Below, piece by piece: positions 1 through 64,000 of a stretch of DNA of 64,000 nt. Origin of the DNA: Acidobacteriota bacterium (GTDB lineage Bacteria; Acidobacteriota; Terriglobia; Terriglobales; Acidobacteriaceae); the NCBI GenBank assembly GCA_003225075.1, contig QIAP01000061.1, positions 1-64,000 of the forward strand. The letters run 5' to 3'. Every line of letters begins with the position of its first letter. The first letter of the stretch is position 1. The translations under genes were made by a program, and so were the position numbers. Below the pieces are notes generated by a model, which had not been told where the DNA came from, did no database searches, and saw only the letters and a list, made by a program, of their open reading frames with translations.

Positions 1-156
1 TTGCATGCGTTTCGTGTGCTACGTCACGGAATTTTAGACGGAAAGCCTACGCGAGTGCAACGCTGCAATGGCTTTGGGCGATGGCGATTTGACGCTTTCG
101 TTTGTCGCGCGCAACCGTCCAATCTGCAACTGGCTTGGTGAGGCTGCGCTCGAAGA
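1..156. other. Left edge, no gene called
   Basis: Frame 1 is open from the first base to a TGA at 139-141, so it could be the tail of a gene that starts outside the window. The encoded peptide matches nothing I recognise and the other plus frames are also partly open. The sequence just before the ATG at 157 has only a weak GAAG as a ribosome binding site. Confidence 0.3.
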
Positions 157-2436
157 ATGAGATCGATCATCTACCTTGTACTCCGCTACTGCCTGCTACT
201 GGCGCTGGTCCCCATTTTGTTCGCGGAGAATGGCCCTGGCAGCCCTGATCGGTCAGCAGCGATCCCGCGGATACAACAGCCACCGACACTCGAGGACTTC
301 CTCACCATGGAGCCCAGCCCACGTATAGCTGGCAAAATGGCAAGGATCGAGGGATTTCGGCAATGGACCCCCCACGATGGGCAGCCTGTAAGCCAGCGCA
401 CCATCGCCTATTTAGCGTACGACGACAAGAACTTCTATGCGGTGTTCGTCTGTTTTGATAACGAGCCGGGCAAGATACGCGCTCACCTCGGTCATCGTGA
501 CGACATCTGGGACGACGACTTTGTGGATATCTGGATTGATAGCTTCCACGATCACCGCCGCGCTTACGAGTTTGTGGTCAATCCACTGGGCCTGCAAGGG
601 GACGGCCTCGCCACCGACAACAGCGAAGACTTCAGCTTTGACACAGTTTGGGACTCACGCGGGCAGATCAACCAGCAGGGATGGGTCGCTTGGTTCGCCA
701 TCCCGTTTAAATCGCTGCGCTTCACCAAAGCTCCAGTCCAGACATGGGGCATCACTCTGCAGCGCGAAATCCATCGCGCCAACGAGAAATCATTCTGGCC
801 ATATACTACGCATCGCGAAGAAGGAATCATCTCCCAGAATGGCGAGATACGAGGACTGGAAAATATTTCGCCTGGGCGCAATATGCAATTCATACCCTAT
901 GGCCTGTTTCGCTCTTTCCGTGGCCTCGATCTACGGGATCCTAACGTTCCAAGATTCAATTCGCGTGCGGCAAAGTTCGATGGCGGCCTGGACTCTAAGT
1001 TCATCATCAAGGACAGCCTGGTCCTGGACACTACCATCGAACCAGATTTCAGCCAGGTTGAATCCGACGAACCGCAAGTGACCGTCAGCCAGCGCTTTGA
1101 AGTCTTCTTCCCCGAGAAGCGGCCGTTTTTTCAGGAGAATTCGAATTATTTCGATACGCCCATAAATTTATTTTTTACGCGCCGCATTGTTCACCCGCAG
1201 GTTGGATCGCGCCTCACCGGCAAGATAGGAAAATACTCGCTGGGCATTCTGCTGGCCGACGACCGTTCGCCCGGATTGCTGGTTCCAGATAACGATCCGC
1301 TAGCCAATAAACGCGCCTATTTCGCCATTGGGCGGATCAGCCGCGACATCCTGAAGGACTCCAACATCGGATTGATGTACACCGATCGCGAGTTTGATGG
1401 CAGTTTCAACCGCGTCGGTGGTGTGGACGCCACCATCCGGCTCTCGAAGACTGTGGTCAGCAGGTTCCAGGCGGTCGAGAGTTCCACCCTGCAGACCGAC
1501 GGCACATATCTAGCCGGCCCTGCATTTGAAGGTGACATCAGCCGAAATGGGCACAGCTTCAACGCCGATCTTCACTACAGGGGGCGCAGCGACGGCTTCC
1601 GCACCGAGACCGGCTTCGATCCTCAGCCCGATATTCACAACGAGGACCTCTTCGTCTCTTACAACTTCTGGCCCAAAAAGTATCTTCTGCGCTGGGGACC
1701 GCAGTTTGAGACTTATCGTATCGACGATCATGAAGGCAATCGCCTGAATTGGGGCTACATTCCGGAATTCTTTTTCGAGATGCCGCGACAGACTCGTCTA
1801 ACCCTGGGCTACGCTGAGGAAGCCGAACTTCTCCGTCCGCGCGATTTCTCAGTGCTGGCGCAAAACAAGGATTTTCTCCGCAATACCAAGCTCTTCTTCT
1901 TCCGCACGGCGCCCACCAAGCAAATTATCTTTGATATCGACTGGCGCTGGGGTCGCCGCATCAACTACGCGCCGCCGGCCGGCGTCGATCCGTTCCTGGC
2001 GCGACGAAACAGCGTGACCACCGATCTCAGCATCATTCCCACCAGTCACCTGCGCATCGACAACACCTACCTTTGGTTTCGCCTTGGTGACTTCAACGAC
2101 CGTGGTGCTGCCTTCAACAACCACATCATTCGCTCAAAGTGGAATTACCAATTCACGCCCAAGCTCTCGGCCCGCATCATTATGCAGTATTCCGCCGTAC
2201 TCGCTAATCCGGCCTTCACCAGCCTGGCCACTACAAAGAACCTGAATGCGGATTTTCTCATCTCTTATCTCGTCCACCCCGGCACCGCAGTATATGTCGG
2301 CTATAACAGCAACCTTCAAAACCTGGATCACAGCTTGGCTCTCGATCCCGACGGAAACCTGGTCCGCACGCGAGACTCCTTCATCAACGACAGCCGGCAG
2401 TTTTTCGTGAAGGTGTCCTACTTATTTCGGTTTTGA
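157..2436 (+). CDS. DUF5916 / CBM9-like outer-membrane protein
   Basis: 759 residues. A hydrophobic signal peptide covers about residues 1-23. Residues ~55-240 look like the CBM9-type beta-sandwich that precedes DUF5916 domains (ladder with DDDFVDIWID and the AYEFVVNPLG segment). The remaining ~500 residues are alternating aromatic/polar strands ending in VSYLFRF; a terminal aromatic residue is typical of outer-membrane beta-barrels. Family knowledge: DUF5916 proteins are surface or outer-membrane proteins of unknown ligand, often linked to glycan or peptide use in Bacteroidota and Acidobacteriota. The gene stands alone on the plus strand and converges on the cupin gene 34 bp downstream. Start chosen at the first ATG giving a good signal peptide; the ribosome binding site is weak. 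Substrate unknown. Confidence 0.8.
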   Translation: MRSIIYLVLRYCLLLALVPILFAENGPGSPDRSAAIPRIQQPPTLEDFLTMEPSPRIAGKMARIEGFRQWTPHDGQPVSQRTIAYLAYDDKNFYAVFVCFDNEPGKIRAHLGHRDDIWDDDFVDIWIDSFHDHRRAYEFVVNPLGLQGDGLATDNSEDFSFDTVWDSRGQINQQGWVAWFAIPFKSLRFTKAPVQTWGITLQREIHRANEKSFWPYTTHREEGIISQNGEIRGLENISPGRNMQFIPYGLFRSFRGLDLRDPNVPRFNSRAAKFDGGLDSKFIIKDSLVLDTTIEPDFSQVESDEPQVTVSQRFEVFFPEKRPFFQENSNYFDTPINLFFTRRIVHPQVGSRLTGKIGKYSLGILLADDRSPGLLVPDNDPLANKRAYFAIGRISRDILKDSNIGLMYTDREFDGSFNRVGGVDATIRLSKTVVSRFQAVESSTLQTDGTYLAGPAFEGDISRNGHSFNADLHYRGRSDGFRTETGFDPQPDIHNEDLFVSYNFWPKKYLLRWGPQFETYRIDDHEGNRLNWGYIPEFFFEMPRQTRLTLGYAEEAELLRPRDFSVLAQNKDFLRNTKLFFFRTAPTKQIIFDIDWRWGRRINYAPPAGVDPFLARRNSVTTDLSIIPTSHLRIDNTYLWFRLGDFNDRGAAFNNHIIRSKWNYQFTPKLSARIIMQYSAVLANPAFTSLATTKNLNADFLISYLVHPGTAVYVGYNSNLQNLDHSLALDPDGNLVRTRDSFINDSRQFFVKVSYLFRF

Positions 2437-2470
2437 GGTTATGAAAAACTCAGAAGGTCTTTGGTGTCCT

Positions 2471-2965
2471 TTACTTGCTCTCTCTCGATTTCGGATCGTT
2501 CCGGGCGTCGAAGTAGTGCGTGTCGGTTGGACCATAGCCGGAAATTTCGACAATTACAGCTTCGGCGTCCGTGCGCGCAAAGTGATTGTGACCTATGCCA
2601 CCCGGTTCCGAGTACACGCTTCCCGGGGGAAGCGTCTTCAGAGACTTGGCATCGAAATGATCGCCATAGCCGAAGTGCCACTCCCCCGAAACAACTGTTG
2701 CTATGCGATCGTCCCGGTGCGAATGTGCCTGGATCGTGGTGTGCGGGGAAACGAACAACAGAATCGTGTAAAAGTTCGGTCTTGAAGGATCACCGAAGAC
2801 CACTTTCGTATGTACCCCGGGGAGGCCGGAACTCCCGATCTGATTGCTGTCGAGCGCGCTCGCCCGAATTTCTTGAGGCGTCATGCGCATCTCGGGAAGA
2901 GATTGAGAGATTGCAGCAGAAGGTGCTGATAGAAACACGGCGGCGATAACCAATCTCATAGACAT
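2471..2965 (-). CDS. Secreted cupin-domain protein
   Basis: 164 residues with an N-terminal signal peptide (about residues 1-20). The body is a small single-domain cupin: the first motif contains HSHRDDR at about residues 80-86, giving two histidines for a metal site, followed by the Gly-rich turn VVSGEWHFG; the second motif contains PGGIGHNHF. Cupins of this size bind a metal and act as small-molecule dioxygenases, isomerases or simple binding proteins; nothing here selects among these. A GAGGGG ribosome binding site lies 7 bases before the ATG. The next minus-strand gene upstream (alpha/beta hydrolase) ends 59 bp away, so the two could be co-transcribed. Export to the periplasm is inferred from the signal peptide. 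Confidence 0.75.
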   Translation of the reverse strand: MSMRLVIAAVFLSAPSAAISQSLPEMRMTPQEIRASALDSNQIGSSGLPGVHTKVVFGDPSRPNFYTILLFVSPHTTIQAHSHRDDRIATVVSGEWHFGYGDHFDAKSLKTLPPGSVYSEPGGIGHNHFARTDAEAVIVEISGYGPTDTHYFDARNDPKSRESK

Positions 2966-3024
2966 TGAGGGACCCCTCGCGTTCTAGCTTTACGCATCAA
3001 CGCAAGGAGCGTGTTGGCCGGATC

Positions 3025-3951
3025 TCACAAAAATTTCTGCAGAGCCTCCGTCGTCTCCTTAGGCCGCTCTTCCAGCACCCAGTGTCCGGTATCCTTCAAC
3101 ACTACGACGGTTACATCCGAAGCGACTAACTTCATCTGTTTTGCTAGCGCTTCGCCGAGGGCTTTCTCGCCGCCAATCACTAGCACCGGCATTGGCAGCT
3201 TGGTCTGAGAGAGCTGAGCGAAATCCTTTGCGGCCTGTTGGAACGAAACGAAGTAGGCCCACCCAGCGCGCATCCGTCCGGGCCGGGAATAGGCCGCGGT
3301 GTAGGCTTTCCGATCCGCTTCAGGAAGGGAGCGCGTCTTATCGGCGGCAAAGTCGTTCCAGAAGTGCTCGAAGTATGTGCGCTCGCGACCTTGAACCAGG
3401 GCTTGGGGTGTAGGACCGTTAAAGCGGAAGTGCCAGAAGCCAGGATCGTTGTAAATAGTTTCCCACTCACCCACGCCCGGAAGAAAGGCGTCCATCACAA
3501 CAAGTTTTTGAACCTCCGCCGGGAATTGTGCGGCGTAGGCATAGGCGACCATGAGGCCGATATCATGACCGACGACTTCTGCTTTCTGGACGCCGAGCGA
3601 GCGGGCAAGCGCATGAATGCGTATGGCGGACGTCTTCATATCCAGGCCATCCGCCGGGATAGCCGAATCTCCTATCCCAGGCAGGTCCGGCGCGATCACG
3701 GTAAATCGTTCGGCGAGTCCTGGGATGATCGGCTTCCACATGAGCGAGGTCTCGGCATAACCGTGCAGCAAAATGAGCGGCGTGCCGTGGCCAGCAGTCA
3801 GGTAGTGCAACTTAACACCATCGACCTCTGCGTCACGCGAGGAGATGGTCGTGCCTGCGGGATTTGCATATGTTGTGGCAAACAGTCGGGTGGCCAGAAA
3901 AAGTAAGCTGAAGACGGCCAGGCTTACGCAATGTTTCAAAGCTCGCTTCAT
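3025..3951 (-). CDS. Exported alpha/beta hydrolase (epoxide hydrolase / haloalkane dehalogenase type)
   Basis: 308 residues from the ATG at 3951, which has AAAGGA 7 bases upstream; a longer open frame to 4152 lacks such a site. Residues 1-~25 form a signal peptide. The fold shows LLLHGYAET (oxyanion region), the nucleophile elbow VVGHDIGLM with Asp instead of Ser, and the C-terminal GHWVLEERP histidine. An Asp nucleophile is characteristic of epoxide hydrolases and haloalkane dehalogenases rather than esterases. Family knowledge therefore predicts hydrolysis of an epoxide or a carbon-halogen bond through an alkyl-enzyme ester; the substrate cannot be read from sequence. The gene sits between a membrane protein and a secreted cupin, all on the minus strand. 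Confidence 0.8.
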   Translation of the reverse strand: MKRALKHCVSLAVFSLLFLATRLFATTYANPAGTTISSRDAEVDGVKLHYLTAGHGTPLILLHGYAETSLMWKPIIPGLAERFTVIAPDLPGIGDSAIPADGLDMKTSAIRIHALARSLGVQKAEVVGHDIGLMVAYAYAAQFPAEVQKLVVMDAFLPGVGEWETIYNDPGFWHFRFNGPTPQALVQGRERTYFEHFWNDFAADKTRSLPEADRKAYTAAYSRPGRMRAGWAYFVSFQQAAKDFAQLSQTKLPMPVLVIGGEKALGEALAKQMKLVASDVTVVVLKDTGHWVLEERPKETTEALQKFL

Positions 3952-4042
3952 GAAAAAATCCTTTGTTAGAGAGATAGTCGTGGCTTTACTGACGCCACGT
4001 TTCGGGGCGGCGGAAACTCGATCCCAGTCGCGGGAATGTTCG

Positions 4043-4597
4043 TTAGTGCCCTTTTTCTCTTCGCTTTTGACGGTGCTCCACAGCAATGTAAGTGACCGTG
4101 TCCCAGGCATTGTGAATCCCGACGAACAAAAGCAAGAGCGAGGTCGTAGCAATCACGAATAGAGACGCCGTGGGATGCCACGCGAGCAGGATCGCTGCCG
4201 CTAGCAATCCTGCGTACCCGACCAGGGGGAGTCCGGCATACCAGAACCAATCCTCGGCGTCCGGGGCATAGCTGGTCTGCCGCCGCGCGTGCCTGATGAC
4301 CACGATCGCGTACGCGACTCCCGCCGCTCCGCAGGCCTCCAAGACGAACCCAGCATTGGAGAGCGCTTGCCACGGCGCGCTCAAGACCGCCGAGACCAGC
4401 AGGACGGCGCAGAAGTGTACCACCGTCGGCGTACCGAAGGCGCGAATTTCCAGCATGCCACCCGCCGATTGCGCTTCAGCGACCAGAGCGATCACTACGA
4501 ACTGCAGCCCGGTCAATGCTCCGGCCGACGAGCCGACTATGACATAGAAACTTTCCCAACGCGCAAGCGGTGAGAGCGCGGCTTCTTCCATGATCAT
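4043..4597 (-). CDS. Four-to-five-helix integral membrane protein, unknown function
   Basis: 184 residues from the ATG at 4597, chosen because GAGG lies 5 bases upstream and because the longer frame (to 4762) would overlap the next gene. About five hydrophobic stretches are visible (around SFYVIVGSSAGALTG, HFCAVLLVSAVLSA, GAAGVAYAIVVI, GYAGLLAAAILLA, FVIATTSLLLLFVG). The C-terminus is short, basic and cytosolic-looking. I do not recognise the family. It is flanked by two alpha/beta hydrolase genes on the same strand, which says little about its role. Confidence 0.7.
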   Translation of the reverse strand: MIMEEAALSPLARWESFYVIVGSSAGALTGLQFVVIALVAEAQSAGGMLEIRAFGTPTVVHFCAVLLVSAVLSAPWQALSNAGFVLEACGAAGVAYAIVVIRHARRQTSYAPDAEDWFWYAGLPLVGYAGLLAAAILLAWHPTASLFVIATTSLLLLFVGIHNAWDTVTYIAVEHRQKRREKGH

Positions 4598-4686
4598 GGC
4601 ATCCTCGCTTGAAGACACTGCTGCCCGCTGACTGTGATAAACGAACTCCCCGGCCTCGCAACAAACGCGAAAGGCCAGGCACTCGG

Positions 4687-5526
4687 TTACGCTGCTGCTT
4701 TCGCGCTGCGCTTGAAAAAGGTAAGCAGTTCCTCGTTGACCTGGTCTTTGAGGGTCGAGCACATGCCGTGTGGCGCCCCCTGATAGATTTTCAGTGTAGC
4801 TCCCTTAACAATCTTGGACGAGAGCATGGCGGAGGCACCGATGGGCACGATCTGATCGTCGTCCCCATGGAGGATGAGCGTTGGCACATCGAACTTCTTG
4901 AGATCTTCCGTGAAATCCGTTTCCGAGAAAGCCTTAATGCAGTCGAAGACAGCTTTGTGTCCAGCGATTATCCCCTGTAACCAGAACGAGTCGCGCAAAC
5001 CTTGCGAGACCTTGGCGCCTGGCCGGTTGGCGCCGTAGAACGGCGCGCTGAGATCTTTGAAGAATTGCGAACGATCGGTGAGGACTGTGGCGCGAATCTG
5101 GTCGAATGCGTCCATTGGCAGGCCGCCGGGATTGGCGGCGGTTTTCAGCATCAACGGCGGCACCGCGCCGATCAGCACGGCCTTGGCGACACGTTTGGTG
5201 CCGTGGCGACCAATATAGCGGGCGACTTCGCCGCCACCAGTAGAGTGACCGACATGGATCGCGTTTTTCAGGTCAAGCGTTTCAACCAGGGTTGCGAGAT
5301 CGTCGGCGTAGGTATCCATTTCATTGCCGTCCCACGGCTGGCCGGATCGGCCATGGCCGCGGCGATCGTGCGCGATGCAGCGGTAGCCGCGGTCGGCCAG
5401 GAACAGCATCTGGTCTTCAAACGCGTCCGCGCTCAGTGGCCAGCCATGACTGAAGACTACCGGCTGTCCTTTGCCCCAGTCCTTGTAATAGATCTGCGTG
5501 CCATCTTTTGTCGTGATCGTGCTCAT
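4687..5526 (-). CDS. Alpha/beta hydrolase, cofactor-free haloperoxidase/arylesterase type
   Basis: 279 residues with no signal peptide. The catalytic triad is visible: Ser in GHSTGG (about residue 96), Asp in HGDDDQIVP, His in GAPHGM near the C-terminus. The N-terminus ([17 protein letters not shown]) and the HDRRGHGRS segment are hallmarks of the non-heme chloroperoxidase/arylesterase family. Family knowledge: these enzymes are serine esterases that can also form peracids and so halogenate in vitro; the physiological substrate is usually unknown. A strong AAGGAG ribosome binding site sits 7 bases before the ATG. The neighbouring upstream locus on the same strand is the scrambled membrane-protein gene at 5614-6037. 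Confidence 0.85.
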
Positions 5527-5613
5527 AAGATTTCTCCTTAGATTTTGGTTGGTAGAAGTTGAAGCCGCGCCGGACCTCCTCTCATCGGGCCGGCAAACAG
5601 GAAATACGACCGA

Positions 5614-6037
5614 TCAAGCCGTCTTCACAGGTTCGTTCCGGAACTTTTTCGTTGCGAGAATGGTAAGCGCGACGAAAATCACCAGAACAACGAGCTGCGC
5701 AACCAGGAATGGTGGCTCTTTCTGCGTTGGCGCCAGCTCTTTCAGTGCCGGCACTTTCTCGAAGGCCTGGACCACCCCGACGAAGACATTGAGATAGAGC
5801 GCAACTGAGGTGCTGACCACGTCGGGCTGCTCGCCGGGAAGCGACTCAACGGCTGGACCGCCCTTTTTCTGGCGACTACAGTGGCAACGAGTGTGACCGG
5901 GTTCGGCTTCCCGTTCGACCACCTCTTGCCCTCCCATAAAGTCGGCATCATATCGTAGATCCGACGCCAAGCCCCGGCGAGATGGAACACGTAGCGCGCA
6001 AGGATTGCAATCGCGAGCACCAGCAACGGATGTCGTC
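5614..6037 (-). pseudogene. Scrambled small membrane-protein gene with an inverted internal block
   Basis: Three pieces of what reads as one ~140-residue four-helix membrane protein are present but out of order. Minus strand 5614-5820 encodes the C-terminal 68 residues (starting VVSTSVALYLN, ending EPVKTA and a stop). Minus strand 5955-6026 encodes a 24-residue helix (LLVLAIAILARY...WRRIY). Plus strand 5821-5955 encodes a 45-residue stretch (VGLLAGKRLNGWTALFL...SHKVGIIS). Read in the order plus-block, helix, C-terminus they join seamlessly in frame and resemble a family I remember (no database checked). As it stands no single frame encodes it. The expected N-terminal helix is not seen. An assembly error is possible. 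Confidence 0.6.
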
Positions 6038-6321
6038 ATGCCGAAAATCATGATGAACGTCCTCTCGGAACTCACTTCTCTTGCTTTCTAGCTCTGACAC
6101 ATCATCACGCATTCCCATGCAACCGACTCCCAAGCGCGAGACGATCGCGACGTATGAACAAGATCACACTGTCCATGTTTATACCGATTTAGATGGCTGC
6201 ACCCACGCTCGGTTCCTTTTTTTCCGATTCGCCCAGCAGGCCCGCCCACTATCACGCTTCACTGACGTTCCCGCGCCCCTGCGAACCCCCGCGAGTGCCA
6301 AAAATGCTACAGTAAAATTCG

Positions 6322-7374
6322 ATGGCCGCTCCCCAATCGCGCTTTGTTCGGGCCTGCAGGGCACAACCTGTGGATACCACGCCAGTGTGGTTCATGCGTC
6401 AAGCCGGACGCTACATGCCCGAGTACCAAAAGATTCGCAAGAAACATTCACTGATCGAGATCTGCAAAAACCCGGCGCTCGCTGCTGAAATAACGATTAC
6501 CGCCGCCGAAGTTCTGGGCGTGGATGCGGCAATTATCTTCGCCGACCTGTTACTTCCGTTGGAAGTCATGGGCCTCCCGTTCCATTTCTCGGCTGGGGAA
6601 GGACCGGTAATTGAACATCCCATTCGCGACATCACTGCCATCGGGCGCCTCGGCACTGACCACGCCTCTGACCTCGGATATGTGTCCGAAGCAGTTCGCC
6701 TGGTCTCTAAACACTTCGAAAACCGCTTGCCGCTGATTGGCTTTTGCGGCGCTCCGTTCACGCTGGCAAGCTACATGATCGAGGGCGGAGGGTCGCGCAA
6801 TTACACAAATACGAAGAAGATGATGTACTCCTCACCTTCAGCCTGGGATGAACTAATGTGCAAGCTGGTCGCAGTGCTATCTCAATATACAGCGCAGCAA
6901 GTGGCGGCAGGGGCAGATGCTATTCAGGTATTTGATAGCTGGGTAGGATGCTTGAGTGTTGGGGACTACCGGCAATACGTTCTCGCACATACCACTGAAC
7001 TGGTAAAACGACTGCGGAGGACCGGTGTACCGGTCATTTATTTTGGCACCGAAACCACCACACTATTGCCATCGATGAAAGAAACTGGGGCCGAAGTCAT
7101 CGGACTCGACTGGCGCATCCCTCTCGACGACGGTTGGCGCAGCATAGGCTTCCAGGGCGCGGTTCAGGGGAATCTGGATCCTGTAGCGCTATTCGCTGAT
7201 TGCAAGGAGTGGCAGCCGCGCGCGGAGGAAATTTTGCGTCGCGCAGCCGGACGTCCGGGACACATCTTTAACCTGGGTCACGGCATTCTGCCGGAGACGC
7301 CAGTCGAGAATGTGAAGGCCCTGGCTGAGTTCGTACGCGAACGTTCAGCGAAAATCGCTGTGACTTCCGGCTAA
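6322..7374 (+). CDS. hemE: Uroporphyrinogen decarboxylase
   Basis: 350 residues, the usual length. Cytosolic enzyme that removes the four acetate carboxyls of uroporphyrinogen III to give coproporphyrinogen III. Visible hallmarks are PVWFMRQAGRYMPEY at residues 21-35 (substrate-binding Arg residues), the IIFADLL segment with the conserved catalytic Asp at residue 75, FCGAPFTLASYMIEG, and the C-terminal NLGHGILPETP. It is the first gene of a plus-strand heme cluster with the ferrochelatase 26 bp downstream. The ATG has no clear Shine-Dalgarno sequence. Upstream 6038-6321 shows nothing I can call with confidence. Confidence 0.96.
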   Translation: MAAPQSRFVRACRAQPVDTTPVWFMRQAGRYMPEYQKIRKKHSLIEICKNPALAAEITITAAEVLGVDAAIIFADLLLPLEVMGLPFHFSAGEGPVIEHPIRDITAIGRLGTDHASDLGYVSEAVRLVSKHFENRLPLIGFCGAPFTLASYMIEGGGSRNYTNTKKMMYSSPSAWDELMCKLVAVLSQYTAQQVAAGADAIQVFDSWVGCLSVGDYRQYVLAHTTELVKRLRRTGVPVIYFGTETTTLLPSMKETGAEVIGLDWRIPLDDGWRSIGFQGAVQGNLDPVALFADCKEWQPRAEEILRRAAGRPGHIFNLGHGILPETPVENVKALAEFVRERSAKIAVTSG

Positions 7375-7399
7375 TGCTGTGGGCCCAATTCACCATCCA

Positions 7400-8332
7400 A
7401 TGTCTACTCGATCCAAAGCCGAAAAAACAGCGGTCCTGCTGCTGGCTCACGGCACTCCGGAGTTGGTGGACGATGTTCCCGAATTCTTACGGTACGTCAC
7501 CGGAGGGCGTCCTCTACCACCGCAGTCTGTCGAAGAGATCAAGCGCCGATACGGGGTGATCGGCCAATCTCCGCTGAACGAGATAACTATGCAGCAGGCG
7601 AAAGCGCTGGAGCGGGAGGTAGGCCTGCCTGTGTATGTCGGTATGCGCAATTGGAAACCTTTCATCGCGGACGTGGTCAAGAGGATTGCGGCGGACAGCG
7701 TTGCACGTACGATTGCGATCTGCATGGCCCCGCAGAATTCGCGAACCAGCGTCGGACTTTACCGCCGTGCAGTGGTGGGCGACAACGGTACCCCTTTCGC
7801 GCTCGAGTTTATTGAATCGTGGCACGATCACCCCCTATTGGCGGAGGCATTCGCCGACAGACTGCGGGCTGGTTGGGAGATGGCATGCCGCGACTCGCTG
7901 GTAAAAATCCCCATTATCTTCACGGCGCACAGCGTCCCCCAGCAGACCATCGCGGCCGGTGATCCATACGACAAACAGGCATGTGAAACTGCGGAATTGG
8001 TGGCCTCGGTGGCGGACATCGCGGCTGAAGATTGGAGTTTCGCATTCCAAAGTCAGGGAGTGTCCGGAGGCCCGTGGATTGGACCAACCGTGGAACATAC
8101 TATTCTGCGCTTGAAAGAAAAAGGACACCGCGGAGTATTTATTCAGCCGGTAGGATTTCTTTGTGACCATGTTGAAGTGCTCTACGATATTGACATCGCA
8201 TTCCAAGACTTCGCGACCAAACACGGAATGCGATTGTGGCGGGCGGAGTCATTGAATGACTCACCGAAGCTGATTGCGGCCCTCGCCGACTTGGTTCGTT
8301 CCCGGGTCGAGCGCGGGAAAGGGAAGAGCTAG
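7400..8332 (+). CDS. hemH: Ferrochelatase (HemH/CpfC)
   Basis: 310 residues from the ATG at 7400; a GTG at 7379 in the same frame would add seven residues. Inserts ferrous iron into porphyrin (protoporphyrin IX or coproporphyrin III). Hallmarks are LLLAHGTPE at the N-terminus, the FTAHSVP motif carrying the metal-binding His, QSQGVSGGPWIGP, and CDHVEVLYDID carrying the catalytic Glu. No C-terminal iron-sulfur extension is present. Which porphyrin it uses depends on whether the organism follows the coproporphyrin-dependent route, which the window does not settle. It lies between hemE and hemG and is likely co-transcribed with them. Confidence 0.93.
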   Translation: MSTRSKAEKTAVLLLAHGTPELVDDVPEFLRYVTGGRPLPPQSVEEIKRRYGVIGQSPLNEITMQQAKALEREVGLPVYVGMRNWKPFIADVVKRIAADSVARTIAICMAPQNSRTSVGLYRRAVVGDNGTPFALEFIESWHDHPLLAEAFADRLRAGWEMACRDSLVKIPIIFTAHSVPQQTIAAGDPYDKQACETAELVASVADIAAEDWSFAFQSQGVSGGPWIGPTVEHTILRLKEKGHRGVFIQPVGFLCDHVEVLYDIDIAFQDFATKHGMRLWRAESLNDSPKLIAALADLVRSRVERGKGKS

Positions 8333-8434
8333 CGGAAGCGCTTGTGTGACATCTAACACCAACCGATGTTTTCATCAACACGCGGAATGTAGAAACTTGG
8401 GAGCATCCACCGTAGCTGTGGGCTGCGTCCAAAC

Positions 8435-9865
8435 ATGAAACGTATAGCGGTCATCGGCGGAGGAATTTCCGGCCTGTCCGCGGCCTTTAGTCTTGAACAA
8501 AATCGCCGCGCCGGTGCTCCGATCCAATATGTACTCTACGAAAGCAGCCCTCGGCTCGGGGGTGTCCTCCTTACCGAGCGCGTCGACGGATTCGTAATCG
8601 AAGCAGGGCCTGATTCCTTCCTTACAGAAAAGCAATACGCCGCGGACCTCTGCCGTCGAGTCGGTCTCGCCGATCAACTCATCACATCGAATGATGCGGA
8701 ACGTAAGACTTACATCCTGGTCAAAGGCAAGCTGGTCGCCATTCCTGAGGGACTGATGTTCATGGTGCCGACCAAGATTCTGCCCACCGTCTTCTCCCCT
8801 CTTTTTTCTTTGGGAACGAAGCTGCGCGTAGCACGCGAGTGCTTTCAAGCTCGACGGAAAGCCGACCTAGATGAAACGGTCGCCGCCTTCTTCGAACGTC
8901 ATTATGGTCGAGAAATGGTTGAACGAGTCGCCGATCCATTGCTCTCCGGGATCTACGGCGGTGAGGCTTCCCAGCTAAGCGTTCGGGCCGTTTTGCCGCG
9001 TTTCGTGGAGTTGGAGAGTACACATGGAAGCCTGGGCCGTGCAATGCTGGCGTCACGTCGCAAAGCGGAAAGCACTCCTGCACGCCCCTTGTTTACTTCT
9101 TTGAAGAGCGGAATGCAGCAAATGGTGGATGCCATCGTAAACGATCTTTTGCCGGCTACCGCCCGTCTCAACACGCGGGTGGACGCAATCCACAGACGGG
9201 AAGTTGATTGGCTCGTATCAGCGGGCGCGAAGTCCGATACTTTCGATGCTGTAGTCGTTGCAATTCCTGCGCAAGCGGCGGCTAGACTGCTGCAGGCGAA
9301 CAGCCCTGAACTCGCCTCGGAGCTGGCCAGTATCCATTACGGTTCCTCCGTTACCGTAGCCTTGGGGTACGATCAGGAAGTCCGCTCTTACCTGCCGCCG
9401 GGGTTCGGCTTTCTTGTGCCTCGCAGCGAAGGCAAATCTCTCCTCGCCACCACATTCGTACACCAGAAGTTCCCTTATCGCGCTCCCGAGGGCCAAGCCT
9501 TGATCCGATGTTTTCTCGGGGGCACGAGCAACGAAGATATACTCCAGATTTCAGAAAAAGAGATCGTGCAAATCGTGCGGAACGAATTGCGAGAGATCCT
9601 CGGCATCCACGCCGCGCCTTTACTGTCGCGCGTCTACAGATGGAAGAGTTCGATGGCGCAGTACGAAGTCGGACATCTCGAACGACTGGAACGCATCAAG
9701 AACCTCCGAAACCAACTTCCGGGTCTGGCTCTCGCCGGTAATGGGTACGATGGCATTGGTGTGCCGGATTGTGTTCGCTCAGGAATGTCCGCCGTTTTGC
9801 ATGTATTCGCTTCTCTCGGTTTAGCTACAACGGAACCTGCGGCGAAGGTCTCTCAGACTGCTTGA
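8435..9865 (+). CDS. hemG: FAD-dependent protoporphyrinogen/coproporphyrinogen oxidase
   Basis: 476 residues, standard for the HemY-type (FAD, oxygen-dependent) enzymes. The N-terminus has the Rossmann dinucleotide fingerprint VIGGGISGLSAAFSLE, followed by LGGVLLTERVDGFVIEAGPDSF, and the C-terminus has the second FAD signature LALAGNGYDGIGVPDCVRSG. It removes six electrons from the porphyrinogen to aromatise the ring. It is the third gene of the hemE-hemH-hemG set, 102 bp after hemH. I use the symbol hemG in the HemY/CgoX sense, not for the unrelated E. coli flavodoxin-like enzyme. Protoporphyrinogen versus coproporphyrinogen preference cannot be told from sequence by eye. Confidence 0.92.
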   Translation: MKRIAVIGGGISGLSAAFSLEQNRRAGAPIQYVLYESSPRLGGVLLTERVDGFVIEAGPDSFLTEKQYAADLCRRVGLADQLITSNDAERKTYILVKGKLVAIPEGLMFMVPTKILPTVFSPLFSLGTKLRVARECFQARRKADLDETVAAFFERHYGREMVERVADPLLSGIYGGEASQLSVRAVLPRFVELESTHGSLGRAMLASRRKAESTPARPLFTSLKSGMQQMVDAIVNDLLPATARLNTRVDAIHRREVDWLVSAGAKSDTFDAVVVAIPAQAAARLLQANSPELASELASIHYGSSVTVALGYDQEVRSYLPPGFGFLVPRSEGKSLLATTFVHQKFPYRAPEGQALIRCFLGGTSNEDILQISEKEIVQIVRNELREILGIHAAPLLSRVYRWKSSMAQYEVGHLERLERIKNLRNQLPGLALAGNGYDGIGVPDCVRSGMSAVLHVFASLGLATTEPAAKVSQTA

Positions 9866-9898
9866 CCATTACCTGCGTAACCCGAGTAACCAAATACT

Positions 9899-9919
9899 GT
9901 GCAGAAACAAACTCTGCAC
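9899..9919 (+). other. Short hairpin after hemG
   Basis: GTGCAGA at 9899-9905 pairs perfectly with TCTGCAC at 9913-9919 around a 7-base loop. No T-run follows, so it is a weak terminator candidate at most; it may instead be an mRNA-end hairpin between hemG and the next gene. Confidence 0.35.
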
Positions 9920-9959
9920 GCGCGTGTTATTAGTGATCGAGAAGTCGAGGAGATTCTTG

Positions 9960-10778
9960 ATGCGCGTCCGGAGTGGCACGATTTTATCGCTCACGATCTT
10001 GTTAGTTTGCCTGGCTTGGGGACAACAGGAGAACCAAAAATCCCAGAGAACTCAAGGCGATATGGCGGGCATGCTTATGTCTGGCGACTCCGCGTCAGAC
10101 ACGTCCCCGATGAAGGATACGCTGACCATGAGCAGTGAGGGCAGTGCACACGCCATGAATTCCATGCAAGACCATCACCTGAATATGGGTCCGCATATGA
10201 TAATAACGACACTGCGCGATCCGAACCCCGGGGATGAAAATCGCGCGGATCAGATCGCCGTGGCTGCCCGGGAAACCGCAGACAAGTACAAGGATTATCA
10301 AGCTGCTCTGGCAGACGGATACAAGATCTTCCTGCCCAACCTGCCGCAAAGGCAATATCACTTTACGAACAACCGGTACGCCTTTGAAGCCGTGTTCCGT
10401 TTTAACCCCGAACATCCGACATCGCTGCTCTACCAGAAAAACGGTGACGACTACAAGCTGATCGGTGTCATGTATACCGCGCCCAAAAATGCCAGCGAAG
10501 ATCAACTTGACCAGCGAATCCCGCTCAGTATTGCCCAATGGCACGCCCACGTGAATCTGTGCATGCCGCCTCCAGATCGGAAGCGGGAATTGTGGGGGCC
10601 GCACACGAGTTTTGGACTTACCGGTTCAATCTCAACCAAAGAAGATTGTGATGCCGCCGGTGGCAAATTCGTGCCCCAGGTTTTCGGATGGATGGTGCAC
10701 ATGTATCCGTTCGAGCAGAAGCCGGCCGATATCTGGTCGGTCGAGCGGCAAGCGCACCACCATAACCACGGAGACTAG
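9960..10778 (+). CDS. Secreted His/Met-rich protein, probable metal-binding
   Basis: 272 residues from the ATG at 9960, preceded by GAGGAG at an 8-base spacing; an upstream in-frame start at 9924 lacks one. Signal peptide at about residues 1-22. Residues ~35-75 are rich in Met and His (DMAGMLM, HAMNSMQDHHLNMGPHM). The folded region follows, with invariant-looking WHAHVNLCMPP, HTSFG and GWMVHMYPF, and the protein ends in HHHNHGD. I recognise this as a conserved hypothetical of soil bacteria but know no assigned function. Met/His clusters are typical of copper-handling periplasmic proteins, so copper or another soft metal is the inferred ligand. It follows the heme genes by 94 bp on the same strand, which may be chance. 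Confidence 0.7.
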   Translation: MRVRSGTILSLTILLVCLAWGQQENQKSQRTQGDMAGMLMSGDSASDTSPMKDTLTMSSEGSAHAMNSMQDHHLNMGPHMIITTLRDPNPGDENRADQIAVAARETADKYKDYQAALADGYKIFLPNLPQRQYHFTNNRYAFEAVFRFNPEHPTSLLYQKNGDDYKLIGVMYTAPKNASEDQLDQRIPLSIAQWHAHVNLCMPPPDRKRELWGPHTSFGLTGSISTKEDCDAAGGKFVPQVFGWMVHMYPFEQKPADIWSVERQAHHHNHGD

Positions 10779-10833
10779 CAAGAACCTCCGAAGGCCCAAC
10801 ATTTGACTGACAGTTTTCTTGTTGAGGTTGAGA

Positions 10834-11301
10834 TCACGGTTGGAACACCCAACGGTCGCTTACCAGGAAATTCATGATCGAACACGCTGTTATGGTGACT
10901 ATGTTGGCCACTAGATAGTGAAAGTGTGCCACGCCTGCCAGCAAGTACATCATCAGCAAGTTGCCGCTGATAGAGAGGGCTCCCGTGCTCAGGTTAAACT
11001 TCAGAAAACGCGTGAAGGCGTCGCTTGGCGCTGGTTGTCGGGATAGTCGATCGAACCAGGTAAAGTGCTCGTGCCAGAAGAAATTATGAATGACGGTCGC
11101 TTCGACCGCAAGCGCCGTAGCCCACAAATAGTCCAGTTGTAACCATCCTTTGAACGTGGCCAGAGCGAGCAGTTGCACAATAATTCCAATACCCCCAACG
11201 GCATTGAATTTCAGCCAGCGAATACCTATCCGGCGCCGCTCTTCCGTGCGTTGGTTTCGGCTGATCCAATCGTCCAAATTCTGATTGGCGTGGACTTTCA
11301 T
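10834..11301 (-). CDS. GtrA-family membrane protein
   Basis: 155 residues with four predicted membrane helices. Family markers are the KFNAVGGIGIIVQL opening, HNFFWHEHFTWF after helix 2, and the closing NFLVSDRWVF. GtrA proteins are thought to flip or help translocate polyprenyl-linked sugars across the inner membrane for decoration of surface polymers; some members pair with glycosyltransferases. Its start ATG overlaps the stop of the CDP-alcohol phosphatidyltransferase gene by four bases (11298-11301), so the two are translationally coupled. That link hints at a role in modifying a lipid or polymer made by the neighbour. Confidence 0.85.
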   Translation of the reverse strand: MKVHANQNLDDWISRNQRTEERRRIGIRWLKFNAVGGIGIIVQLLALATFKGWLQLDYLWATALAVEATVIHNFFWHEHFTWFDRLSRQPAPSDAFTRFLKFNLSTGALSISGNLLMMYLLAGVAHFHYLVANIVTITACSIMNFLVSDRWVFQP

Positions 11302-12044
11302 TGAATCCGCTCCTCCATATACAAACGGTGTGCGTTACGAGCGCTGAAGAACATCAATATGAGGCTCATGCCGAGGAGCCCGATGGTTCCGCCGATGTCG
11401 AATAGGCGATAACGCCCGCCAAGTGCAATGGGACGGAACAGAACCACAACATTGCCTACCGCTAAGAGCAAACGAAGCTCGGTGGGTCCGAGACGCCAGA
11501 ATGAGAGGTGAAACTCACCCAGTGTGTACGTCGCGAGATAAGACTGAATTGAAAGCAGCAGGAACCCGACCAGCAAACCGATCGCGATGTAGGGGTGCAT
11601 ATATCCCGAGAACGCCAAGCCTCCCATCAGGAACAGCGCGCCGAAACTGTCGATCATGTGGTCGACATAAAACCCGTAACGGGGACGTTGCTGTTGCCGC
11701 ACTCGGGCCAGGGTGCCGTCGAGGCTGTCCCCCAGCCAATTTATCGCCAAGCACCATACGACCCCGAGTAGGGCGTGCGGATTCCAGCGGGACAGCGCGT
11801 AGAAAACCCCAGCCATGATCTGTGCCAGAAATCCCAGCGCGGTCAGATGATCTGAGTTGATCCAGCCTGGTGTGCGCTCCGCCATCCAGGTCAATGCGCG
11901 TTTTTCCGCTGACGCCACAAAACTCTGTTGGACGCGCCGGGCATTTGAGAATCCGGATCCTCCGCGCCGTACTTCGCCCAAAATTCCGGGATCGGTCTGC
12001 TCGCAGTATTCGCTTAACGAACTCCCCATAGTTTGACTCGCCAT
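11298..12044 (-). CDS. CDP-alcohol phosphatidyltransferase family protein
   Basis: 249 residues from the ATG at 12044, which has GGAGGG 6 bases upstream; the in-frame ATG at 12050 would abut that site. The family signature D-x2-D-G-x2-A-R-x9-G-x3-D-x3-D is present (DSLDGTLAR then GFYVDHMID). Several membrane helices follow. The enzyme transfers a phosphatidyl group from a CDP-lipid to an alcohol, or an equivalent head group; the alcohol cannot be deduced. It is coupled to the GtrA gene downstream. An N-terminal extension of about 45 polar residues precedes the first helix. Confidence 0.85.
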   Translation of the reverse strand: MASQTMGSSLSEYCEQTDPGILGEVRRGGSGFSNARRVQQSFVASAEKRALTWMAERTPGWINSDHLTALGFLAQIMAGVFYALSRWNPHALLGVVWCLAINWLGDSLDGTLARVRQQQRPRYGFYVDHMIDSFGALFLMGGLAFSGYMHPYIAIGLLVGFLLLSIQSYLATYTLGEFHLSFWRLGPTELRLLLAVGNVVVLFRPIALGGRYRLFDIGGTIGLLGMSLILMFFSARNAHRLYMEERIQ

Positions 12045-12209
12045 AGACATCCCTCCATGAGCGCCAATTTGCCTATGAAGTTCCGTCCACACAATGCACT
12101 ACGGATCAATCGCAGCACAAAGGAATATCAACCTGTAAATCCTTGCAAATGCTATGGATGAAAGGAGAGGTAAATCGTAAGCAAGACGCAGTGGAGAACT
12201 GTCGCCGCG

Positions 12210-13586
12210 CTACTGCGAAGCCGATTCCTGTACTGCTGATCTTAGTTGGTCCACAGACCAAGCGATTTGTTCTGCTGTGACCACTGCCGGCGGCGCGATC
12301 AGCAAATGATCACCGGAGGTTCCATCTACGCAGCCCTGTACTGGGTAAACGAGCAGCCCGCGATCAAGTGCCGCTTGCGCCACACGCGCTGCAAAATTCA
12401 ATTCCGGAGGAAACGGTTGCTTGCTCCTCTTGTCGGCGACGAATTCGACGCCCCACAGCAGTCCGATGCCCCTTACGTCACCTATCGAGGGGAGATTTCG
12501 CAAACTATCGAGCTCTAGCCGCAGTTGCTCGCCGACGCTTCCGGGCTGACCCGAATCCGCTGCTTGCACTAGTTTTCTCGATTGAATCAGGTGCAGGACA
12601 GCTCGTCCCGCTGCCATCGAGATCGGGTGCGCATTAAAGGTGAAACCGTGTATGAAGGATCCCGAACCCGCGGCGATCGCGTCTCTGACTTTTTTACTCG
12701 CAATCACTGCCCCCAAGGGCGCGTACCCGCTGGAAAGGCCTTTGGCGGCAACGAGAATATCCGGAGCCACTCCCCAATGCTCGACCGCGAAGTTCCGCCC
12801 TGTGCGCCCCATACCGCTCATCACTTCATCGACGATTAGCAAAACACCATTCCGAAGGCAAATCTCGGCTACTGCCCGTAGATACCCCGGCGGAGGCAGG
12901 ACCCCGCCGAGGGTCGCGCCGCTGACCGGCTCAAAAATGAATGCCGCCGCCTCGCCATTGGTCGCCTTTATCGCTCGCTCCAACTCCTCGGCGTACTGCT
13001 GTCCGCAGTTTTGGCAGCCATCTTTGCAGTCATAGGCGCAGCGGTAGCAATAAGGAAATCCAACGTGCTCAAATTCGCGCACCATCGGAAGGTATATTTC
13101 ACGGCGCCGTTTGTTCCCGGACACCGCCAATGCGCCCAGCGTGGACCCGTGATAGCTCTGCTGCCGACTCACAATCCTGTAACGTCGAGCCCGGCCGATC
13201 TCGACCTGATATTGCCTGGCGAGTTTCAGCGCCGTCTCTACCGACTCGGAGCCACCGCTCGTGAAATACACGCTACCGCCGCGGAAGTTTTCTCCCGCAA
13301 ACTCCAGCAGTTCCTCGGCATATTTTTCCGCCACCGGGGTCGTGAACTGACTACTGTGCACGAACTCTAGCTTCGTAGCCTGTTCAGCCATGGCCGCCGA
13401 GATCTCCGCCACCCCATGGCCGACAAAATTCACCGCCGCCGAGCCAGAAAAGTCGAGATATCGTTTGCCTTCAGAGTCCCAGACATGGACGCCTTCCCCG
13501 CGTATGGCGGCGGGAAATAATTTGCGGAATGATCGGCGGAGAACGGCTGAGACAGCAGAAGATTCAGAAATGGTAGGGTCCGCCAC
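12210..13586 (-). CDS. Class III (PLP-dependent) aminotransferase
   Basis: 458 residues, cytosolic, fold type I. The PLP-binding region shows FTSGGSESVETALKLAR, IVDEVMSGMGRTG and the Schiff-base lysine in AAKGLSSGYAPLGAV. A Cys-rich stretch, CYRCAYDCKDGCQNC at about residues 178-192, occurs between the active-site strands; related bacterial enzymes also carry Cys residues here, so it may be a family trait and perhaps a metal site. It belongs to the ornithine/acetylornithine/omega-amino acid group; the amino donor is not readable. It lies upstream of the CDP-alcohol phosphatidyltransferase on the same strand, about 165 bp away. Confidence 0.9.
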   Translation of the reverse strand: MADPTISESSAVSAVLRRSFRKLFPAAIRGEGVHVWDSEGKRYLDFSGSAAVNFVGHGVAEISAAMAEQATKLEFVHSSQFTTPVAEKYAEELLEFAGENFRGGSVYFTSGGSESVETALKLARQYQVEIGRARRYRIVSRQQSYHGSTLGALAVSGNKRRREIYLPMVREFEHVGFPYCYRCAYDCKDGCQNCGQQYAEELERAIKATNGEAAAFIFEPVSGATLGGVLPPPGYLRAVAEICLRNGVLLIVDEVMSGMGRTGRNFAVEHWGVAPDILVAAKGLSSGYAPLGAVIASKKVRDAIAAGSGSFIHGFTFNAHPISMAAGRAVLHLIQSRKLVQAADSGQPGSVGEQLRLELDSLRNLPSIGDVRGIGLLWGVEFVADKRSKQPFPPELNFAARVAQAALDRGLLVYPVQGCVDGTSGDHLLIAPPAVVTAEQIAWSVDQLRSAVQESASQ

Positions 13587-13678
13587 GCCTCGGATTATCC
13601 GGCGAGGTGCAGGCAGGTGTCAAAAAATGCGGAAACAGGAGTGATTTTCAGTGGAACAGTTTGCGCTGGCGATGCGAC

Positions 13679-15829
<2,151 letters not shown>

Positions 15830-17476
15830 TTACACCAGGTCTTCCACTTTGAGCTGCGTTCCCATATCTTTCCAGGAAGTTCGGAACTGCTTCTCGACAA
15901 AATCAGCGTCGTAGGTTCGTCCCTCTGACTTCAAAGCTTGCTGCAAACCGAACAATGAACGTGGATTACGTGGGTTACGGTCGAGATCCTCGCGGAAAAC
16001 TTTCTCGGCTCCCGCCGTATCTCCATTCATCAGCAATGCCGCCCCCAATGACTCACGCACTGGGAAAAACCAATCTGGCGGTTCGCCATATTTTAGCGAG
16101 TCCTGAACCGAGACCGCTTCGCGCAACATTGAGACTGCGTTGTTATTGTCTTTCTTGGCCAATGCAATCTTGGCGCCTAAAATGTTCTCTGCGATTTTCA
16201 AGATGTCCTTGGCCTTGTTGTTGACAGGCATGGCGAAGATAACGTCAGGAGGCGTATTCTGCTCCGCCTGAGCAACTGCCTTATATTCTGCTTCGGCCTC
16301 GCTTACCTTGCCCGTTCCGGCTAATGCCATGCCTCGTGCGAAATGCCAGAACGTAGTCGTCGTCTTCATAGCAGGGTCCGGCTGTGGCAGAGCGAGGATC
16401 TGGTTCCACTTGTGGAAACGAACGTCTACTGCCAACGGGATTGTCATAAAGCCCTCGAGCGGCGGCATATCCTTGACGTGCGGACCCACGTGGGCGGCCA
16501 GCATGTCAGCATTTTTCCTGGCTTCCGGATAGTTACCCTTCATAGCTGAGCACGCGGCGATAAAGTGCAGGTTATGGCTGTAGTACATCATCGGGTAAAT
16601 ACCCTGCACCCCACTCGCCTTGATGTAGGCTCGGTCGACTGCTGCCGCTTCTTCGTTGGTTTTCACTGCCGACTCATAGTCCCCGGTGCGAATATAGATA
16701 TGCGCAGGCATGTGAACGATATGTCCGGCCGCGGGTGCGAGCGACGCTAACTTGTTGGCGCCAGCTAAGGCACGCTCCGGGTTGGGTGAAGCTTCCACGG
16801 CATGAATGTAGTAGTGAACGGCGCCCATGTGGTTGGGATCGCGGCGAATTACCGATTCCAGAGTCGATACCACTTCCTCTGTGCCCACTTCTGGACTGCC
16901 ATCGTGGTGCCACAGTCCCCAAGGGTGCAAATTCATGCCGGATTCCGCAAATAACGTGGCCGCATCCAGATCATCAGGATATTTCTTGACTACCTCCCGC
17001 ATTGCGTCGCGGTATTCCTCGGCAGACTTCTTCCGATCTGAGTTCGGCTCGGGCGGAAACCGCTTTGCCAGTGCCTGAATGTAATCGCGTTCGCTGGGGG
17101 AAGCGTTGGCCGACATGTCTACGGCCTTCTGAATAGCTTCATGCGCCTGTTTGAAACGATCATCACTCGCTGAATCGTTATAGTTTGGTCCCACTGCTTC
17201 AGCGATTCCCCAATATGCCATAGCGAGCTTGGGATCCAGTTCGCTGGCGCGCTGGAACGAATGTGCTGCTTCGTCGTGATTGAAAGCGTAGATGAGGCGT
17301 AGTCCCTGATCGAAAAACTGCTGTGCTTGAGGGTTGCTGGTCGAAACCGGATGATGAAGATCTCCTAATCCCGACATTAACGTTGCGGCCTTCGGCCGGC
17401 CAGGGGACGCATGCTCCTGCGCTAGCGTTGTTGCTGCCAGTAAAGTAAGGAACAGAATTGATGACAGGTATTTCAC
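15830..17476 (-). CDS. Secreted TPR-repeat protein
   Basis: 548 residues from the GTG at 17476, which has AGGAGG 8 bases upstream and opens directly into a signal peptide (residues 1-~19). The rest is helical with tetratricopeptide-like pairs: FDQGLRLIYAFNHDEAAHSFQRA, AYWGIAEAVGPNYND, HMPAHIYIRTGDYESAV, and C-terminal LGAALLMNGDTAGAEKVF. A conserved block around NLHPWGLWH and MPAHIYIR is typical of a widespread secreted TPR family of unknown function. Periplasmic scaffolding is inferred; nothing indicates a partner. It has its own terminator and is divergent from the lipid kinase gene. Confidence 0.8.
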   Translation of the reverse strand: MKYLSSILFLTLLAATTLAQEHASPGRPKAATLMSGLGDLHHPVSTSNPQAQQFFDQGLRLIYAFNHDEAAHSFQRASELDPKLAMAYWGIAEAVGPNYNDSASDDRFKQAHEAIQKAVDMSANASPSERDYIQALAKRFPPEPNSDRKKSAEEYRDAMREVVKKYPDDLDAATLFAESGMNLHPWGLWHHDGSPEVGTEEVVSTLESVIRRDPNHMGAVHYYIHAVEASPNPERALAGANKLASLAPAAGHIVHMPAHIYIRTGDYESAVKTNEEAAAVDRAYIKASGVQGIYPMMYYSHNLHFIAACSAMKGNYPEARKNADMLAAHVGPHVKDMPPLEGFMTIPLAVDVRFHKWNQILALPQPDPAMKTTTTFWHFARGMALAGTGKVSEAEAEYKAVAQAEQNTPPDVIFAMPVNNKAKDILKIAENILGAKIALAKKDNNNAVSMLREAVSVQDSLKYGEPPDWFFPVRESLGAALLMNGDTAGAEKVFREDLDRNPRNPRSLFGLQQALKSEGRTYDADFVEKQFRTSWKDMGTQLKVEDLV

Positions 17477-17631
17477 GAGGTAGTCCTCCTGAGATCGAAG
17501 TATCGAAATTGATTCCAACAGAGCCAAGGAAGGAAATGCTTTAAAAACCCGAGTGCGCATAGCTTAGTCAAATTCCGAGAGATACGCAATAATGTCGGCG
17601 CTGGTAAGCTGGCAGTTCTGGACCCTAATCC

Positions 17632-18594
17632 GTGCACAAGGCAATTCTTCTCTACAACCCGCTCGCTGGCCGCCGGCGGAAGCGCCGTCTGGCCGATGTC
17701 GAAGCGGCTCTGACTGTGTTGCGAGCCGCGGGCGTAGAAGCCATTTCCGCGGCAACACACTCGGGCGCACGAGCGGGTGAGCAGGCGCAGGAAGCGATTG
17801 AATCCGGTTGCGACACTGTTTTTGCCTGCGGGGGTGATGGGACAATCCACGACGTGTTGCAGGGCATGGTGGGCACTGCAGCTGCACTGGCCATCATCCC
17901 GCTGGGAACCGCCAACTCGCTGGCACACGACTTGCGGCTTCCCCAAAATCCGGCCTTGGCAGCGCGTGTCGCGCTGACCGCTCCAGCCCATCGAATCGCG
18001 GTGGGAAAAGTAAACTGTCTCGACTTCAGCGGAAATCAGACATCGCGCTATTTCCTGGTTGTGACTGGCGTCGGCGTAGACGCACACCTGTTCTATGCGT
18101 TGAGCGCGCCGCTAAAGCAGAGAGTAGGTATGGGAGCCTACTACGGCAAAGCTACCCATCTCTGGCTCAGTCATAGAATGGAGTCTTTCCTGGCTGAGTT
18201 TCGGGAACCCAATGTGGACCAACACCGTCGCATCCTGGTTTCGGAATTGTTAGCGGTGCGCATCCGGAACTTCGGGGGAATATTGCAGGAACTGGCACCC
18301 GGAGCATCGCTCCAGCGCAATGATCTGCGGCTGGTGCTATTTCGAACTTCCAATCGATTTTTCTACCTGCTTTACGTCCTTAAAGGATTGCTGCGGCAGA
18401 AGTGGAACATTCGGGGAATCGATCTGGCGCACAGCGACAAGATTAGTTGCCAGTGTTTGCCTGCAAGCCTGCCGAGAAATGGCAACCCACGGGTAAATTC
18501 CCGAATTTTCGTGGAAGCTGACGGCGAATTGCTCGGCACGCTTCCCGCGGAGATCAGCGTCGTGCCTGATGCCTTGACGTTACTAATCCCTTGA
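17632..18594 (+). CDS. Diacylglycerol/lipid kinase family protein (YegS-like)
   Basis: 320 residues from a GTG. The diacylglycerol kinase catalytic fold is shown by LLYNPLAG at the N-terminus, the ATP-binding FACGGDGTIHDVLQG at about residues 64-78, and IIPLGTANSLAHDL. These soluble kinases phosphorylate diacylglycerol, sphingoid bases or related lipids; bacterial members feed phosphatidic acid back into membranes or make special lipids. The start is the first codon giving the conserved beta-strand. Divergent from the TPR gene; the next gene downstream, a membrane hydrolase, follows after 113 bp on the same strand. Confidence 0.85.
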   Translation: MHKAILLYNPLAGRRRKRRLADVEAALTVLRAAGVEAISAATHSGARAGEQAQEAIESGCDTVFACGGDGTIHDVLQGMVGTAAALAIIPLGTANSLAHDLRLPQNPALAARVALTAPAHRIAVGKVNCLDFSGNQTSRYFLVVTGVGVDAHLFYALSAPLKQRVGMGAYYGKATHLWLSHRMESFLAEFREPNVDQHRRILVSELLAVRIRNFGGILQELAPGASLQRNDLRLVLFRTSNRFFYLLYVLKGLLRQKWNIRGIDLAHSDKISCQCLPASLPRNGNPRVNSRIFVEADGELLGTLPAEISVVPDALTLLIP

Positions 18595-18707
18595 GATTTT
18601 GCATCCCGCAGTCTGGGGGTTTGTCTAATACTTCGATGACTCAACGCTGCGATCAACTTACAATGCATGCGGTCTGTGATTACACGGTTACATAAGATTC
18701 GGACTAT

Positions 18708-19826
18708 TTGGAACCCGTCACCCATTTCCTGACTGGCGCGTGTCTTGGTCGCGCCGGGCTGAATCGCAAGACGGCGCTGGCCACGGCCACGCTGACACTC
18801 GCGGCCGAAGCTCCCGACATCGACGTGCTGGGTAATTTTCGCGGACCGGTCTTCGGTTTTGCTCATCACCGCGGGTTCACGCATTCGTTCCTTGGGGTTC
18901 CATTGGTTGCTGCGGTCGTCGTAGCATTGATCTATGCGATCTGGGCTTTTACCGGACGCAAGATCAAAGACCCCAATCGTCCGCCACGCTGGGCGGTGCT
19001 ATTTCTGTACGCCTGTGTAGCTGGGTTCAGCCATATCCTGCTTGATTTCACCAATGCCTATGGGGTGCGCCCTTTCTGGCCGTTTTCGGAAAAATGGTAC
19101 TCGTGGGACATTGTTTCCATTGTGGAACCCACGATTTTAGGATTTCTTGTACTTGCTCTCCTGCTGCCCGCCTTTTTCTCCCTGATAAGCGAAGAAATTG
19201 GAGAACGTCGAAAAGGCCCTCATGGCCGGCTGGCCGCTACTTTGGCCCTTCTAGGCACGGTGCTGGTGTGGGGAGTGCGTGATTACGAGCATCGCCGGGC
19301 ACTCAGCGTTCTACGCGCCCGCTTGTATGAGAGCGCCGATCCCATTCGTGTATCCGCGTATCCCATGTGGGTTAATCCTTTTCTCTGGCACGGCATGGTT
19401 GAGACCAGGAACTTTTTCGCCAGCACGTTGGTGGACTCGTCCACGGCTGACGTTGACCCGGAAGGACACATGCGAATCTATTACAAACCAGAAGAGACAC
19501 CCGTAACTCTGGCAGCGAAGCGATCTTATCTGGGACGCGTGTACCTCGACTGGGCGGAATATCCGCTCACCGAGACCGAGCAATTGAACCAAGGCTACCT
19601 AGTCCGCTTTCGCGATTTGCGATATGAGGACCCAGAACGAGTGCGTCGCTCGCCGCTATCGGCCGGAGTCGAACTGGATCAGAACCTGCGAGTAGTGGCG
19701 GAAATCTTCGGGTGGCGCAGATCCCGGTCCCTCACGGAGCCGGGAACATCTAGCGTTGGACTTAGCGTCCCCTTCCGGCTCGTTCCCGTATTGGTATCTG
19801 CCGAGCGCGGAAGGAAATCCAAATAG
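18708..19826 (+). CDS. Membrane-bound metal-dependent hydrolase (YdjM/DUF457 family)
   Basis: 372 residues from a TTG at 18708. The N-terminus MEPVTHFLTGACLGRAGL and the AAEAPDIDVLG and AHHRGFTHSFLG motifs, with the His/Asp cluster, are characteristic of the LexA-regulated, membrane-bound metal-dependent hydrolase family. Three to four membrane helices follow (around residues 63-85, 100-117, 143-165, 178-190), then a soluble C-terminal domain of ~170 residues. The reaction is unknown; the family resembles phospholipase-like zinc enzymes. No other ATG gives the conserved N-terminus, so a TTG start is inferred. Confidence 0.8.
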   Translation: MEPVTHFLTGACLGRAGLNRKTALATATLTLAAEAPDIDVLGNFRGPVFGFAHHRGFTHSFLGVPLVAAVVVALIYAIWAFTGRKIKDPNRPPRWAVLFLYACVAGFSHILLDFTNAYGVRPFWPFSEKWYSWDIVSIVEPTILGFLVLALLLPAFFSLISEEIGERRKGPHGRLAATLALLGTVLVWGVRDYEHRRALSVLRARLYESADPIRVSAYPMWVNPFLWHGMVETRNFFASTLVDSSTADVDPEGHMRIYYKPEETPVTLAAKRSYLGRVYLDWAEYPLTETEQLNQGYLVRFRDLRYEDPERVRRSPLSAGVELDQNLRVVAEIFGWRRSRSLTEPGTSSVGLSVPFRLVPVLVSAERGRKSK

Positions 19827-19860
19827 AGTCTGCTTTGCGGGGCATTTATTTCGTAACAAT

Positions 19861-20790
19861 ATGCTAAGGTCTGAGTGGGGAATTCTTTTGCCATTTCACT
19901 TTGTAAGGCGCGTTAGTCTCATTCTTTTATTGGCGATGGGTTCCTGCGTGGCACAGCAGAGCAGCCATATCGTTCCAGCTCAGGACAGGACGGCATCCGA
20001 TGACATCGGAACATCGCAATCCTCGTACGAACCAGACGGATTATTCGCTAGCGAAGAAAACAGGGATGAGCCTCTGATGCAGCCGAACCGGGATCGGTTG
20101 GCGCACGCAGAGGCTGCTCATGCATCCGAGGCGCAGGGCAATCGGACGGTCGACAAGAAGAAAAATACCGGCGATACTGAAAAGCCACAAACCACTTTGG
20201 TCGAAATGCGCGATCTTCCGATCATATGGCTGATTGGACCTTATGTTCCCAGCGACCGGCCGCTCCAACCGTTAACTACCGATGAGCGCAAAGAAGCCTA
20301 TCTCCGGCAGACGTTCCTAACCGCGGGTTCTTACGTCGCCAGCCTTTTCAATGCGGGCGTTGAGCAGGCGCGCGACGTTCCCTCCGCTTGGGGCGGTGGA
20401 ATGCAAGGCTATGGACGACGCTTCGGCTCGCTGTACGGGCAGTTTGTGATCCAAAGCACTGTGCAAGCAGCCGGCAATGCGGCTCTCGGTTACGAACCCC
20501 GTTACGACTTATGTAAGTGCACCGGCTTCTGGCCTCGCACGCGTCACGCCATCGTAAGAAATTTCGTCACTTATAACCGGACAGAACGGGAACTACGTCC
20601 TGAATTGCCGTTGTACGCCGGAGCACTCACTGCGGGAATGATGTCGAGCCTGTGGCTACCCGGCCGGCGTAGCGCCTGGCAAGAGGGCGGACATTCTGTG
20701 CTGAGCCAGGTAGGTTACGGCAGCGCAATCAACGTGGTGAGCGAGTTTGCGTTGGACATCCTGCACAAGCTTGGAATGAAAAAAAAGTAA
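19861..20790 (+). CDS. Conserved exported protein, unknown function
   Basis: 309 residues from the ATG at 19861, chosen because it is followed by basic residues and a hydrophobic signal segment (VSLILLLAMGSCVA). A polar, low-complexity linker rich in Asp, Glu and Gln follows (residues ~30-115), then a conserved-looking domain with GSYVASLFNAGVEQA, YGRRFGSLYGQF, LGYEPRYDLCKC and a C-terminal VVSEFALDILHKL. I have the impression of similar proteins in Acidobacteriota but know no function. A Cys two residues before the end of the hydrophobic segment (GSCVA) could make it a lipoprotein, although the lipobox is imperfect. Confidence 0.65.
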   Translation: MLRSEWGILLPFHFVRRVSLILLLAMGSCVAQQSSHIVPAQDRTASDDIGTSQSSYEPDGLFASEENRDEPLMQPNRDRLAHAEAAHASEAQGNRTVDKKKNTGDTEKPQTTLVEMRDLPIIWLIGPYVPSDRPLQPLTTDERKEAYLRQTFLTAGSYVASLFNAGVEQARDVPSAWGGGMQGYGRRFGSLYGQFVIQSTVQAAGNAALGYEPRYDLCKCTGFWPRTRHAIVRNFVTYNRTERELRPELPLYAGALTAGMMSSLWLPGRRSAWQEGGHSVLSQVGYGSAINVVSEFALDILHKLGMKKK

Positions 20791-20834
20791 GTGGATTTTG
20801 GCGAATCGGAAATTTGCAACTTCGTACATCACTT

Positions 20835-21422
20835 TTATTCCCGCTTCATGTTATCGATCATGGCGAAAAGCTGGCTACGATCGACCACCTCAACAAACGG
20901 CTTCCCCTGGGTCTTGTTACTGACCACATAAATCGTCGGCGTATGCTCCAGGCCGATGCGGTTGCCCAGGTCCCGATCGGCGGTAACTTGGGCCGCGAGC
21001 TTACCCTGCGGATCGACCACAAAGGGGAGATTAAGCTTGTGATCCGCGGCGAACTTCTCCGCGACGGCGTGCAGATTCAATGGCGTGATTTCGAGCTGAT
21101 GCCGAAAGACCTCGTCGCGAAATTCGTTCCCAACGTTCTTGGAGTGAGTATCAAAGTAGCGTGCCAGCACAGCCGCATCGAAGGCCCACGGGTGCTTGGG
21201 CAGCGGGAAATCGTGACGAACGACGGGGATGTTGTAGGTTTTCGCTGCCTCTTCAAGTAGCGGCGCGGCACGAGCGCAATCGGGGCATTCGAGGTCCTCA
21301 AATACCACGATCGCCACTTGGGCGCCTTTAGGTGGCTTGAGGACGGAGTTGGTCGTGTCTTGAGCCGCGGTCAATATCGCGACGAAAAGGATAGCGAAGG
21401 CGAAGAGGATGCGCTTTCTCAT
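20835..21422 (-). CDS. Periplasmic DsbA-like thioredoxin-fold protein
   Basis: 195 residues with a signal peptide (about residues 1-20). The thioredoxin core has VFEDLECPDCARAAPLL, giving a CPDC active site at about residues 46-49, and the cis-proline loop is HTPTIYVV near residue 155. The helical insert between them matches the DsbA/Thioredoxin_4 class. Such proteins oxidise or reduce disulfides in the periplasm. CPDC is less common than CPHC of DsbA. It follows the TonB receptor gene on the same strand by about 110 bp and so may act with it and the Cys-rich protein upstream. Confidence 0.85.
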   Translation of the reverse strand: MRKRILFAFAILFVAILTAAQDTTNSVLKPPKGAQVAIVVFEDLECPDCARAAPLLEEAAKTYNIPVVRHDFPLPKHPWAFDAAVLARYFDTHSKNVGNEFRDEVFRHQLEITPLNLHAVAEKFAADHKLNLPFVVDPQGKLAAQVTADRDLGNRIGLEHTPTIYVVSNKTQGKPFVEVVDRSQLFAMIDNMKRE

Positions 21423-21534
21423 AGATGTTTAGATGCGAAACGTGCGGTGGATTGCACTCTGGTGCCAATGTTAAACGAATCGGACCGCCGCTGTCATTAG
21501 GCTGAGTCTTCATCACTAAGGGCCTCCAACCCGA

Positions 21535-23748
21535 TCAGGAGCGGAACCTATATTTCAGTTGCACTGACAATTCTCGTGGATTGGCGTAATGCGTGCCTCC
21601 GAACGTGTTGCTGTTATCCAGCAAGTATCGATTGTTGGCAAGGTTAAGGGCGGTGAAACTCAAGCCCCAATTCTCTCCAAAGGATTTCCCAAACGATAAA
21701 TCATACGTGGTGTGTGGTGGCAAGTGTGCCGGCCCGTTGCCATCAAGGAAGCCGGAGCCATAGGAAACGTTAAACGCCGTCCAAGCCCGCCAGGGCAGGT
21801 CGAGATTGAGGCCCGTAGTGAGAGTGTTGCGTTGGTCGTGGTCGAGGTAAAAGTAGCTATCTTCGGGAGGCGAGAAATCGGTAAGGCCCCCGGTTATGCC
21901 GCCAAATCCTTGAGCGTACTGGTGGGAGTAGGCGAGATGCCACTGAGCGCGTCCGGCCAAACGGGGTGAGGCAACGCTTGCTTCCCATCCGCGAATGCGG
22001 GCATGCTGAATGGTGAGCGGGAAGAAGATGTTGGAATTGCCAAGGACGTCGTGATCGAAAAAGTTGGTCGCTCCGGTGCGGAAGTTGGTGATATCAAGAG
22101 TCCAGCCGGCAAAAGGAATCGTCAGTCCGAACTCACGTTGTTGGTCACGCTCGCCCCGTAATGGCAGGAAACCAAAGCCCTGCTGGGCGGTGAGGTCAAG
22201 CAGTGGTCCTGAAACTGTGAGCAGCGGCGGAGATTGGTAATAGCGTCCCCAAAAGGCGCGAGCGACCCAGCCGAGCTTGGGAATGCGAAGGGCGGCGCCT
22301 ATGCGAGGATCAGCGGCATTCTCCCTGATCTTTCCGTCGAAGTGGGTGAGGCGCACGCCGCCATTGAGAGTAAGCCAATCGGTTAGTTTGTATTGGTCTT
22401 CCAGAAAAACAGCTTCGACATTGCCGCGGACGACTTCGCGCTGGCGAAGCGGGGGGATGCTGCCGTCGCTGGTGATGATAGAGAAGAACCGATTATCGCG
22501 CTGGCTGAAGAATTGGATACCACCGCGCGCATTGTGGCGGCCACGAATGACGGCAAGCGACACCACGCCACCAGCGTAGTTGGAGCCACGGTCGTCTTCA
22601 GGGATAACAGGCGTGTCCTGAGACCCACCGATATAGTGGGCGCGGTTGAAGTGGTAGAAGGGCGAGACGGTCAGCACCGTGCCTTGGCCGATGGTGTGCA
22701 GCCAGGAAAAATTTACGAACGCATCGCGCTCATTCTCAACCTCGCGAATGCCACCGGCTTGCTGGTCGGGATCATTCGGTACCTGATAGTGGTCGCCACG
22801 CAGCGAAGTGACCAGGCGAAGCTGATCCGCGGAGGTCTTATTAAACATCAGCGAGGCGAAACCTCCGAGGCCTGCCGCTTGGTCATGCAGAATACGGGTA
22901 GAAGGCGTTTCTAGTCCGAGATCGGTGCGGTAGCCGGACAGGCTGGTGTAATAAGCAAAGCGTTCGGTATGATCGCCGAAGCTGATCTGGTCGTTGGTGT
23001 TGTTATAACTGCCATAGCTGCTGACGAGTTCCGCCTGCCGGTTGCGCTCGAATCCCGAGCGAGTCACGACATTAAAGACTCCGTAGGTGCGGTCGCCATA
23101 TTCGGCGCTATAGCCGCCGCGCTGAACCTCGAGATAATCGATGTCCTTGGGATCAAACTGCGGGCCGACATTGGAAGCAATGTTGGTGTTGGGTACGGGC
23201 ACCCCATCGAGCAGCCACGAGACCTGGTGTCCGCCGCGAATGTGAAGCTGATCATGGACCAGGTAAGCGCCGGGTGTGTAGTCCGTGATCATGTTCAGGC
23301 TGTTGGTCTGGTCGGCGCCTGGAGTTTGAGCAATCTGCTGTCGGCCGATCACGCCGCTTGTCGTCGATGATTCCGGGTTCACTGCCGACGGTGTGTCAGT
23401 GACATTGACTGTCTCAATGGCGCCAGCAAGGGCGAGCCCGAAGTGCAGTTTTGCGTCGCGGCCAGAAGTCAAAGTGATCTTTTGTTCCTGCGGGGCGAAG
23501 CCGGGCATGTCAACCGTAACCAGATATTCGCCGATGGGCACAGCGTCGAATTGGAATCCGCCCTGGTTGTCGCAGGTTGCAGTTTGCGCCCAGCCAGAAT
23601 TTGTGGAATGGATGGTGACCTTCGCGCCTCGCACCGGGCGCTGCTGTGGGTCATGAATCAGTCCACGAACCGAACCGAAAATAGTGGCGCCCGCAAAGGC
23701 CGTAAGCAGCAACAGGCCGCCGAGCCGCGGGATACAAGACAAGTTCAT
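21535..23748 (-). CDS. TonB-dependent receptor with carboxypeptidase-regulatory N-terminal domain
   Basis: 737 residues from the ATG at 23748 with TGGAGG 4 bases upstream. Order: signal peptide (1-~22), CarboxypepD_reg-like beta-sandwich (~25-105: GSVRGLIHDPQQRPVRGAKVT, VTVDMPGFAPQEQ), plug domain (~110-225 with LHIRGGHQVSWLLDGVPVP and YLEVQRGGYSAEYG), then a beta-barrel ending in VQLKYRFRS. It imports a large ligand through the outer membrane using the TonB-ExbBD system. No clear TonB box is visible. The gene is preceded by a small Cys-rich secreted protein and followed by a thioredoxin-fold protein, suggesting a metal or thiol-sensitive ligand rather than a sugar; this is inference. Confidence 0.9.
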   Translation of the reverse strand: MNLSCIPRLGGLLLLTAFAGATIFGSVRGLIHDPQQRPVRGAKVTIHSTNSGWAQTATCDNQGGFQFDAVPIGEYLVTVDMPGFAPQEQKITLTSGRDAKLHFGLALAGAIETVNVTDTPSAVNPESSTTSGVIGRQQIAQTPGADQTNSLNMITDYTPGAYLVHDQLHIRGGHQVSWLLDGVPVPNTNIASNVGPQFDPKDIDYLEVQRGGYSAEYGDRTYGVFNVVTRSGFERNRQAELVSSYGSYNNTNDQISFGDHTERFAYYTSLSGYRTDLGLETPSTRILHDQAAGLGGFASLMFNKTSADQLRLVTSLRGDHYQVPNDPDQQAGGIREVENERDAFVNFSWLHTIGQGTVLTVSPFYHFNRAHYIGGSQDTPVIPEDDRGSNYAGGVVSLAVIRGRHNARGGIQFFSQRDNRFFSIITSDGSIPPLRQREVVRGNVEAVFLEDQYKLTDWLTLNGGVRLTHFDGKIRENAADPRIGAALRIPKLGWVARAFWGRYYQSPPLLTVSGPLLDLTAQQGFGFLPLRGERDQQREFGLTIPFAGWTLDITNFRTGATNFFDHDVLGNSNIFFPLTIQHARIRGWEASVASPRLAGRAQWHLAYSHQYAQGFGGITGGLTDFSPPEDSYFYLDHDQRNTLTTGLNLDLPWRAWTAFNVSYGSGFLDGNGPAHLPPHTTYDLSFGKSFGENWGLSFTALNLANNRYLLDNSNTFGGTHYANPRELSVQLKYRFRS

Positions 23749-23891
23749 TGAGCCTCCAGTGGCGAATATGCAAGTAATGCAGGCCATCGTGAAAGCAGCG
23801 CATCCTGGCTACGTGCGGAGTCGAGGCCGCGTCTCCGCCAGGGGTTGTCGGGGCAGGACGAACTGCGCCGGCTGATACTCTGCTCGATCGA

Positions 23892-24254
23892 TCAGGAGGT
23901 AGGCGCGACTGGAGGAGCGCGAACGGAATGGAAGGCGTTCAGGTCAGCCGAGTAAGAAATCGGTTGGAATTGCGCTGGAACCAGATCCGCATGCTTGGAA
24001 AAATGGGATAAGACCGCCGTCCGAGGGTGGGCCCGCTGCGCTACCGCGAGCGCGGAGCAGCACTTGTGCTGGCCACAGGTAGCAGAGTGAAAGGCGACCT
24101 CCGGCCTGTCAGAGGAGGATGCGGACGTATGGCAACGTAGCTTCTTGCGCAAGCAGCAAGCGTGAGGAGCATCGGCTGAAATCGCCTGCACGAACGGTGC
24201 AAGCGTTCCTAAAAGCGCGACGAGCAATAACAGTCTGGCAGTGCGTCGATGCAT
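23892..24254 (-). CDS. Small secreted Cys/His-rich protein
   Basis: 120 residues from the ATG at 24254 (an in-frame upstream start at 24272 is possible). Signal peptide at residues 1-~23. The mature part holds CC and CH clusters: HACCLRKKLRCH, then CGQHKCCS, separated by a short Ser-rich linker, and a Pro-rich tail. The arrangement suggests two metal-binding or disulfide-bonded units. I have a memory of similar small proteins next to transporters in Acidobacteriota, without a known function. It is the likely first gene of a unit with the TonB receptor (143 bp downstream) and the thioredoxin-fold protein. Confidence 0.6.
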   Translation of the reverse strand: MHRRTARLLLLVALLGTLAPFVQAISADAPHACCLRKKLRCHTSASSSDRPEVAFHSATCGQHKCCSALAVAQRAHPRTAVLSHFSKHADLVPAQFQPISYSADLNAFHSVRAPPVAPTS

Positions 24255-24449
24255 TGGCTTCGCTTTGCCCACGCTGCTCCAAAGTAGAGACTTACGAATA
24301 CAGAATAGGTTACAAAGGCGTTCCTGTTCAAGCGTGGCTGGCGTGGATGGTGGCCCGGCACGGGACTCCCCCAGCAGTTCACGTTTCGCGTTGGAAATAG
24401 TCTTTTCCCCCGCTTTATCGTACCTGGTTCAAAGTGGCTGGATTGAGGC

Positions 24450-24860
24450 CTAGTGTAGCAGCACATAACGTCCGCCACCGGTGAAGATGATGACCAGATT
24501 CATCACTACAAAGATGAGGTCGTAATGCCAGCCCTAGGTCTTCTCACCCCAGAAGCCAGTGTGCCAGACAAAAATCTTCTTCTGGATTGCGCCCAGCATG
24601 ATCAGGATTAATCCCATCGCAGCAAGTTGGGGAAGCACGCCGAACGCGACTCCGAGGCCTCCCGCCAGTTCGGCTGCGCCGAGGAAAATGGTAAGGCCCT
24701 TGCTCATGCCAAATGCTCTTGCTTCGTTCCTCTGGATTCTTGAGATGGCTCCAGCCACTGTGGACGAAGACGATGCCAACCATGATTCGCAGCAGGAGCA
24801 GCCCGCCGTCAGCGAATTTAAAAAGTTGCAGAAACATGCGAGCAACTTGGCGGGCGGCAC
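24450..24860 (-). pseudogene. DoxX-family membrane protein, inactivated
   Basis: A DoxX-like quinol-oxidase-related membrane protein is readable only by switching frames. The first helix (FADGGLLLLRIMVGIVFVHSGW, N-terminal part of frame 24544-24900) joins a second frame (MSKGLTIFLGAAELAGG...IFVWHTGFWGEKT) after a one-base insertion near the A-run at 24711-24713. That frame then meets an in-frame TAG at 24534-24536, beyond which the same frame continues with the expected last helix (GWHYDLIFVVMNLVIIFTGG) to a stop at 24450. Two independent lesions make a sequencing error alone less likely. DoxX proteins are usually ~130-160 residues with four helices, matching the reconstructed product. Confidence 0.8.
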
Positions 24861-25009
24861 ATGCTACCACTTCCACCCCAGTTGAGCCGTGAATTTCCAC
24901 TGTGTTAGCATCGAAGTTTTCGCAGGCAACGTTGGGCTGGCCTGTACTCTGTCCTAATCCTTCTTCCGGGCCGAACGTTCTTCCCGAAGCCTGCCAAAGG
25001 AGCGAATCC

Positions 25010-27115
25010 GTGAAAGTTTATGAAGGCGCAAACATACGCAACGTGGCGTTGATCGGGCACGGGCACGCCGGGAAGACTTCGCTGGTCTCTGCGATGCTGT
25101 ACACCGCCGGCGCAACCCAGCGACAAGGCCGGGTGGATGACGGTAGCGCAGTGACCGATTATGACGAGGAAGAGATCGCTCGCAAAATGTCGATCACGAC
25201 TGGCATTGCTTACGCCGAGTGGGGAAAGACGAAGATCAACCTGCTGGACACCCCCGGGTTTAACATGTTCGTCCACGAGGTCAAGACGGTGCTGCCGGTG
25301 GTGGAATCGGCACTCGTCGTCGTCGACGGCGTTGCGGGCGTGGAAGTTGTGACCGAGCGCGTGTGGGGCTACTGCGACGAGGTCAAGCTGCCTCGGATGA
25401 TCGTGGTAAGCCGCATGGATCGCGAACGCGCAGACGCCAATCGTGTGCTGGAATCACTCACCCAGGCTTTTGGGCGCACCGTTACACCGCTGCAACTGCC
25501 GATCGGTCGCGAGAAGAATCTCACCGGCGTAGTGGACCTGGTGCGAATGAAAGCCCGTACCTACCAGCTGGGCGGCGACGGCAAGGGCAAGGAAGGCGAA
25601 ATTCCAGATGATTTGAAAGATGCTGCGCAGGAGGCCCACGAGAAGCTGGTCGAACTGGTCGCGGAAGGCGATGACAAGCTGATGGAGGAATTCTTCGAGA
25701 AGGGAACAATTCCCGAAGAGCACCTGGTTCCGGCGCTGCACGACGCCATCCGCGAGGACAGGATTTTCCCCGTGCTCTTCACCTCCGGGCTGGGCAATGT
25801 AGGGGTGGACGAACTGATGGATTTCGTTGTGGATTACACTCCCGCGCCGACTGAACGTGGAGCCGTGGAGGGCGAAGTCACTAGTGGAAACGGCGAGCCG
25901 CCGAAGCGCAAAGTCGCCGACTCGGAGCCAGTCTCGCTATATGTCTTCAAGACGGTGTCAGACCCGTTCGCGGGGCGGATTTCGTACTTCAAAGTATTTT
26001 CGGGCGTGGTGAAGAATGATGCCACGGTGCAGAACTTCACGCGCAGCTCGCAGGAGAAACTGGCACATATTTCCATCATGCAAGGTAAAACTGCGGTCCC
26101 GGTTACAGAGTTGCATGCCGGCGATATTGGGTCGGTTGCCAAGCTGAGAGAGACGCTGACCGGCGACACGCTCGGGGACAAGGCTGCCCCGATTCAATAT
26201 CCCAAAGTGCATTTGCCAGAGCCTGCAATCACCTTCGCCATAGAGCCCAAGAGCCGCGCCGACGAAGACAAACTCGGTCCTGGCATCCACAAGCTCATGG
26301 AGGAAGACGCGATGCTGCGCTTCTTTCGCGACCCGCAGACCAAAGAATTCCTCATCGCAGGCACGGGTCAGCAACACATTGAGGTAGTCGTCGCAAAGAT
26401 GAAGAAGCGGTATCACACCGAAGTAAACCTGAAGGCGCCGAAGGTACCGTATCGCGAGACAATTCGCGGACGGGCTGACGTGCAGGGACGGCACAAGAAA
26501 CAGACGGGAGGCCATGGCCAGTACGGCGACTGCAAGATCAAGATGGAGCCGCTGCCGCGTGGCGGGGAATTCGAGTTCGTCAACGACATCTTCGGCGGCG
26601 CGATTCCAAGGAATTTCATTCCTGCCGTGGAAAAAGGAATCAAAGACGCAGCGGCCCGAGGTTACCTCGCCGGATTCCCCGTGGTGGATTTCAAGGTCAT
26701 TCTCTATGACGGCTCCTATCACGATGTCGATTCAAACGACCTCTCATTCCAAATGGCGGGCCGCATCGCATTCAAGAAAGCGATGGAACAGGCCAAGCCC
26801 ACCCTACTGGAACCGGTAATGTCAGTCGAGATCACAGTGCCTGACGAGTTTGCCGGCACCATCATGGGGGATTTGAACAGCCGGCGCGGTCGCATTCAGG
26901 GAATGGACAACAAGGGAGGCAATACGGTAGTGAAAGCCGAGGTGCCCATGTCCGAGATGCTCACCTACGGCGCCGACCTGACCTCCATGACCCAGGGTCG
27001 CGGCAGCTTCAACATGGAGATGAATCACTACGACGTGGTGCCGGCTCAGTTGCAGGAGAAGATCATCGAGAAGGCGAAGGCGGCGAGAGGAGAAGTGAAG
27101 GAAGAGGAAGAGTAG
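25010..27115 (+). CDS. Elongation factor G paralogue (EF-G2 type)
   Basis: 701 residues from the GTG at 25010, which has AAAGGAG 7 bases upstream; an open frame reaches back to 24902 without such a site. GTPase domain: P-loop GHGHAGKTS at residues 16-24, DTPGF at 80-84, and SRMD at 134-137 in place of the canonical NKxD. EF-G domains II-V follow, including GGHGQYGDCKIKMEPL (domain IV start) and VPMSEMLTYGADLTSMTQGRGSF (domain V). Paralogues of this kind occur beside a canonical fusA and may work in ribosome recycling or stress; the canonical one usually sits in the str operon, which is not here. Neighbours (DoxX remnant, ruvB) give no hint. Confidence 0.88.
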   Translation: MKVYEGANIRNVALIGHGHAGKTSLVSAMLYTAGATQRQGRVDDGSAVTDYDEEEIARKMSITTGIAYAEWGKTKINLLDTPGFNMFVHEVKTVLPVVESALVVVDGVAGVEVVTERVWGYCDEVKLPRMIVVSRMDRERADANRVLESLTQAFGRTVTPLQLPIGREKNLTGVVDLVRMKARTYQLGGDGKGKEGEIPDDLKDAAQEAHEKLVELVAEGDDKLMEEFFEKGTIPEEHLVPALHDAIREDRIFPVLFTSGLGNVGVDELMDFVVDYTPAPTERGAVEGEVTSGNGEPPKRKVADSEPVSLYVFKTVSDPFAGRISYFKVFSGVVKNDATVQNFTRSSQEKLAHISIMQGKTAVPVTELHAGDIGSVAKLRETLTGDTLGDKAAPIQYPKVHLPEPAITFAIEPKSRADEDKLGPGIHKLMEEDAMLRFFRDPQTKEFLIAGTGQQHIEVVVAKMKKRYHTEVNLKAPKVPYRETIRGRADVQGRHKKQTGGHGQYGDCKIKMEPLPRGGEFEFVNDIFGGAIPRNFIPAVEKGIKDAAARGYLAGFPVVDFKVILYDGSYHDVDSNDLSFQMAGRIAFKKAMEQAKPTLLEPVMSVEITVPDEFAGTIMGDLNSRRGRIQGMDNKGGNTVVKAEVPMSEMLTYGADLTSMTQGRGSFNMEMNHYDVVPAQLQEKIIEKAKAARGEVKEEEE

Positions 27116-27201
27116 GACACCAACGTCCACAATGGGAGGATTGATGGCCCGTCCACAATCTGCAATTGCCTGGCTTCTTGTTTCGTTCTACTATCCGTGC
27201 T

Positions 27202-28254
27202 GTGGCAACCCTCAAAAACATTCCTAAACTTCCGCCGGAACGCGAGCGGCTGGTCTCAGCGGCGCCCGTCGAAGACGATTCTTCGTTTGAGCTCAAACTG
27301 CGTCCGCAGCGGCTGGCGGAGTTTATCGGTCAATCCAAAGTAAAAGAAAATCTGGCGGTTGCGATCGAAGCGGCACGCTCACGCGGTGAAGCTTTGGATC
27401 ATGTGTTGCTCTCCGGTCCTCCCGGGCTAGGCAAGACTACCCTTGCCAACATCATCGCCAACGAACTAGGCGCCGCCTTCCAGCAGACTTCTGGACCGAC
27501 TTTGCAGATCAAGGGTGACCTGACCGCCATCCTTACCAATGTGCGGGATAAACAAGTGTTGTTTATCGATGAGGTGCATCGGCTGCAGCCCGCGCTGGAG
27601 GAGATTCTTTATTCTGCGCTCGAAGACTACAAGCTGGACATCATCATCGGGCAGGGGCCCTCGGCGCGCACCCACACCATGGATGTGAAGCCCTTCACTT
27701 TCATCGGTGCCACCACGCGGGCCGGATTGCTCTCTGCGCCGCTGCGCTCGCGCTTCGGCATTATGCTGCGCCTGGAATTCTACGGTCACGACGACCTGCT
27801 CATCATCGTGAAGCGATCGGCGGAAATTCTGGGGGTCGAGGTGGATAAAGCTGGCGCGATGGAGATTGCCAGCCGCTCGCGCGGGACGCCGCGAATCGCC
27901 AACCGCTTGTTACGGCGGGTGCGAGATTATGCGCAGGTGCGGGGAGCCGGCAAGATCGATCTCCCGACGGCGCAAGCTGCGCTACAAATGTTAGAAGTTG
28001 ACCGCCACGGTTTTGACGAGATCGACCGCAAGCTGCTGCTGACCATCATCGAAAAGTACCAGGGTGGACCCGTTGGCGTAAACACGCTGGCCGCGGCGCT
28101 GGCGGAAGAACCGGATGCGATCGAAGAAATCTACGAACCGTTCCTGATCCAGATTGGCTTCTTGAATCGTACGCCGCGGGGCCGCGTTGCCACACAGCTC
28201 GCGTACGAGCATTTCGGGATCACCCCCAACCGGCGGCAGAGTTCCCTTTTCTGA
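27202..28254 (+). CDS. ruvB: Holliday junction branch migration helicase subunit RuvB
   Basis: 350 residues from the GTG at 27202; the frame is open to 27166, and no clear ribosome binding site decides the start. AAA+ ATPase with Walker [10 protein letters not shown], Walker [11 protein letters not shown], sensor 1 GATTRAG, arginine finger LRSRFG, and the C-terminal winged-helix domain ending [18 protein letters not shown]. It drives branch migration of Holliday junctions with RuvA, whose gene lies about 1 kb further on (29321). RuvC is not in the window. Confidence 0.95.
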
Positions 28255-28269
28255 CTCAGGTTTGACCGC

Positions 28270-28284
28270 ACGGAACTTTTCCGT
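28270..28284. terminator. Weak bidirectional hairpin between ruvB and the next gene
   Basis: ACGGAA (28270-28275) pairs with TTCCGT (28279-28284) across a 3-base loop between two convergent genes. The stem is only 6 bp and there is no proper T-run, so termination is uncertain. Confidence 0.35.
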
Positions 28285-28289
28285 ACAAG

Positions 28290-29117
28290 TTAATACTGGA
28301 TAAACCCTCGGTTAATGGGCGCAATGGTTCGTCCAGTGCGGCGAAACACCCCGATACCTTCACGTGACACGCCGAGGTTTGTATTTCCTTCAATTGTTGT
28401 TAAGCGAACACCAGCAACTTGCTCCCCCAAACCGGTGTGACCGTTCCCACTGCCGGTGGTGATGACGAAAAGGCATCCCGGCTGCACAACCGACGGAGTG
28501 GCAGCCGCCTCCGGGGCAGCAATCCGTCGAACACTCTGCGATCCGGCTTTGTTCCAAAGATCGAGTACGCCCGCGTCTCTGATCGCAGGATTCGGCACTT
28601 TCAGTGTGTTGGCCGCCTGTTGGAAGCAGAAGTAAACGAAGGCAGCGCACCAGGGGAAACTCCCCGCAGCAGGGTCAAGCCCCACCGCTCTCAAGTACTG
28701 GTCAATGCGCGGGCCGCGGTTCGACTCCAAGGGATCTTCCATCATGCCAACTTCGCCGGAAGCAAATTGAAGTACCGCGGCCAAGAGTTGGCTTGGTGCT
28801 GTCGCGTTGGTCGGCGTTGTTGCTGCACCAAACAGCGCAGCCCAAGTCATTGGCCCGACAGTACCGTCGATCTTGAGCGGCGCGCCAGAGGTGTCCTGGA
28901 AGCGTGTCTGGAACAATTCCACGGCATCCTGAGTTTCGGCGCCAAAAGTGCCGTCCTCCAGTACCGGGCCACATCCCAATTTATTGAGGCGTTGCTGAAC
29001 CGCTAATACCGCGGATCCTTTCGATCCGGGGGTGAGAACTGTGCCGGGAAAAGTCATGGGAGCTTTTGTCGAAGATACCGAGGGCGCCGGCGTAGGAGTT
29101 ACTGTAGGGCTTGTCAT
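28290..29117 (-). CDS. Peptidoglycan-binding domain plus amidase-like (CHAP/NlpC-type) protein
   Basis: 275 residues from the ATG at 29117 (GGAG 8 bases upstream). A Pro/Thr/Ser linker (1-~28) leads into a PG_binding_1 repeat (LTPGSKGSAVLAVQQRLNKLG...GTVGPMTWAALFG, ~30-105). The second half (~115-275) carries PWCAAFVYFCF, with a candidate catalytic Cys, and GNGHTGLGEQV, with a candidate His, in the order of a CHAP-like cysteine amidase. Predicted role: binding and cutting peptidoglycan. No signal peptide is visible, as in phage endolysins, so export or release is unexplained. It is inserted, in reverse orientation, between ruvB and ruvA. Confidence 0.8.
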   Translation of the reverse strand: MTSPTVTPTPAPSVSSTKAPMTFPGTVLTPGSKGSAVLAVQQRLNKLGCGPVLEDGTFGAETQDAVELFQTRFQDTSGAPLKIDGTVGPMTWAALFGAATTPTNATAPSQLLAAVLQFASGEVGMMEDPLESNRGPRIDQYLRAVGLDPAAGSFPWCAAFVYFCFQQAANTLKVPNPAIRDAGVLDLWNKAGSQSVRRIAAPEAAATPSVVQPGCLFVITTGSGNGHTGLGEQVAGVRLTTIEGNTNLGVSREGIGVFRRTGRTIAPINRGFIQY

Positions 29118-29320
29118 GTGGGCCACTCCAAAAACGTGAATAAGCCTGGGCAGGCGCGTGCGAGGGGGGGAATAAAGGTCTAAGAGCCTGCATAATGACA
29201 GTCAATCCTTTATTTTGGCGAAGGGCGCGCAAGCACACGGACTAGCGAGGGCGGCGAACAACTGCCTGTCTAGGGTCGCACCGCGCTGTCGTCCCTTCTC
29301 GTTGCTACAATGGCGGCAGC

Positions 29321-29914
29321 ATGATCGCCCATCTGCGCGGAAAACTGCTGGCGAAGCACCCCAACCAGGTGGTTGTCGAAACTTCCGGCATCGGCTACGA
29401 CGTAACCATCAGTGTGCCTACATTTTCTGATCTGCCGGATGTGGGAAGCGAAGTCGCGCTGTACATCCACACTCACGTGCGTGAAGATTTGATCGCGCTC
29501 TACGGGTTTCTCCGGCCAGCTGAGAAGCAACTTTTTGAGAAGCTCATCACGGTCAGCGGAATCGGCCCAAAACTGGCGATTACGATTCTCAGCGGCATGC
29601 CTGCGGACGACATGGTGAGCGCAATTTGCGGCAACGATGTACCGCGGCTGACTCGCATTCCCGGCATCGGCAAGAAGACGGCGGAAAGAATGGTCCTCGA
29701 ACTGCGCGACAAGTTGCCCAGAGAAGGCATTAGTACCGGGACGCCTTTGTCTTCGGCAACCCCGGTGGAAGAAGATGTGTTGTCAGCGCTGGTAAATTTG
29801 GGATACCAACGGGCAGCCGCCGAACGGGGACTAGCTTCAGTCTCCAAAAACGGTAAGACTGCCGGCTCGTTTGAGAGCCTATTTCGCGAGACGCTAGGGA
29901 TTCTCTCTAAGTAG
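29321..29914 (+). CDS. ruvA: Holliday junction branch migration protein RuvA
   Basis: 197 residues, normal length. N-terminal OB fold (MIAHLRGKLLAKHPNQVVVE..., SGIGYDV), central helix-hairpin-helix motifs (ITVSGIGPKLAITILSG and LTRIPGIGKKTAERMV), and a C-terminal helical domain III (EEDVLSALVNLGYQRAAAERG) that contacts RuvB. RuvA tetramers hold the four-way junction open. No strong ribosome binding site precedes the ATG. The usual ruvA-ruvB adjacency is broken by the peptidoglycan-binding gene. Confidence 0.95.
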   Translation: MIAHLRGKLLAKHPNQVVVETSGIGYDVTISVPTFSDLPDVGSEVALYIHTHVREDLIALYGFLRPAEKQLFEKLITVSGIGPKLAITILSGMPADDMVSAICGNDVPRLTRIPGIGKKTAERMVLELRDKLPREGISTGTPLSSATPVEEDVLSALVNLGYQRAAAERGLASVSKNGKTAGSFESLFRETLGILSK

Positions 29915-29945
29915 CGGGGGCCGAGCCGCAAGGTTTACAAGAGGC

Positions 29946-30239
29946 CTAATTTCCCACAAACCGTAAATACAAATCGCGGTCGCCTTTACAATTCTCGGCC
30001 ATTTCCTTGACTTTCTTCCAGGCCTCTTGCTGTGGTTCGTCTTTGGCGCGGTCGCGGACGCGTTCCCATTCCTCAAGAAAAGTTTCCATCTGAAGATGGT
30101 TGAATACTGTTTTCCCGAAAGGATCAATGCAGCGTAGGAAGGGAAATTCAAACTCCTCAAGGGCGGGAATTACTCCATGCAGCATGACCCACTCGCTACG
30201 CTCACCGAGATCGTCCTCGAGCTTCACGACAAGAGACAT
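29946..30239 (-). CDS. Small conserved protein, unknown function
   Basis: 97 residues with a clear GAGGAG ribosome binding site 5 bases before the ATG. The sequence is acidic and mostly helical in the second half (FLEEWERVRDRAKDEPQQEAWKKVKEMA), with no signal peptide or membrane segment. The N-terminus (MSLVVKLEDDLGE) looks like a beta-strand pair. I do not recognise a family. It is convergent with ruvA and lies downstream of nothing on its strand within 190 bp. Confidence 0.65.
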   Translation of the reverse strand: MSLVVKLEDDLGERSEWVMLHGVIPALEEFEFPFLRCIDPFGKTVFNHLQMETFLEEWERVRDRAKDEPQQEAWKKVKEMAENCKGDRDLYLRFVGN

Positions 30240-30429
30240 GAAATCTCCTCTGTCTATTTTCCGGCAAGCTGTTTTTCACACTACCCAGGTGCCGGGACCA
30301 ACCATGTTGGGGAGAATGTACCAATCCCAACGCAATTTTCCAAATCTGCTGCGCCGTCTGCGGCACATATCGAACATATCGCCAGCATGGGTCGTACGAT
30401 ACGAGCGACGTATCCTCAATTCACGAAAC

Positions 30430-31923
30430 TTACTTGCCGATACAGAACGTACTGAAGATCAGGTTCAAGATGTCATCAGTAGTGGTGGCACCAGTAATTT
30501 CATCCAGCGGACGCAGAGCGCTGTAGAGGTCCAGCAGAAGCATTTCATGCGGAACTTTGTTATGGACCGCGACTTCCACAGCATTTAGTGCCGTCAGCGA
30601 GTCTCGCACCAGGTTCTGGTGACGGACGCTGGTAAGAAATCCGCTCTCCGACTGTTTGCCGGCCTCCCCGCCAATGTGGTGAAGAATCGCATCGCGGAGT
30701 TCGGAAATGCCCTCGCCGGTAAGAGCCGAGGTTCGAATTCTGGTCAGCCTGGAACTGAGAGCTGGGAACTGAGTACTGGAAAGATCTGCCTTATTCTCGA
30801 CAATCACTGCAACTGGCTGCGCCACTTGATTCAGGAGCTCTTGGTCTTCGGCAGCGCACGGCTGAGAAGCGTCGAGGACTATCAGGACAATGTCGGCATC
30901 GGCGAGGGCTTCCATTGACTTACGGATGCCAATGCTTTCGGCTTCGTCCAAGGCTCGGCGGATTCCGGCCGTATCCACCAGCTTGAATGGGATTCCGCCA
31001 ATGGCCACGGTTTCGCTGACCAGATCGCGTGTGGTTCCCGGGGTGGCGGTAACGATGGCGCGCTCGCGCTCGAGCAGTCGATTGAACAGGCTTGACTTGC
31101 CGACATTCGGACGGCCCACAATGGCGAGTGTCAATCCTTCGTGCACCAGCTTGCCGTAGGCGAAAGTTCCGGCAAGTTCCTGCAGCGGCGTTTTGACGCC
31201 GGCAATGCGTTCAAAAATAGTGGCATCGGGCAGAACAGAAACATCATCTTCGGCAAAGTCTATGCCGGCTTCAAGCAACGCGATCAGTTCAACTAGTCTT
31301 TGTTTAATGGGCTGCAATCTCCGGGAGAGCGATCCTTCCAATTGCTGCGCCGCGATTTTGGCCTGATACAAGGTCTGGGACTCGATCAGGTCGCGGACCG
31401 CTTCGGCCTGAGTGAGATCAATTCGGCCGTTGAGGAAAGCTCGCATAGTAAACTCGCCCGGCTCGGCAAGGCGTGCGCCACGTGCCAGGGCGAGCTGGAC
31501 GATGTGTCGCAGCACCACCGGCGAACCGTGGGCCGAGATTTCGACAATATCGTCAGTGGTGTAGGAGTGAGGTTTCTGAAAGAAAGTCACCACGACCTCA
31601 TCAATGCGTCCTTCTCTTGCGGTTTGCGGGGCTACGCTGATGAGCGCGTCTGCCGATTGCTCGTTGCCCGAGGCGTAGCCGATTTCTGCAGAGTTCATGT
31701 CGCGGGCCAATCCTGCCGTGAGCGAAGCCGAAGCCCTGTCCGCGCCAGAGGAACCTGGTTCAATCACTTCGCCGAAAATAGCGCGGCCAGGCTCAAGATC
31801 GTGTTTCAAGAGAAGCATCGGCATTGCAATCGCGCGAGCTTCCGGGCCCGCCAATCGGACAATGCCGATGCCACCCCGTCCAGGTGGAGTGGCAATGGCC
31901 ACGATGGTGTCGTCGAGATTCAC
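30430..31923 (-). CDS. mnmE: tRNA modification GTPase MnmE with an internal extra segment
   Basis: 497 residues; the family is normally ~450-460. With MnmG it makes the 5-carboxymethylaminomethyl group on wobble uridine. N-terminal formyl-THF-binding domain begins [21 protein letters not shown]; the GTPase domain has [12 protein letters not shown], the K-loop TATPGTTRD and NKAD; the protein ends in the catalytic CIGK motif. Residues ~57-105 (31609-31752) are an Ala/Ser-rich insert absent from relatives I remember, placed between GEVIEP and IDEVVVTFF. The DNA of the insert carries a palindrome and a repeat seen elsewhere in the window. The loop after NKAD also holds a 14-base tandem duplication. 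Confidence 0.95.
31609..31752. repeat. Repeat-like palindromic insert inside mnmE
   Basis: This ~144-bp stretch encodes the extra residues 58-105 of MnmE. GGCTACGC at 31630-31637 is the perfect inverted copy of GCGTAGCC at 31673-31680, separated by 35 bases. TGAGCGAAGCCGAAG at 31719-31733 matches, with one change, TGAGCGAAGCCGAGG in the intergenic region at 43149-43163. The stretch is in frame and free of stops in the mnmE frame. Boundaries are estimated from memory of typical MnmE proteins. Confidence 0.5.
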
Positions 31924-32001
31924 AGAGAGATTTTAGCGGGTTAAGGCGCCGAAGGGGCTCGGCTTCCCGAAGTTAACTGGAAGACAACTGCAGCTTCAAA
32001 G

Positions 32002-32493
32002 TTACAACTTCGAACTAAGCCGACGAACCGATTGCCCCGATGGCAGGGCATTGCGTAACTCACGCATGGAGCGCTTCAATACCGGGTGCCGTAGGTCCGG
32101 GGCGATTTCTGCCAATGGTTCTAGCACGAACCGTCGCTCGTGCAAGGCGGGATGCGGAATGGTGAGATTCTTGGTATTAACAATGGAACTTCCAAACAAA
32201 AGGATGTCAATGTCGATAATTCGGGGCCCTTTTTGCTGGTTCCGCCGGCGCCCCATCTGCTGCTCAATATCAAGGATGGCGGTGAGCAGTTGCTTGGGCA
32301 TCTTCTCGGTTTCAAGAGCGACGACGTAATTCAGAAACCACGGCTGCGCCGTAACCTCCACTGGTTCAGTCTCGTAAAACGATGAAGCGGCAACGATGTC
32401 AGCGATCTTTTTGAGGCGCGCGATTGCATCGTTCAGGTTGGCCGCGCGATCGCCAAGGTTGGAGCCAAGCGAAAGATAGACCAATTTGCGCAC
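32002..32493 (-). CDS. folK: 2-amino-4-hydroxy-6-hydroxymethyldihydropteridine pyrophosphokinase
   Basis: 163 residues, normal for HPPK. Transfers pyrophosphate from ATP to the pterin in folate synthesis. Hallmarks are YLSLGSNLGDRAANLNDAI at the N-terminus, FYETEPV, the ATP-binding MGRRRNQQKGPRIIDIDILLFG and IPHPALHERRFVLEPL. It is downstream of mnmE's start region on the minus strand but not coupled to other folate genes here. Confidence 0.95.
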   Translation of the reverse strand: MRKLVYLSLGSNLGDRAANLNDAIARLKKIADIVAASSFYETEPVEVTAQPWFLNYVVALETEKMPKQLLTAILDIEQQMGRRRNQQKGPRIIDIDILLFGSSIVNTKNLTIPHPALHERRFVLEPLAEIAPDLRHPVLKRSMRELRNALPSGQSVRRLSSKL

Positions 32494-32623
32494 GTAGCCA
32501 TGATGGCAATTTTCCCGAAAAAAGTGAAATGCGGCGGAAAGGGCGGGCTTCCAACCGTCTCGTGGTCACACTTACTTTGGTTACTTTCACAAACAAGAAT
32601 CGGCGGCTAACATCGACAGTAAG

Positions 32624-33313
32624 ATGGCACTAAAGTCACTACTCGTTAGCCATGATTTGGCCACGGTTGAAGTGTTGCGGCCGGTGCTGGAACGATTGTC
32701 GGTCAGCGTGGAAGTGTGCAGCGCAGTAAAGGCGGGAAGTGAAATCCTTCTGGCGGAGAAGTTCGATGCGGTAGTTCTGGACTGTGACGATCTCCAAGGC
32801 GGCCTTAGCGTATTGCAAACCTTGCGAAAGGGCGCCAGTAACAGAAATTCAGTAGCATTCGCGGTTTTGAATGGCAAAACCGACGCTAGTGAAGCCTTCA
32901 AGATGGGCGCCAATTTTGTTCTACAGAAGCCGGTCTCCCTCCTCAATGCTACGCGTTGCTTCAATGCAGCCCTGGGCTTCATGCACCGTGAGCAGCGGCG
33001 ATACTTCCGCCATCCCGTGGAAATGGAAGTTGTCATCTTGTTCAATAATGGGAAGGAACTCAAAGCTAAGACTACCAACATCAGCGAAGGCGGAATGGCG
33101 ATCTCGTATCGCGGAAAATTCGCCAAAGAGTCGATTTCCAAGGTTCAATTCACTCTGCCCGGCACCAACCCATCGATGGAGTTCAAAGCGGAGGTTGCCT
33201 GGGCGGATGGGATGGGACGTGCCGGAGTACGTTTCGTCGAAGTGGCGCAAAGCTCACAGCATCAACTGGACCAATGGTTGGCCCAACGCATGGAATCTGC
33301 CGCCAACGTATAG
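32624..33313 (+). CDS. Degenerate receiver plus PilZ domain protein
   Basis: 229 residues. The N-terminal ~115 residues have a response-regulator fold: a putative phospho-acceptor Asp in VVLDCDD, the conserved Lys in VLQKPV, but only SHD where the acidic pair is expected and Asn (VLNG) in place of the usual Thr/Ser switch residue. The C-terminal half is a PilZ domain with the c-di-GMP-binding RRYFRH and NISEGGM motifs. It is likely a c-di-GMP effector whose receiver may be only partly able to be phosphorylated. No kinase gene is adjacent. Confidence 0.8.
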   Translation: MALKSLLVSHDLATVEVLRPVLERLSVSVEVCSAVKAGSEILLAEKFDAVVLDCDDLQGGLSVLQTLRKGASNRNSVAFAVLNGKTDASEAFKMGANFVLQKPVSLLNATRCFNAALGFMHREQRRYFRHPVEMEVVILFNNGKELKAKTTNISEGGMAISYRGKFAKESISKVQFTLPGTNPSMEFKAEVAWADGMGRAGVRFVEVAQSSQHQLDQWLAQRMESAANV

Positions 33314-33589
33314 CACTAGCCTGATCGAACCTCGCACGTAATCACTACTACTAAACGGATTCGAGTGCGGACGACATCAACTCCCAATGAAACCACTTGG
33401 GACCCTCAATTCCTTCCAGACCCCCGAATAAATAGCCGGCAATTGCGGACGGTACGGGAGCTATCCCATGGCAGCTCGAATAGAAATGCGGGGTGCGGTC
33501 ACAGGTGCGGCGCGGTACTTGCTGTCCGCGGATTATGGATTCTATCACGCGCATTTACCAGATTGTTTGTTTACCCGCCCGCAGCCATA

Positions 33590-34364
33590 ATGCGCGTCAT
33601 GAAGGCCGAAAGCGTTCAGCTCAACGATATCGAGATGTATTACGAGACTGAAGGTACGGGAGACCCGCTCCTCCTTCTTCATGGCGGTGCGGGTTGCCAG
33701 GAACATTGGATCCATGCCGGCCGCGACCAGTTTGTGCGCGAATATACCCTCATCAAGCCGGACGCACGCGGTCACGGTCGAACGACCAACCCCCACAAGA
33801 CGATTACACACCGGCAGTGCGCGCAGGACCCTCGCGCTGTTGGATCGTCTTGGCATCAGGAAATGTCGGGCGATCGGATTGAGCATGGGGGGAAATATCC
33901 TTCTCCACATGGCGACCTTGCAACCGCATCGAATTGAAGCGATGGTTGTCGTCAGCGCAGCCATGTATTTTCCGGATCAGGCCCGGGCGATCATGCGACA
34001 GGTCCCGCCAGCTGACGACCAGCCATCTCAAGAGTGGGAAGCGATGCGTAAACGTCACAAGCTCGGGGACCAGCAGATCGTGGCTCTTTGGGAATGGACG
34101 CGGGGCATGAAGGACAGCTATGACGACATGAATTTCACACCGCCTTCTTTGTCCAGAATCACCGCCTCAACATTGATCGTCTATGGGGATCGCGATCCAC
34201 TCCACCCGGTCGAGATGGCCGTAGAGATGTATCGCGCAATTCCCCGGTCCGCCCTTTGGGTGGTGCCAAACGGCGGCCATGGGCCCGTCTTCTTCGACGC
34301 TGCGGCTCAGTTCGCTCAAACGGCAATCGCGTTCTTTCGAACGTCGGCTAGTGGGCAACCCTGA
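33590..34364 (+). pseudogene. Alpha/beta hydrolase with a frameshift
   Basis: The N-terminal part (from ATG at 33590 or 33599) reads DIEMYYETEGTGDPLLLLHGG...PDARGHGRTTN in one frame; the C-terminal part (LLDRLGIRKCRAIGLSMGGN...VYGDRDPLHP...PNGGHGPVF, stop at 34364) reads in another. The change occurs at about 33825-33835, consistent with loss of two bases in a GACCC run. All triad elements survive: Ser in GLSMGG, Asp in GDRDPLHP, His in GGHGPV. The intact family would be ~258 residues, an esterase or lactonase-type hydrolase. Either a recent pseudogene or a sequencing/assembly error. Confidence 0.8.
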
Positions 34365-34893
34365 CAGGTCACCTTCGAAGCGGATTAGCGTCGAGTTACA
34401 TCGAAACTGGCCCGCTATCAAACAGCCCGATCGAAAACCGCCCGGCTGCTGATGGCTAGGTATTCAGCTTGCGACTTGCAGAACTCCTAATTCGTGTCAG
34501 GCTGAACGATGTAAATTCTCTCGATTGGTGGCGAGACGTGCTTCCCCTGGACGAAAAAATCGAAAGAACGCAACGCTTGCTGAGAAGGCTAGAGGAAGAT
34601 GAGCCCCTATTGGCGCTGCGCGTTGCAGATTTGGGAAAAGACCATCAGCAGTCAGCGAAACGGTTTGCCGCTCAGGTTATGGCCCGGACTAGAGCGGAGC
34701 TCCAGAAGTTAATGGAGCAAAAATCCAGGGATGTTGAGTTGTTCCTGCCAGCGCCCGCGGACTAGCGAGGCTTTTCCCCGGAAGCGGCCTTCGGCGCAAT
34801 GGACGACTCACACGTGAAATGTCATTGGCGGAAATTGCCAGGTCCTTTCCGCACATGCGAAAAGAACGTTGGCAGAAACCGAACGCAGGCCCA
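34365..34893. other. Mostly gene-free interval with one doubtful small ORF
   Basis: Apart from the weakly supported ORF at 34469-34765, I see no conserved gene, hairpin with a T-run, or repeat in this interval. Confidence 0.4.
34469..34765 (+). CDS. Hypothetical small helical protein (doubtful)
   Basis: 98 codons from a TTG with no clear ribosome binding site. The predicted product is highly charged and helical (DEKIERTQRLLRRLEEDEPLLALRV, AQVMARTRAELQKLMEQ), which looks more like a real coiled-coil protein than noise. No family recognised. It follows the frameshifted hydrolase by 104 bp. Confidence 0.35.
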   Translation: MRLAELLIRVRLNDVNSLDWWRDVLPLDEKIERTQRLLRRLEEDEPLLALRVADLGKDHQQSAKRFAAQVMARTRAELQKLMEQKSRDVELFLPAPAD

Positions 34894-35196
34894 CTACTTG
34901 GTATCCGATTGCAGGGCCTGATTTAGATGCTCGATCGCTTCATCGATAGACTTGATGGCTGCTGCCTTGTGACCTTTGAAATCGCTGGCCGCCTTGGTCT
35001 GTAACTGCATCTTGACGTGTTGCAGTTCTCGAATCGCGGCTTTTATGACCGGGTGTCCTTCTTTCCCCTCTTTTTTCTCGGCCAGGTTCTTGCCACCCGC
35101 TTGATAACCTCGGGCAAACGATATTGTTGGCATTAACAGACCAACAGCTAGCGTGGTTGCTGCAAGAATAGGTGTGGTTTTATTCAGAACGAACAT
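34894..35196 (-). CDS. Small secreted helical protein, unknown function
   Basis: 100 residues from the ATG at 35196, which has TGGAGG 6 bases upstream; a longer frame to 35340 would run into lpxC. Signal peptide at residues 1-~28 (cleavage after ISFA). The mature part is Lys-rich and helical: HPVIKAAIRELQHVKMQLQ, HKAAAIKSIDEAIEHLNQAL. This pattern, two amphipathic helices with a GH/KAI motif, is one I associate with small periplasmic proteins in Acidobacteriota and Proteobacteria; no function is known. It lies downstream of lpxC on the same strand. Confidence 0.65.
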   Translation of the reverse strand: MFVLNKTTPILAATTLAVGLLMPTISFARGYQAGGKNLAEKKEGKEGHPVIKAAIRELQHVKMQLQTKAASDFKGHKAAAIKSIDEAIEHLNQALQSDTK

Positions 35197-35333
35197 GCGG
35201 ATCCTCCAGGTGCCGTACTGCGGACTCACACGGTGGTTTATCAGAATTCGGAAACGATCGCAACCGAGGTGGATCAACAAAAGTACGCAGTTGCCCCTGA
35301 AACCGGGCAGCGCGCCTGATTCAGCCCCGACTC

Positions 35334-36248
35334 CTAGCACTTCAAGGCGCCTGAGGCCACCACCGCTTCAGGCGCGGATTGCGTGGGACCGCTGCTTTCT
35401 TCGATGGTAGTTTCTTCCCACAAACTCTTATCTCTGAGGATGCGGGAGACCAGCGCAGTGTGCATCGCATGACCGGCACGGTCGGCTACGACGCTGCCCA
35501 GAATCTGCTTACCTAAGAGCGCCAGGTCGCCTATGAGGTCCAGAACCTTGTGGCGAACAAATTCGTCCTGGAACCGTAACGGAGGATTCATCACATCGTC
35601 ACGCGTGAGCACGATGACATTGTCAGTGGAAGCTCCGCGAATTAGTCCCTGTTGACGCATAGCATCCGCCTCATGAAGAAAACCAAAAGTGCGTGCTGGG
35701 GCAATTTGCCGTAGGTAATTGCCATCAGACAAATCGACCTGAAAAGTCTCGCGTCCGATGAGAGGATGGGGGAAGTTGATGGCATAGGAAACCGAGTACG
35801 TGTTGGAAGGATAAACTGCAATAAATTTGCTGCCTTCGCGCATTTCCAGTTCGCGAAGCATTCGCAAATATGTCCGTGGCCGCCGTTGTCGCCGGATCCC
35901 TCCCTTATTGATCATCTCGATGAAAGGACGCGCGCTGCCATCCAGGATCGGCAACTCAAGGTTGTCTAGCTCTACAACCGCATTGTCGATTCCGGTGCCG
36001 ATAAATGCCGAAAGCAGATGCTCTGTGGTTGAAATGAGCACGCCCTTTTTCATCAAACTAGTGGCATAGCTGACGCGAGCCACGTTGCGGCTAGTTGCCT
36101 CGACCTCGAAGCCATCGAGATCAGTGCGTCGGAAGATAATCCCCGAGCCCGGTGGGGCAGGCAGAATGCGCAGGGTGACCGGAGCTCCGCTGTGGAGTCC
36201 GATGCCGCTGAATTCGACGGCGCCTCGAATTGTTTGTTCCTGTCTCAA
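35334..36248 (-). CDS. lpxC: UDP-3-O-acyl-N-acetylglucosamine deacetylase
   Basis: 304 residues, the normal length. Catalyses the committed step of lipid A synthesis, a zinc-dependent deacetylation. The zinc ligand His77 is in STTEHLLSAF; the second zinc set is in VRHKVLDLIGDLALLG, and the catalytic His is in AGHAMHTALV. The N-terminus TIRGAVEFSGIGLHSGAPV is typical. Together with kdsA, kdsC and kdsD elsewhere in the window it supports an LPS-bearing outer membrane. It is upstream of the small secreted helical protein on the same strand. Confidence 0.96.
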   Translation of the reverse strand: MRQEQTIRGAVEFSGIGLHSGAPVTLRILPAPPGSGIIFRRTDLDGFEVEATSRNVARVSYATSLMKKGVLISTTEHLLSAFIGTGIDNAVVELDNLELPILDGSARPFIEMINKGGIRRQRRPRTYLRMLRELEMREGSKFIAVYPSNTYSVSYAINFPHPLIGRETFQVDLSDGNYLRQIAPARTFGFLHEADAMRQQGLIRGASTDNVIVLTRDDVMNPPLRFQDEFVRHKVLDLIGDLALLGKQILGSVVADRAGHAMHTALVSRILRDKSLWEETTIEESSGPTQSAPEAVVASGALKC

Positions 36249-36458
36249 GCAGGCTTTGGAATATCTCTAATACGATGACCAGCTTAGCGGGAACGATGAA
36301 AATTCGTATGTGGCAAAAAAGCCACAATTCGTGGCCGGACGGAACCCGGAGCATCCTGGCTGAGCCTTCACTGAGGCCTTTGTTGAGATGAGGCGATCCG
36401 TTGACCCGATGCGGGCAACCTCGAAACTTACCTGGAGACGCTTTAGGTCCCACGTCCT

Positions 36459-37274
36459 TCATTTGGGAGGAGACTTACCTGGATCGTAAGGAGCATTGGC
36501 ATTGAACATTGCATCGCTCAGCCCACGGTTATAGCTGATGGAATTCAGGAATCGCTGACTGGCCATGTCGCCATTGTAATAACGAGATACGCTGAACGGC
36601 GTCATGATGCCCTGCACTGGACGGAAGTTGTCATACGCCTCCTCATCAGCGTTGCGCTCTTTATCAACCGGATCACGCCAGCTAAAACTCTTCTTGATCG
36701 GAAGGTGAGTACTGGGATCGATATAGATTGTGACCGCCTGATTGCGCGCATTCATGATGGTTACTTGCTCAGCAGGCTTTTGCTCGGCAATGTTTGTGCC
36801 ATCGTAAAACAACGCGACGCCGGGCTCGTTGATCCAGCGGCGAAGGACCCAATCCAAGGAATATTCCCGGCGACGGAGGTATTCGGCCAACGCCTTTTCT
36901 TCCATGAAAGCCGCGCCCTTATATGTGACCTCGTAACCTTTGTTGCCGTTATATAAATATATGACGTCACGCTTTTTGGTCAGCTCGACGCGTTCCTTAT
37001 CAGGAAATTTGGTAAAGCGCCAGTACAGCACCCCTACGCTGGTTGACTGGCCATGATGAAAGCTATAACTGCGTCCGTCCTGGCTGGAATCCTGCACGTT
37101 GAGGTACGCCTGCCCGCCGAGGGCCTGAATCATCTGATCGATCAGAACTTTTGCTTTGCGGGCGTTTTCCTGACCCGCGGGTAGCGTCTGAGCGGACTGG
37201 GCAGGGCCGGGGGACGCCGGGGTTTGCCCTAAGTTGTTGGCCAGCAGGAAAAAAATGGGGACGAGGAATTTCAT
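36459..37274 (-). CDS. Outer-membrane lipoprotein-sorting (LolA-like) family protein
   Basis: 271 residues with a short signal peptide (about 1-16) followed by a Pro/Gln-rich linker. The body matches the LolA/LolB-like half-barrel type: KVLIDQMIQALGGQAYLNVQDSS, VELTKKRDVIYLYNGNKGYEVTYKGAAF and a C-terminal RPVQGIMTPFSVSRYYNG. Members in Acidobacteriota are periplasmic and of unknown cargo; they may carry lipids or hydrophobic molecules. It is upstream of lpxC by about 210 bp, a gap in which I see no terminator. Confidence 0.7.
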   Translation of the reverse strand: MKFLVPIFFLLANNLGQTPASPGPAQSAQTLPAGQENARKAKVLIDQMIQALGGQAYLNVQDSSQDGRSYSFHHGQSTSVGVLYWRFTKFPDKERVELTKKRDVIYLYNGNKGYEVTYKGAAFMEEKALAEYLRRREYSLDWVLRRWINEPGVALFYDGTNIAEQKPAEQVTIMNARNQAVTIYIDPSTHLPIKKSFSWRDPVDKERNADEEAYDNFRPVQGIMTPFSVSRYYNGDMASQRFLNSISYNRGLSDAMFNANAPYDPGKSPPK

Positions 37275-37387
37275 ACTCCACCATTTAGATGCCCTGAGGA
37301 GTAATTGTAGCCGCCCAGGCCGTGCTTCCCCCGCTGTGGACCGCCCAGAACGGTTCCCCTAACGTGTCCGGCGGCTCGGCGGCAACC

Positions 37388-38170
37388 TTATCCTGCCAGC
37401 ACGGCGCCCCCGTTCACATTAAAAACTTCGCCAGTAACGAAGCTTGCGTGTTCGGTGCAGAGAAAAAGAATGGGCGCCGCAATCTCTTCCGGCTTGCCCG
37501 CCCGCCCCAAAGGGATGACGCTGAGAATTGCCTTGCTTGACTTGGCGTCGTTTAGCGCCGGAGCGGACATATCGGTGTCTACCCAACCCGGCGCCACGCA
37601 GTTGACGTAGATACCGTCGCCTGCCAGTTCGGTCGAAAGTCCCTTAACCATACTGATCAGCGCGCCTTTAGTGGCGGCATAGTCGCAGTGAAAGGCCTCA
37701 CCCCTTTGGCCGGAGGTGGAACTGACCAAAACGATATGGCCGGCCGGGGAATCTGGTTTCCCCTGTCTTTTCATCTGTGCCACGGAATGCTTGATCAGCG
37801 CAAACACGCTGTCTAAATTCACCGCGATAGTTTTGTGCCACTGCTCATCGGCCATTTTGTCGATTGGTGTGTCCTCTGGCGGCCAGATGCCGTGGTTAGC
37901 AACGAGAATGTCCAGACGTCCAAAGCGATTTACGACGGCGGAGATGAGCCTGCTCACATTCTCAGTGCCGCTCAAATCCGCGGCAATGGCAATACATCTA
38001 TCTTTGCCGCATTCCTGCGCAAGTTTGTCGGCCTCGGTTTTTGACTTTTGATAGTTGAAGACAACACGCGCGCCGGCGGCGACAAACATACGAACAGCGG
38101 CGGCTCCGATGCCGCGCGATCCGCCAGTGATGAGAGCGACCTTGCCGGAGAGGGAGAGAGAGACAGTCAT
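37388..38170 (-). CDS. Short-chain dehydrogenase/reductase
   Basis: 260 residues from the ATG at 38170; a GTG at 38194 in frame is an alternative and neither has a strong ribosome binding site. Classical SDR: cofactor loop TGGSRGIG, NAxG-like ANHG, catalytic Ser in VSSTSG and Tyr-x3-Lys in DYAATKG, and C-terminal FVTGEVFNVNGG. The cofactor-binding and C-terminal motifs fit the FabG-like classical group. Substrate unknown; NAD(P) preference is not decided. It lies between the LolA-like gene and the large c-di-GMP protein on the same strand. Confidence 0.9.
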   Translation of the reverse strand: MTVSLSLSGKVALITGGSRGIGAAAVRMFVAAGARVVFNYQKSKTEADKLAQECGKDRCIAIAADLSGTENVSRLISAVVNRFGRLDILVANHGIWPPEDTPIDKMADEQWHKTIAVNLDSVFALIKHSVAQMKRQGKPDSPAGHIVLVSSTSGQRGEAFHCDYAATKGALISMVKGLSTELAGDGIYVNCVAPGWVDTDMSAPALNDAKSSKAILSVIPLGRAGKPEEIAAPILFLCTEHASFVTGEVFNVNGGAVLAG

Positions 38171-38329
38171 GAGGGGAATAGTGTGAGGCTTCACGTTTCA
38201 AGTTTCAAGTGATGCGTGGCAGAGTAAAAGAAGTTCAGGGTGCGCCCGCATTCCAGCGCAGACCATGGGCCCATTGCAGAAAGGGATCATTGCAGACAGA
38301 GACCAAGAACCGACAACTGGCAACTGCTT

Positions 38330-41300
38330 CTAATTGCCCCAGCTCGGCGCCTTTTCGGCTTTGAGTTCGCGGCTGAGCACGCGCACCAACATTCCATCGT
38401 AGCGGGTGCCACTCAAGGTTTCCAGTTCGGCAATCGCCTGGTCGGCGGTCTTGGCCGGCGCAAAAGAGCGATCGGTGGTCATGTTCACATAAGCGTCAGC
38501 GAGTGCTACGATACGCGCCATCAACGGAATCTCTTCCCCGCGGAGACCGCTGGGGTAGCCGCTCCCGTCCAATGCCTCATGATGATGTTCGACTGCCTTC
38601 TGTAGTGTTTCACTGTCTGGTATCGTGGCCACGATCTCGCAACCCACGCGGGCATGCATCTTTACTAGATAGAACTCATCCTCAGTGAGCGAGCCGGACT
38701 TGTTAAGGATGCGTTCCGGCACGAAGATCTTTCCAACATCGTGGACGCGGGCTGCGAACACGAGATCGGCCAACTCTTCGGGCGGTAGGCCAAGGGCCCG
38801 TCCGATGAGTTCCGCGTAGCGTGCGACCAGCTCGCCATGGTTTGCGGCATGGAGTTCGCGCAACTCCGCCGCGCGGTTCAGGGCTTCGATGGACTCCTTC
38901 AGCACATGAACGTTATAGGTATCATCGTCGCGGCCACCAAGTTTTTGCAGCGTGGTAACCAGTTCTTCGAGATGTTCCGGGCCAGTATGCTCGCGTTGTA
39001 AAAACCCTTCGATGTATCCAGAAATCAACTGCCGCTGTACGGCGAAGCTCTCCCCTTCGCCAAATTCTTCCGCAGTAGAAACGCGGTTGCCGCCGGCGTG
39101 CTTGGAAACATACATGCCGGCATCCGCTACGCGGATGATGTCCTCGCTGGAGAAACCATGTACCGGGAAGCTTGCCACTCCGAAGCTGCCAGTTATGTGG
39201 TGCTCAGCCAGCATAGGATCACCAGCTACCCACAACCGAAGCCGCTCAGCCAGAATCTGCGCCTGGTCCACTCCGGTCTCCGGCATAAGAATCACGAATT
39301 CATCGCCACCGTAGCGGGCCACTACATTGGATTGGCGGCACTTTTGCTCTAATAACCGCCCCACTCTCGCCAGCACCAGATCGCCTTCCAGATGGCCCAA
39401 AGTGTCGTTGACTTCTTTGAATTTATCCAGGTCCATGAGCACAACCGAGAAGGGGCGTCCCGAGCGCGAGGCACGCTTCCATTCCGAACTGAGGCCTTCC
39501 CAAAAGAATCGACGTGTTTTTACGCCCGTCAGCCCATCTGTAATCGACTGCTGCTGCAGCTTTTGGAATACAAATGCATTGTGCAAGGCGGTGGCCAGCA
39601 AATCTGCAAGGGTATTCATAATGAGAACGTCTTGTGACGAAAAAGCATTTTCGCTCTGACTCTCCACGTTCAGAACCCCTAACAGCGACTCTCCATAGGT
39701 GATGGGAATGCACAATACGGCACGCGATTCCGGCAGGATTCCCAACAGAGAACCTTCCCCGGCATTTTGCACCAGCGCGGACTCTCCGGTGCGCGCGACG
39801 CGGCCGAGAATGCCCACCCCGAGTTGAATCCGCTTTCCCATCGCCTTCGCGGTAGCGCCTGCTTCAGCCTTGATCTCGATATCTTTGGTGACGTAGTCGA
39901 GGATGCCTATACCGATATGGTCATAGCGGAAATTCTTCTGAATTTCGGCGACAATCTCGCCCAACATCTGCTCCGCAGATTCGCTCGAGATGGCTGTTTT
40001 CGAAATGTTGTTCAGGAACCCGAGTTGATGAGAGCGCCGCTGCTCTTCGGCAAACAACCGCGCATTTTCAACCGCCACAGAAACCTGACCAGCAGCTGTC
40101 CGCATGACTTCGAGATCGCGTGGCTCGAAGGCGTACTCACGGTCCATGCTCATCGCAGCCATCACGCCGGCGGGCTTACCGCCGAGCAGTATTGGTGCAG
40201 CGCAAAAGCATTTGGCGGGTCTGGCCGGAACGTAGGTGATACCAATTCTCTCCCGAGCTTTCTCGATATCGGATCGCAACAGCAGCGGCTGCCCCGTACG
40301 AATGATGTGCTCAGTCAAGCCCTTACTTACCTTGCGGGATCGTCTTGGCAGCACCTGTCCTCTCTCCACTTCCAGTTCGAAGCGGATCTCGTCGCCTTCC
40401 TGAAAGGCAATGTAGAAGTTGCTGGTATCGAAGATCTGCCCCAATTCTTTTTGGATGGTGCGCAACACTTCGTCCTGATCCAGACGAGAGCTGATGGCTT
40501 GGCCAATCTGCGTCAGCAGTTCGTATTCTTTAGTGCGACGTTGGGCATCGTGCATCACCACGTAGTTCTCCAGCGTAAGTCCAATTTGCAGCGCCAGTCC
40601 GATCAGCAGCCGGAGGTTGGAAGCTCCGAACAATTGACGCTCCGCGTGGGGAAACAAAATGACGCCGAAGTTGTGCTCCCTTGTCTGAACGCTGACTGCA
40701 GTAACGTTGCGAATGTCTTCCGCAGCCAGCACTTCCTTAAACCGCTCGAATCGCCCCCCGGGGAATGCGGGTAGCGGCTCCGTCATTTCCGGGACATTGC
40801 GAAAAGTAACGAACCCGCCGCGACGGTAAGCTAACTCGCAGATGTAATCTCCTGCACCGCCTTTCTCCAGCTTGGTCAAAAGTTCAGGCGAGAAGCCGCG
40901 CTGCACCGAAGGCAAAATGCTGCGCCATGGCTCAGCGATGCAGATCACGGCGCGGCGCGCCGATAACGGCGAAATCAGCCGGTCAAGGATGCTCTGCAGG
41001 CTGGGAACCAAGTCTCCCGCCGAGAGCAGGCGTCGCGGGTCCACCCCCAGAGTGGAGAAGGCCAGCGCATTTTCCTGGACGGCGTTGCGCTCATTTTCAA
41101 ATAACACCATAACCATGGCGATGCCCAACAGCATTTGTGGGATCGGGCCCAGGAAGTGGCCAAGGCTGCCAAATTTTTCCAGGAACGGATTCTGAAATTC
41201 TCCCGAGCCCATTAACACTGCCCACACTGCAAGCGAAATAGCCAGTAGTCGGAAAGCCAGCGATCCCTTCTGATAGGCGTAGCGATAAAAGTGAAATGAA

Positions 41301-41638
41301 CAATACAGCAGGATTGCCGCAAGGCCGAACTCAAGCCGGTAGTGAGGCTGAGGAAGAACCTCGGAACGGAGCGTGGAGACGAAAATACATAGCGCCATGG
41401 CTACCATGGTTAAAGAACCGAGAAAATACACCAGGCTCGAAAAATACACGTTGCTCCATGGAGCACGGAAAAAAGTCCACGCGTCGATGGCGTAATGCAG
41501 GGTGTAGGCGGCCCATCCCAATTGCCAGGCGCGAAAATAAGCCTGACGACTCTGCGCGTGCAGATAAGTGAAAAGGAGGAACAGCAGAAACGCCACGACC
41601 CCCGGGATGATCACCAAACTGATAGCAACACTGCTCAT
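38330..41638 (-). CDS. Membrane GAF-GAF-GAF-GGDEF-HD-GYP signalling protein
   Basis: 1102 residues from the ATG at 41638; a TTG at 41674 is an alternative. Residues ~5-200 contain about seven membrane helices. Three GAF-type sensor regions follow (roughly 215-350, 370-525, 540-690). A diguanylate cyclase domain has the intact active site YGGDEF near residue 776; the inhibitory RxxD motif is absent five residues before it. The C-terminal phosphodiesterase has HDVGK (~967) and HHEALDGSGYP (~1018), both intact. The protein may therefore both make and degrade c-di-GMP, with the membrane/GAF part setting the balance. Unknown signal. Confidence 0.92.
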   Translation of the reverse strand: MSSVAISLVIIPGVVAFLLFLLFTYLHAQSRQAYFRAWQLGWAAYTLHYAIDAWTFFRAPWSNVYFSSLVYFLGSLTMVAMALCIFVSTLRSEVLPQPHYRLEFGLAAILLYCSFHFYRYAYQKGSLAFRLLAISLAVWAVLMGSGEFQNPFLEKFGSLGHFLGPIPQMLLGIAMVMVLFENERNAVQENALAFSTLGVDPRRLLSAGDLVPSLQSILDRLISPLSARRAVICIAEPWRSILPSVQRGFSPELLTKLEKGGAGDYICELAYRRGGFVTFRNVPEMTEPLPAFPGGRFERFKEVLAAEDIRNVTAVSVQTREHNFGVILFPHAERQLFGASNLRLLIGLALQIGLTLENYVVMHDAQRRTKEYELLTQIGQAISSRLDQDEVLRTIQKELGQIFDTSNFYIAFQEGDEIRFELEVERGQVLPRRSRKVSKGLTEHIIRTGQPLLLRSDIEKARERIGITYVPARPAKCFCAAPILLGGKPAGVMAAMSMDREYAFEPRDLEVMRTAAGQVSVAVENARLFAEEQRRSHQLGFLNNISKTAISSESAEQMLGEIVAEIQKNFRYDHIGIGILDYVTKDIEIKAEAGATAKAMGKRIQLGVGILGRVARTGESALVQNAGEGSLLGILPESRAVLCIPITYGESLLGVLNVESQSENAFSSQDVLIMNTLADLLATALHNAFVFQKLQQQSITDGLTGVKTRRFFWEGLSSEWKRASRSGRPFSVVLMDLDKFKEVNDTLGHLEGDLVLARVGRLLEQKCRQSNVVARYGGDEFVILMPETGVDQAQILAERLRLWVAGDPMLAEHHITGSFGVASFPVHGFSSEDIIRVADAGMYVSKHAGGNRVSTAEEFGEGESFAVQRQLISGYIEGFLQREHTGPEHLEELVTTLQKLGGRDDDTYNVHVLKESIEALNRAAELRELHAANHGELVARYAELIGRALGLPPEELADLVFAARVHDVGKIFVPERILNKSGSLTEDEFYLVKMHARVGCEIVATIPDSETLQKAVEHHHEALDGSGYPSGLRGEEIPLMARIVALADAYVNMTTDRSFAPAKTADQAIAELETLSGTRYDGMLVRVLSRELKAEKAPSWGN

Positions 41639-42080
41639 GGCGCCAAAGACAGCTCTCCGCCAGCCTCGTTGCAAGGCCGACTAGGGAAGTTAGTCCCCAA
41701 TGTTTTCACATGATTACAACTAAGACAATAGGGTTGAGGATGTCTTGAAATTAGGCCGAGGACTATGAATCTCCGAATCGAATCAATAGGTTCCGGACTT
41801 TTTACCACCCTTGACAAGCTTGATCTGGTTTATTGTGCAACGTAACACAGGGGAATTGGTTACCTGCCAAACGGATCCCTGCACGTGATTTGATCAACTC
41901 TCGCCCACCAGAAAAAAGGGAACACCTGCATCCGCGCCGCTCATGTTCCCATCTATTCTATAAGGCTGCTGAAAAAGATTCCGCAATCTGTGTCGCAGCA
42001 TATTCGTGGGCACTTTCCCTGCGGACCAAACAAATCCGCTCGTAATCACCACGTCACATTCACCGCAAAGGATCAGAAAC
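41639..42080. other. Intergenic region, divergent promoters expected
   Basis: 442 bp between the start of the large c-di-GMP protein (minus) and the alcohol dehydrogenase (plus). A TTGACA at 41811-41816 could be a -35 element for the plus strand, but no good -10 stands at 16-18 bases. No gene, repeat or riboswitch-like structure was recognised. Confidence 0.4.
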
Positions 42081-43100
42081 ATGTCTCGCGTGAAAGCCGT
42101 GCAAGTAAGCAAACCGGGAGGGAATTTCGAGATCGTTGAGCGTCCCATTCCCGAGCCCGCTCGCGGACAGGTCCGTATCAAGGTCGAAGCCTGCGGCATC
42201 TGTCACAGCGATGCTCTGGTCAAAGAAGGACACTGGCCCGGAATCCAATATCCGCGCGTGCCCGGCCACGAGATTGCAGGGCGCATAGACGCGGTTGGCG
42301 CCGACGTGACACTTTGGAAGCGCGGCCAGCGCGTTGGCGTCGGCTGGCACGGCGGACACGACTTCACGTGCGAGGCTTGCCGCCGCGGCGACTTCCTGCT
42401 CTGCCAGGTCGGCAAGATCACCGCCATCAGCTTTGATGGCGGCTACGCGGAATACATGATCGCTAACGCGGAAGCGGTCGCCGCCATTCCCGACGACTTG
42501 CCCGCCGATCAGGCCGCTCCGCTGCTCTGCGCCGGCATCACCGTGTACAATTCGCTGCGCAATTCGGGAGCGCGCGGAGGAGACCTGGTCGCGGTCCAGG
42601 GCATTGGCGGCCTTGGCCACTTGGGCATTCAATACGCTCGCCAGATGGGTTTTCGCACGGTTGCAATTGGGCGAGGTGGAGATAAAGGCCCACTGGCCCG
42701 CAAGCTCGGCGCCCACGAATACGTTGACACCAGCGCCGGTGCTCCCGCCGAAGCCCTGCAAAAATTGGGAGGAGCGCGCGTGATTCTCGCCACTGCCCCC
42801 GATTCCAAAGCGATCTCGGCGCTAGTGGATGGACTGGCAGCGAACGGAAAGCTGGTAATTGTCGGAGCAAGTCCGGAGCCTCTCACCATTACTCCGCTAC
42901 AACTCATCGGCGCGCGCCGCTCGATCCAGGGATGGCCCTCCGGCACCGCCAAAGACTCCGAAGACACCATGCAGTTCAGCGCGCTCACCGGCGTCCGTCC
43001 AATGATCGAGCGCTACCCGCTGGAAAAGGCCGCAGACGCCTACCAGCAAATGATCAGCGGCAAGGCGCGGTTTCGGGTGGTGCTGACCATGGTCGGGTGA
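42081..43100 (+). CDS. Zinc-dependent alcohol dehydrogenase family protein
   Basis: 339 residues from the ATG at 42081, with AAAGGA 8 bases upstream. Medium-chain dehydrogenase: catalytic zinc ligands Cys41 (ACGICHSD) and His63 (PGHE), with LLCAG supplying the third. The structural-zinc lobe reads HDFTCEACRRGDFLLC, in which the first expected Cys is Asp; some relatives also have this change. The NAD(P) site is GIGGLGHLGIQYA. Likely oxidises an alcohol or reduces an aldehyde; the substrate is unknown. Confidence 0.92.
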   Translation: MSRVKAVQVSKPGGNFEIVERPIPEPARGQVRIKVEACGICHSDALVKEGHWPGIQYPRVPGHEIAGRIDAVGADVTLWKRGQRVGVGWHGGHDFTCEACRRGDFLLCQVGKITAISFDGGYAEYMIANAEAVAAIPDDLPADQAAPLLCAGITVYNSLRNSGARGGDLVAVQGIGGLGHLGIQYARQMGFRTVAIGRGGDKGPLARKLGAHEYVDTSAGAPAEALQKLGGARVILATAPDSKAISALVDGLAANGKLVIVGASPEPLTITPLQLIGARRSIQGWPSGTAKDSEDTMQFSALTGVRPMIERYPLEKAADAYQQMISGKARFRVVLTMVG

Positions 43101-43140
43101 ACTGACTGAACCTCAACATTAACCAATATAAGATTGGAGC

Positions 43141-43185
43141 CGTCATCCTGAGCGAAGCCGAGGTATGAGCGAAGCGAATTAAGGC
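43141..43185. repeat. Intergenic repeat copy (GAGCGAAGC motif)
   Basis: Holds CATCCTGAGCGAAGCCGAGG followed by a second, shorter GAGCGAAGCG a few bases on. The 15-mer at 43149-43163 recurs with one mismatch inside mnmE at 31719-31733. This wording is common in intergenic repeats of several soil bacteria, as I remember it. Confidence 0.45.
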
Positions 43186-43231
43186 CCCCATTCACTCATG
43201 CGCTACTATAGCCTTGCGAGGAGTTCTCTCG

Positions 43232-44179
43232 ATGGACAAGAGGCGGCAGCGTTATTTGAAACACACTCCATCAGTGATTTTTGCTGGCGCAACCGCGCTG
43301 CTCGTGATTGCTCTAACCTCCCTCCCATACGCTAGGGCAGATCAAGTTGCTACAAGACTTGCAGTCGTGCCGGCGTGGTCAATCCGATGGCAACCAGCCC
43401 GCCTGGTGAACGGCGCTCCGGTTCTATTTCGAGTGAAGCCGCCAACCCTGGTCAAATCGCTCAATGGCACTTGGCTTGGGCACGACCTGTCCTTTACTTT
43501 TGAGCCATCGACCAGAACTTGGTTCGCGCTCGCCGGCATCAGTCTCGAAACTAAACCAGGTACCTATTCCCTTACCCTCACCGCTGAATCGGAGAAAGGA
43601 ATGCCTGTTTTGTCAGTGAAAAGAATACGAGTTGCCGCCGGCAAGTACCACACCATAGCCCTCCTGATCCCGAAGAAGTTCACCGAACCCAATGCCGCGC
43701 AACTGGAGGCGATTAATCAGGGCAAAAGCCTCAAGGACAAAGCATTTTTGCAAAGCGGGGCGCAGCGGGAGTGGTCAGGCGGTTTTCTTCCGCCCGTCAA
43801 CGCACCGGTTTCGGATGTCTTTGGTACCCGCCGGACGTTCAACGCGGCAGTTCAAAGTGTGCACAAGGGCCTCGATTACGCGGTCCCTGCAGGGACTCCG
43901 GTTTTTGCCGTCAACAGCGGAACTGTAATTCTGGCGCACCCGCTCTTCTTTGAAGGGAATTGCGTTGTACTCGATCACGGACAAGGCCTCCTCACACTTT
44001 ATCTGCATCTGTCCGAAATTACCGTGAAAGAAGGGGACCACATTGCTAGAGGCCAGCAGATTGGGATCAGTGGTGCTACCGGACGCGCGACCGGGGCACA
44101 CCTGCATGTCGCGGTTCGTTGGCAGGGAGTATATCTGAATCCCGCGACTTTGTTCTCGCTACATTTACCCCGAACCTGA
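43232..44179 (+). CDS. Secreted M23-family metallopeptidase
   Basis: 315 residues from the ATG at 43232, preceded by GAGGAG at 8 bases. N-terminal signal peptide or anchor (residues ~15-35). Residues ~45-170 form a beta-rich non-catalytic domain. The C-terminal LytM domain has the zinc motif HKGLDYAVPAGTPV (HxxxD) and HLHVAVRW (HxH), plus LDHGQGLLTLYLHLSEI. It cuts peptide cross-bridges in peptidoglycan or regulates other amidases; all catalytic residues are present. Acts in the periplasm. Confidence 0.9.
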   Translation: MDKRRQRYLKHTPSVIFAGATALLVIALTSLPYARADQVATRLAVVPAWSIRWQPARLVNGAPVLFRVKPPTLVKSLNGTWLGHDLSFTFEPSTRTWFALAGISLETKPGTYSLTLTAESEKGMPVLSVKRIRVAAGKYHTIALLIPKKFTEPNAAQLEAINQGKSLKDKAFLQSGAQREWSGGFLPPVNAPVSDVFGTRRTFNAAVQSVHKGLDYAVPAGTPVFAVNSGTVILAHPLFFEGNCVVLDHGQGLLTLYLHLSEITVKEGDHIARGQQIGISGATGRATGAHLHVAVRWQGVYLNPATLFSLHLPRT

Positions 44180-44250
44180 CGCCCGTCTGTCAATTTGCTC
44201 CGGCTGTAGGTAGGTAGTGGGTCATCAGTTTGATCCTGCCGGGCGGTGTT

Positions 44251-44290
44251 AATTGGGGACTCGGGGGGCCCCCTCAACGGGTTCCCAATT
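44251..44290 (+). terminator. Probable terminator hairpin after the M23 gene
   Basis: AATTGGGGAC (44251-44260) pairs with GTTCCCAATT (44281-44290) with one G-T wobble, enclosing a GGGGGCCCCC palindrome (44264-44273). It is followed by ACTTTTACTTT on the plus strand. It lies between two convergent genes. Confidence 0.6.
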
Positions 44291-44365
44291 ACTTTTACTT
44301 TCTGCGACACGGACGGTCGTCAAATCGCCAGTCGTCCTGGACAAGGCTTTCCAATTCCTCCACTA

Positions 44366-47300
44366 TTAACCCGTAGCGGCGGCCCCCTGCTGAGAACTGT
44401 CGTACATCGCATCCGCAACTGCTACGCCGTCACGAAAAGTGACGGACTTACCAGAAATAGCTGGAACTCGATCCCCGGGGACCAGGATACCCACCAGATT
44501 CAGGGGATCAGCAGCCGAGACCACGATGGTCTCTCCGGTGGGTGCTAGCTTTCGCGTGGCGCGCAGCGACTCCACTGCCACCGGCAAAGCGAACTGTTCG
44601 CCGAGGAATCCGCTCACGAACCGGCCACCGCGCACTTCGCCCCGATCTTCCGATCGCTTGAACGCGACTTGCAATTCTCGCCACTTCGGCAAATTCGTCT
44701 CACGCGTAAGCACATCGCGGAATACGATGCCATATCGTTTCAATAGCATCCAGCAAGTAGCCTCCACCGCTTTGGATCGTTCGACCGCCTGATCGGTGTA
44801 AAGCAACGCCCACCTTCCCGTACTGTGACGGGGACGAGCGCTGCGCCCGCTACCTTGTCCCGCACGGCGTTTTGGATCTATCAGGGACCGAAGGTTGTCG
44901 AAACCATCGGCTGTCACCAGCCCGCCCGCAACCAACTCCCACAGCGCCGTTTCGATTTCGGCTTTGAGCTTGCCCGTGCCGCGAACAATATCAGCGAAGA
45001 ACGAGGCCCCACGCTGGCGCAAGAATTCCATCACCTGGCGCGCCCCGTGACTCAATCCGCGGGGCTCGGACTGTTCCGTCGCAGGATGGTGCGGCGTCAT
45101 CCAATCCGATTCCTCACGCACAAAAAAAGTAATAGGAGCAACACTGGTCGGAATGACCCGTCGTTTACCCGCGGCCGAATCCTCAAGCGTTGCCGGATGG
45201 GGTGACAATCGTCCCCAGCCTACTGCGCCTGTGAGGCATAGTTGGTCCAATACTTTTGGATCGTAATCGGCGATACGCCGAGCCAGCACTTGTCGCTCCC
45301 AGGCGTTTGCGGGAATTTCGAATCCTTGGAGCAGATTGAGTATTTCCAGAGTTCCCCGTTCGCCTACAACCTGCGTGCCCGGCGCCAGGTGCTGCCAGCG
45401 CAGCAGCCATCGCATGAACTGAGCGGCTGTGACCGGCTCGATTTGCTTTCGAAGAGTAGCAACCGTCAGCCGGTGAATTCTCGCCAGCAACCGCCGGTCG
45501 CACCATTCGATTTCCTCGTCCCGCGGAGGCAGAACCCCCATCCGCGTGGCAGCATCCGTGAATTTGCCTCGCAAGATGGCACCGTTAGCCTCGAGCCTCA
45601 GCAACGTTTTAAAGATGTCGGAAGAAGACACACCCACCAGCGTGCCCAACTGCGCCGCGGTGGCTGGGCCTATATGCATCATCCAGCCTGTGATCAACGC
45701 CAGCAGAGCATCCTCGCGCGAGGGAAGTGCTGTGCCAACCTCTGGCAGAGCCCGATCAAAATTGGCTTGAGGAAACAACAGCGCAAAGGTCTTCGCTCGT
45801 TCCGCCGCAACCCAATAGCGCCGACCTTGGTCAACTGTCGCGATCGCCGCTCTGTTTGTTTCGCCAAGTTGTTCGAAGTACGCACTCCTTTCGCTGCTTC
45901 TCACCTGAGGACGGACGCCCTCGTTCCCACTAAAAATCGCTGGAGGCACTGGCGTCTCGCCCGTCCACCCCGGCAAAGCCCTGATGTCTGCGGGCACAGC
46001 GACCAACGTATGCACCACATCGTGCAACTCGTCGGCATCCCGCACATCCGGCCAAGCCTCTTCACGAACCTGCGCGATTGCTGCTGGATCGAGCTTGCCC
46101 ACTTCTTCGAGGACGGATTCCGGCAATACCCGCCGCATTTCAACCGCGCGCGCCCGCCGCTCTTCCAGCGGTGCATCATCGAGATATGCGTACGGGTTTG
46201 CATTCAGAATCTCGTGCGAAAACTGCGATGGGACAGGTGTGTCCACTGCCAGGCAGCGAATTCTCCCGTCCTCAATCCCGCGCAACACATCTTTCAGCCC
46301 CTCGAGGTCCATGGCCTCGGTGAGTACGTCCTTCATGACTTCGTTCACCAGAGGATGGTCAGGAATCTGAATGTCCCCAGTAATATTTTCCTGGCAGGCA
46401 GCCACATCGGGAAATACTGAGGCTAAGAGATCGTCGGCGCGCATCCGCTGAATCTGGGGTGGAACTTTCGAGCCGCCCTGAAAGCGCAGAAGAGCGAGTG
46501 ACCGCATCGCGTCCCATCGCCAGCGCGTACCGAATATGGGCGATGCACAAGCAGCCTGTTCGAGGATGCCCTGCACCGTTTCCTCTTGAAGAAAATGAAA
46601 GACATCGGCTAACGGAAAACTGTGCTGCTCCGCCAGCGCGATGTTCAGTCCGTTGTCCGTGGCGGCAGCCTGCAATTCGAAATTAAAACTGCGGCAGAAC
46701 CGCTTGCGCAGCGAGAGTCCCCACGCCTTGTTAATGCGGCCCCCAAAAGGCGCGTGGATTACAAGTTGCATCCCGCCCCCTTCATCGAAAAACCGCTCGG
46801 CTATGATGGTGTTCTTCGTGGGAACCGCACCCAGCACCGCCCGCCCTTGCAGAATGTATTCAGCCATCTGCTCGGCGCCGGAGTCATCTAGCCCACATTC
46901 CTCTTTCAACCAGGCAAGGGTCTCCGCTACCAAGGGCTGAGTCGGCGAAAAGCCGACCGGCGAAACATTCGGCAACATGTTGCTGATAACTTGTCGCAAA
47001 TCGGCCACATGCTGAGAGAGCTCGGCAGTCCTGGCGGGAGCTTCGCCCAACCAGAAGGGAACACTCGGAGGCGCGCCATGGGCATCTTCCACTAGCACCC
47101 GTCCCGACTTCCCCTCGATGCGCCGAATCCGCCACGAGCTGTTGCCCAGCAGAATAATGTCGTCGCGATTGCTCTCGACGGCAAAATCTTCGTCCAGTGT
47201 TCCGACGACCATTCCCTCGGGCTCTGCCACTACCGTGTACAAAGCGTTATCCGGAATCGCGCCACCACTGGTGATTGCGGCCAGGCGGCTTCCGCGCCGT

Positions 47301-48778
47301 GCCCGCAAACGTCCATTCACCTGATCACGATGCAGGTAGGTTCCATAACGCCCGCGCCGCGCCGCGATGCCCTCTGAAAGCATTTCAAGAATCGAATCGA
47401 AAGTTGCGCGAGAAAGATTGCGGTAGGGATACGCCCAGCGAAGCAATTCGAAGAGCTCATCTTCTACCCATTCTTCAGCCGCACAGGCGGCGACAATCTG
47501 CTGCGCCAGCACATCCAGCGGCGATTCCGGGATCATGATGCGATCGAGGTCGCCGTGCCGGATGGCACGCACCAGAGCGGCACATTCCAGTAACTCATCG
47601 CGAGTGGTCGCGAATATGCGGCCTTTGGGCACTGCTCCTCGCCAGTGGCCCGACCGCCCCACGCGTTGCAGCGCAACCGCAATCGATCGAGTGGAACTGA
47701 TGTGGCAAACCAGATCCACCGTCCCAATATCGATTCCCAGTTCGAGCGATGCCGTAGCGACCAGCGCTCGAATCTCTCCGTTCTTTAATTTCTTCTCAGC
47801 ATTTAGGCGCAACCTGCGCGACAGACTACCGTGATGGGCCGCTACCGCTTCCTCTCCCAGGCGCTCCGCCAGATTATGAGAGACGCGTTCCGTCAAGCGT
47901 CTGGTGTTCACGAAAACCAGCGTCGAGCGATGTTGCCTGGCGAGTTCAGCGATGCGGTCGTAAATTTCGTCCCACATCTCGTTGGTCGCGACTGGACCCA
48001 ATTGGCTGCCAGGAACTTCGACCGCCAGATCGAGCTGCCGCTTGTGCCCGACATTGACGATCACCGGCGCCGGACGCCCGTTGCCAGTCAAGAAGTGTGC
48101 AATCTCTTCGATCGGCTTCTGCGTAGCCGAGAGCCCGATGCGTACCGGTGGCCTATGTGCCAGGGCATGCAGACGTTCCAGTGAGAGCGCGAGGTGAGCG
48201 CCCCGCTTATCGTCGGCGACCGCATGGATTTCGTCCACAATCACGGTCTCGACATCCCGCAGAATCGCCCGGCTCCTTTCCGCAGTCAGCAGAATGTAGA
48301 GGGACTCAGGAGTAGTCACTAAAATGTGCGGCGGACGTTTCAGCATGGCCCGCCGCTCGTGCGCCAGGGTGTCGCCGGTGCGGACAGCCGTTCGAATTTC
48401 CGGCATCAACAGGCCGCGCTCGCCCGCCATCTGAAGAATCTCGCCTAACGGAATTTCGAGGTTCTTCTGAATGTCATTTCCCAGCGCTTTAAGCGGCGAC
48501 ACGTACAAGACTTCTGTACGATTCTGAAGATCACCGGCCAGAGCTTTACGTACCAGTCGGTCAATACACGCCAGAAATGCCGCCAGGGTCTTGCCCGAAC
48601 CGGTAGGTGCGGATATGAGTGTGGTGTGCCCGGCTAGAATGTGCGGCCATCCCTGCTCCTGTGGTTCCGTAGGTGTGCCAAAGCGCCGGACAAACCACTC
48701 CTGCACCAGGGGATGAGCCCAGGCGAGGGATTCCGGAACAGCCAGAGAATTGAGCCCAAGGGAAGACATCATCGACAT
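44366..48778 (-). CDS. lhr: Lhr-type large superfamily 2 DNA/RNA helicase
   Basis: 1470 residues, matching full-length bacterial Lhr. RecA-like domains carry SAPTGSGKTLAAF (Walker A), VDEIHAVADDKRG (DEIH Walker B), LVATASLELGIDIG and the motif VI QRVGRSGH. A winged-helix and Lhr core region follow, then the long C-terminal domain that includes a beta-barrel found in full-length Lhr. Family knowledge: 3'-5' translocase with DNA-RNA unwinding and a role in DNA repair. No nuclease partner is adjacent. It converges with the M23 gene. Confidence 0.95.
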   Translation of the reverse strand: MSMMSSLGLNSLAVPESLAWAHPLVQEWFVRRFGTPTEPQEQGWPHILAGHTTLISAPTGSGKTLAAFLACIDRLVRKALAGDLQNRTEVLYVSPLKALGNDIQKNLEIPLGEILQMAGERGLLMPEIRTAVRTGDTLAHERRAMLKRPPHILVTTPESLYILLTAERSRAILRDVETVIVDEIHAVADDKRGAHLALSLERLHALAHRPPVRIGLSATQKPIEEIAHFLTGNGRPAPVIVNVGHKRQLDLAVEVPGSQLGPVATNEMWDEIYDRIAELARQHRSTLVFVNTRRLTERVSHNLAERLGEEAVAAHHGSLSRRLRLNAEKKLKNGEIRALVATASLELGIDIGTVDLVCHISSTRSIAVALQRVGRSGHWRGAVPKGRIFATTRDELLECAALVRAIRHGDLDRIMIPESPLDVLAQQIVAACAAEEWVEDELFELLRWAYPYRNLSRATFDSILEMLSEGIAARRGRYGTYLHRDQVNGRLRARRGSRLAAITSGGAIPDNALYTVVAEPEGMVVGTLDEDFAVESNRDDIILLGNSSWRIRRIEGKSGRVLVEDAHGAPPSVPFWLGEAPARTAELSQHVADLRQVISNMLPNVSPVGFSPTQPLVAETLAWLKEECGLDDSGAEQMAEYILQGRAVLGAVPTKNTIIAERFFDEGGGMQLVIHAPFGGRINKAWGLSLRKRFCRSFNFELQAAATDNGLNIALAEQHSFPLADVFHFLQEETVQGILEQAACASPIFGTRWRWDAMRSLALLRFQGGSKVPPQIQRMRADDLLASVFPDVAACQENITGDIQIPDHPLVNEVMKDVLTEAMDLEGLKDVLRGIEDGRIRCLAVDTPVPSQFSHEILNANPYAYLDDAPLEERRARAVEMRRVLPESVLEEVGKLDPAAIAQVREEAWPDVRDADELHDVVHTLVAVPADIRALPGWTGETPVPPAIFSGNEGVRPQVRSSERSAYFEQLGETNRAAIATVDQGRRYWVAAERAKTFALLFPQANFDRALPEVGTALPSREDALLALITGWMMHIGPATAAQLGTLVGVSSSDIFKTLLRLEANGAILRGKFTDAATRMGVLPPRDEEIEWCDRRLLARIHRLTVATLRKQIEPVTAAQFMRWLLRWQHLAPGTQVVGERGTLEILNLLQGFEIPANAWERQVLARRIADYDPKVLDQLCLTGAVGWGRLSPHPATLEDSAAGKRRVIPTSVAPITFFVREESDWMTPHHPATEQSEPRGLSHGARQVMEFLRQRGASFFADIVRGTGKLKAEIETALWELVAGGLVTADGFDNLRSLIDPKRRAGQGSGRSARPRHSTGRWALLYTDQAVERSKAVEATCWMLLKRYGIVFRDVLTRETNLPKWRELQVAFKRSEDRGEVRGGRFVSGFLGEQFALPVAVESLRATRKLAPTGETIVVSAADPLNLVGILVPGDRVPAISGKSVTFRDGVAVADAMYDSSQQGAAATG

Positions 48779-49121
48779 TTTAAACGAAACCTTCAGTTTC
48801 GCAAAATGTTCGCCTTAACGATTTCTTAATCCCTAATCCCTACGTTGACCGCTTGGCGGCGGCACTGGTTCAGGCGCGGCGGGCTGTGCTGATAACCTCT
48901 GCCCGCGATTTCGAGAAGCGCGGACGCCACATTCAGGTCTTGTGGATCACCCGTCCCTGACACTCACGACCGATCCGTTACCGAGGCCTTCGCAGGGAAT
49001 CCTTGACTACCCGCAGACTGAAAGGCCCCACTCTTGCATCACTCTTCAGGCTCGGCACAACAGGCAGGGACAAGCAATTGTACTGGCTGAATGCCGACTA
49101 CTGAATGCTAAAATCCTGCCG
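48779..49121. other. Intergenic region between lhr and kdsC
   Basis: 343 bp between divergent starts. A small GAAAC...GTTTC inverted repeat lies just upstream of lhr. No gene or clear promoter recognised. Confidence 0.4.
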
Positions 49122-49763
49122 ATGCCCAACGTCCGCTCCTCCAAACGCCGTGCCAAAAAAATCAAGTTGATCCTATTCGACGTGGACGGAGTCCTCACCG
49201 ACGGCAAGATCTTCGTCTTTCCCGCCCCCGCGGGTGCGCAACAAATCGTCTCCGCTCATGTGGCGCAACAAGCCGGACAGGGCGGCTTCGCCCTCCACAG
49301 CCAAACCTTGATCGAAGCCAAGGGCTTCCATGCCCACGATGGAACTGCGATCTCGCTGGCCCGCCTTGCCGGCATCAAGACCGGCCTGATCACCAAACGA
49401 ATTTCGGAGACTGTCGCCCTGCGCGCTCGCGACCTGAAGATGGATTACGTCCACCAGGGCATCCAGGACAAGCTCACAGTGTTCGAGGAGATTCTCCGCC
49501 AGGAGGGAATCCGGCCGGACGAAGCTGCCTTCGTCGGCGACGATGTTATCGACCTTCCTGTCATGCGCAACTGCGGCTTAGCCATTGCGGTCGCCAACGC
49601 CCGCGAAGAGGTCAAGCGGGACGCACATTTCGTCACTCCTCACGGCGGTGGGGACGGCGCCGCGCGGGACGCGGTCGAATACATCCTCAAAGCGCAAGGG
49701 AAATGGAAGCGGGTCGTCAGCGAGTACATCTGCGAACGCAGCCCCCAAAAAACTAGCACTTAG
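49122..49763 (+). CDS. kdsC: HAD-type KdsC family phosphatase (3-deoxy-D-manno-octulosonate 8-phosphate)
   Basis: 213 residues from the ATG at 49122; the open frame extends back to 48942 without supporting sequence. HAD motif I is FDVDGVLTDG, motif II region LITKRIS, motif IV AFVGDDVIDLPVM, and the C-terminal GGGDGAARDAVEYIL loop is typical. The enzyme removes the phosphate of Kdo-8-phosphate. Between TDGKIF and EAKGFHAHDG about 30 residues are longer than in E. coli-type KdsC; I think this is usual in Acidobacteriota. It faces the operon with kdsA and kdsD. Confidence 0.88.
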   Translation: MPNVRSSKRRAKKIKLILFDVDGVLTDGKIFVFPAPAGAQQIVSAHVAQQAGQGGFALHSQTLIEAKGFHAHDGTAISLARLAGIKTGLITKRISETVALRARDLKMDYVHQGIQDKLTVFEEILRQEGIRPDEAAFVGDDVIDLPVMRNCGLAIAVANAREEVKRDAHFVTPHGGGDGAARDAVEYILKAQGKWKRVVSEYICERSPQKTST

Positions 49764-50091
49764 CAATGGCGGTTAGCATGTAGCCCATACGAGGTCACCG
49801 GCCCACTGACCATAGACGGCTAACACCTGCCACTTAACCGACAGATCTATTCGGAGGGACGAGAGAGCTTAAGGGGCTGAGTGCTGATGCCTGTTGCTAG
49901 TTGCTGATTCTAAACGAGAAAACCCACCGGTTGCCTGCTTGGGGCGTGCTCGGGTTCGGCAACCGGCGGGCTATCATTTCTCCTTACTCACCTGTAGCTT
50001 TCAGGAGTACGTACCCTACCAAACCCAAAACACTCCAAAAGTTGCGGCCCAGGCAAATCTTTTTTTTCGTCGTAACGCCCGTTTCCCGACG
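49764..50091. other. Intergenic region downstream of kdsC with a large hairpin
   Basis: 328 bp between two convergent genes. It contains the stem at 49923-49970 and, near 50056, an eight-T run on the plus strand preceded by a weak TTGC...GCAA stem. Repeated words such as GTTGCTAGTTGCTG give it the look of repeat debris. No gene recognised. Confidence 0.5.
49923..49970. other. 13-bp stem-loop downstream of kdsC
   Basis: CCCACCGGTTGCC (49923-49935) pairs with GGCAACCGGCGGG (49958-49970) with a single mismatch, around a 22-base loop. No T-run follows on either strand, so it is not a classic terminator. It may be a transcript-end structure or a REP-type unit. Confidence 0.55.
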
Positions 50092-50910
50092 CTAGTTAGG
50101 GATGCCCGGCACCTTGGCCGACATCAGAGCCGTAAACCTTGGATCTTTCCTCAGACTGGCGAACTCCGCGTCTTTGTAGACGTTGCCAATATCCTTGTAG
50201 CCCTCCTCCAACGCCTTCCGCAGGTACTCTAAAGATCGATCGGCGACTCCCATCTTCGCGTACAGCTTGGCCACCACGTAATCGTAGTGCGCTCGATCCT
50301 CGGGTTTGGACATTTGCGCCGAGACGCCGGTGTGCGACGTCCGCTCAAACACATCGGGATCAAGCTCAAGGGCCTGGTGGTAGGCCACTACCGCTTTCTC
50401 GAAGTCGCTCTTCGAGAAGTAGGCTGCGCCCAGGTTGCTGTAGTAAGAGGCAGCCTCCTTGCGTAGGGCAATTGCGCGCTCGTAAAGTTTGATCGCCTTT
50501 CCGTATTTCTTTGCGATGTAGTGAATCACACCCAGATTGTTGTAGGCGTCGGCATACTCGCGATCAGCCTTGATCGCGTGCTCGAAGTCTTTCTTGGCCT
50601 CCTTATATCGTTGCAGTAACAGTTCAGTGATGCCCATCTTGTTCAGGATCAACGCATTGTTTGGCTTCTTGGCAAGCGCAGCGTGGTAGTAGTCGAGCGC
50701 ATCAAGATAATACTTTTGGGCGCGCAACTCATCGCCGCGCTTTTCAATATCTTCTGCACTGGCTCCAGACGCCGGAGGCTCAACTCGGTGCAACGGAGGC
50801 GGACCAACCTGGACTTGCTCGGAAGGCGCGCTTTGAGCAGACAGGTTTTGAATGGTAAATAGGGTTAGGAATACGAAGACGCTCAAAAGAAAGGCGAGAC
50901 GCGGACGCAT
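50092..50910 (-). CDS. Secreted TPR-repeat protein
   Basis: 272 residues from the ATG at 50910 (GGGAGG 7 bases upstream). Signal peptide at residues 1-~24. Tandem TPR units follow: AQKYYLDALDYYHAALAKKPNNALILNKMG, KEAKKDFEHAIKADREYADAYNNLG and so on, at least four. The last is close to a C-terminal helix (RFTALMSAKVPG). Located just downstream of the bifunctional PBP gene on the same strand, 79 bp away, it may be part of that transcript and act in the periplasm with cell-wall enzymes (inference). Confidence 0.85.
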   Translation of the reverse strand: MRPRLAFLLSVFVFLTLFTIQNLSAQSAPSEQVQVGPPPLHRVEPPASGASAEDIEKRGDELRAQKYYLDALDYYHAALAKKPNNALILNKMGITELLLQRYKEAKKDFEHAIKADREYADAYNNLGVIHYIAKKYGKAIKLYERAIALRKEAASYYSNLGAAYFSKSDFEKAVVAYHQALELDPDVFERTSHTGVSAQMSKPEDRAHYDYVVAKLYAKMGVADRSLEYLRKALEEGYKDIGNVYKDAEFASLRKDPRFTALMSAKVPGIPN

Positions 50911-50988
50911 ATCAGTACCTCCCACACTCAACCCAGGCGAAAGCCCTGCCCTCTTCCGGGAAACTGCCGCGCTCTGCTTCAGGCGGAG

Positions 50989-53538
50989 CTAGCGTGGTTC
51001 AGTGTCGCCGCTGACTGGTGGTTTGGACGGCGGTGGCGCCGTTTTGTCGTCCTTAAAGATACCCACAATCTTGCCAAAAATACCTTTTTTCTTTTTCGAG
51101 GGGTCGTCAACCCCCTGGTCGCCGGCCACGGTAGGTTTTGCGCCGGGGGGTAGAACCTTCTCCTGGCCGCCTCCGAAGATACGCGAGAAGAAGCCGGTGA
51201 TTCCACCACCCTGATCGCAGGTATCATGTGGCTCCGTGCCCGCGATGAAGGCCGCCGTGTAAGTATCTGGGCAGGAAGGTGTTGCCAGGCGGTTGGTCGC
51301 CTTGTCCAACTGCACATCGACCACTCCCGCCGGCTGGCTGAAGTCCTTGACGTCCGAATACTCGGGCAGCGCGACCGCTTTCTTCATGAACTCGGCCCAG
51401 ATCGGGGCCGCAGTCTGCGCTCCGCTCAGCCGAATGTCGCTGTAATCGTCGTATCCCACCCACACAATGCACAGCAAGTTGCTGGTATATCCGGCAAACC
51501 AGCCATCGTGCGAACTCCCAGTCTTGCCTGCCGCGGGAGCGTTGAAGCCGCGCTGGCGTACCGGATATCCCGTGCCGAAGTTCAATACGCCTTCCAGCAT
51601 GTTGGTCATCACAAAGGCAATTCGGGGATCCATTACATTCCGCTTCTCAGGGCTGAAGTCTTTGATCACATCGCCCTTGGAATTACGCACCGAATCGATC
51701 AGCACCGGCGACACTCGCACTCCGCCATTGGCGAACACGGTATAAGCTGCTGCCATATCCACCGGAGTGGCGTCATATGCGCCTAAAGCCATCGCGGGAG
51801 TAGCCTTCGCCGACGTAATCCCCGCCGCCTTCGCTAGCTCCGCCACCTTGTCGTATCCAACCTGTTCCGCGAGTTTCACCGTCGCATTGTTCAACGACAG
51901 TGCCAGCGCGTATCGCAAAGTTACCTCGCCGTGGTATTCCTCTTTGTAGTTGCGAGGCTCGTAGATCTGATCGCCATAAGAAAAGGTGGATGCCTCATCC
52001 GTAACCGTGGACGCGGGGGTCAAAACGCCGTTGGTACCGTCCAAAGCCGTATTCAACGCCGCCGCATAAACGAACGGCTTGAAAATCGATCCCGTCGGAC
52101 GTTTCGCCAGCGCATGGTTCAACTGGCTCACCCCATAATTTCGTCCGCCAACCAGCGCCAGCACTTGACCAGTGTGCGGATCCATGGCGATCAGGGAGAC
52201 CTGCGCCTGCGGCCCCGGCAACACCTTAGTCTCGTATTTCCCCTTACCAGCCTTCACCTTCCTGGTGCGCATCTTGGTCACTTGCTTATCCACCAGCTCC
52301 ATCCCCGTATCGACCGCTTGGGCGGCAGCTTTCTGCAACTCGGGATCAAGCGTGGTGTAGATGCGATAGGACTGTTCGTTGGCCTCTTTCTCGTTCAGTT
52401 CCCGGATAAGGCTGTCCCGCACCAGGTCGACGAAGTAAGGCGCATCGCTGGCTTCCGAGTTAGGCGGCGCCAGCTTCAGCGGCGACGCTTTCGCCTTGTC
52501 CGCCTGCTCCCTGGGGATGGCATGGGTCTCGACCATGGCATCCAGCACTACGTTTCGCCGCTCCAGGGCACGCTCCGGATGCCGGTAGGGAGATAAATAG
52601 CTCGGCGCCTGGATCAGCCCCGCGAGTAGCGCCGTCTCAGGCAGTGAAAGCTCCTTCAGATCCTTATTGAAATAAGCTCGTGCCGCCTCCGCAAGTCCGC
52701 TGATAGTGAACGAGCCCCGCTGCCCCAAATCAACACGGTTTGCGTAAAACGCAAAGATCTGTTGTTTGGTGAATTTTTGCTCCAGCTCGATGGCAATCAG
52801 AATCTCCACGAGCTTGCGCTTCAGGGTCTTCTCCGGGGTGAGAAAGAACGCTCGCGAAAGCTGCATGGTGATCGTCGAGCCGCCCTGCTCGTGACGCTGG
52901 TGAGTCAGGTCGATCCACGCGGCCTCAGCCAGGCGAACGTAATTCACTCCACCATGCTGGAAGAATCGTCGGTCTTCGATAGCCAGCACGGCGTCCACCA
53001 TGGTTTTCGGAATATCGTCATAGGTGACGACTTGCCGCTTGGAGCGCTGTTCGGCGTCGAACAGCGCGGTAATCAGTTGTGGTTCCAACTCGTAGGCTGA
53101 GAGGTCGCCACCCGGTTTGCTGGTGATACTCTCCACTTTCCCACCACGAATCGCGACCGTGGCGGGCTCAGGGCTGTGGTAGGACTCCGGTCCAGGGCTG
53201 ATTTCGATGCCATGATCTACCAGGCGATACGTACCCAAGTGCGACTGGCCTTCGGAATAACCCGCCCGCCGGAGTTCAGCGGCGATCTGGTGCGCGTCAA
53301 TCTTTTCCCCGACGCGCACCGTTTTCGGAATTGCGTAGATTTTGGCCGAGTTGCTGAACACCGCTCCGCTGAATCGCTTATCAATGATGCGGCCGTACGT
53401 GACGTAGTAATAAGAGAAAACGCCAACCACAGCAGCCGACACGATAAGAAACACCAGTAGCGCGGCACGCACGATGGGGTCGCGAGGCAGCAGACTCTTG
53501 CCGCCACTCGCTCTCGGAATCTTCAGTTTGATAGCCAC
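50989..53538 (-). CDS. Class A bifunctional penicillin-binding protein
   Basis: 849 residues. One N-terminal membrane helix (~25-47), then a UB2H-like small domain (~60-145: IYAIPKTVRVGEKIDAHQI) as in PBP1b, the glycosyltransferase domain with EDRRFFQHGG, GGSTITMQLSR and KRKLVEI, and the transpeptidase domain with SxxK (TGSIFKPF), SxN (SLNN) and KTG (GKTGSS). It polymerises and crosslinks peptidoglycan. The C-terminal ~70 residues are Gly/Pro/Lys-rich and disordered. A member of a minus-strand run with DUF4845, proS and kdsD. Confidence 0.94.
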   Translation of the reverse strand: MAIKLKIPRASGGKSLLPRDPIVRAALLVFLIVSAAVVGVFSYYYVTYGRIIDKRFSGAVFSNSAKIYAIPKTVRVGEKIDAHQIAAELRRAGYSEGQSHLGTYRLVDHGIEISPGPESYHSPEPATVAIRGGKVESITSKPGGDLSAYELEPQLITALFDAEQRSKRQVVTYDDIPKTMVDAVLAIEDRRFFQHGGVNYVRLAEAAWIDLTHQRHEQGGSTITMQLSRAFFLTPEKTLKRKLVEILIAIELEQKFTKQQIFAFYANRVDLGQRGSFTISGLAEAARAYFNKDLKELSLPETALLAGLIQAPSYLSPYRHPERALERRNVVLDAMVETHAIPREQADKAKASPLKLAPPNSEASDAPYFVDLVRDSLIRELNEKEANEQSYRIYTTLDPELQKAAAQAVDTGMELVDKQVTKMRTRKVKAGKGKYETKVLPGPQAQVSLIAMDPHTGQVLALVGGRNYGVSQLNHALAKRPTGSIFKPFVYAAALNTALDGTNGVLTPASTVTDEASTFSYGDQIYEPRNYKEEYHGEVTLRYALALSLNNATVKLAEQVGYDKVAELAKAAGITSAKATPAMALGAYDATPVDMAAAYTVFANGGVRVSPVLIDSVRNSKGDVIKDFSPEKRNVMDPRIAFVMTNMLEGVLNFGTGYPVRQRGFNAPAAGKTGSSHDGWFAGYTSNLLCIVWVGYDDYSDIRLSGAQTAAPIWAEFMKKAVALPEYSDVKDFSQPAGVVDVQLDKATNRLATPSCPDTYTAAFIAGTEPHDTCDQGGGITGFFSRIFGGGQEKVLPPGAKPTVAGDQGVDDPSKKKKGIFGKIVGIFKDDKTAPPPSKPPVSGDTEPR

Positions 53539-53649
53539 GATTTAATGGGCGAAATTCTTGCCGTCGGCGCCGGCCTCCCGATCCAGTCTCCGGAGCGGTC
53601 ACGCTGCACAATCAGCCTGGATTTTCAATCCGGTAGTCGCACAATGACC

Positions 53650-53673
53650 AAAAAGGCAGGGACCCTCCCTGCC
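53650..53673 (-). terminator. Rho-independent terminator
   Basis: GGCAGGGA (53655-53662) pairs perfectly with TCCCTGCC (53666-53673) over a 3-base loop. On the minus strand it is followed directly by TTTTT. It lies 43 bases past the stop of the DUF4845 gene, separating it from the PBP gene. Confidence 0.85.
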
Positions 53674-53715
53674 CATTCTAATTCAATAAGAGTATGACGC
53701 GAGCCCGCGGGGTTG

Positions 53716-54072
53716 CTAGTACAATCCTTTGTTCTCAGACGATGGATGGAAGTGCAGATCGAGCGGGTATCCCGGCATGTCTACCCGTACCGTGTAGTCG
53801 ACATCGATCAGAAGAGATCCTGAACCGGAGTTGCCGATACGCTTCACCTTAATCTGTTCTTCGGTGAGCGGGATCTCCAGAGCCTTGGCCGTTTTAAAGA
53901 CCCCCTGACGAATATCCTCTTCGCTCTTGGTGCCATACATGTCATGCAGCGCGGTGTTCTTGATCTCGTCCTGAAACTGGTAGTTGGCGAAGTAAGGCGG
54001 GATCACCAACCATGACCCGTAAATCACGGCCGCAATGACCACAAACCCAAGTACCGCCTTAAAACTACCCAT
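53716..54072 (-). CDS. DUF4845-like single-pass membrane protein
   Basis: 118 residues from the ATG at 54072 (GGAG 6 bases upstream), overlapping the proS reading frame only if a longer start is used. One membrane helix at residues ~5-24, then a small periplasmic domain with IKNTALHDMYGTKSEEDIRQGVF and VDYTVRVDMPGYPLDLHFHP. This matches DUF4845, of unknown function. It follows proS with a gap of about 40 bases and ends in a terminator. Confidence 0.75.
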   Translation of the reverse strand: MGSFKAVLGFVVIAAVIYGSWLVIPPYFANYQFQDEIKNTALHDMYGTKSEEDIRQGVFKTAKALEIPLTEEQIKVKRIGNSGSGSLLIDVDYTVRVDMPGYPLDLHFHPSSENKGLY

Positions 54073-54113
54073 AGCACGCTCCGTCCCTGGCCTTTGCGGC
54101 CGAAGACGTAACT

Positions 54114-55925
54114 TCAGCGCGCTGGCCTGAGCAATTTCTGACAATATTCGGCTACGGCATCGATGCTAGCATCGTGAATTTCCCGAGTCGAGCGTTGAAC
54201 GATCTCGACAGTACCTTCGGTAACCTTCTTTCCTACGGTTACACGAAAGGGTATGCCCACTAGGTCAGCGTCTTTGAACTTCACCCCTGGCCGCTCGTCC
54301 CTGTCGTCCAGTAACACGTCAATTCCTGCCTTCTCCAGTTGGCGTGCAATCTTCAGCGCCGTTGACATCAGCTTCTCATCTTTAACGTTGGTCGGAGTGA
54401 CCACGATTTCAAAAGGCGCGACGGTGGGCGACAGCCAGAAGCCGTTTTCATCGTTGTTCTGTTCAACTGCGGCGGTCAGGATGCGCTCAATGCCAATCCC
54501 ATAACTCCCCATAATCGGTGTGACTTCCTTGCCGTTGCGATCGAGAACGCGCGCCCCCATGGACTCCGAGTACTTGTAGCCGAGCTTGAAAATGTGCCCA
54601 ATCTCCACCGCAGTATCGATGCGCAGCGGCGCGCCGCAGTTGGGGCACTCTTCTCCCCCGTTCACACTGCGCAGGTCGGCATATTCGGTCGGCTCGAAGT
54701 CACGCCCAGGCGTGACGTTTTTCAGGTGGTAGTCCGCTTTATTCGCACCAGAGATCAGGTTCGCGCGCCCTTCAAGTGCTTTGTCGACAAGCAGGATCAC
54801 ACCCTCTCCAAAAACCCCGTTTTTTGTCTTGGCTACGTTGCTAAGACCTAAGGGGCCGAGAAAGCCAGCAGGGGAGTGAAATACCTGTTTGATTTCGTCC
54901 TCCTGCATCGGCCGACTTTCTTTTCCGGCGAGCGCAGTGGATAGCTTCGCTTCATTAAGTTGGTGATCGCCGCGCAGCAGCACCACCAGGTCACGCGCCT
55001 TCGGCTTACCTGTCTTGGTATCGACCTCATTGACTATCAGGGCCAGAGTCTTGATCTTGTTCTTCGGCGATACCCCAAGGAAACGCGCTACGTCCTCGAT
55101 CGTCTTCTGGCCGGGTGTGTGGACTTCGAGCGGTTTACCATCGCGTTCCGGCGCCAAATCTTCCACGGCTGCCAGTCTCGAAGTCGCTTTTTCCATGTTG
55201 GCTGCGTAGTTGCACTTTTCGCAGCTCACAATCAGATCTTCGCCTGCGGGCGTGCATACCACGAACTCGTGCGATTCTGAACCGCCCATTGCCCCCGAGA
55301 GCGCTTCAACAATCATGTATTTAAGCCCGCAGCGGTCGAAAATCCGGCGATAAGCGTCGTAATGCTTTTGGTAGGACACGTCCAGCCCGGCTGCATCGAT
55401 ATCAAACGAGTACGAGTCCTTCATCATGAATTGCCGTACCCGTAGCAACCCGGCCTTCGGCCGGGGTTCGTCGCGAAACTTGGACTGAATCTGATACCAG
55501 ATTTGCGGCAACTGCTTATAGCTGCGTAGTTCTTTGCGCGCGATATCAGTCATGACTTCTTCTTCTGTCATGCCCAGGCACAAATCGGCGCCCTTGCGGT
55601 CTTTCAGGCGAAATAAAGCGTCACCCATCACCGACCATCGCCCACTCGCTTCCCAAAGTTCCCGGGGATGCAGCGCCGGCAGGTAAAACTCCTGCCCGAT
55701 CTTGTCCATCTCCTCGCGGACGATGCCAATGATCTTGTTGAACGAGCGATTTCCCAGAAAAAGATACGAGTAAATGCCCGCAGCAAGTTGCCGGATGTAG
55801 CCCGCCCGCACCAGAAACTTATGGCTGGCGACCTCGGCATCCGCCGGCGCCTCGCGCAATGTTGGGATAAATAGTTCAGACCAGCGATGCATAGAGAATT
55901 CGTTCCGTGTTGGGGAATTGGTCAT
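54114..55925 (-). CDS. proS: Prolyl-tRNA synthetase (bacterial type with INS editing domain)
   Basis: 603 residues from the ATG at 55925; ATG 55892 is an alternative and the frame is open to 56009. Class II core: [22 protein letters not shown], motif 2 region [25 protein letters not shown], motif 3 GIGIERIL. The YbaK-like editing insertion (INS) is present ([20 protein letters not shown]...), which hydrolyses Ala-tRNA-Pro. Anticodon-binding domain at the C-terminus. Length slightly over the common ~570. Sits between kdsD and the DUF4845 gene. Confidence 0.95.
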
Positions 55926-56022
55926 TGTAAATGATTCGAGGCGAGGGCCAGATAAGAGGGTTGTCAGCTGAGACAGCCGTGGGCGCTTTTCAATTACCCA
56001 ATTACTCAATTACAAATTCTTC

Positions 56023-57132
56023 CTACATCATTTCCGTTCCCCACAAATCATGCAGGTGCACAATTCCTTGCAGCTTCATATTTCCGTCTACCACCACTAA
56101 AGACGTGATCTTCTTCTCTTCCATTAACGCCAGTGCCGTAGCCGCGAACTCGCTCGCAGCAATCGTGCTGGGATGCTTCGTCATGCACTCACCCGCGGTG
56201 AGGTCCATCACATCCTTGCCGCGCTTTTCCAGCAGTCGCCGCAGGTCCCCATCGCTGACAATGCCGACCAGCTTTTCGCCTTCAACGACGGTTGTCACGC
56301 CCAGCTTCTTTCGGGACATCTCGTAGATCACATCCGACATCTTTGTCTTCGGTGTCACCCGAGGCACAGAATCGCCCGTGTGCATCAAGGCTTCCACGCG
56401 GGCCAAACGCTTGCCCAGCTTGCCTCCCGGATGCAGGTTGGCGAAATCTTCTTCTTTAAAACCACGCTTCTCCGCCAGGGCAACCGCCAGCGCATCTCCC
56501 AATGCCAGCATGCTCGTCGTAGACGCCGTCGGCGCGAGCCCCAATGAGCACGCTTCTTCGGCGACAGAGCAGTCGAGCGCCACATCCGCTGCGGCCGACA
56601 GGGTAGAGCTTGTCTGTGCAGCGCGGGCACCCTCGCCCGCGGATTTAGGAAGCGGCACGCCTTCAGCTTGTCGAGCTTGCCCTGAGCGCGGGCGAAGAGT
56701 GCCGCTGGAAGACTTCTTGGAATCGGGCTTCAGCCCATGAGATGAGTTGTAGATTTTGTCGCAGGTCACGCTGATCAATGGCACCTGCAATCGTTTAATC
56801 GTCGCCAGCAGCCTGAGAATCTCTTCCGTCTCTCCGCTGGCGGAGAGTGCAAGCACCACGTCCCCTGCGACAACCATTCCCAGATCACCATGCACCGCCT
56901 CAACAGGATGCATATAAAGCGCCGGCGTGCCGGTCGAGTTGAGCGTTGCCGCTACCTTGCGCGCGACGATTCCGCTCTTACCCATACCCGTGACCACCAC
57001 CCGGCCGCGACCTGCGTACATCAAATCCACGGCGCGATCGAACGCCTGCGCCATGGGACCGGCAATGCGATCGGCCAGTCGGCGCAGCGCTTCCGCTTCG
57101 ATGCGCACCACATTTTCCCCGACGTGTTTCAT
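56023..57132 (-). CDS. kdsD: Arabinose-5-phosphate isomerase (KdsD/KpsF family) with an internal extra segment
   Basis: 369 residues; the family is normally ~320-330. SIS sugar-isomerase domain with VVVTGMGKSGIVARK and LALSASGETEEIL, followed by two CBS domains after GKLGKRLARVEALM. It converts ribulose-5-phosphate to arabinose-5-phosphate for Kdo. Residues ~127-173 (DNA 56614-56754) form an insert between SVTCDK and STLSAAADVAL that I do not expect in the family; it is Arg/Ser/Gly-rich. The rest of the SIS domain, including the STTSMLALGDALAVAL segment, is intact, so the enzyme may still fold. Confidence 0.93.
   Translation of the reverse strand: MKHVGENVVRIEAEALRRLADRIAGPMAQAFDRAVDLMYAGRGRVVVTGMGKSGIVARKVAATLNSTGTPALYMHPVEAVHGDLGMVVAGDVVLALSASGETEEILRLLATIKRLQVPLISVTCDKIYNSSHGLKPDSKKSSSGTLRPRSGQARQAEGVPLPKSAGEGARAAQTSSTLSAAADVALDCSVAEEACSLGLAPTASTTSMLALGDALAVALAEKRGFKEEDFANLHPGGKLGKRLARVEALMHTGDSVPRVTPKTKMSDVIYEMSRKKLGVTTVVEGEKLVGIVSDGDLRRLLEKRGKDVMDLTAGECMTKHPSTIAASEFAATALALMEEKKITSLVVVDGNMKLQGIVHLHDLWGTEMM
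56614..56754. repeat. Repeat-like palindromic insert inside kdsD
   Basis: This ~141-bp stretch encodes the extra KdsD residues. CGCGGGC (56622-56628) pairs with GCCCGCG (56635-56641); GCGGCAC (56652-56658) is the inverted copy of GTGCCGC (56699-56705); GGGCTTCAGCCC at 56725-56736 is a near-palindrome. Words such as AGCTTGTCGAGCTTGCCCTGAGCG resemble intergenic repeats of soil bacteria. It is in frame with no stop. Confidence 0.5.
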
Positions 57133-57191
57133 GGAAGGACAGAATGTTAGCAGAATCGAAACTCATCTCTCCGCAGAAGCAGTTAACCACT

Positions 57192-58358
57192 CTAAAAGTG
57201 CTCTTCCATTTCAGGCACTTGTTCAACCGGCTCCTTGGTGCGAATTCCACCCAGCCCCCTGGCTTGAATTGCTTGATCCCACGGTCCGCCCTGCCAGTTG
57301 TCTTTTCGCTTCTCACTGCGAAGCCACGGCGGCAACGTGAGTTGCAGGTTCCGCGCTACCCCGGTTACATAAGGTTCATAAAGAGATCGCAAATGCGTCA
57401 GCTTCTCTTCCGCCTCCGCGCCATCCTTGATGTGTAATCCTTGCTCAAGCAGAACCCCGCGCAGACGAACCATTTCCTCCGGAGGCAGCCGATCAGGAAC
57501 ATGCGGATCGTATGTCGCCTTCACCACCTGCGCCAGATCCACCACCGCATGGCGCGCCATGGCGAATGTTAACTGGGCTTGGTCAGGCCGGATGTTACTA
57601 ATGCCAACCATGATTAGGGCACTGGTGTCGAGCATGGTGGTGATCGCCGCAAGCCACGATTGGTTGATGTGTTGCGAACGAAAAAAACTGAGCACTGGAT
57701 ACGACAGATGGCTTTCTAGAACCTCCGCTGCCCAACCCTCCCAATCACGCAAGATTCCGTCCAGCACCTCCTGTTCCGGGCAACAGCCCAGACGTGCCAG
57801 CAGTTCCGACGCGCTGGGCGGAGAGCCGGCCCGCGCATCCAGCAGCGAGATCTCGATTTCGCGCTTCGAAAACGAAGAGTAAATCGTGGGCAGATAACCG
57901 ATTACCACGCCTAGAAAGGCGAAGCCCATCCCCGCTTGCATTACGGTAAGTGCGCGTGCCACTCCGGAGATGGGTGTCACATCGCCTAGACCCAGGGTGA
58001 AAAAAGTTTCTCCGCTCAAATACAGCAAGCGGTTGAATGTGATGGGCTCATTCCCAAGCTGAACATGTTCGCCGAAACCATATTGCAGTAACGCGAAACC
58101 GAAGATCAGACCAGCCGCCCAGAACATCAGCAGCACCAGAATCGACAGCGGCCCGAAGTAGCTCAGGAAAGCTTCCCGCCAAGTGGTCGACTTGATCAGC
58201 CTTGCCAGCTTCCGCCATGGTCTCCAGGTGTTGCGATAAAACAAGGAGGTCAGACGAAACGACCGGTTCACCCGGCGCGGCAGGACGACAGTCTCAAACG
58301 CGTCCAGCAGAACGACCAGAATGACGATGATTCCGGCAATGGCGGCGAGAATGAACAC
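57192..58358 (-). CDS. Two-helix potassium-channel-like protein
   Basis: 388 residues from a GTG with AGGGG 7 bases upstream. A first helix (1-20), then two further helices flank a pore loop with the filter TLGLGDVTP (~120-128), i.e. the TxGxGD pattern of Ion_trans_2 channels. The C-terminal ~220 residues are soluble and helical (ELLARLGCCPEQEVLDGILRDWEGWAAEVLESH), not a recognisable RCK domain. Predicted inner-membrane cation channel. It lies within the pyrG-kdsA-kdsD transcript region, which is unusual. Confidence 0.8.
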   Translation of the reverse strand: MFILAAIAGIIVILVVLLDAFETVVLPRRVNRSFRLTSLFYRNTWRPWRKLARLIKSTTWREAFLSYFGPLSILVLLMFWAAGLIFGFALLQYGFGEHVQLGNEPITFNRLLYLSGETFFTLGLGDVTPISGVARALTVMQAGMGFAFLGVVIGYLPTIYSSFSKREIEISLLDARAGSPPSASELLARLGCCPEQEVLDGILRDWEGWAAEVLESHLSYPVLSFFRSQHINQSWLAAITTMLDTSALIMVGISNIRPDQAQLTFAMARHAVVDLAQVVKATYDPHVPDRLPPEEMVRLRGVLLEQGLHIKDGAEAEEKLTHLRSLYEPYVTGVARNLQLTLPPWLRSEKRKDNWQGGPWDQAIQARGLGGIRTKEPVEQVPEMEEHF

Positions 58359-58467
58359 TACTCAACCCCTGATGAGAAAGAGATGGTAGCAGATTCAACC
58401 CGGCAATCCGGCAGTGGTCCCTATGCTCCACGCCAGAATTCGGCGTCCGAAAACAGTTGAGCCGATA

Positions 58468-59313
58468 TCAGGGCTGGGGAATCGAAGCCAGCACCTTCTG
58501 CACTGCCAGCAATTCCTTCAGTACGCCGCGAAGCTTGGTGGACTCCAGTGCATTGGCCCCGTCGGACTTGGCCTGCTTCGGATTGTCGTGGACTTCTAGG
58601 AAAACACCGTCCACTCCCGCGGCTACGGCGGCGCGCGCCAGCAGGGGAATGAACTCCGGTTGTCCGCCGCTTACCGCCGCGCCTCTGCCATCGCCTTCCG
58701 CAGCAGAAGGCAGTTGCACAGAATGTGTCGCGTCAAAAACTACCGGCGCAAACTTACGCATGATGGCCAACGAGCGCATATCAACCACCAGATTGTTGTA
58801 CCCGAAGCTGGAACCGCGCTCCGTGACAAACACTTTGTTATTGCCCGCCGCGTTGCATTTTTCGACGGCATGCCGCATGTCCCAGGGTGAGACGAACTGT
58901 CCCTTCTTAATATTCACTACTCGCTCGCTCAGCGCCACCGCGGTGATCAGATCCGTCTGCCGGCAGAGGAACGCGGGAATTTGCAGCACTTCTGCGACCT
59001 CGGACACCTTGGCCACGTCTGCCACCTGGTGCACGTCGGTGAGCACCGGCACGTGAACTTCATCGCGAACTCTTTTCAGTACGCGCAAGCCTTCTGCAAG
59101 GCCTGGGCCCCGATAGCTTCTAATGGAAGTCCGATTTGCTTTGTCGTACGAGGCTTTGAAGATGAAAGGAAAGTTGAGTGAGCGCGTCACTCCCTTAATG
59201 ATCTCAGCCATGCGGATGGCATGTTCTTCGCTCTCGATCACGCATGGCCCGGCGATGAGGAACAGGTCACCCGAACCGACGGTGATGTCCCCGATTTTGA
59301 ATGATCTCGCCAT
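58468..59313 (-). CDS. kdsA: 2-dehydro-3-deoxyphosphooctonate aldolase (Kdo-8-phosphate synthase)
   Basis: 281 residues, the normal length. Condenses arabinose-5-phosphate with phosphoenolpyruvate. The TIM-barrel markers are FLIAGPCVIESEEHA, FKASYDKANRTS, SYRGPGLAEGLRVL, DVHQV and QIPAFLCRQTDL, and the late loop FDATHSVQLP. It follows pyrG by about 115 bp on the same strand, the common pyrG-kdsA arrangement. Confidence 0.96.
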   Translation of the reverse strand: MARSFKIGDITVGSGDLFLIAGPCVIESEEHAIRMAEIIKGVTRSLNFPFIFKASYDKANRTSIRSYRGPGLAEGLRVLKRVRDEVHVPVLTDVHQVADVAKVSEVAEVLQIPAFLCRQTDLITAVALSERVVNIKKGQFVSPWDMRHAVEKCNAAGNNKVFVTERGSSFGYNNLVVDMRSLAIMRKFAPVVFDATHSVQLPSAAEGDGRGAAVSGGQPEFIPLLARAAVAAGVDGVFLEVHDNPKQAKSDGANALESTKLRGVLKELLAVQKVLASIPQP

Positions 59314-59427
59314 TTCCTGCTGCGCAAGCCATCCTTCGCTTTGCCTTGGAGAAAGCCCTGACTCAGAGACGATTCTTTGCGTACCTTCGCACCCCTGAGC
59401 GGAACCGAAGGGCGGCTAAAGCTCTTT

Positions 59428-61420
<1,993 letters not shown>

Positions 61421-61424
<4 letters not shown>

Positions 61425-61636
61425 GCCGCAATCTTGTTCGACTTGCGACCCAATAGTGTCACAAGTTCTTCAAGCGTCCAAACGTGATCGGTAAGGCCAG
61501 CTTCCATCGCAGGGGTCAAGCGGAATGTCTGATGCACGCGGCAGAAATTGTGCCCGCTACCAAAATGTTCGCTAGTGGGGCCACAACAAAGGCCCATTCC
61601 CGACCCCCGTGCGTTCACCACCACCTTTTTCTTCAT
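61421..61636 (-). CDS. IS1-like transposase C-terminal remnant, possible small protein
   Basis: 71 residues from the ATG at 61636 (AAGGA just upstream), although the frame continues to 61714. The stretch GHNFCRVHQTFRLTPAMEAG and LTDHVWTLEELVTLL resembles the C-terminal part of IS1-type transposases as I remember it. The catalytic region is missing. Upstream residues (MKKKVVVNARGSGMGLCCG) are not from the transposase. It overlaps the downstream membrane protein by 4 bases. Either a dead fragment or a domesticated small ORF. Confidence 0.55.
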
Positions 61637-61759
61637 GTTCCTTCGTATCCTTTGTGGCGAAAGGGTTTTAACTCTACTCAAAATCCGGCCTAACTCCAAA
61701 ACCCGCCAATGCATCTAACTTCCAAGAGAAGCTGAATCGGACGATAATATCTGCTAACC

Positions 61760-62776
61760 ATGCTTCCCATTGAATTCAAGACGCGACTTTTCTGGGTGAT
61801 TACGTTCGGTCTCGCGGCAATCTGTTTATGTTTGTCGCCGCTGGCTTCTGCCCAGCAACTAGCCAAGCGTCTCATCCTCAAAGATGGCTCTTACCAGCTC
61901 ACGACCAAATGGGAAAAGAAGGGCGACCGCATCCGCTACTACAGCGCCGAACGGGGCGAGTGGGAAGAAATTCCTGACTCCCTGATCGATTGGTCGGCCA
62001 CTGACAAGTACGAAAAAGATCGTGCCGCCGGAGTCCCTCCACCCGAAGCCGTCGCATTGGATAAAGAGCTTGAGGCTGAGCGCAAGGCCGAAGAGTTGAG
62101 GTCACCGCAAGTGGCGCCGGGATTGCGTCTGCCCGATGAAAGCGGCGTCTTTCTTTTGGACAATTTTCAAAGCCAGCCGCAACTCAACGAACTGCAGCAG
62201 AATGGCGGGGAACTCAACAAGAATATGAAAGGCAACATTCTGCGCGCAGCCATCAATCCCATTGCCAGCGCCAAACAGACGATTGAACTCAAGGGCGAAC
62301 ACGCCAAAGTGCAATCGCATGTCACTATTCCCGCGCTCTACGTGAACACCACCCAGGAGAAGGATACCGGCGACGCATCGCGGCAACCACAACAGCCGCA
62401 GCAACCAGAGCAACCCATCCAACTACCCGTCGACCGTTTCAAGATTGTCCGCATGCAGGCCAAGCAGGATAAGCGCATTGTGGGCGACATCAAGATTGCG
62501 GTTTACGGTAAGGTCAGCCAGGAGCAAAAACTCGTGCCCACAACTTCACAACCAATTTCAGGCGGCTGGGTGAAAGTGACTCCCACCAGCGCGCTCACTC
62601 CCGGCGAATACGCATTGGTAGAGATGCTGGGCAAAGAAGGCATGAATCTTTTCGTGTGGGATTTCGGAGTGAACCCCACTGCACCAGCAAACCCCATGGC
62701 CTCGAAGCCCGATCCACGCGCCATCCCGCAGCCCAAGGACAAACCGGTAGAGCTGGAAAAACGGGACCAGCATTAG
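61760..62776 (+). CDS. Secreted protein, unknown function
   Basis: 338 residues. Signal peptide at ~1-31 (cleavage after LASA). A short N-terminal beta domain (LILKDGSYQLTTKWEKKGDR) is followed by a linker and a larger region containing ELKGEHAKVQSHVTIPALYVN, a Gln/Pro repeat (QQPQQPEQP), and a C-terminal TPGEYALVEML. I associate such proteins with Acidobacteriota but know no function. Divergent from the transposase remnant. Confidence 0.65.
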   Translation: MLPIEFKTRLFWVITFGLAAICLCLSPLASAQQLAKRLILKDGSYQLTTKWEKKGDRIRYYSAERGEWEEIPDSLIDWSATDKYEKDRAAGVPPPEAVALDKELEAERKAEELRSPQVAPGLRLPDESGVFLLDNFQSQPQLNELQQNGGELNKNMKGNILRAAINPIASAKQTIELKGEHAKVQSHVTIPALYVNTTQEKDTGDASRQPQQPQQPEQPIQLPVDRFKIVRMQAKQDKRIVGDIKIAVYGKVSQEQKLVPTTSQPISGGWVKVTPTSALTPGEYALVEMLGKEGMNLFVWDFGVNPTAPANPMASKPDPRAIPQPKDKPVELEKRDQH

Positions 62777-62817
62777 GTAGGTTGCTGACCGACAATTCCG
62801 AACCGACTGGCGCCCTC

Positions 62818-63870
62818 TTACTTCATCACTCCGCGCTGCGCAATCCCAATATTATCCCGCGTAGTATTTTTTACCAGGTACATCATTTCATCCGCTTGCC
62901 GAATGACGTCCTGCGGAGATTTGGCGTCGTGTGGATAGGTCGCCACGCCGATGCTGGCTCGCACATTCAGGTTCAATCCCTCTTCCTTGCAGAATGCGCT
63001 GACCCGCAAATTGTCACGCAGGCGCTTGGCGACGACTAGCGCGGCATCTTTCCCGGTCTGCGGCAGCAGCACAACAAATTCATCGCCACCGTAGCGGAAG
63101 GCGTAATCAATCAAACGCAGCTGTGCCTTGATAAGGTAGCCAATCTCAGCCAGCAATTTGCTTCCGATCAGGTGTCCATAGGTATCGTTCACCTGCTTAA
63201 AGTGATCCAGATCAATAAACAGCACGGTGAACTCATAGGCAAAACGCGACGAGCGGTAAACCTCGGTCTCCAGAATCTTATAAAGATGGCGCGCGTTGTA
63301 GAGTCCGGTGCAGTCGTCGGTAATCGTGAGTTCCTGGATTTTCTCTACGGCTCGTGCGTTATCGATCGCGATAGCCGCATAGTCGGAAAGTGACTGCAGA
63401 AAAAACATCTCTTGATCGGTAAAGTTGTCCAGATGAACATTCACCAACTGGATTACGCCCAGAACCCGGTGCTTGGCACGCAGTGGAAAGCAAATGATCG
63501 AACGCGTCTCCCACTTGGTGACCTCATCAATTCGTTTCGCGAACCGCGGGTCGTTAAGCACATCGGGCACAATAAGTTGCTCGCCGTGTTTCGCCACCCA
63601 CCCGGCAATTCCTTCGCCGACTTTGAGTCGGACATTCTTCAGCGCCTCCGCAGCGTCTCCCACCGCAATCGCGAAATATAGTTCGTTCCGCTGTTCATCC
63701 ACCATCAGCAACGACCACGTATCAGGACGGAAATACTCCGCCATCTTTTCCATGATGGCCTGCAGAATCGAATCCAGGTCAAGCATCGAGGTAAGGGCCT
63801 TGGCCACATCATGGAAGATGGTCAGCTCTTGAATTTGCCGTTTACGGTCGGTGCCGGTGGCCTCGGGCAT
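62818..63870 (-). CDS. GAF-GGDEF diguanylate cyclase
   Basis: 350 residues, no membrane segment. GAF domain at ~15-165 (LTIFHDVAKALTSMLDLDSIL..., ICFPLRAKHRVLGVIQLVNVH). The cyclase domain has FTVLFIDLDHFKQVNDTYGH and the intact active site YGGDEF; RLID precedes it by five residues, which is the canonical RxxD inhibitory site. So this enzyme should make c-di-GMP and be product-inhibited. Stands alone; converges on the secreted protein. Confidence 0.92.
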   Translation of the reverse strand: MPEATGTDRKRQIQELTIFHDVAKALTSMLDLDSILQAIMEKMAEYFRPDTWSLLMVDEQRNELYFAIAVGDAAEALKNVRLKVGEGIAGWVAKHGEQLIVPDVLNDPRFAKRIDEVTKWETRSIICFPLRAKHRVLGVIQLVNVHLDNFTDQEMFFLQSLSDYAAIAIDNARAVEKIQELTITDDCTGLYNARHLYKILETEVYRSSRFAYEFTVLFIDLDHFKQVNDTYGHLIGSKLLAEIGYLIKAQLRLIDYAFRYGGDEFVVLLPQTGKDAALVVAKRLRDNLRVSAFCKEEGLNLNVRASIGVATYPHDAKSPQDVIRQADEMMYLVKNTTRDNIGIAQRGVMK

Positions 63871-64000
63871 GCCCTGAAATCCTCAGTTTTTGGCAGGAAT
63901 TGCTTGGATTATATGCGCCGCCCTGAAGGATGGGCAATCAACCTTGGTAACCCCGTACCCGCAAAGCTAAGTGTTTGTAAGGGATGCAACATCGGGCATG

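Follow-up and report, generated by a model that had tools for sequence, protein, structure and literature searches.

Internal scrambling of a small membrane-protein gene in an acidobacterial contig and its possible origin

The first 64,000 nucleotides of an acidobacterial contig (the window) carry a small membrane-protein gene whose pieces lie on both strands within a few hundred base pairs. This arrangement raises the question of what the gene looked like before it was cut up, by which route its pieces came to their present places, and whether the change occurred in the organism or in the assembly.

Present layout and ancestral order

Read along the minus strand, the scrambled gene consists of four segments: N (6051-6028), B (6026-5955), an inverted A (5824-5955 of the plus strand) and C (5820-5614). 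The native start is kept in N, with an SD-like GAGAGGAC and an ATG at 6051 that opens the reading MIFGMTTS; including the SD-like stretch (GAGAGGACG, 6066-6058), this minus-strand segment spans 6028-6066, and its 5' end matches that of intact relatives. B (5955-6026, minus strand) encodes the helix segment LLVLAIAILARYVFHLAGAWRRIY and, in native orientation, now abuts N. Block A, about 133 bp on the plus strand (5823-5955, GLLAGKRLNGW...HKVGIIS), is flipped and relocated behind B, and C (5614-5820, minus strand) provides the native C-terminal half, VVSTSVALYL...NEPVKTA, together with the stop codon. A, B and C were assigned by translation and by placement on relatives, and the translations confirmed the positions and strands at which the initial annotation had reported the three peptides. 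The gene is present as a single copy in its genome, with no intact paralogue there.

The joins from N to B (6027-6028), where helix X of about 66 bp is absent, and from inverted A to C (5821-5822) are each ambiguous by 1 nt. At the join from B to inverted A (5954-5956), script reconstruction revealed a 3-nt microhomology, CGT, which reads as ACG on the minus strand. Block A had been described as ending at codon borders; this does not hold strictly, since every join is ambiguous by 1-3 nt.

Intact relatives preserve the ancestral order N-X-A-B-C, in which an 8-residue start is followed by the first helix X, block A, helix B and the C-terminal half C. The joined A-B-C peptide matches 80 loci at 48-78% identity, far above chance. 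Among 100 related genomes it is matched in 20, one of them the window's own. When the pieces were placed separately, they were found on one strand and collinear in 98 of 99 loci, the sole exception (L101) failing only on a weak match to the short helix B. The proposal that the three pieces form one protein in this order is borne out by these matches, and intact copies of the gene are present in about a hundred other bacteria. The window's gene itself is no full-length collinear match to the family, as it reads N-B-A'-C (A' denoting the inverted block) and lacks X. The net change is thus the conversion of N-X-A-B-C to N-B-A'-C within one small membrane-protein gene. The scrambled arrangement is absent from the relatives (99 loci placed, 100 surveyed), and among 512 frames of the 100 loci the only gene split between both strands is that of the window. 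Flags raised at other loci in the split-gene survey stemmed from use of the window's own chimeric frame as a query.

The deletion of X and the retained start codon are additions to the initial annotation, which had missed both. Intact relatives share the 5' end (MIFGMTTS... in L013, GAAAGGACACACATCATG in L004), and most open with MI(L/F)GM(T/S), followed by about 22 first-helix residues and then block A. Between the native start and block A, the window's gene has lost about 22 codons corresponding to helix X, whose sequence in relatives reads TFTxVHVLISLVGIxSGLVVxF. A search of the rest of the window and of the genome did not turn up X, a weak test given the short query (33 residues).

A reconstruction script was given the window's own N, A, B and C, with the X of L013 standing in for the lost helix, and returned N+B+rc(A)+C as an exact account of the 300 bases observed. 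Sixteen placements are equivalent: the join can slide by 1 nt at N/B, by 3 nt (ACG) at B/A' and by 1 nt at A'/C. The A/B and B/C borders each served twice, with a tolerance of about 3 nt; by a rough estimate, jump points chosen independently over about 300 bp would show such double use in about 1 in 1,000 to 10,000 cases. No inverted repeats or mobile element were found at the block edges, just short matches away from the borders, for example a 9-nt pair at 5830-5838/5973-5981.

Age of the event and genomic setting

The pieces of the scrambled gene contain no stop codons, frameshifts or other decay. Compared with 15 near relatives, they show median dN and dS values of 0.171 and 1.07, and the relatives compared with one another show 0.206 and 1.08. 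The pieces retain every one of the 38 positions that are conserved in 90% or more of relatives, and the window's branch length of 0.14 is ordinary (end-branch median 0.22). With these 38 constrained codons unchanged and about 84 nonsynonymous sites, neutral drift since the event is estimated at less than about 3.6%. The absence of decay points either to a very recent event or to a faulty assembly; if the assembly is right, the gene seems to have suffered a local DNA accident only very recently.

The genomic neighborhood places the pieces at home. The scrambled gene is followed by an intact alpha/beta hydrolase (4687-5526, minus strand; Pfam PF00561), a conserved downstream neighbor that is adjacent in many relatives, and then by genes for a 239-aa membrane protein, which has no Pfam match, and a 375-aa hydrolase. 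An identical set of four genes, unchanged in order and orientation, occurs in L013, which indicates that this is the native locus rather than a stray fragment. A genome of the same genus (G001) carries hemE and lacks the family of the scrambled gene, and the operon is probably accessory. Window positions 2439-6283 have no counterpart among the stretches found in G001. At 6322-9865, hemE (identified by Pfam) and two further genes are collinear with G001; judging from their sequences, the two look like ferrochelatase and protoporphyrinogen oxidase.

Alternatively, the organism's gene could be intact and the scrambling a local error in a metagenome-type contig, an unlikely explanation that nevertheless deserves serious weight. 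The genome is a 259-contig assembly, the pieces are as undecayed as those of an intact, living gene, and metagenome assemblies often hold local errors, 13 of which were reported for a single 1.13-Mb genome (PMC7111523). However, the joins share only 1-3 nt, far below a k-mer overlap, with no repeat there, and X is lost rather than misplaced. In addition, the 43.3 kb of the contig that align to G001 contain no other inverted gene piece, and no second gene encoded on both strands emerged from the survey of the 100 loci. Three matches to G001 that appeared moved are distant similar stretches, not scrambles. If the arrangement is an artefact, the error is invisible to standard quality measures, by which the genome is 97.6% complete and 1.53% contaminated.

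Routes from the ancestral to the scrambled order

The initial annotation had proposed either two inversions or a cut-and-flip of one block. The cut-and-flip describes the net result correctly; nested inversions, in which AB would be flipped, B flipped back and X lost, fit poorly. They arrive at the correct end state, but they require the new join at the end of B to break a second time at precisely the nucleotide of the first break, or a precise deletion of X', and neither step could have been mediated by inverted repeats, as the borders have none. We regard this sequence of events as improbable.

The leading explanation, held tentatively, is that a fold-back template switch placed a second, inverted A behind B and that the original A was later lost together with X. 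A replicating polymerase at the B/C border would jump onto the other strand at the A/B border, aided by the shared ACG, copy A backwards and rejoin at its point of departure. The insertion would yield N-X-A-B-A'-C, a palindrome with arms of about 133 bp and a 72-bp spacer, and the unstable hairpin would then drop the original arm plus X by breaking at the stem-loop border. Reuse of both borders would follow from the return of the switched polymerase to its departure point and from cleavage of the hairpin at the stem-loop border. We infer the intermediate, the order of the steps and the enzymes from the end states.

This fold-back path is favored by the exact reconstruction, the microhomologies of 1, 3 and 1 nt, the block edges free of repeats and the undecayed pieces. 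Block A reads as the reverse complement of ancestral sequence close by, as a template switch would produce. Inspection of the reconstruction solutions revealed no single four-point event that accounts for the whole change, since the forward-copied B between N and A' requires a further deletion. The 3-2-1-4 switch pattern, which leaves one inverted repeat, belongs to the two patterns that make up the majority of template switches in great apes (PMC7954356), and interrupted palindromes trigger cleavage and rearrangement in Escherichia coli (PMC3315005). Counting against the fold-back path, about 133 bp is, in our judgement, a rather long arm for a short-range switch, and the genome has no match to SbcD over the curated cut-off, for which reason SbcCD was rejected as the hairpin nuclease. 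None of the 100 loci surveyed holds the palindromic intermediate.

A single event of breakage and religation would reach the same end state. Three double-strand breaks (N/X, A/B and B/C) would free XA and B, the X end would be trimmed by about 66 bp, and end joining would give N-B-A'-C. All bases except X are kept and the overlap at the reused borders is 0-3 nt, as expected for physical ends. The genome also encodes Ku, with a match that clears the curated cut-off, as well as three domains of ATP-dependent ligases; these demonstrate the capacity for end joining (NHEJ) only, and would serve either religation or the second step of the fold-back path. Such an event would nonetheless demand three simultaneous breaks within about 300 bp and retention of a 72-bp fragment, and we consider it rather unlikely.

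Product, significance and comparison with known systems

The family is an uncharacterised helical membrane protein of about 165 aa found in Acidobacteriota, Pseudomonadota and others, with no Pfam or NCBIfam match over the cut-off and no sequence match in the PDB. A confident structure prediction for the intact homologue from L005 (pLDDT 87.8) has helices at residues 7-33, 39-57, 66-87, 93-120, 122-127 and 134-160 and returned no fold match with E <= 0.001. Judged on this model, the first three helices are predicted to be lost or garbled by the scramble and the last long ones to stay. Conserved adjacency to the hydrolase is the sole hint at a function. Members of the family are also present on contigs assigned by binning to Verrucomicrobia, Rokubacteria and Betaproteobacteria (L017, L023, L025, L042 and others), and some of these sit near acidobacterial ones in the tree, which would reflect either lateral transfer or mis-binning.

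After the scramble, a 145-aa frame (5614-6051, minus strand) still runs open between the native start and stop codons. It joins the native first 8 residues to 69 out-of-frame or antisense residues and the native C-terminal 68. An open frame of this kind arises by chance in about 5% of cases (0.15 x 1/3) and is thus no evidence of function; the scrambled gene is almost certainly dead. Its openness is the one feature that would suit a selected new protein or a programmed, reversible inversion within the gene, both of which are very improbable. The block edges carry no inverted repeats, the arrangement occurs in no relative, and flipping back could not restore a gene in which the block was moved as well as flipped and X was lost. 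Gene callers may still accept the scrambled gene as a plausible, false protein of 145-153 aa.

Two other loci show damage to the neighboring hydrolase. On the contig of the closest homologue (L005), which belongs to another lineage, about 257 bp at 3446-3703 are inverted, comprising hydrolase residues 3-67 and the upstream region, and the remainder of the operon is absent up to an SDR-type gene. This inversion with its adjacent deletion is independent of the window's event and affects the next gene of the same operon. A hydrolase remnant in L044 (2536-2829) runs from residues 81-127 directly into 214-270, an internal deletion.

Most likely, the window's event is an ordinary gene-killing rearrangement, though an unusually fresh and precise one. 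If it is real, it represents a fully readable bacterial micro-rearrangement whose borders, resolved to 1-3 nt, precede decay and whose mechanism is testable. A broader possibility, which we think quite unlikely, is that recurrent fold-back copying followed by loss of a palindrome arm scrambles genes in Acidobacteria at a scale of 50-300 bp; such a process would have been overlooked because its outcome resembles an unannotated gap.

Literature searches covering inversions within genes, template switching and bacterial microinversions yielded no directly comparable bacterial case, but several known systems share features with this one. Template-switch mutations under the four-point model likewise combine an inverted nearby copy, a few nucleotides of microhomology and complex local change (PMC7954356), whereas here the original block and X were deleted, two steps are needed and the block measures about 133 bp. 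Microhomology-mediated break-induced replication also generates several joins of 1-3 nt and inversion plus deletion (PMC2621351); in the present case no copy-number gain is left and the borders were reused almost exactly. Invertons, including intragenic ones, place an inverted segment inside a coding gene (PMC11892184), but the segment described here has edges without inverted repeats, was moved, and cannot be reverted because part of the gene is lost. Finally, the gene resembles ordinary bacterial pseudogenes in being inactivated in one lineage and kept in relatives, and differs from them in that scrambling alone inactivated it.
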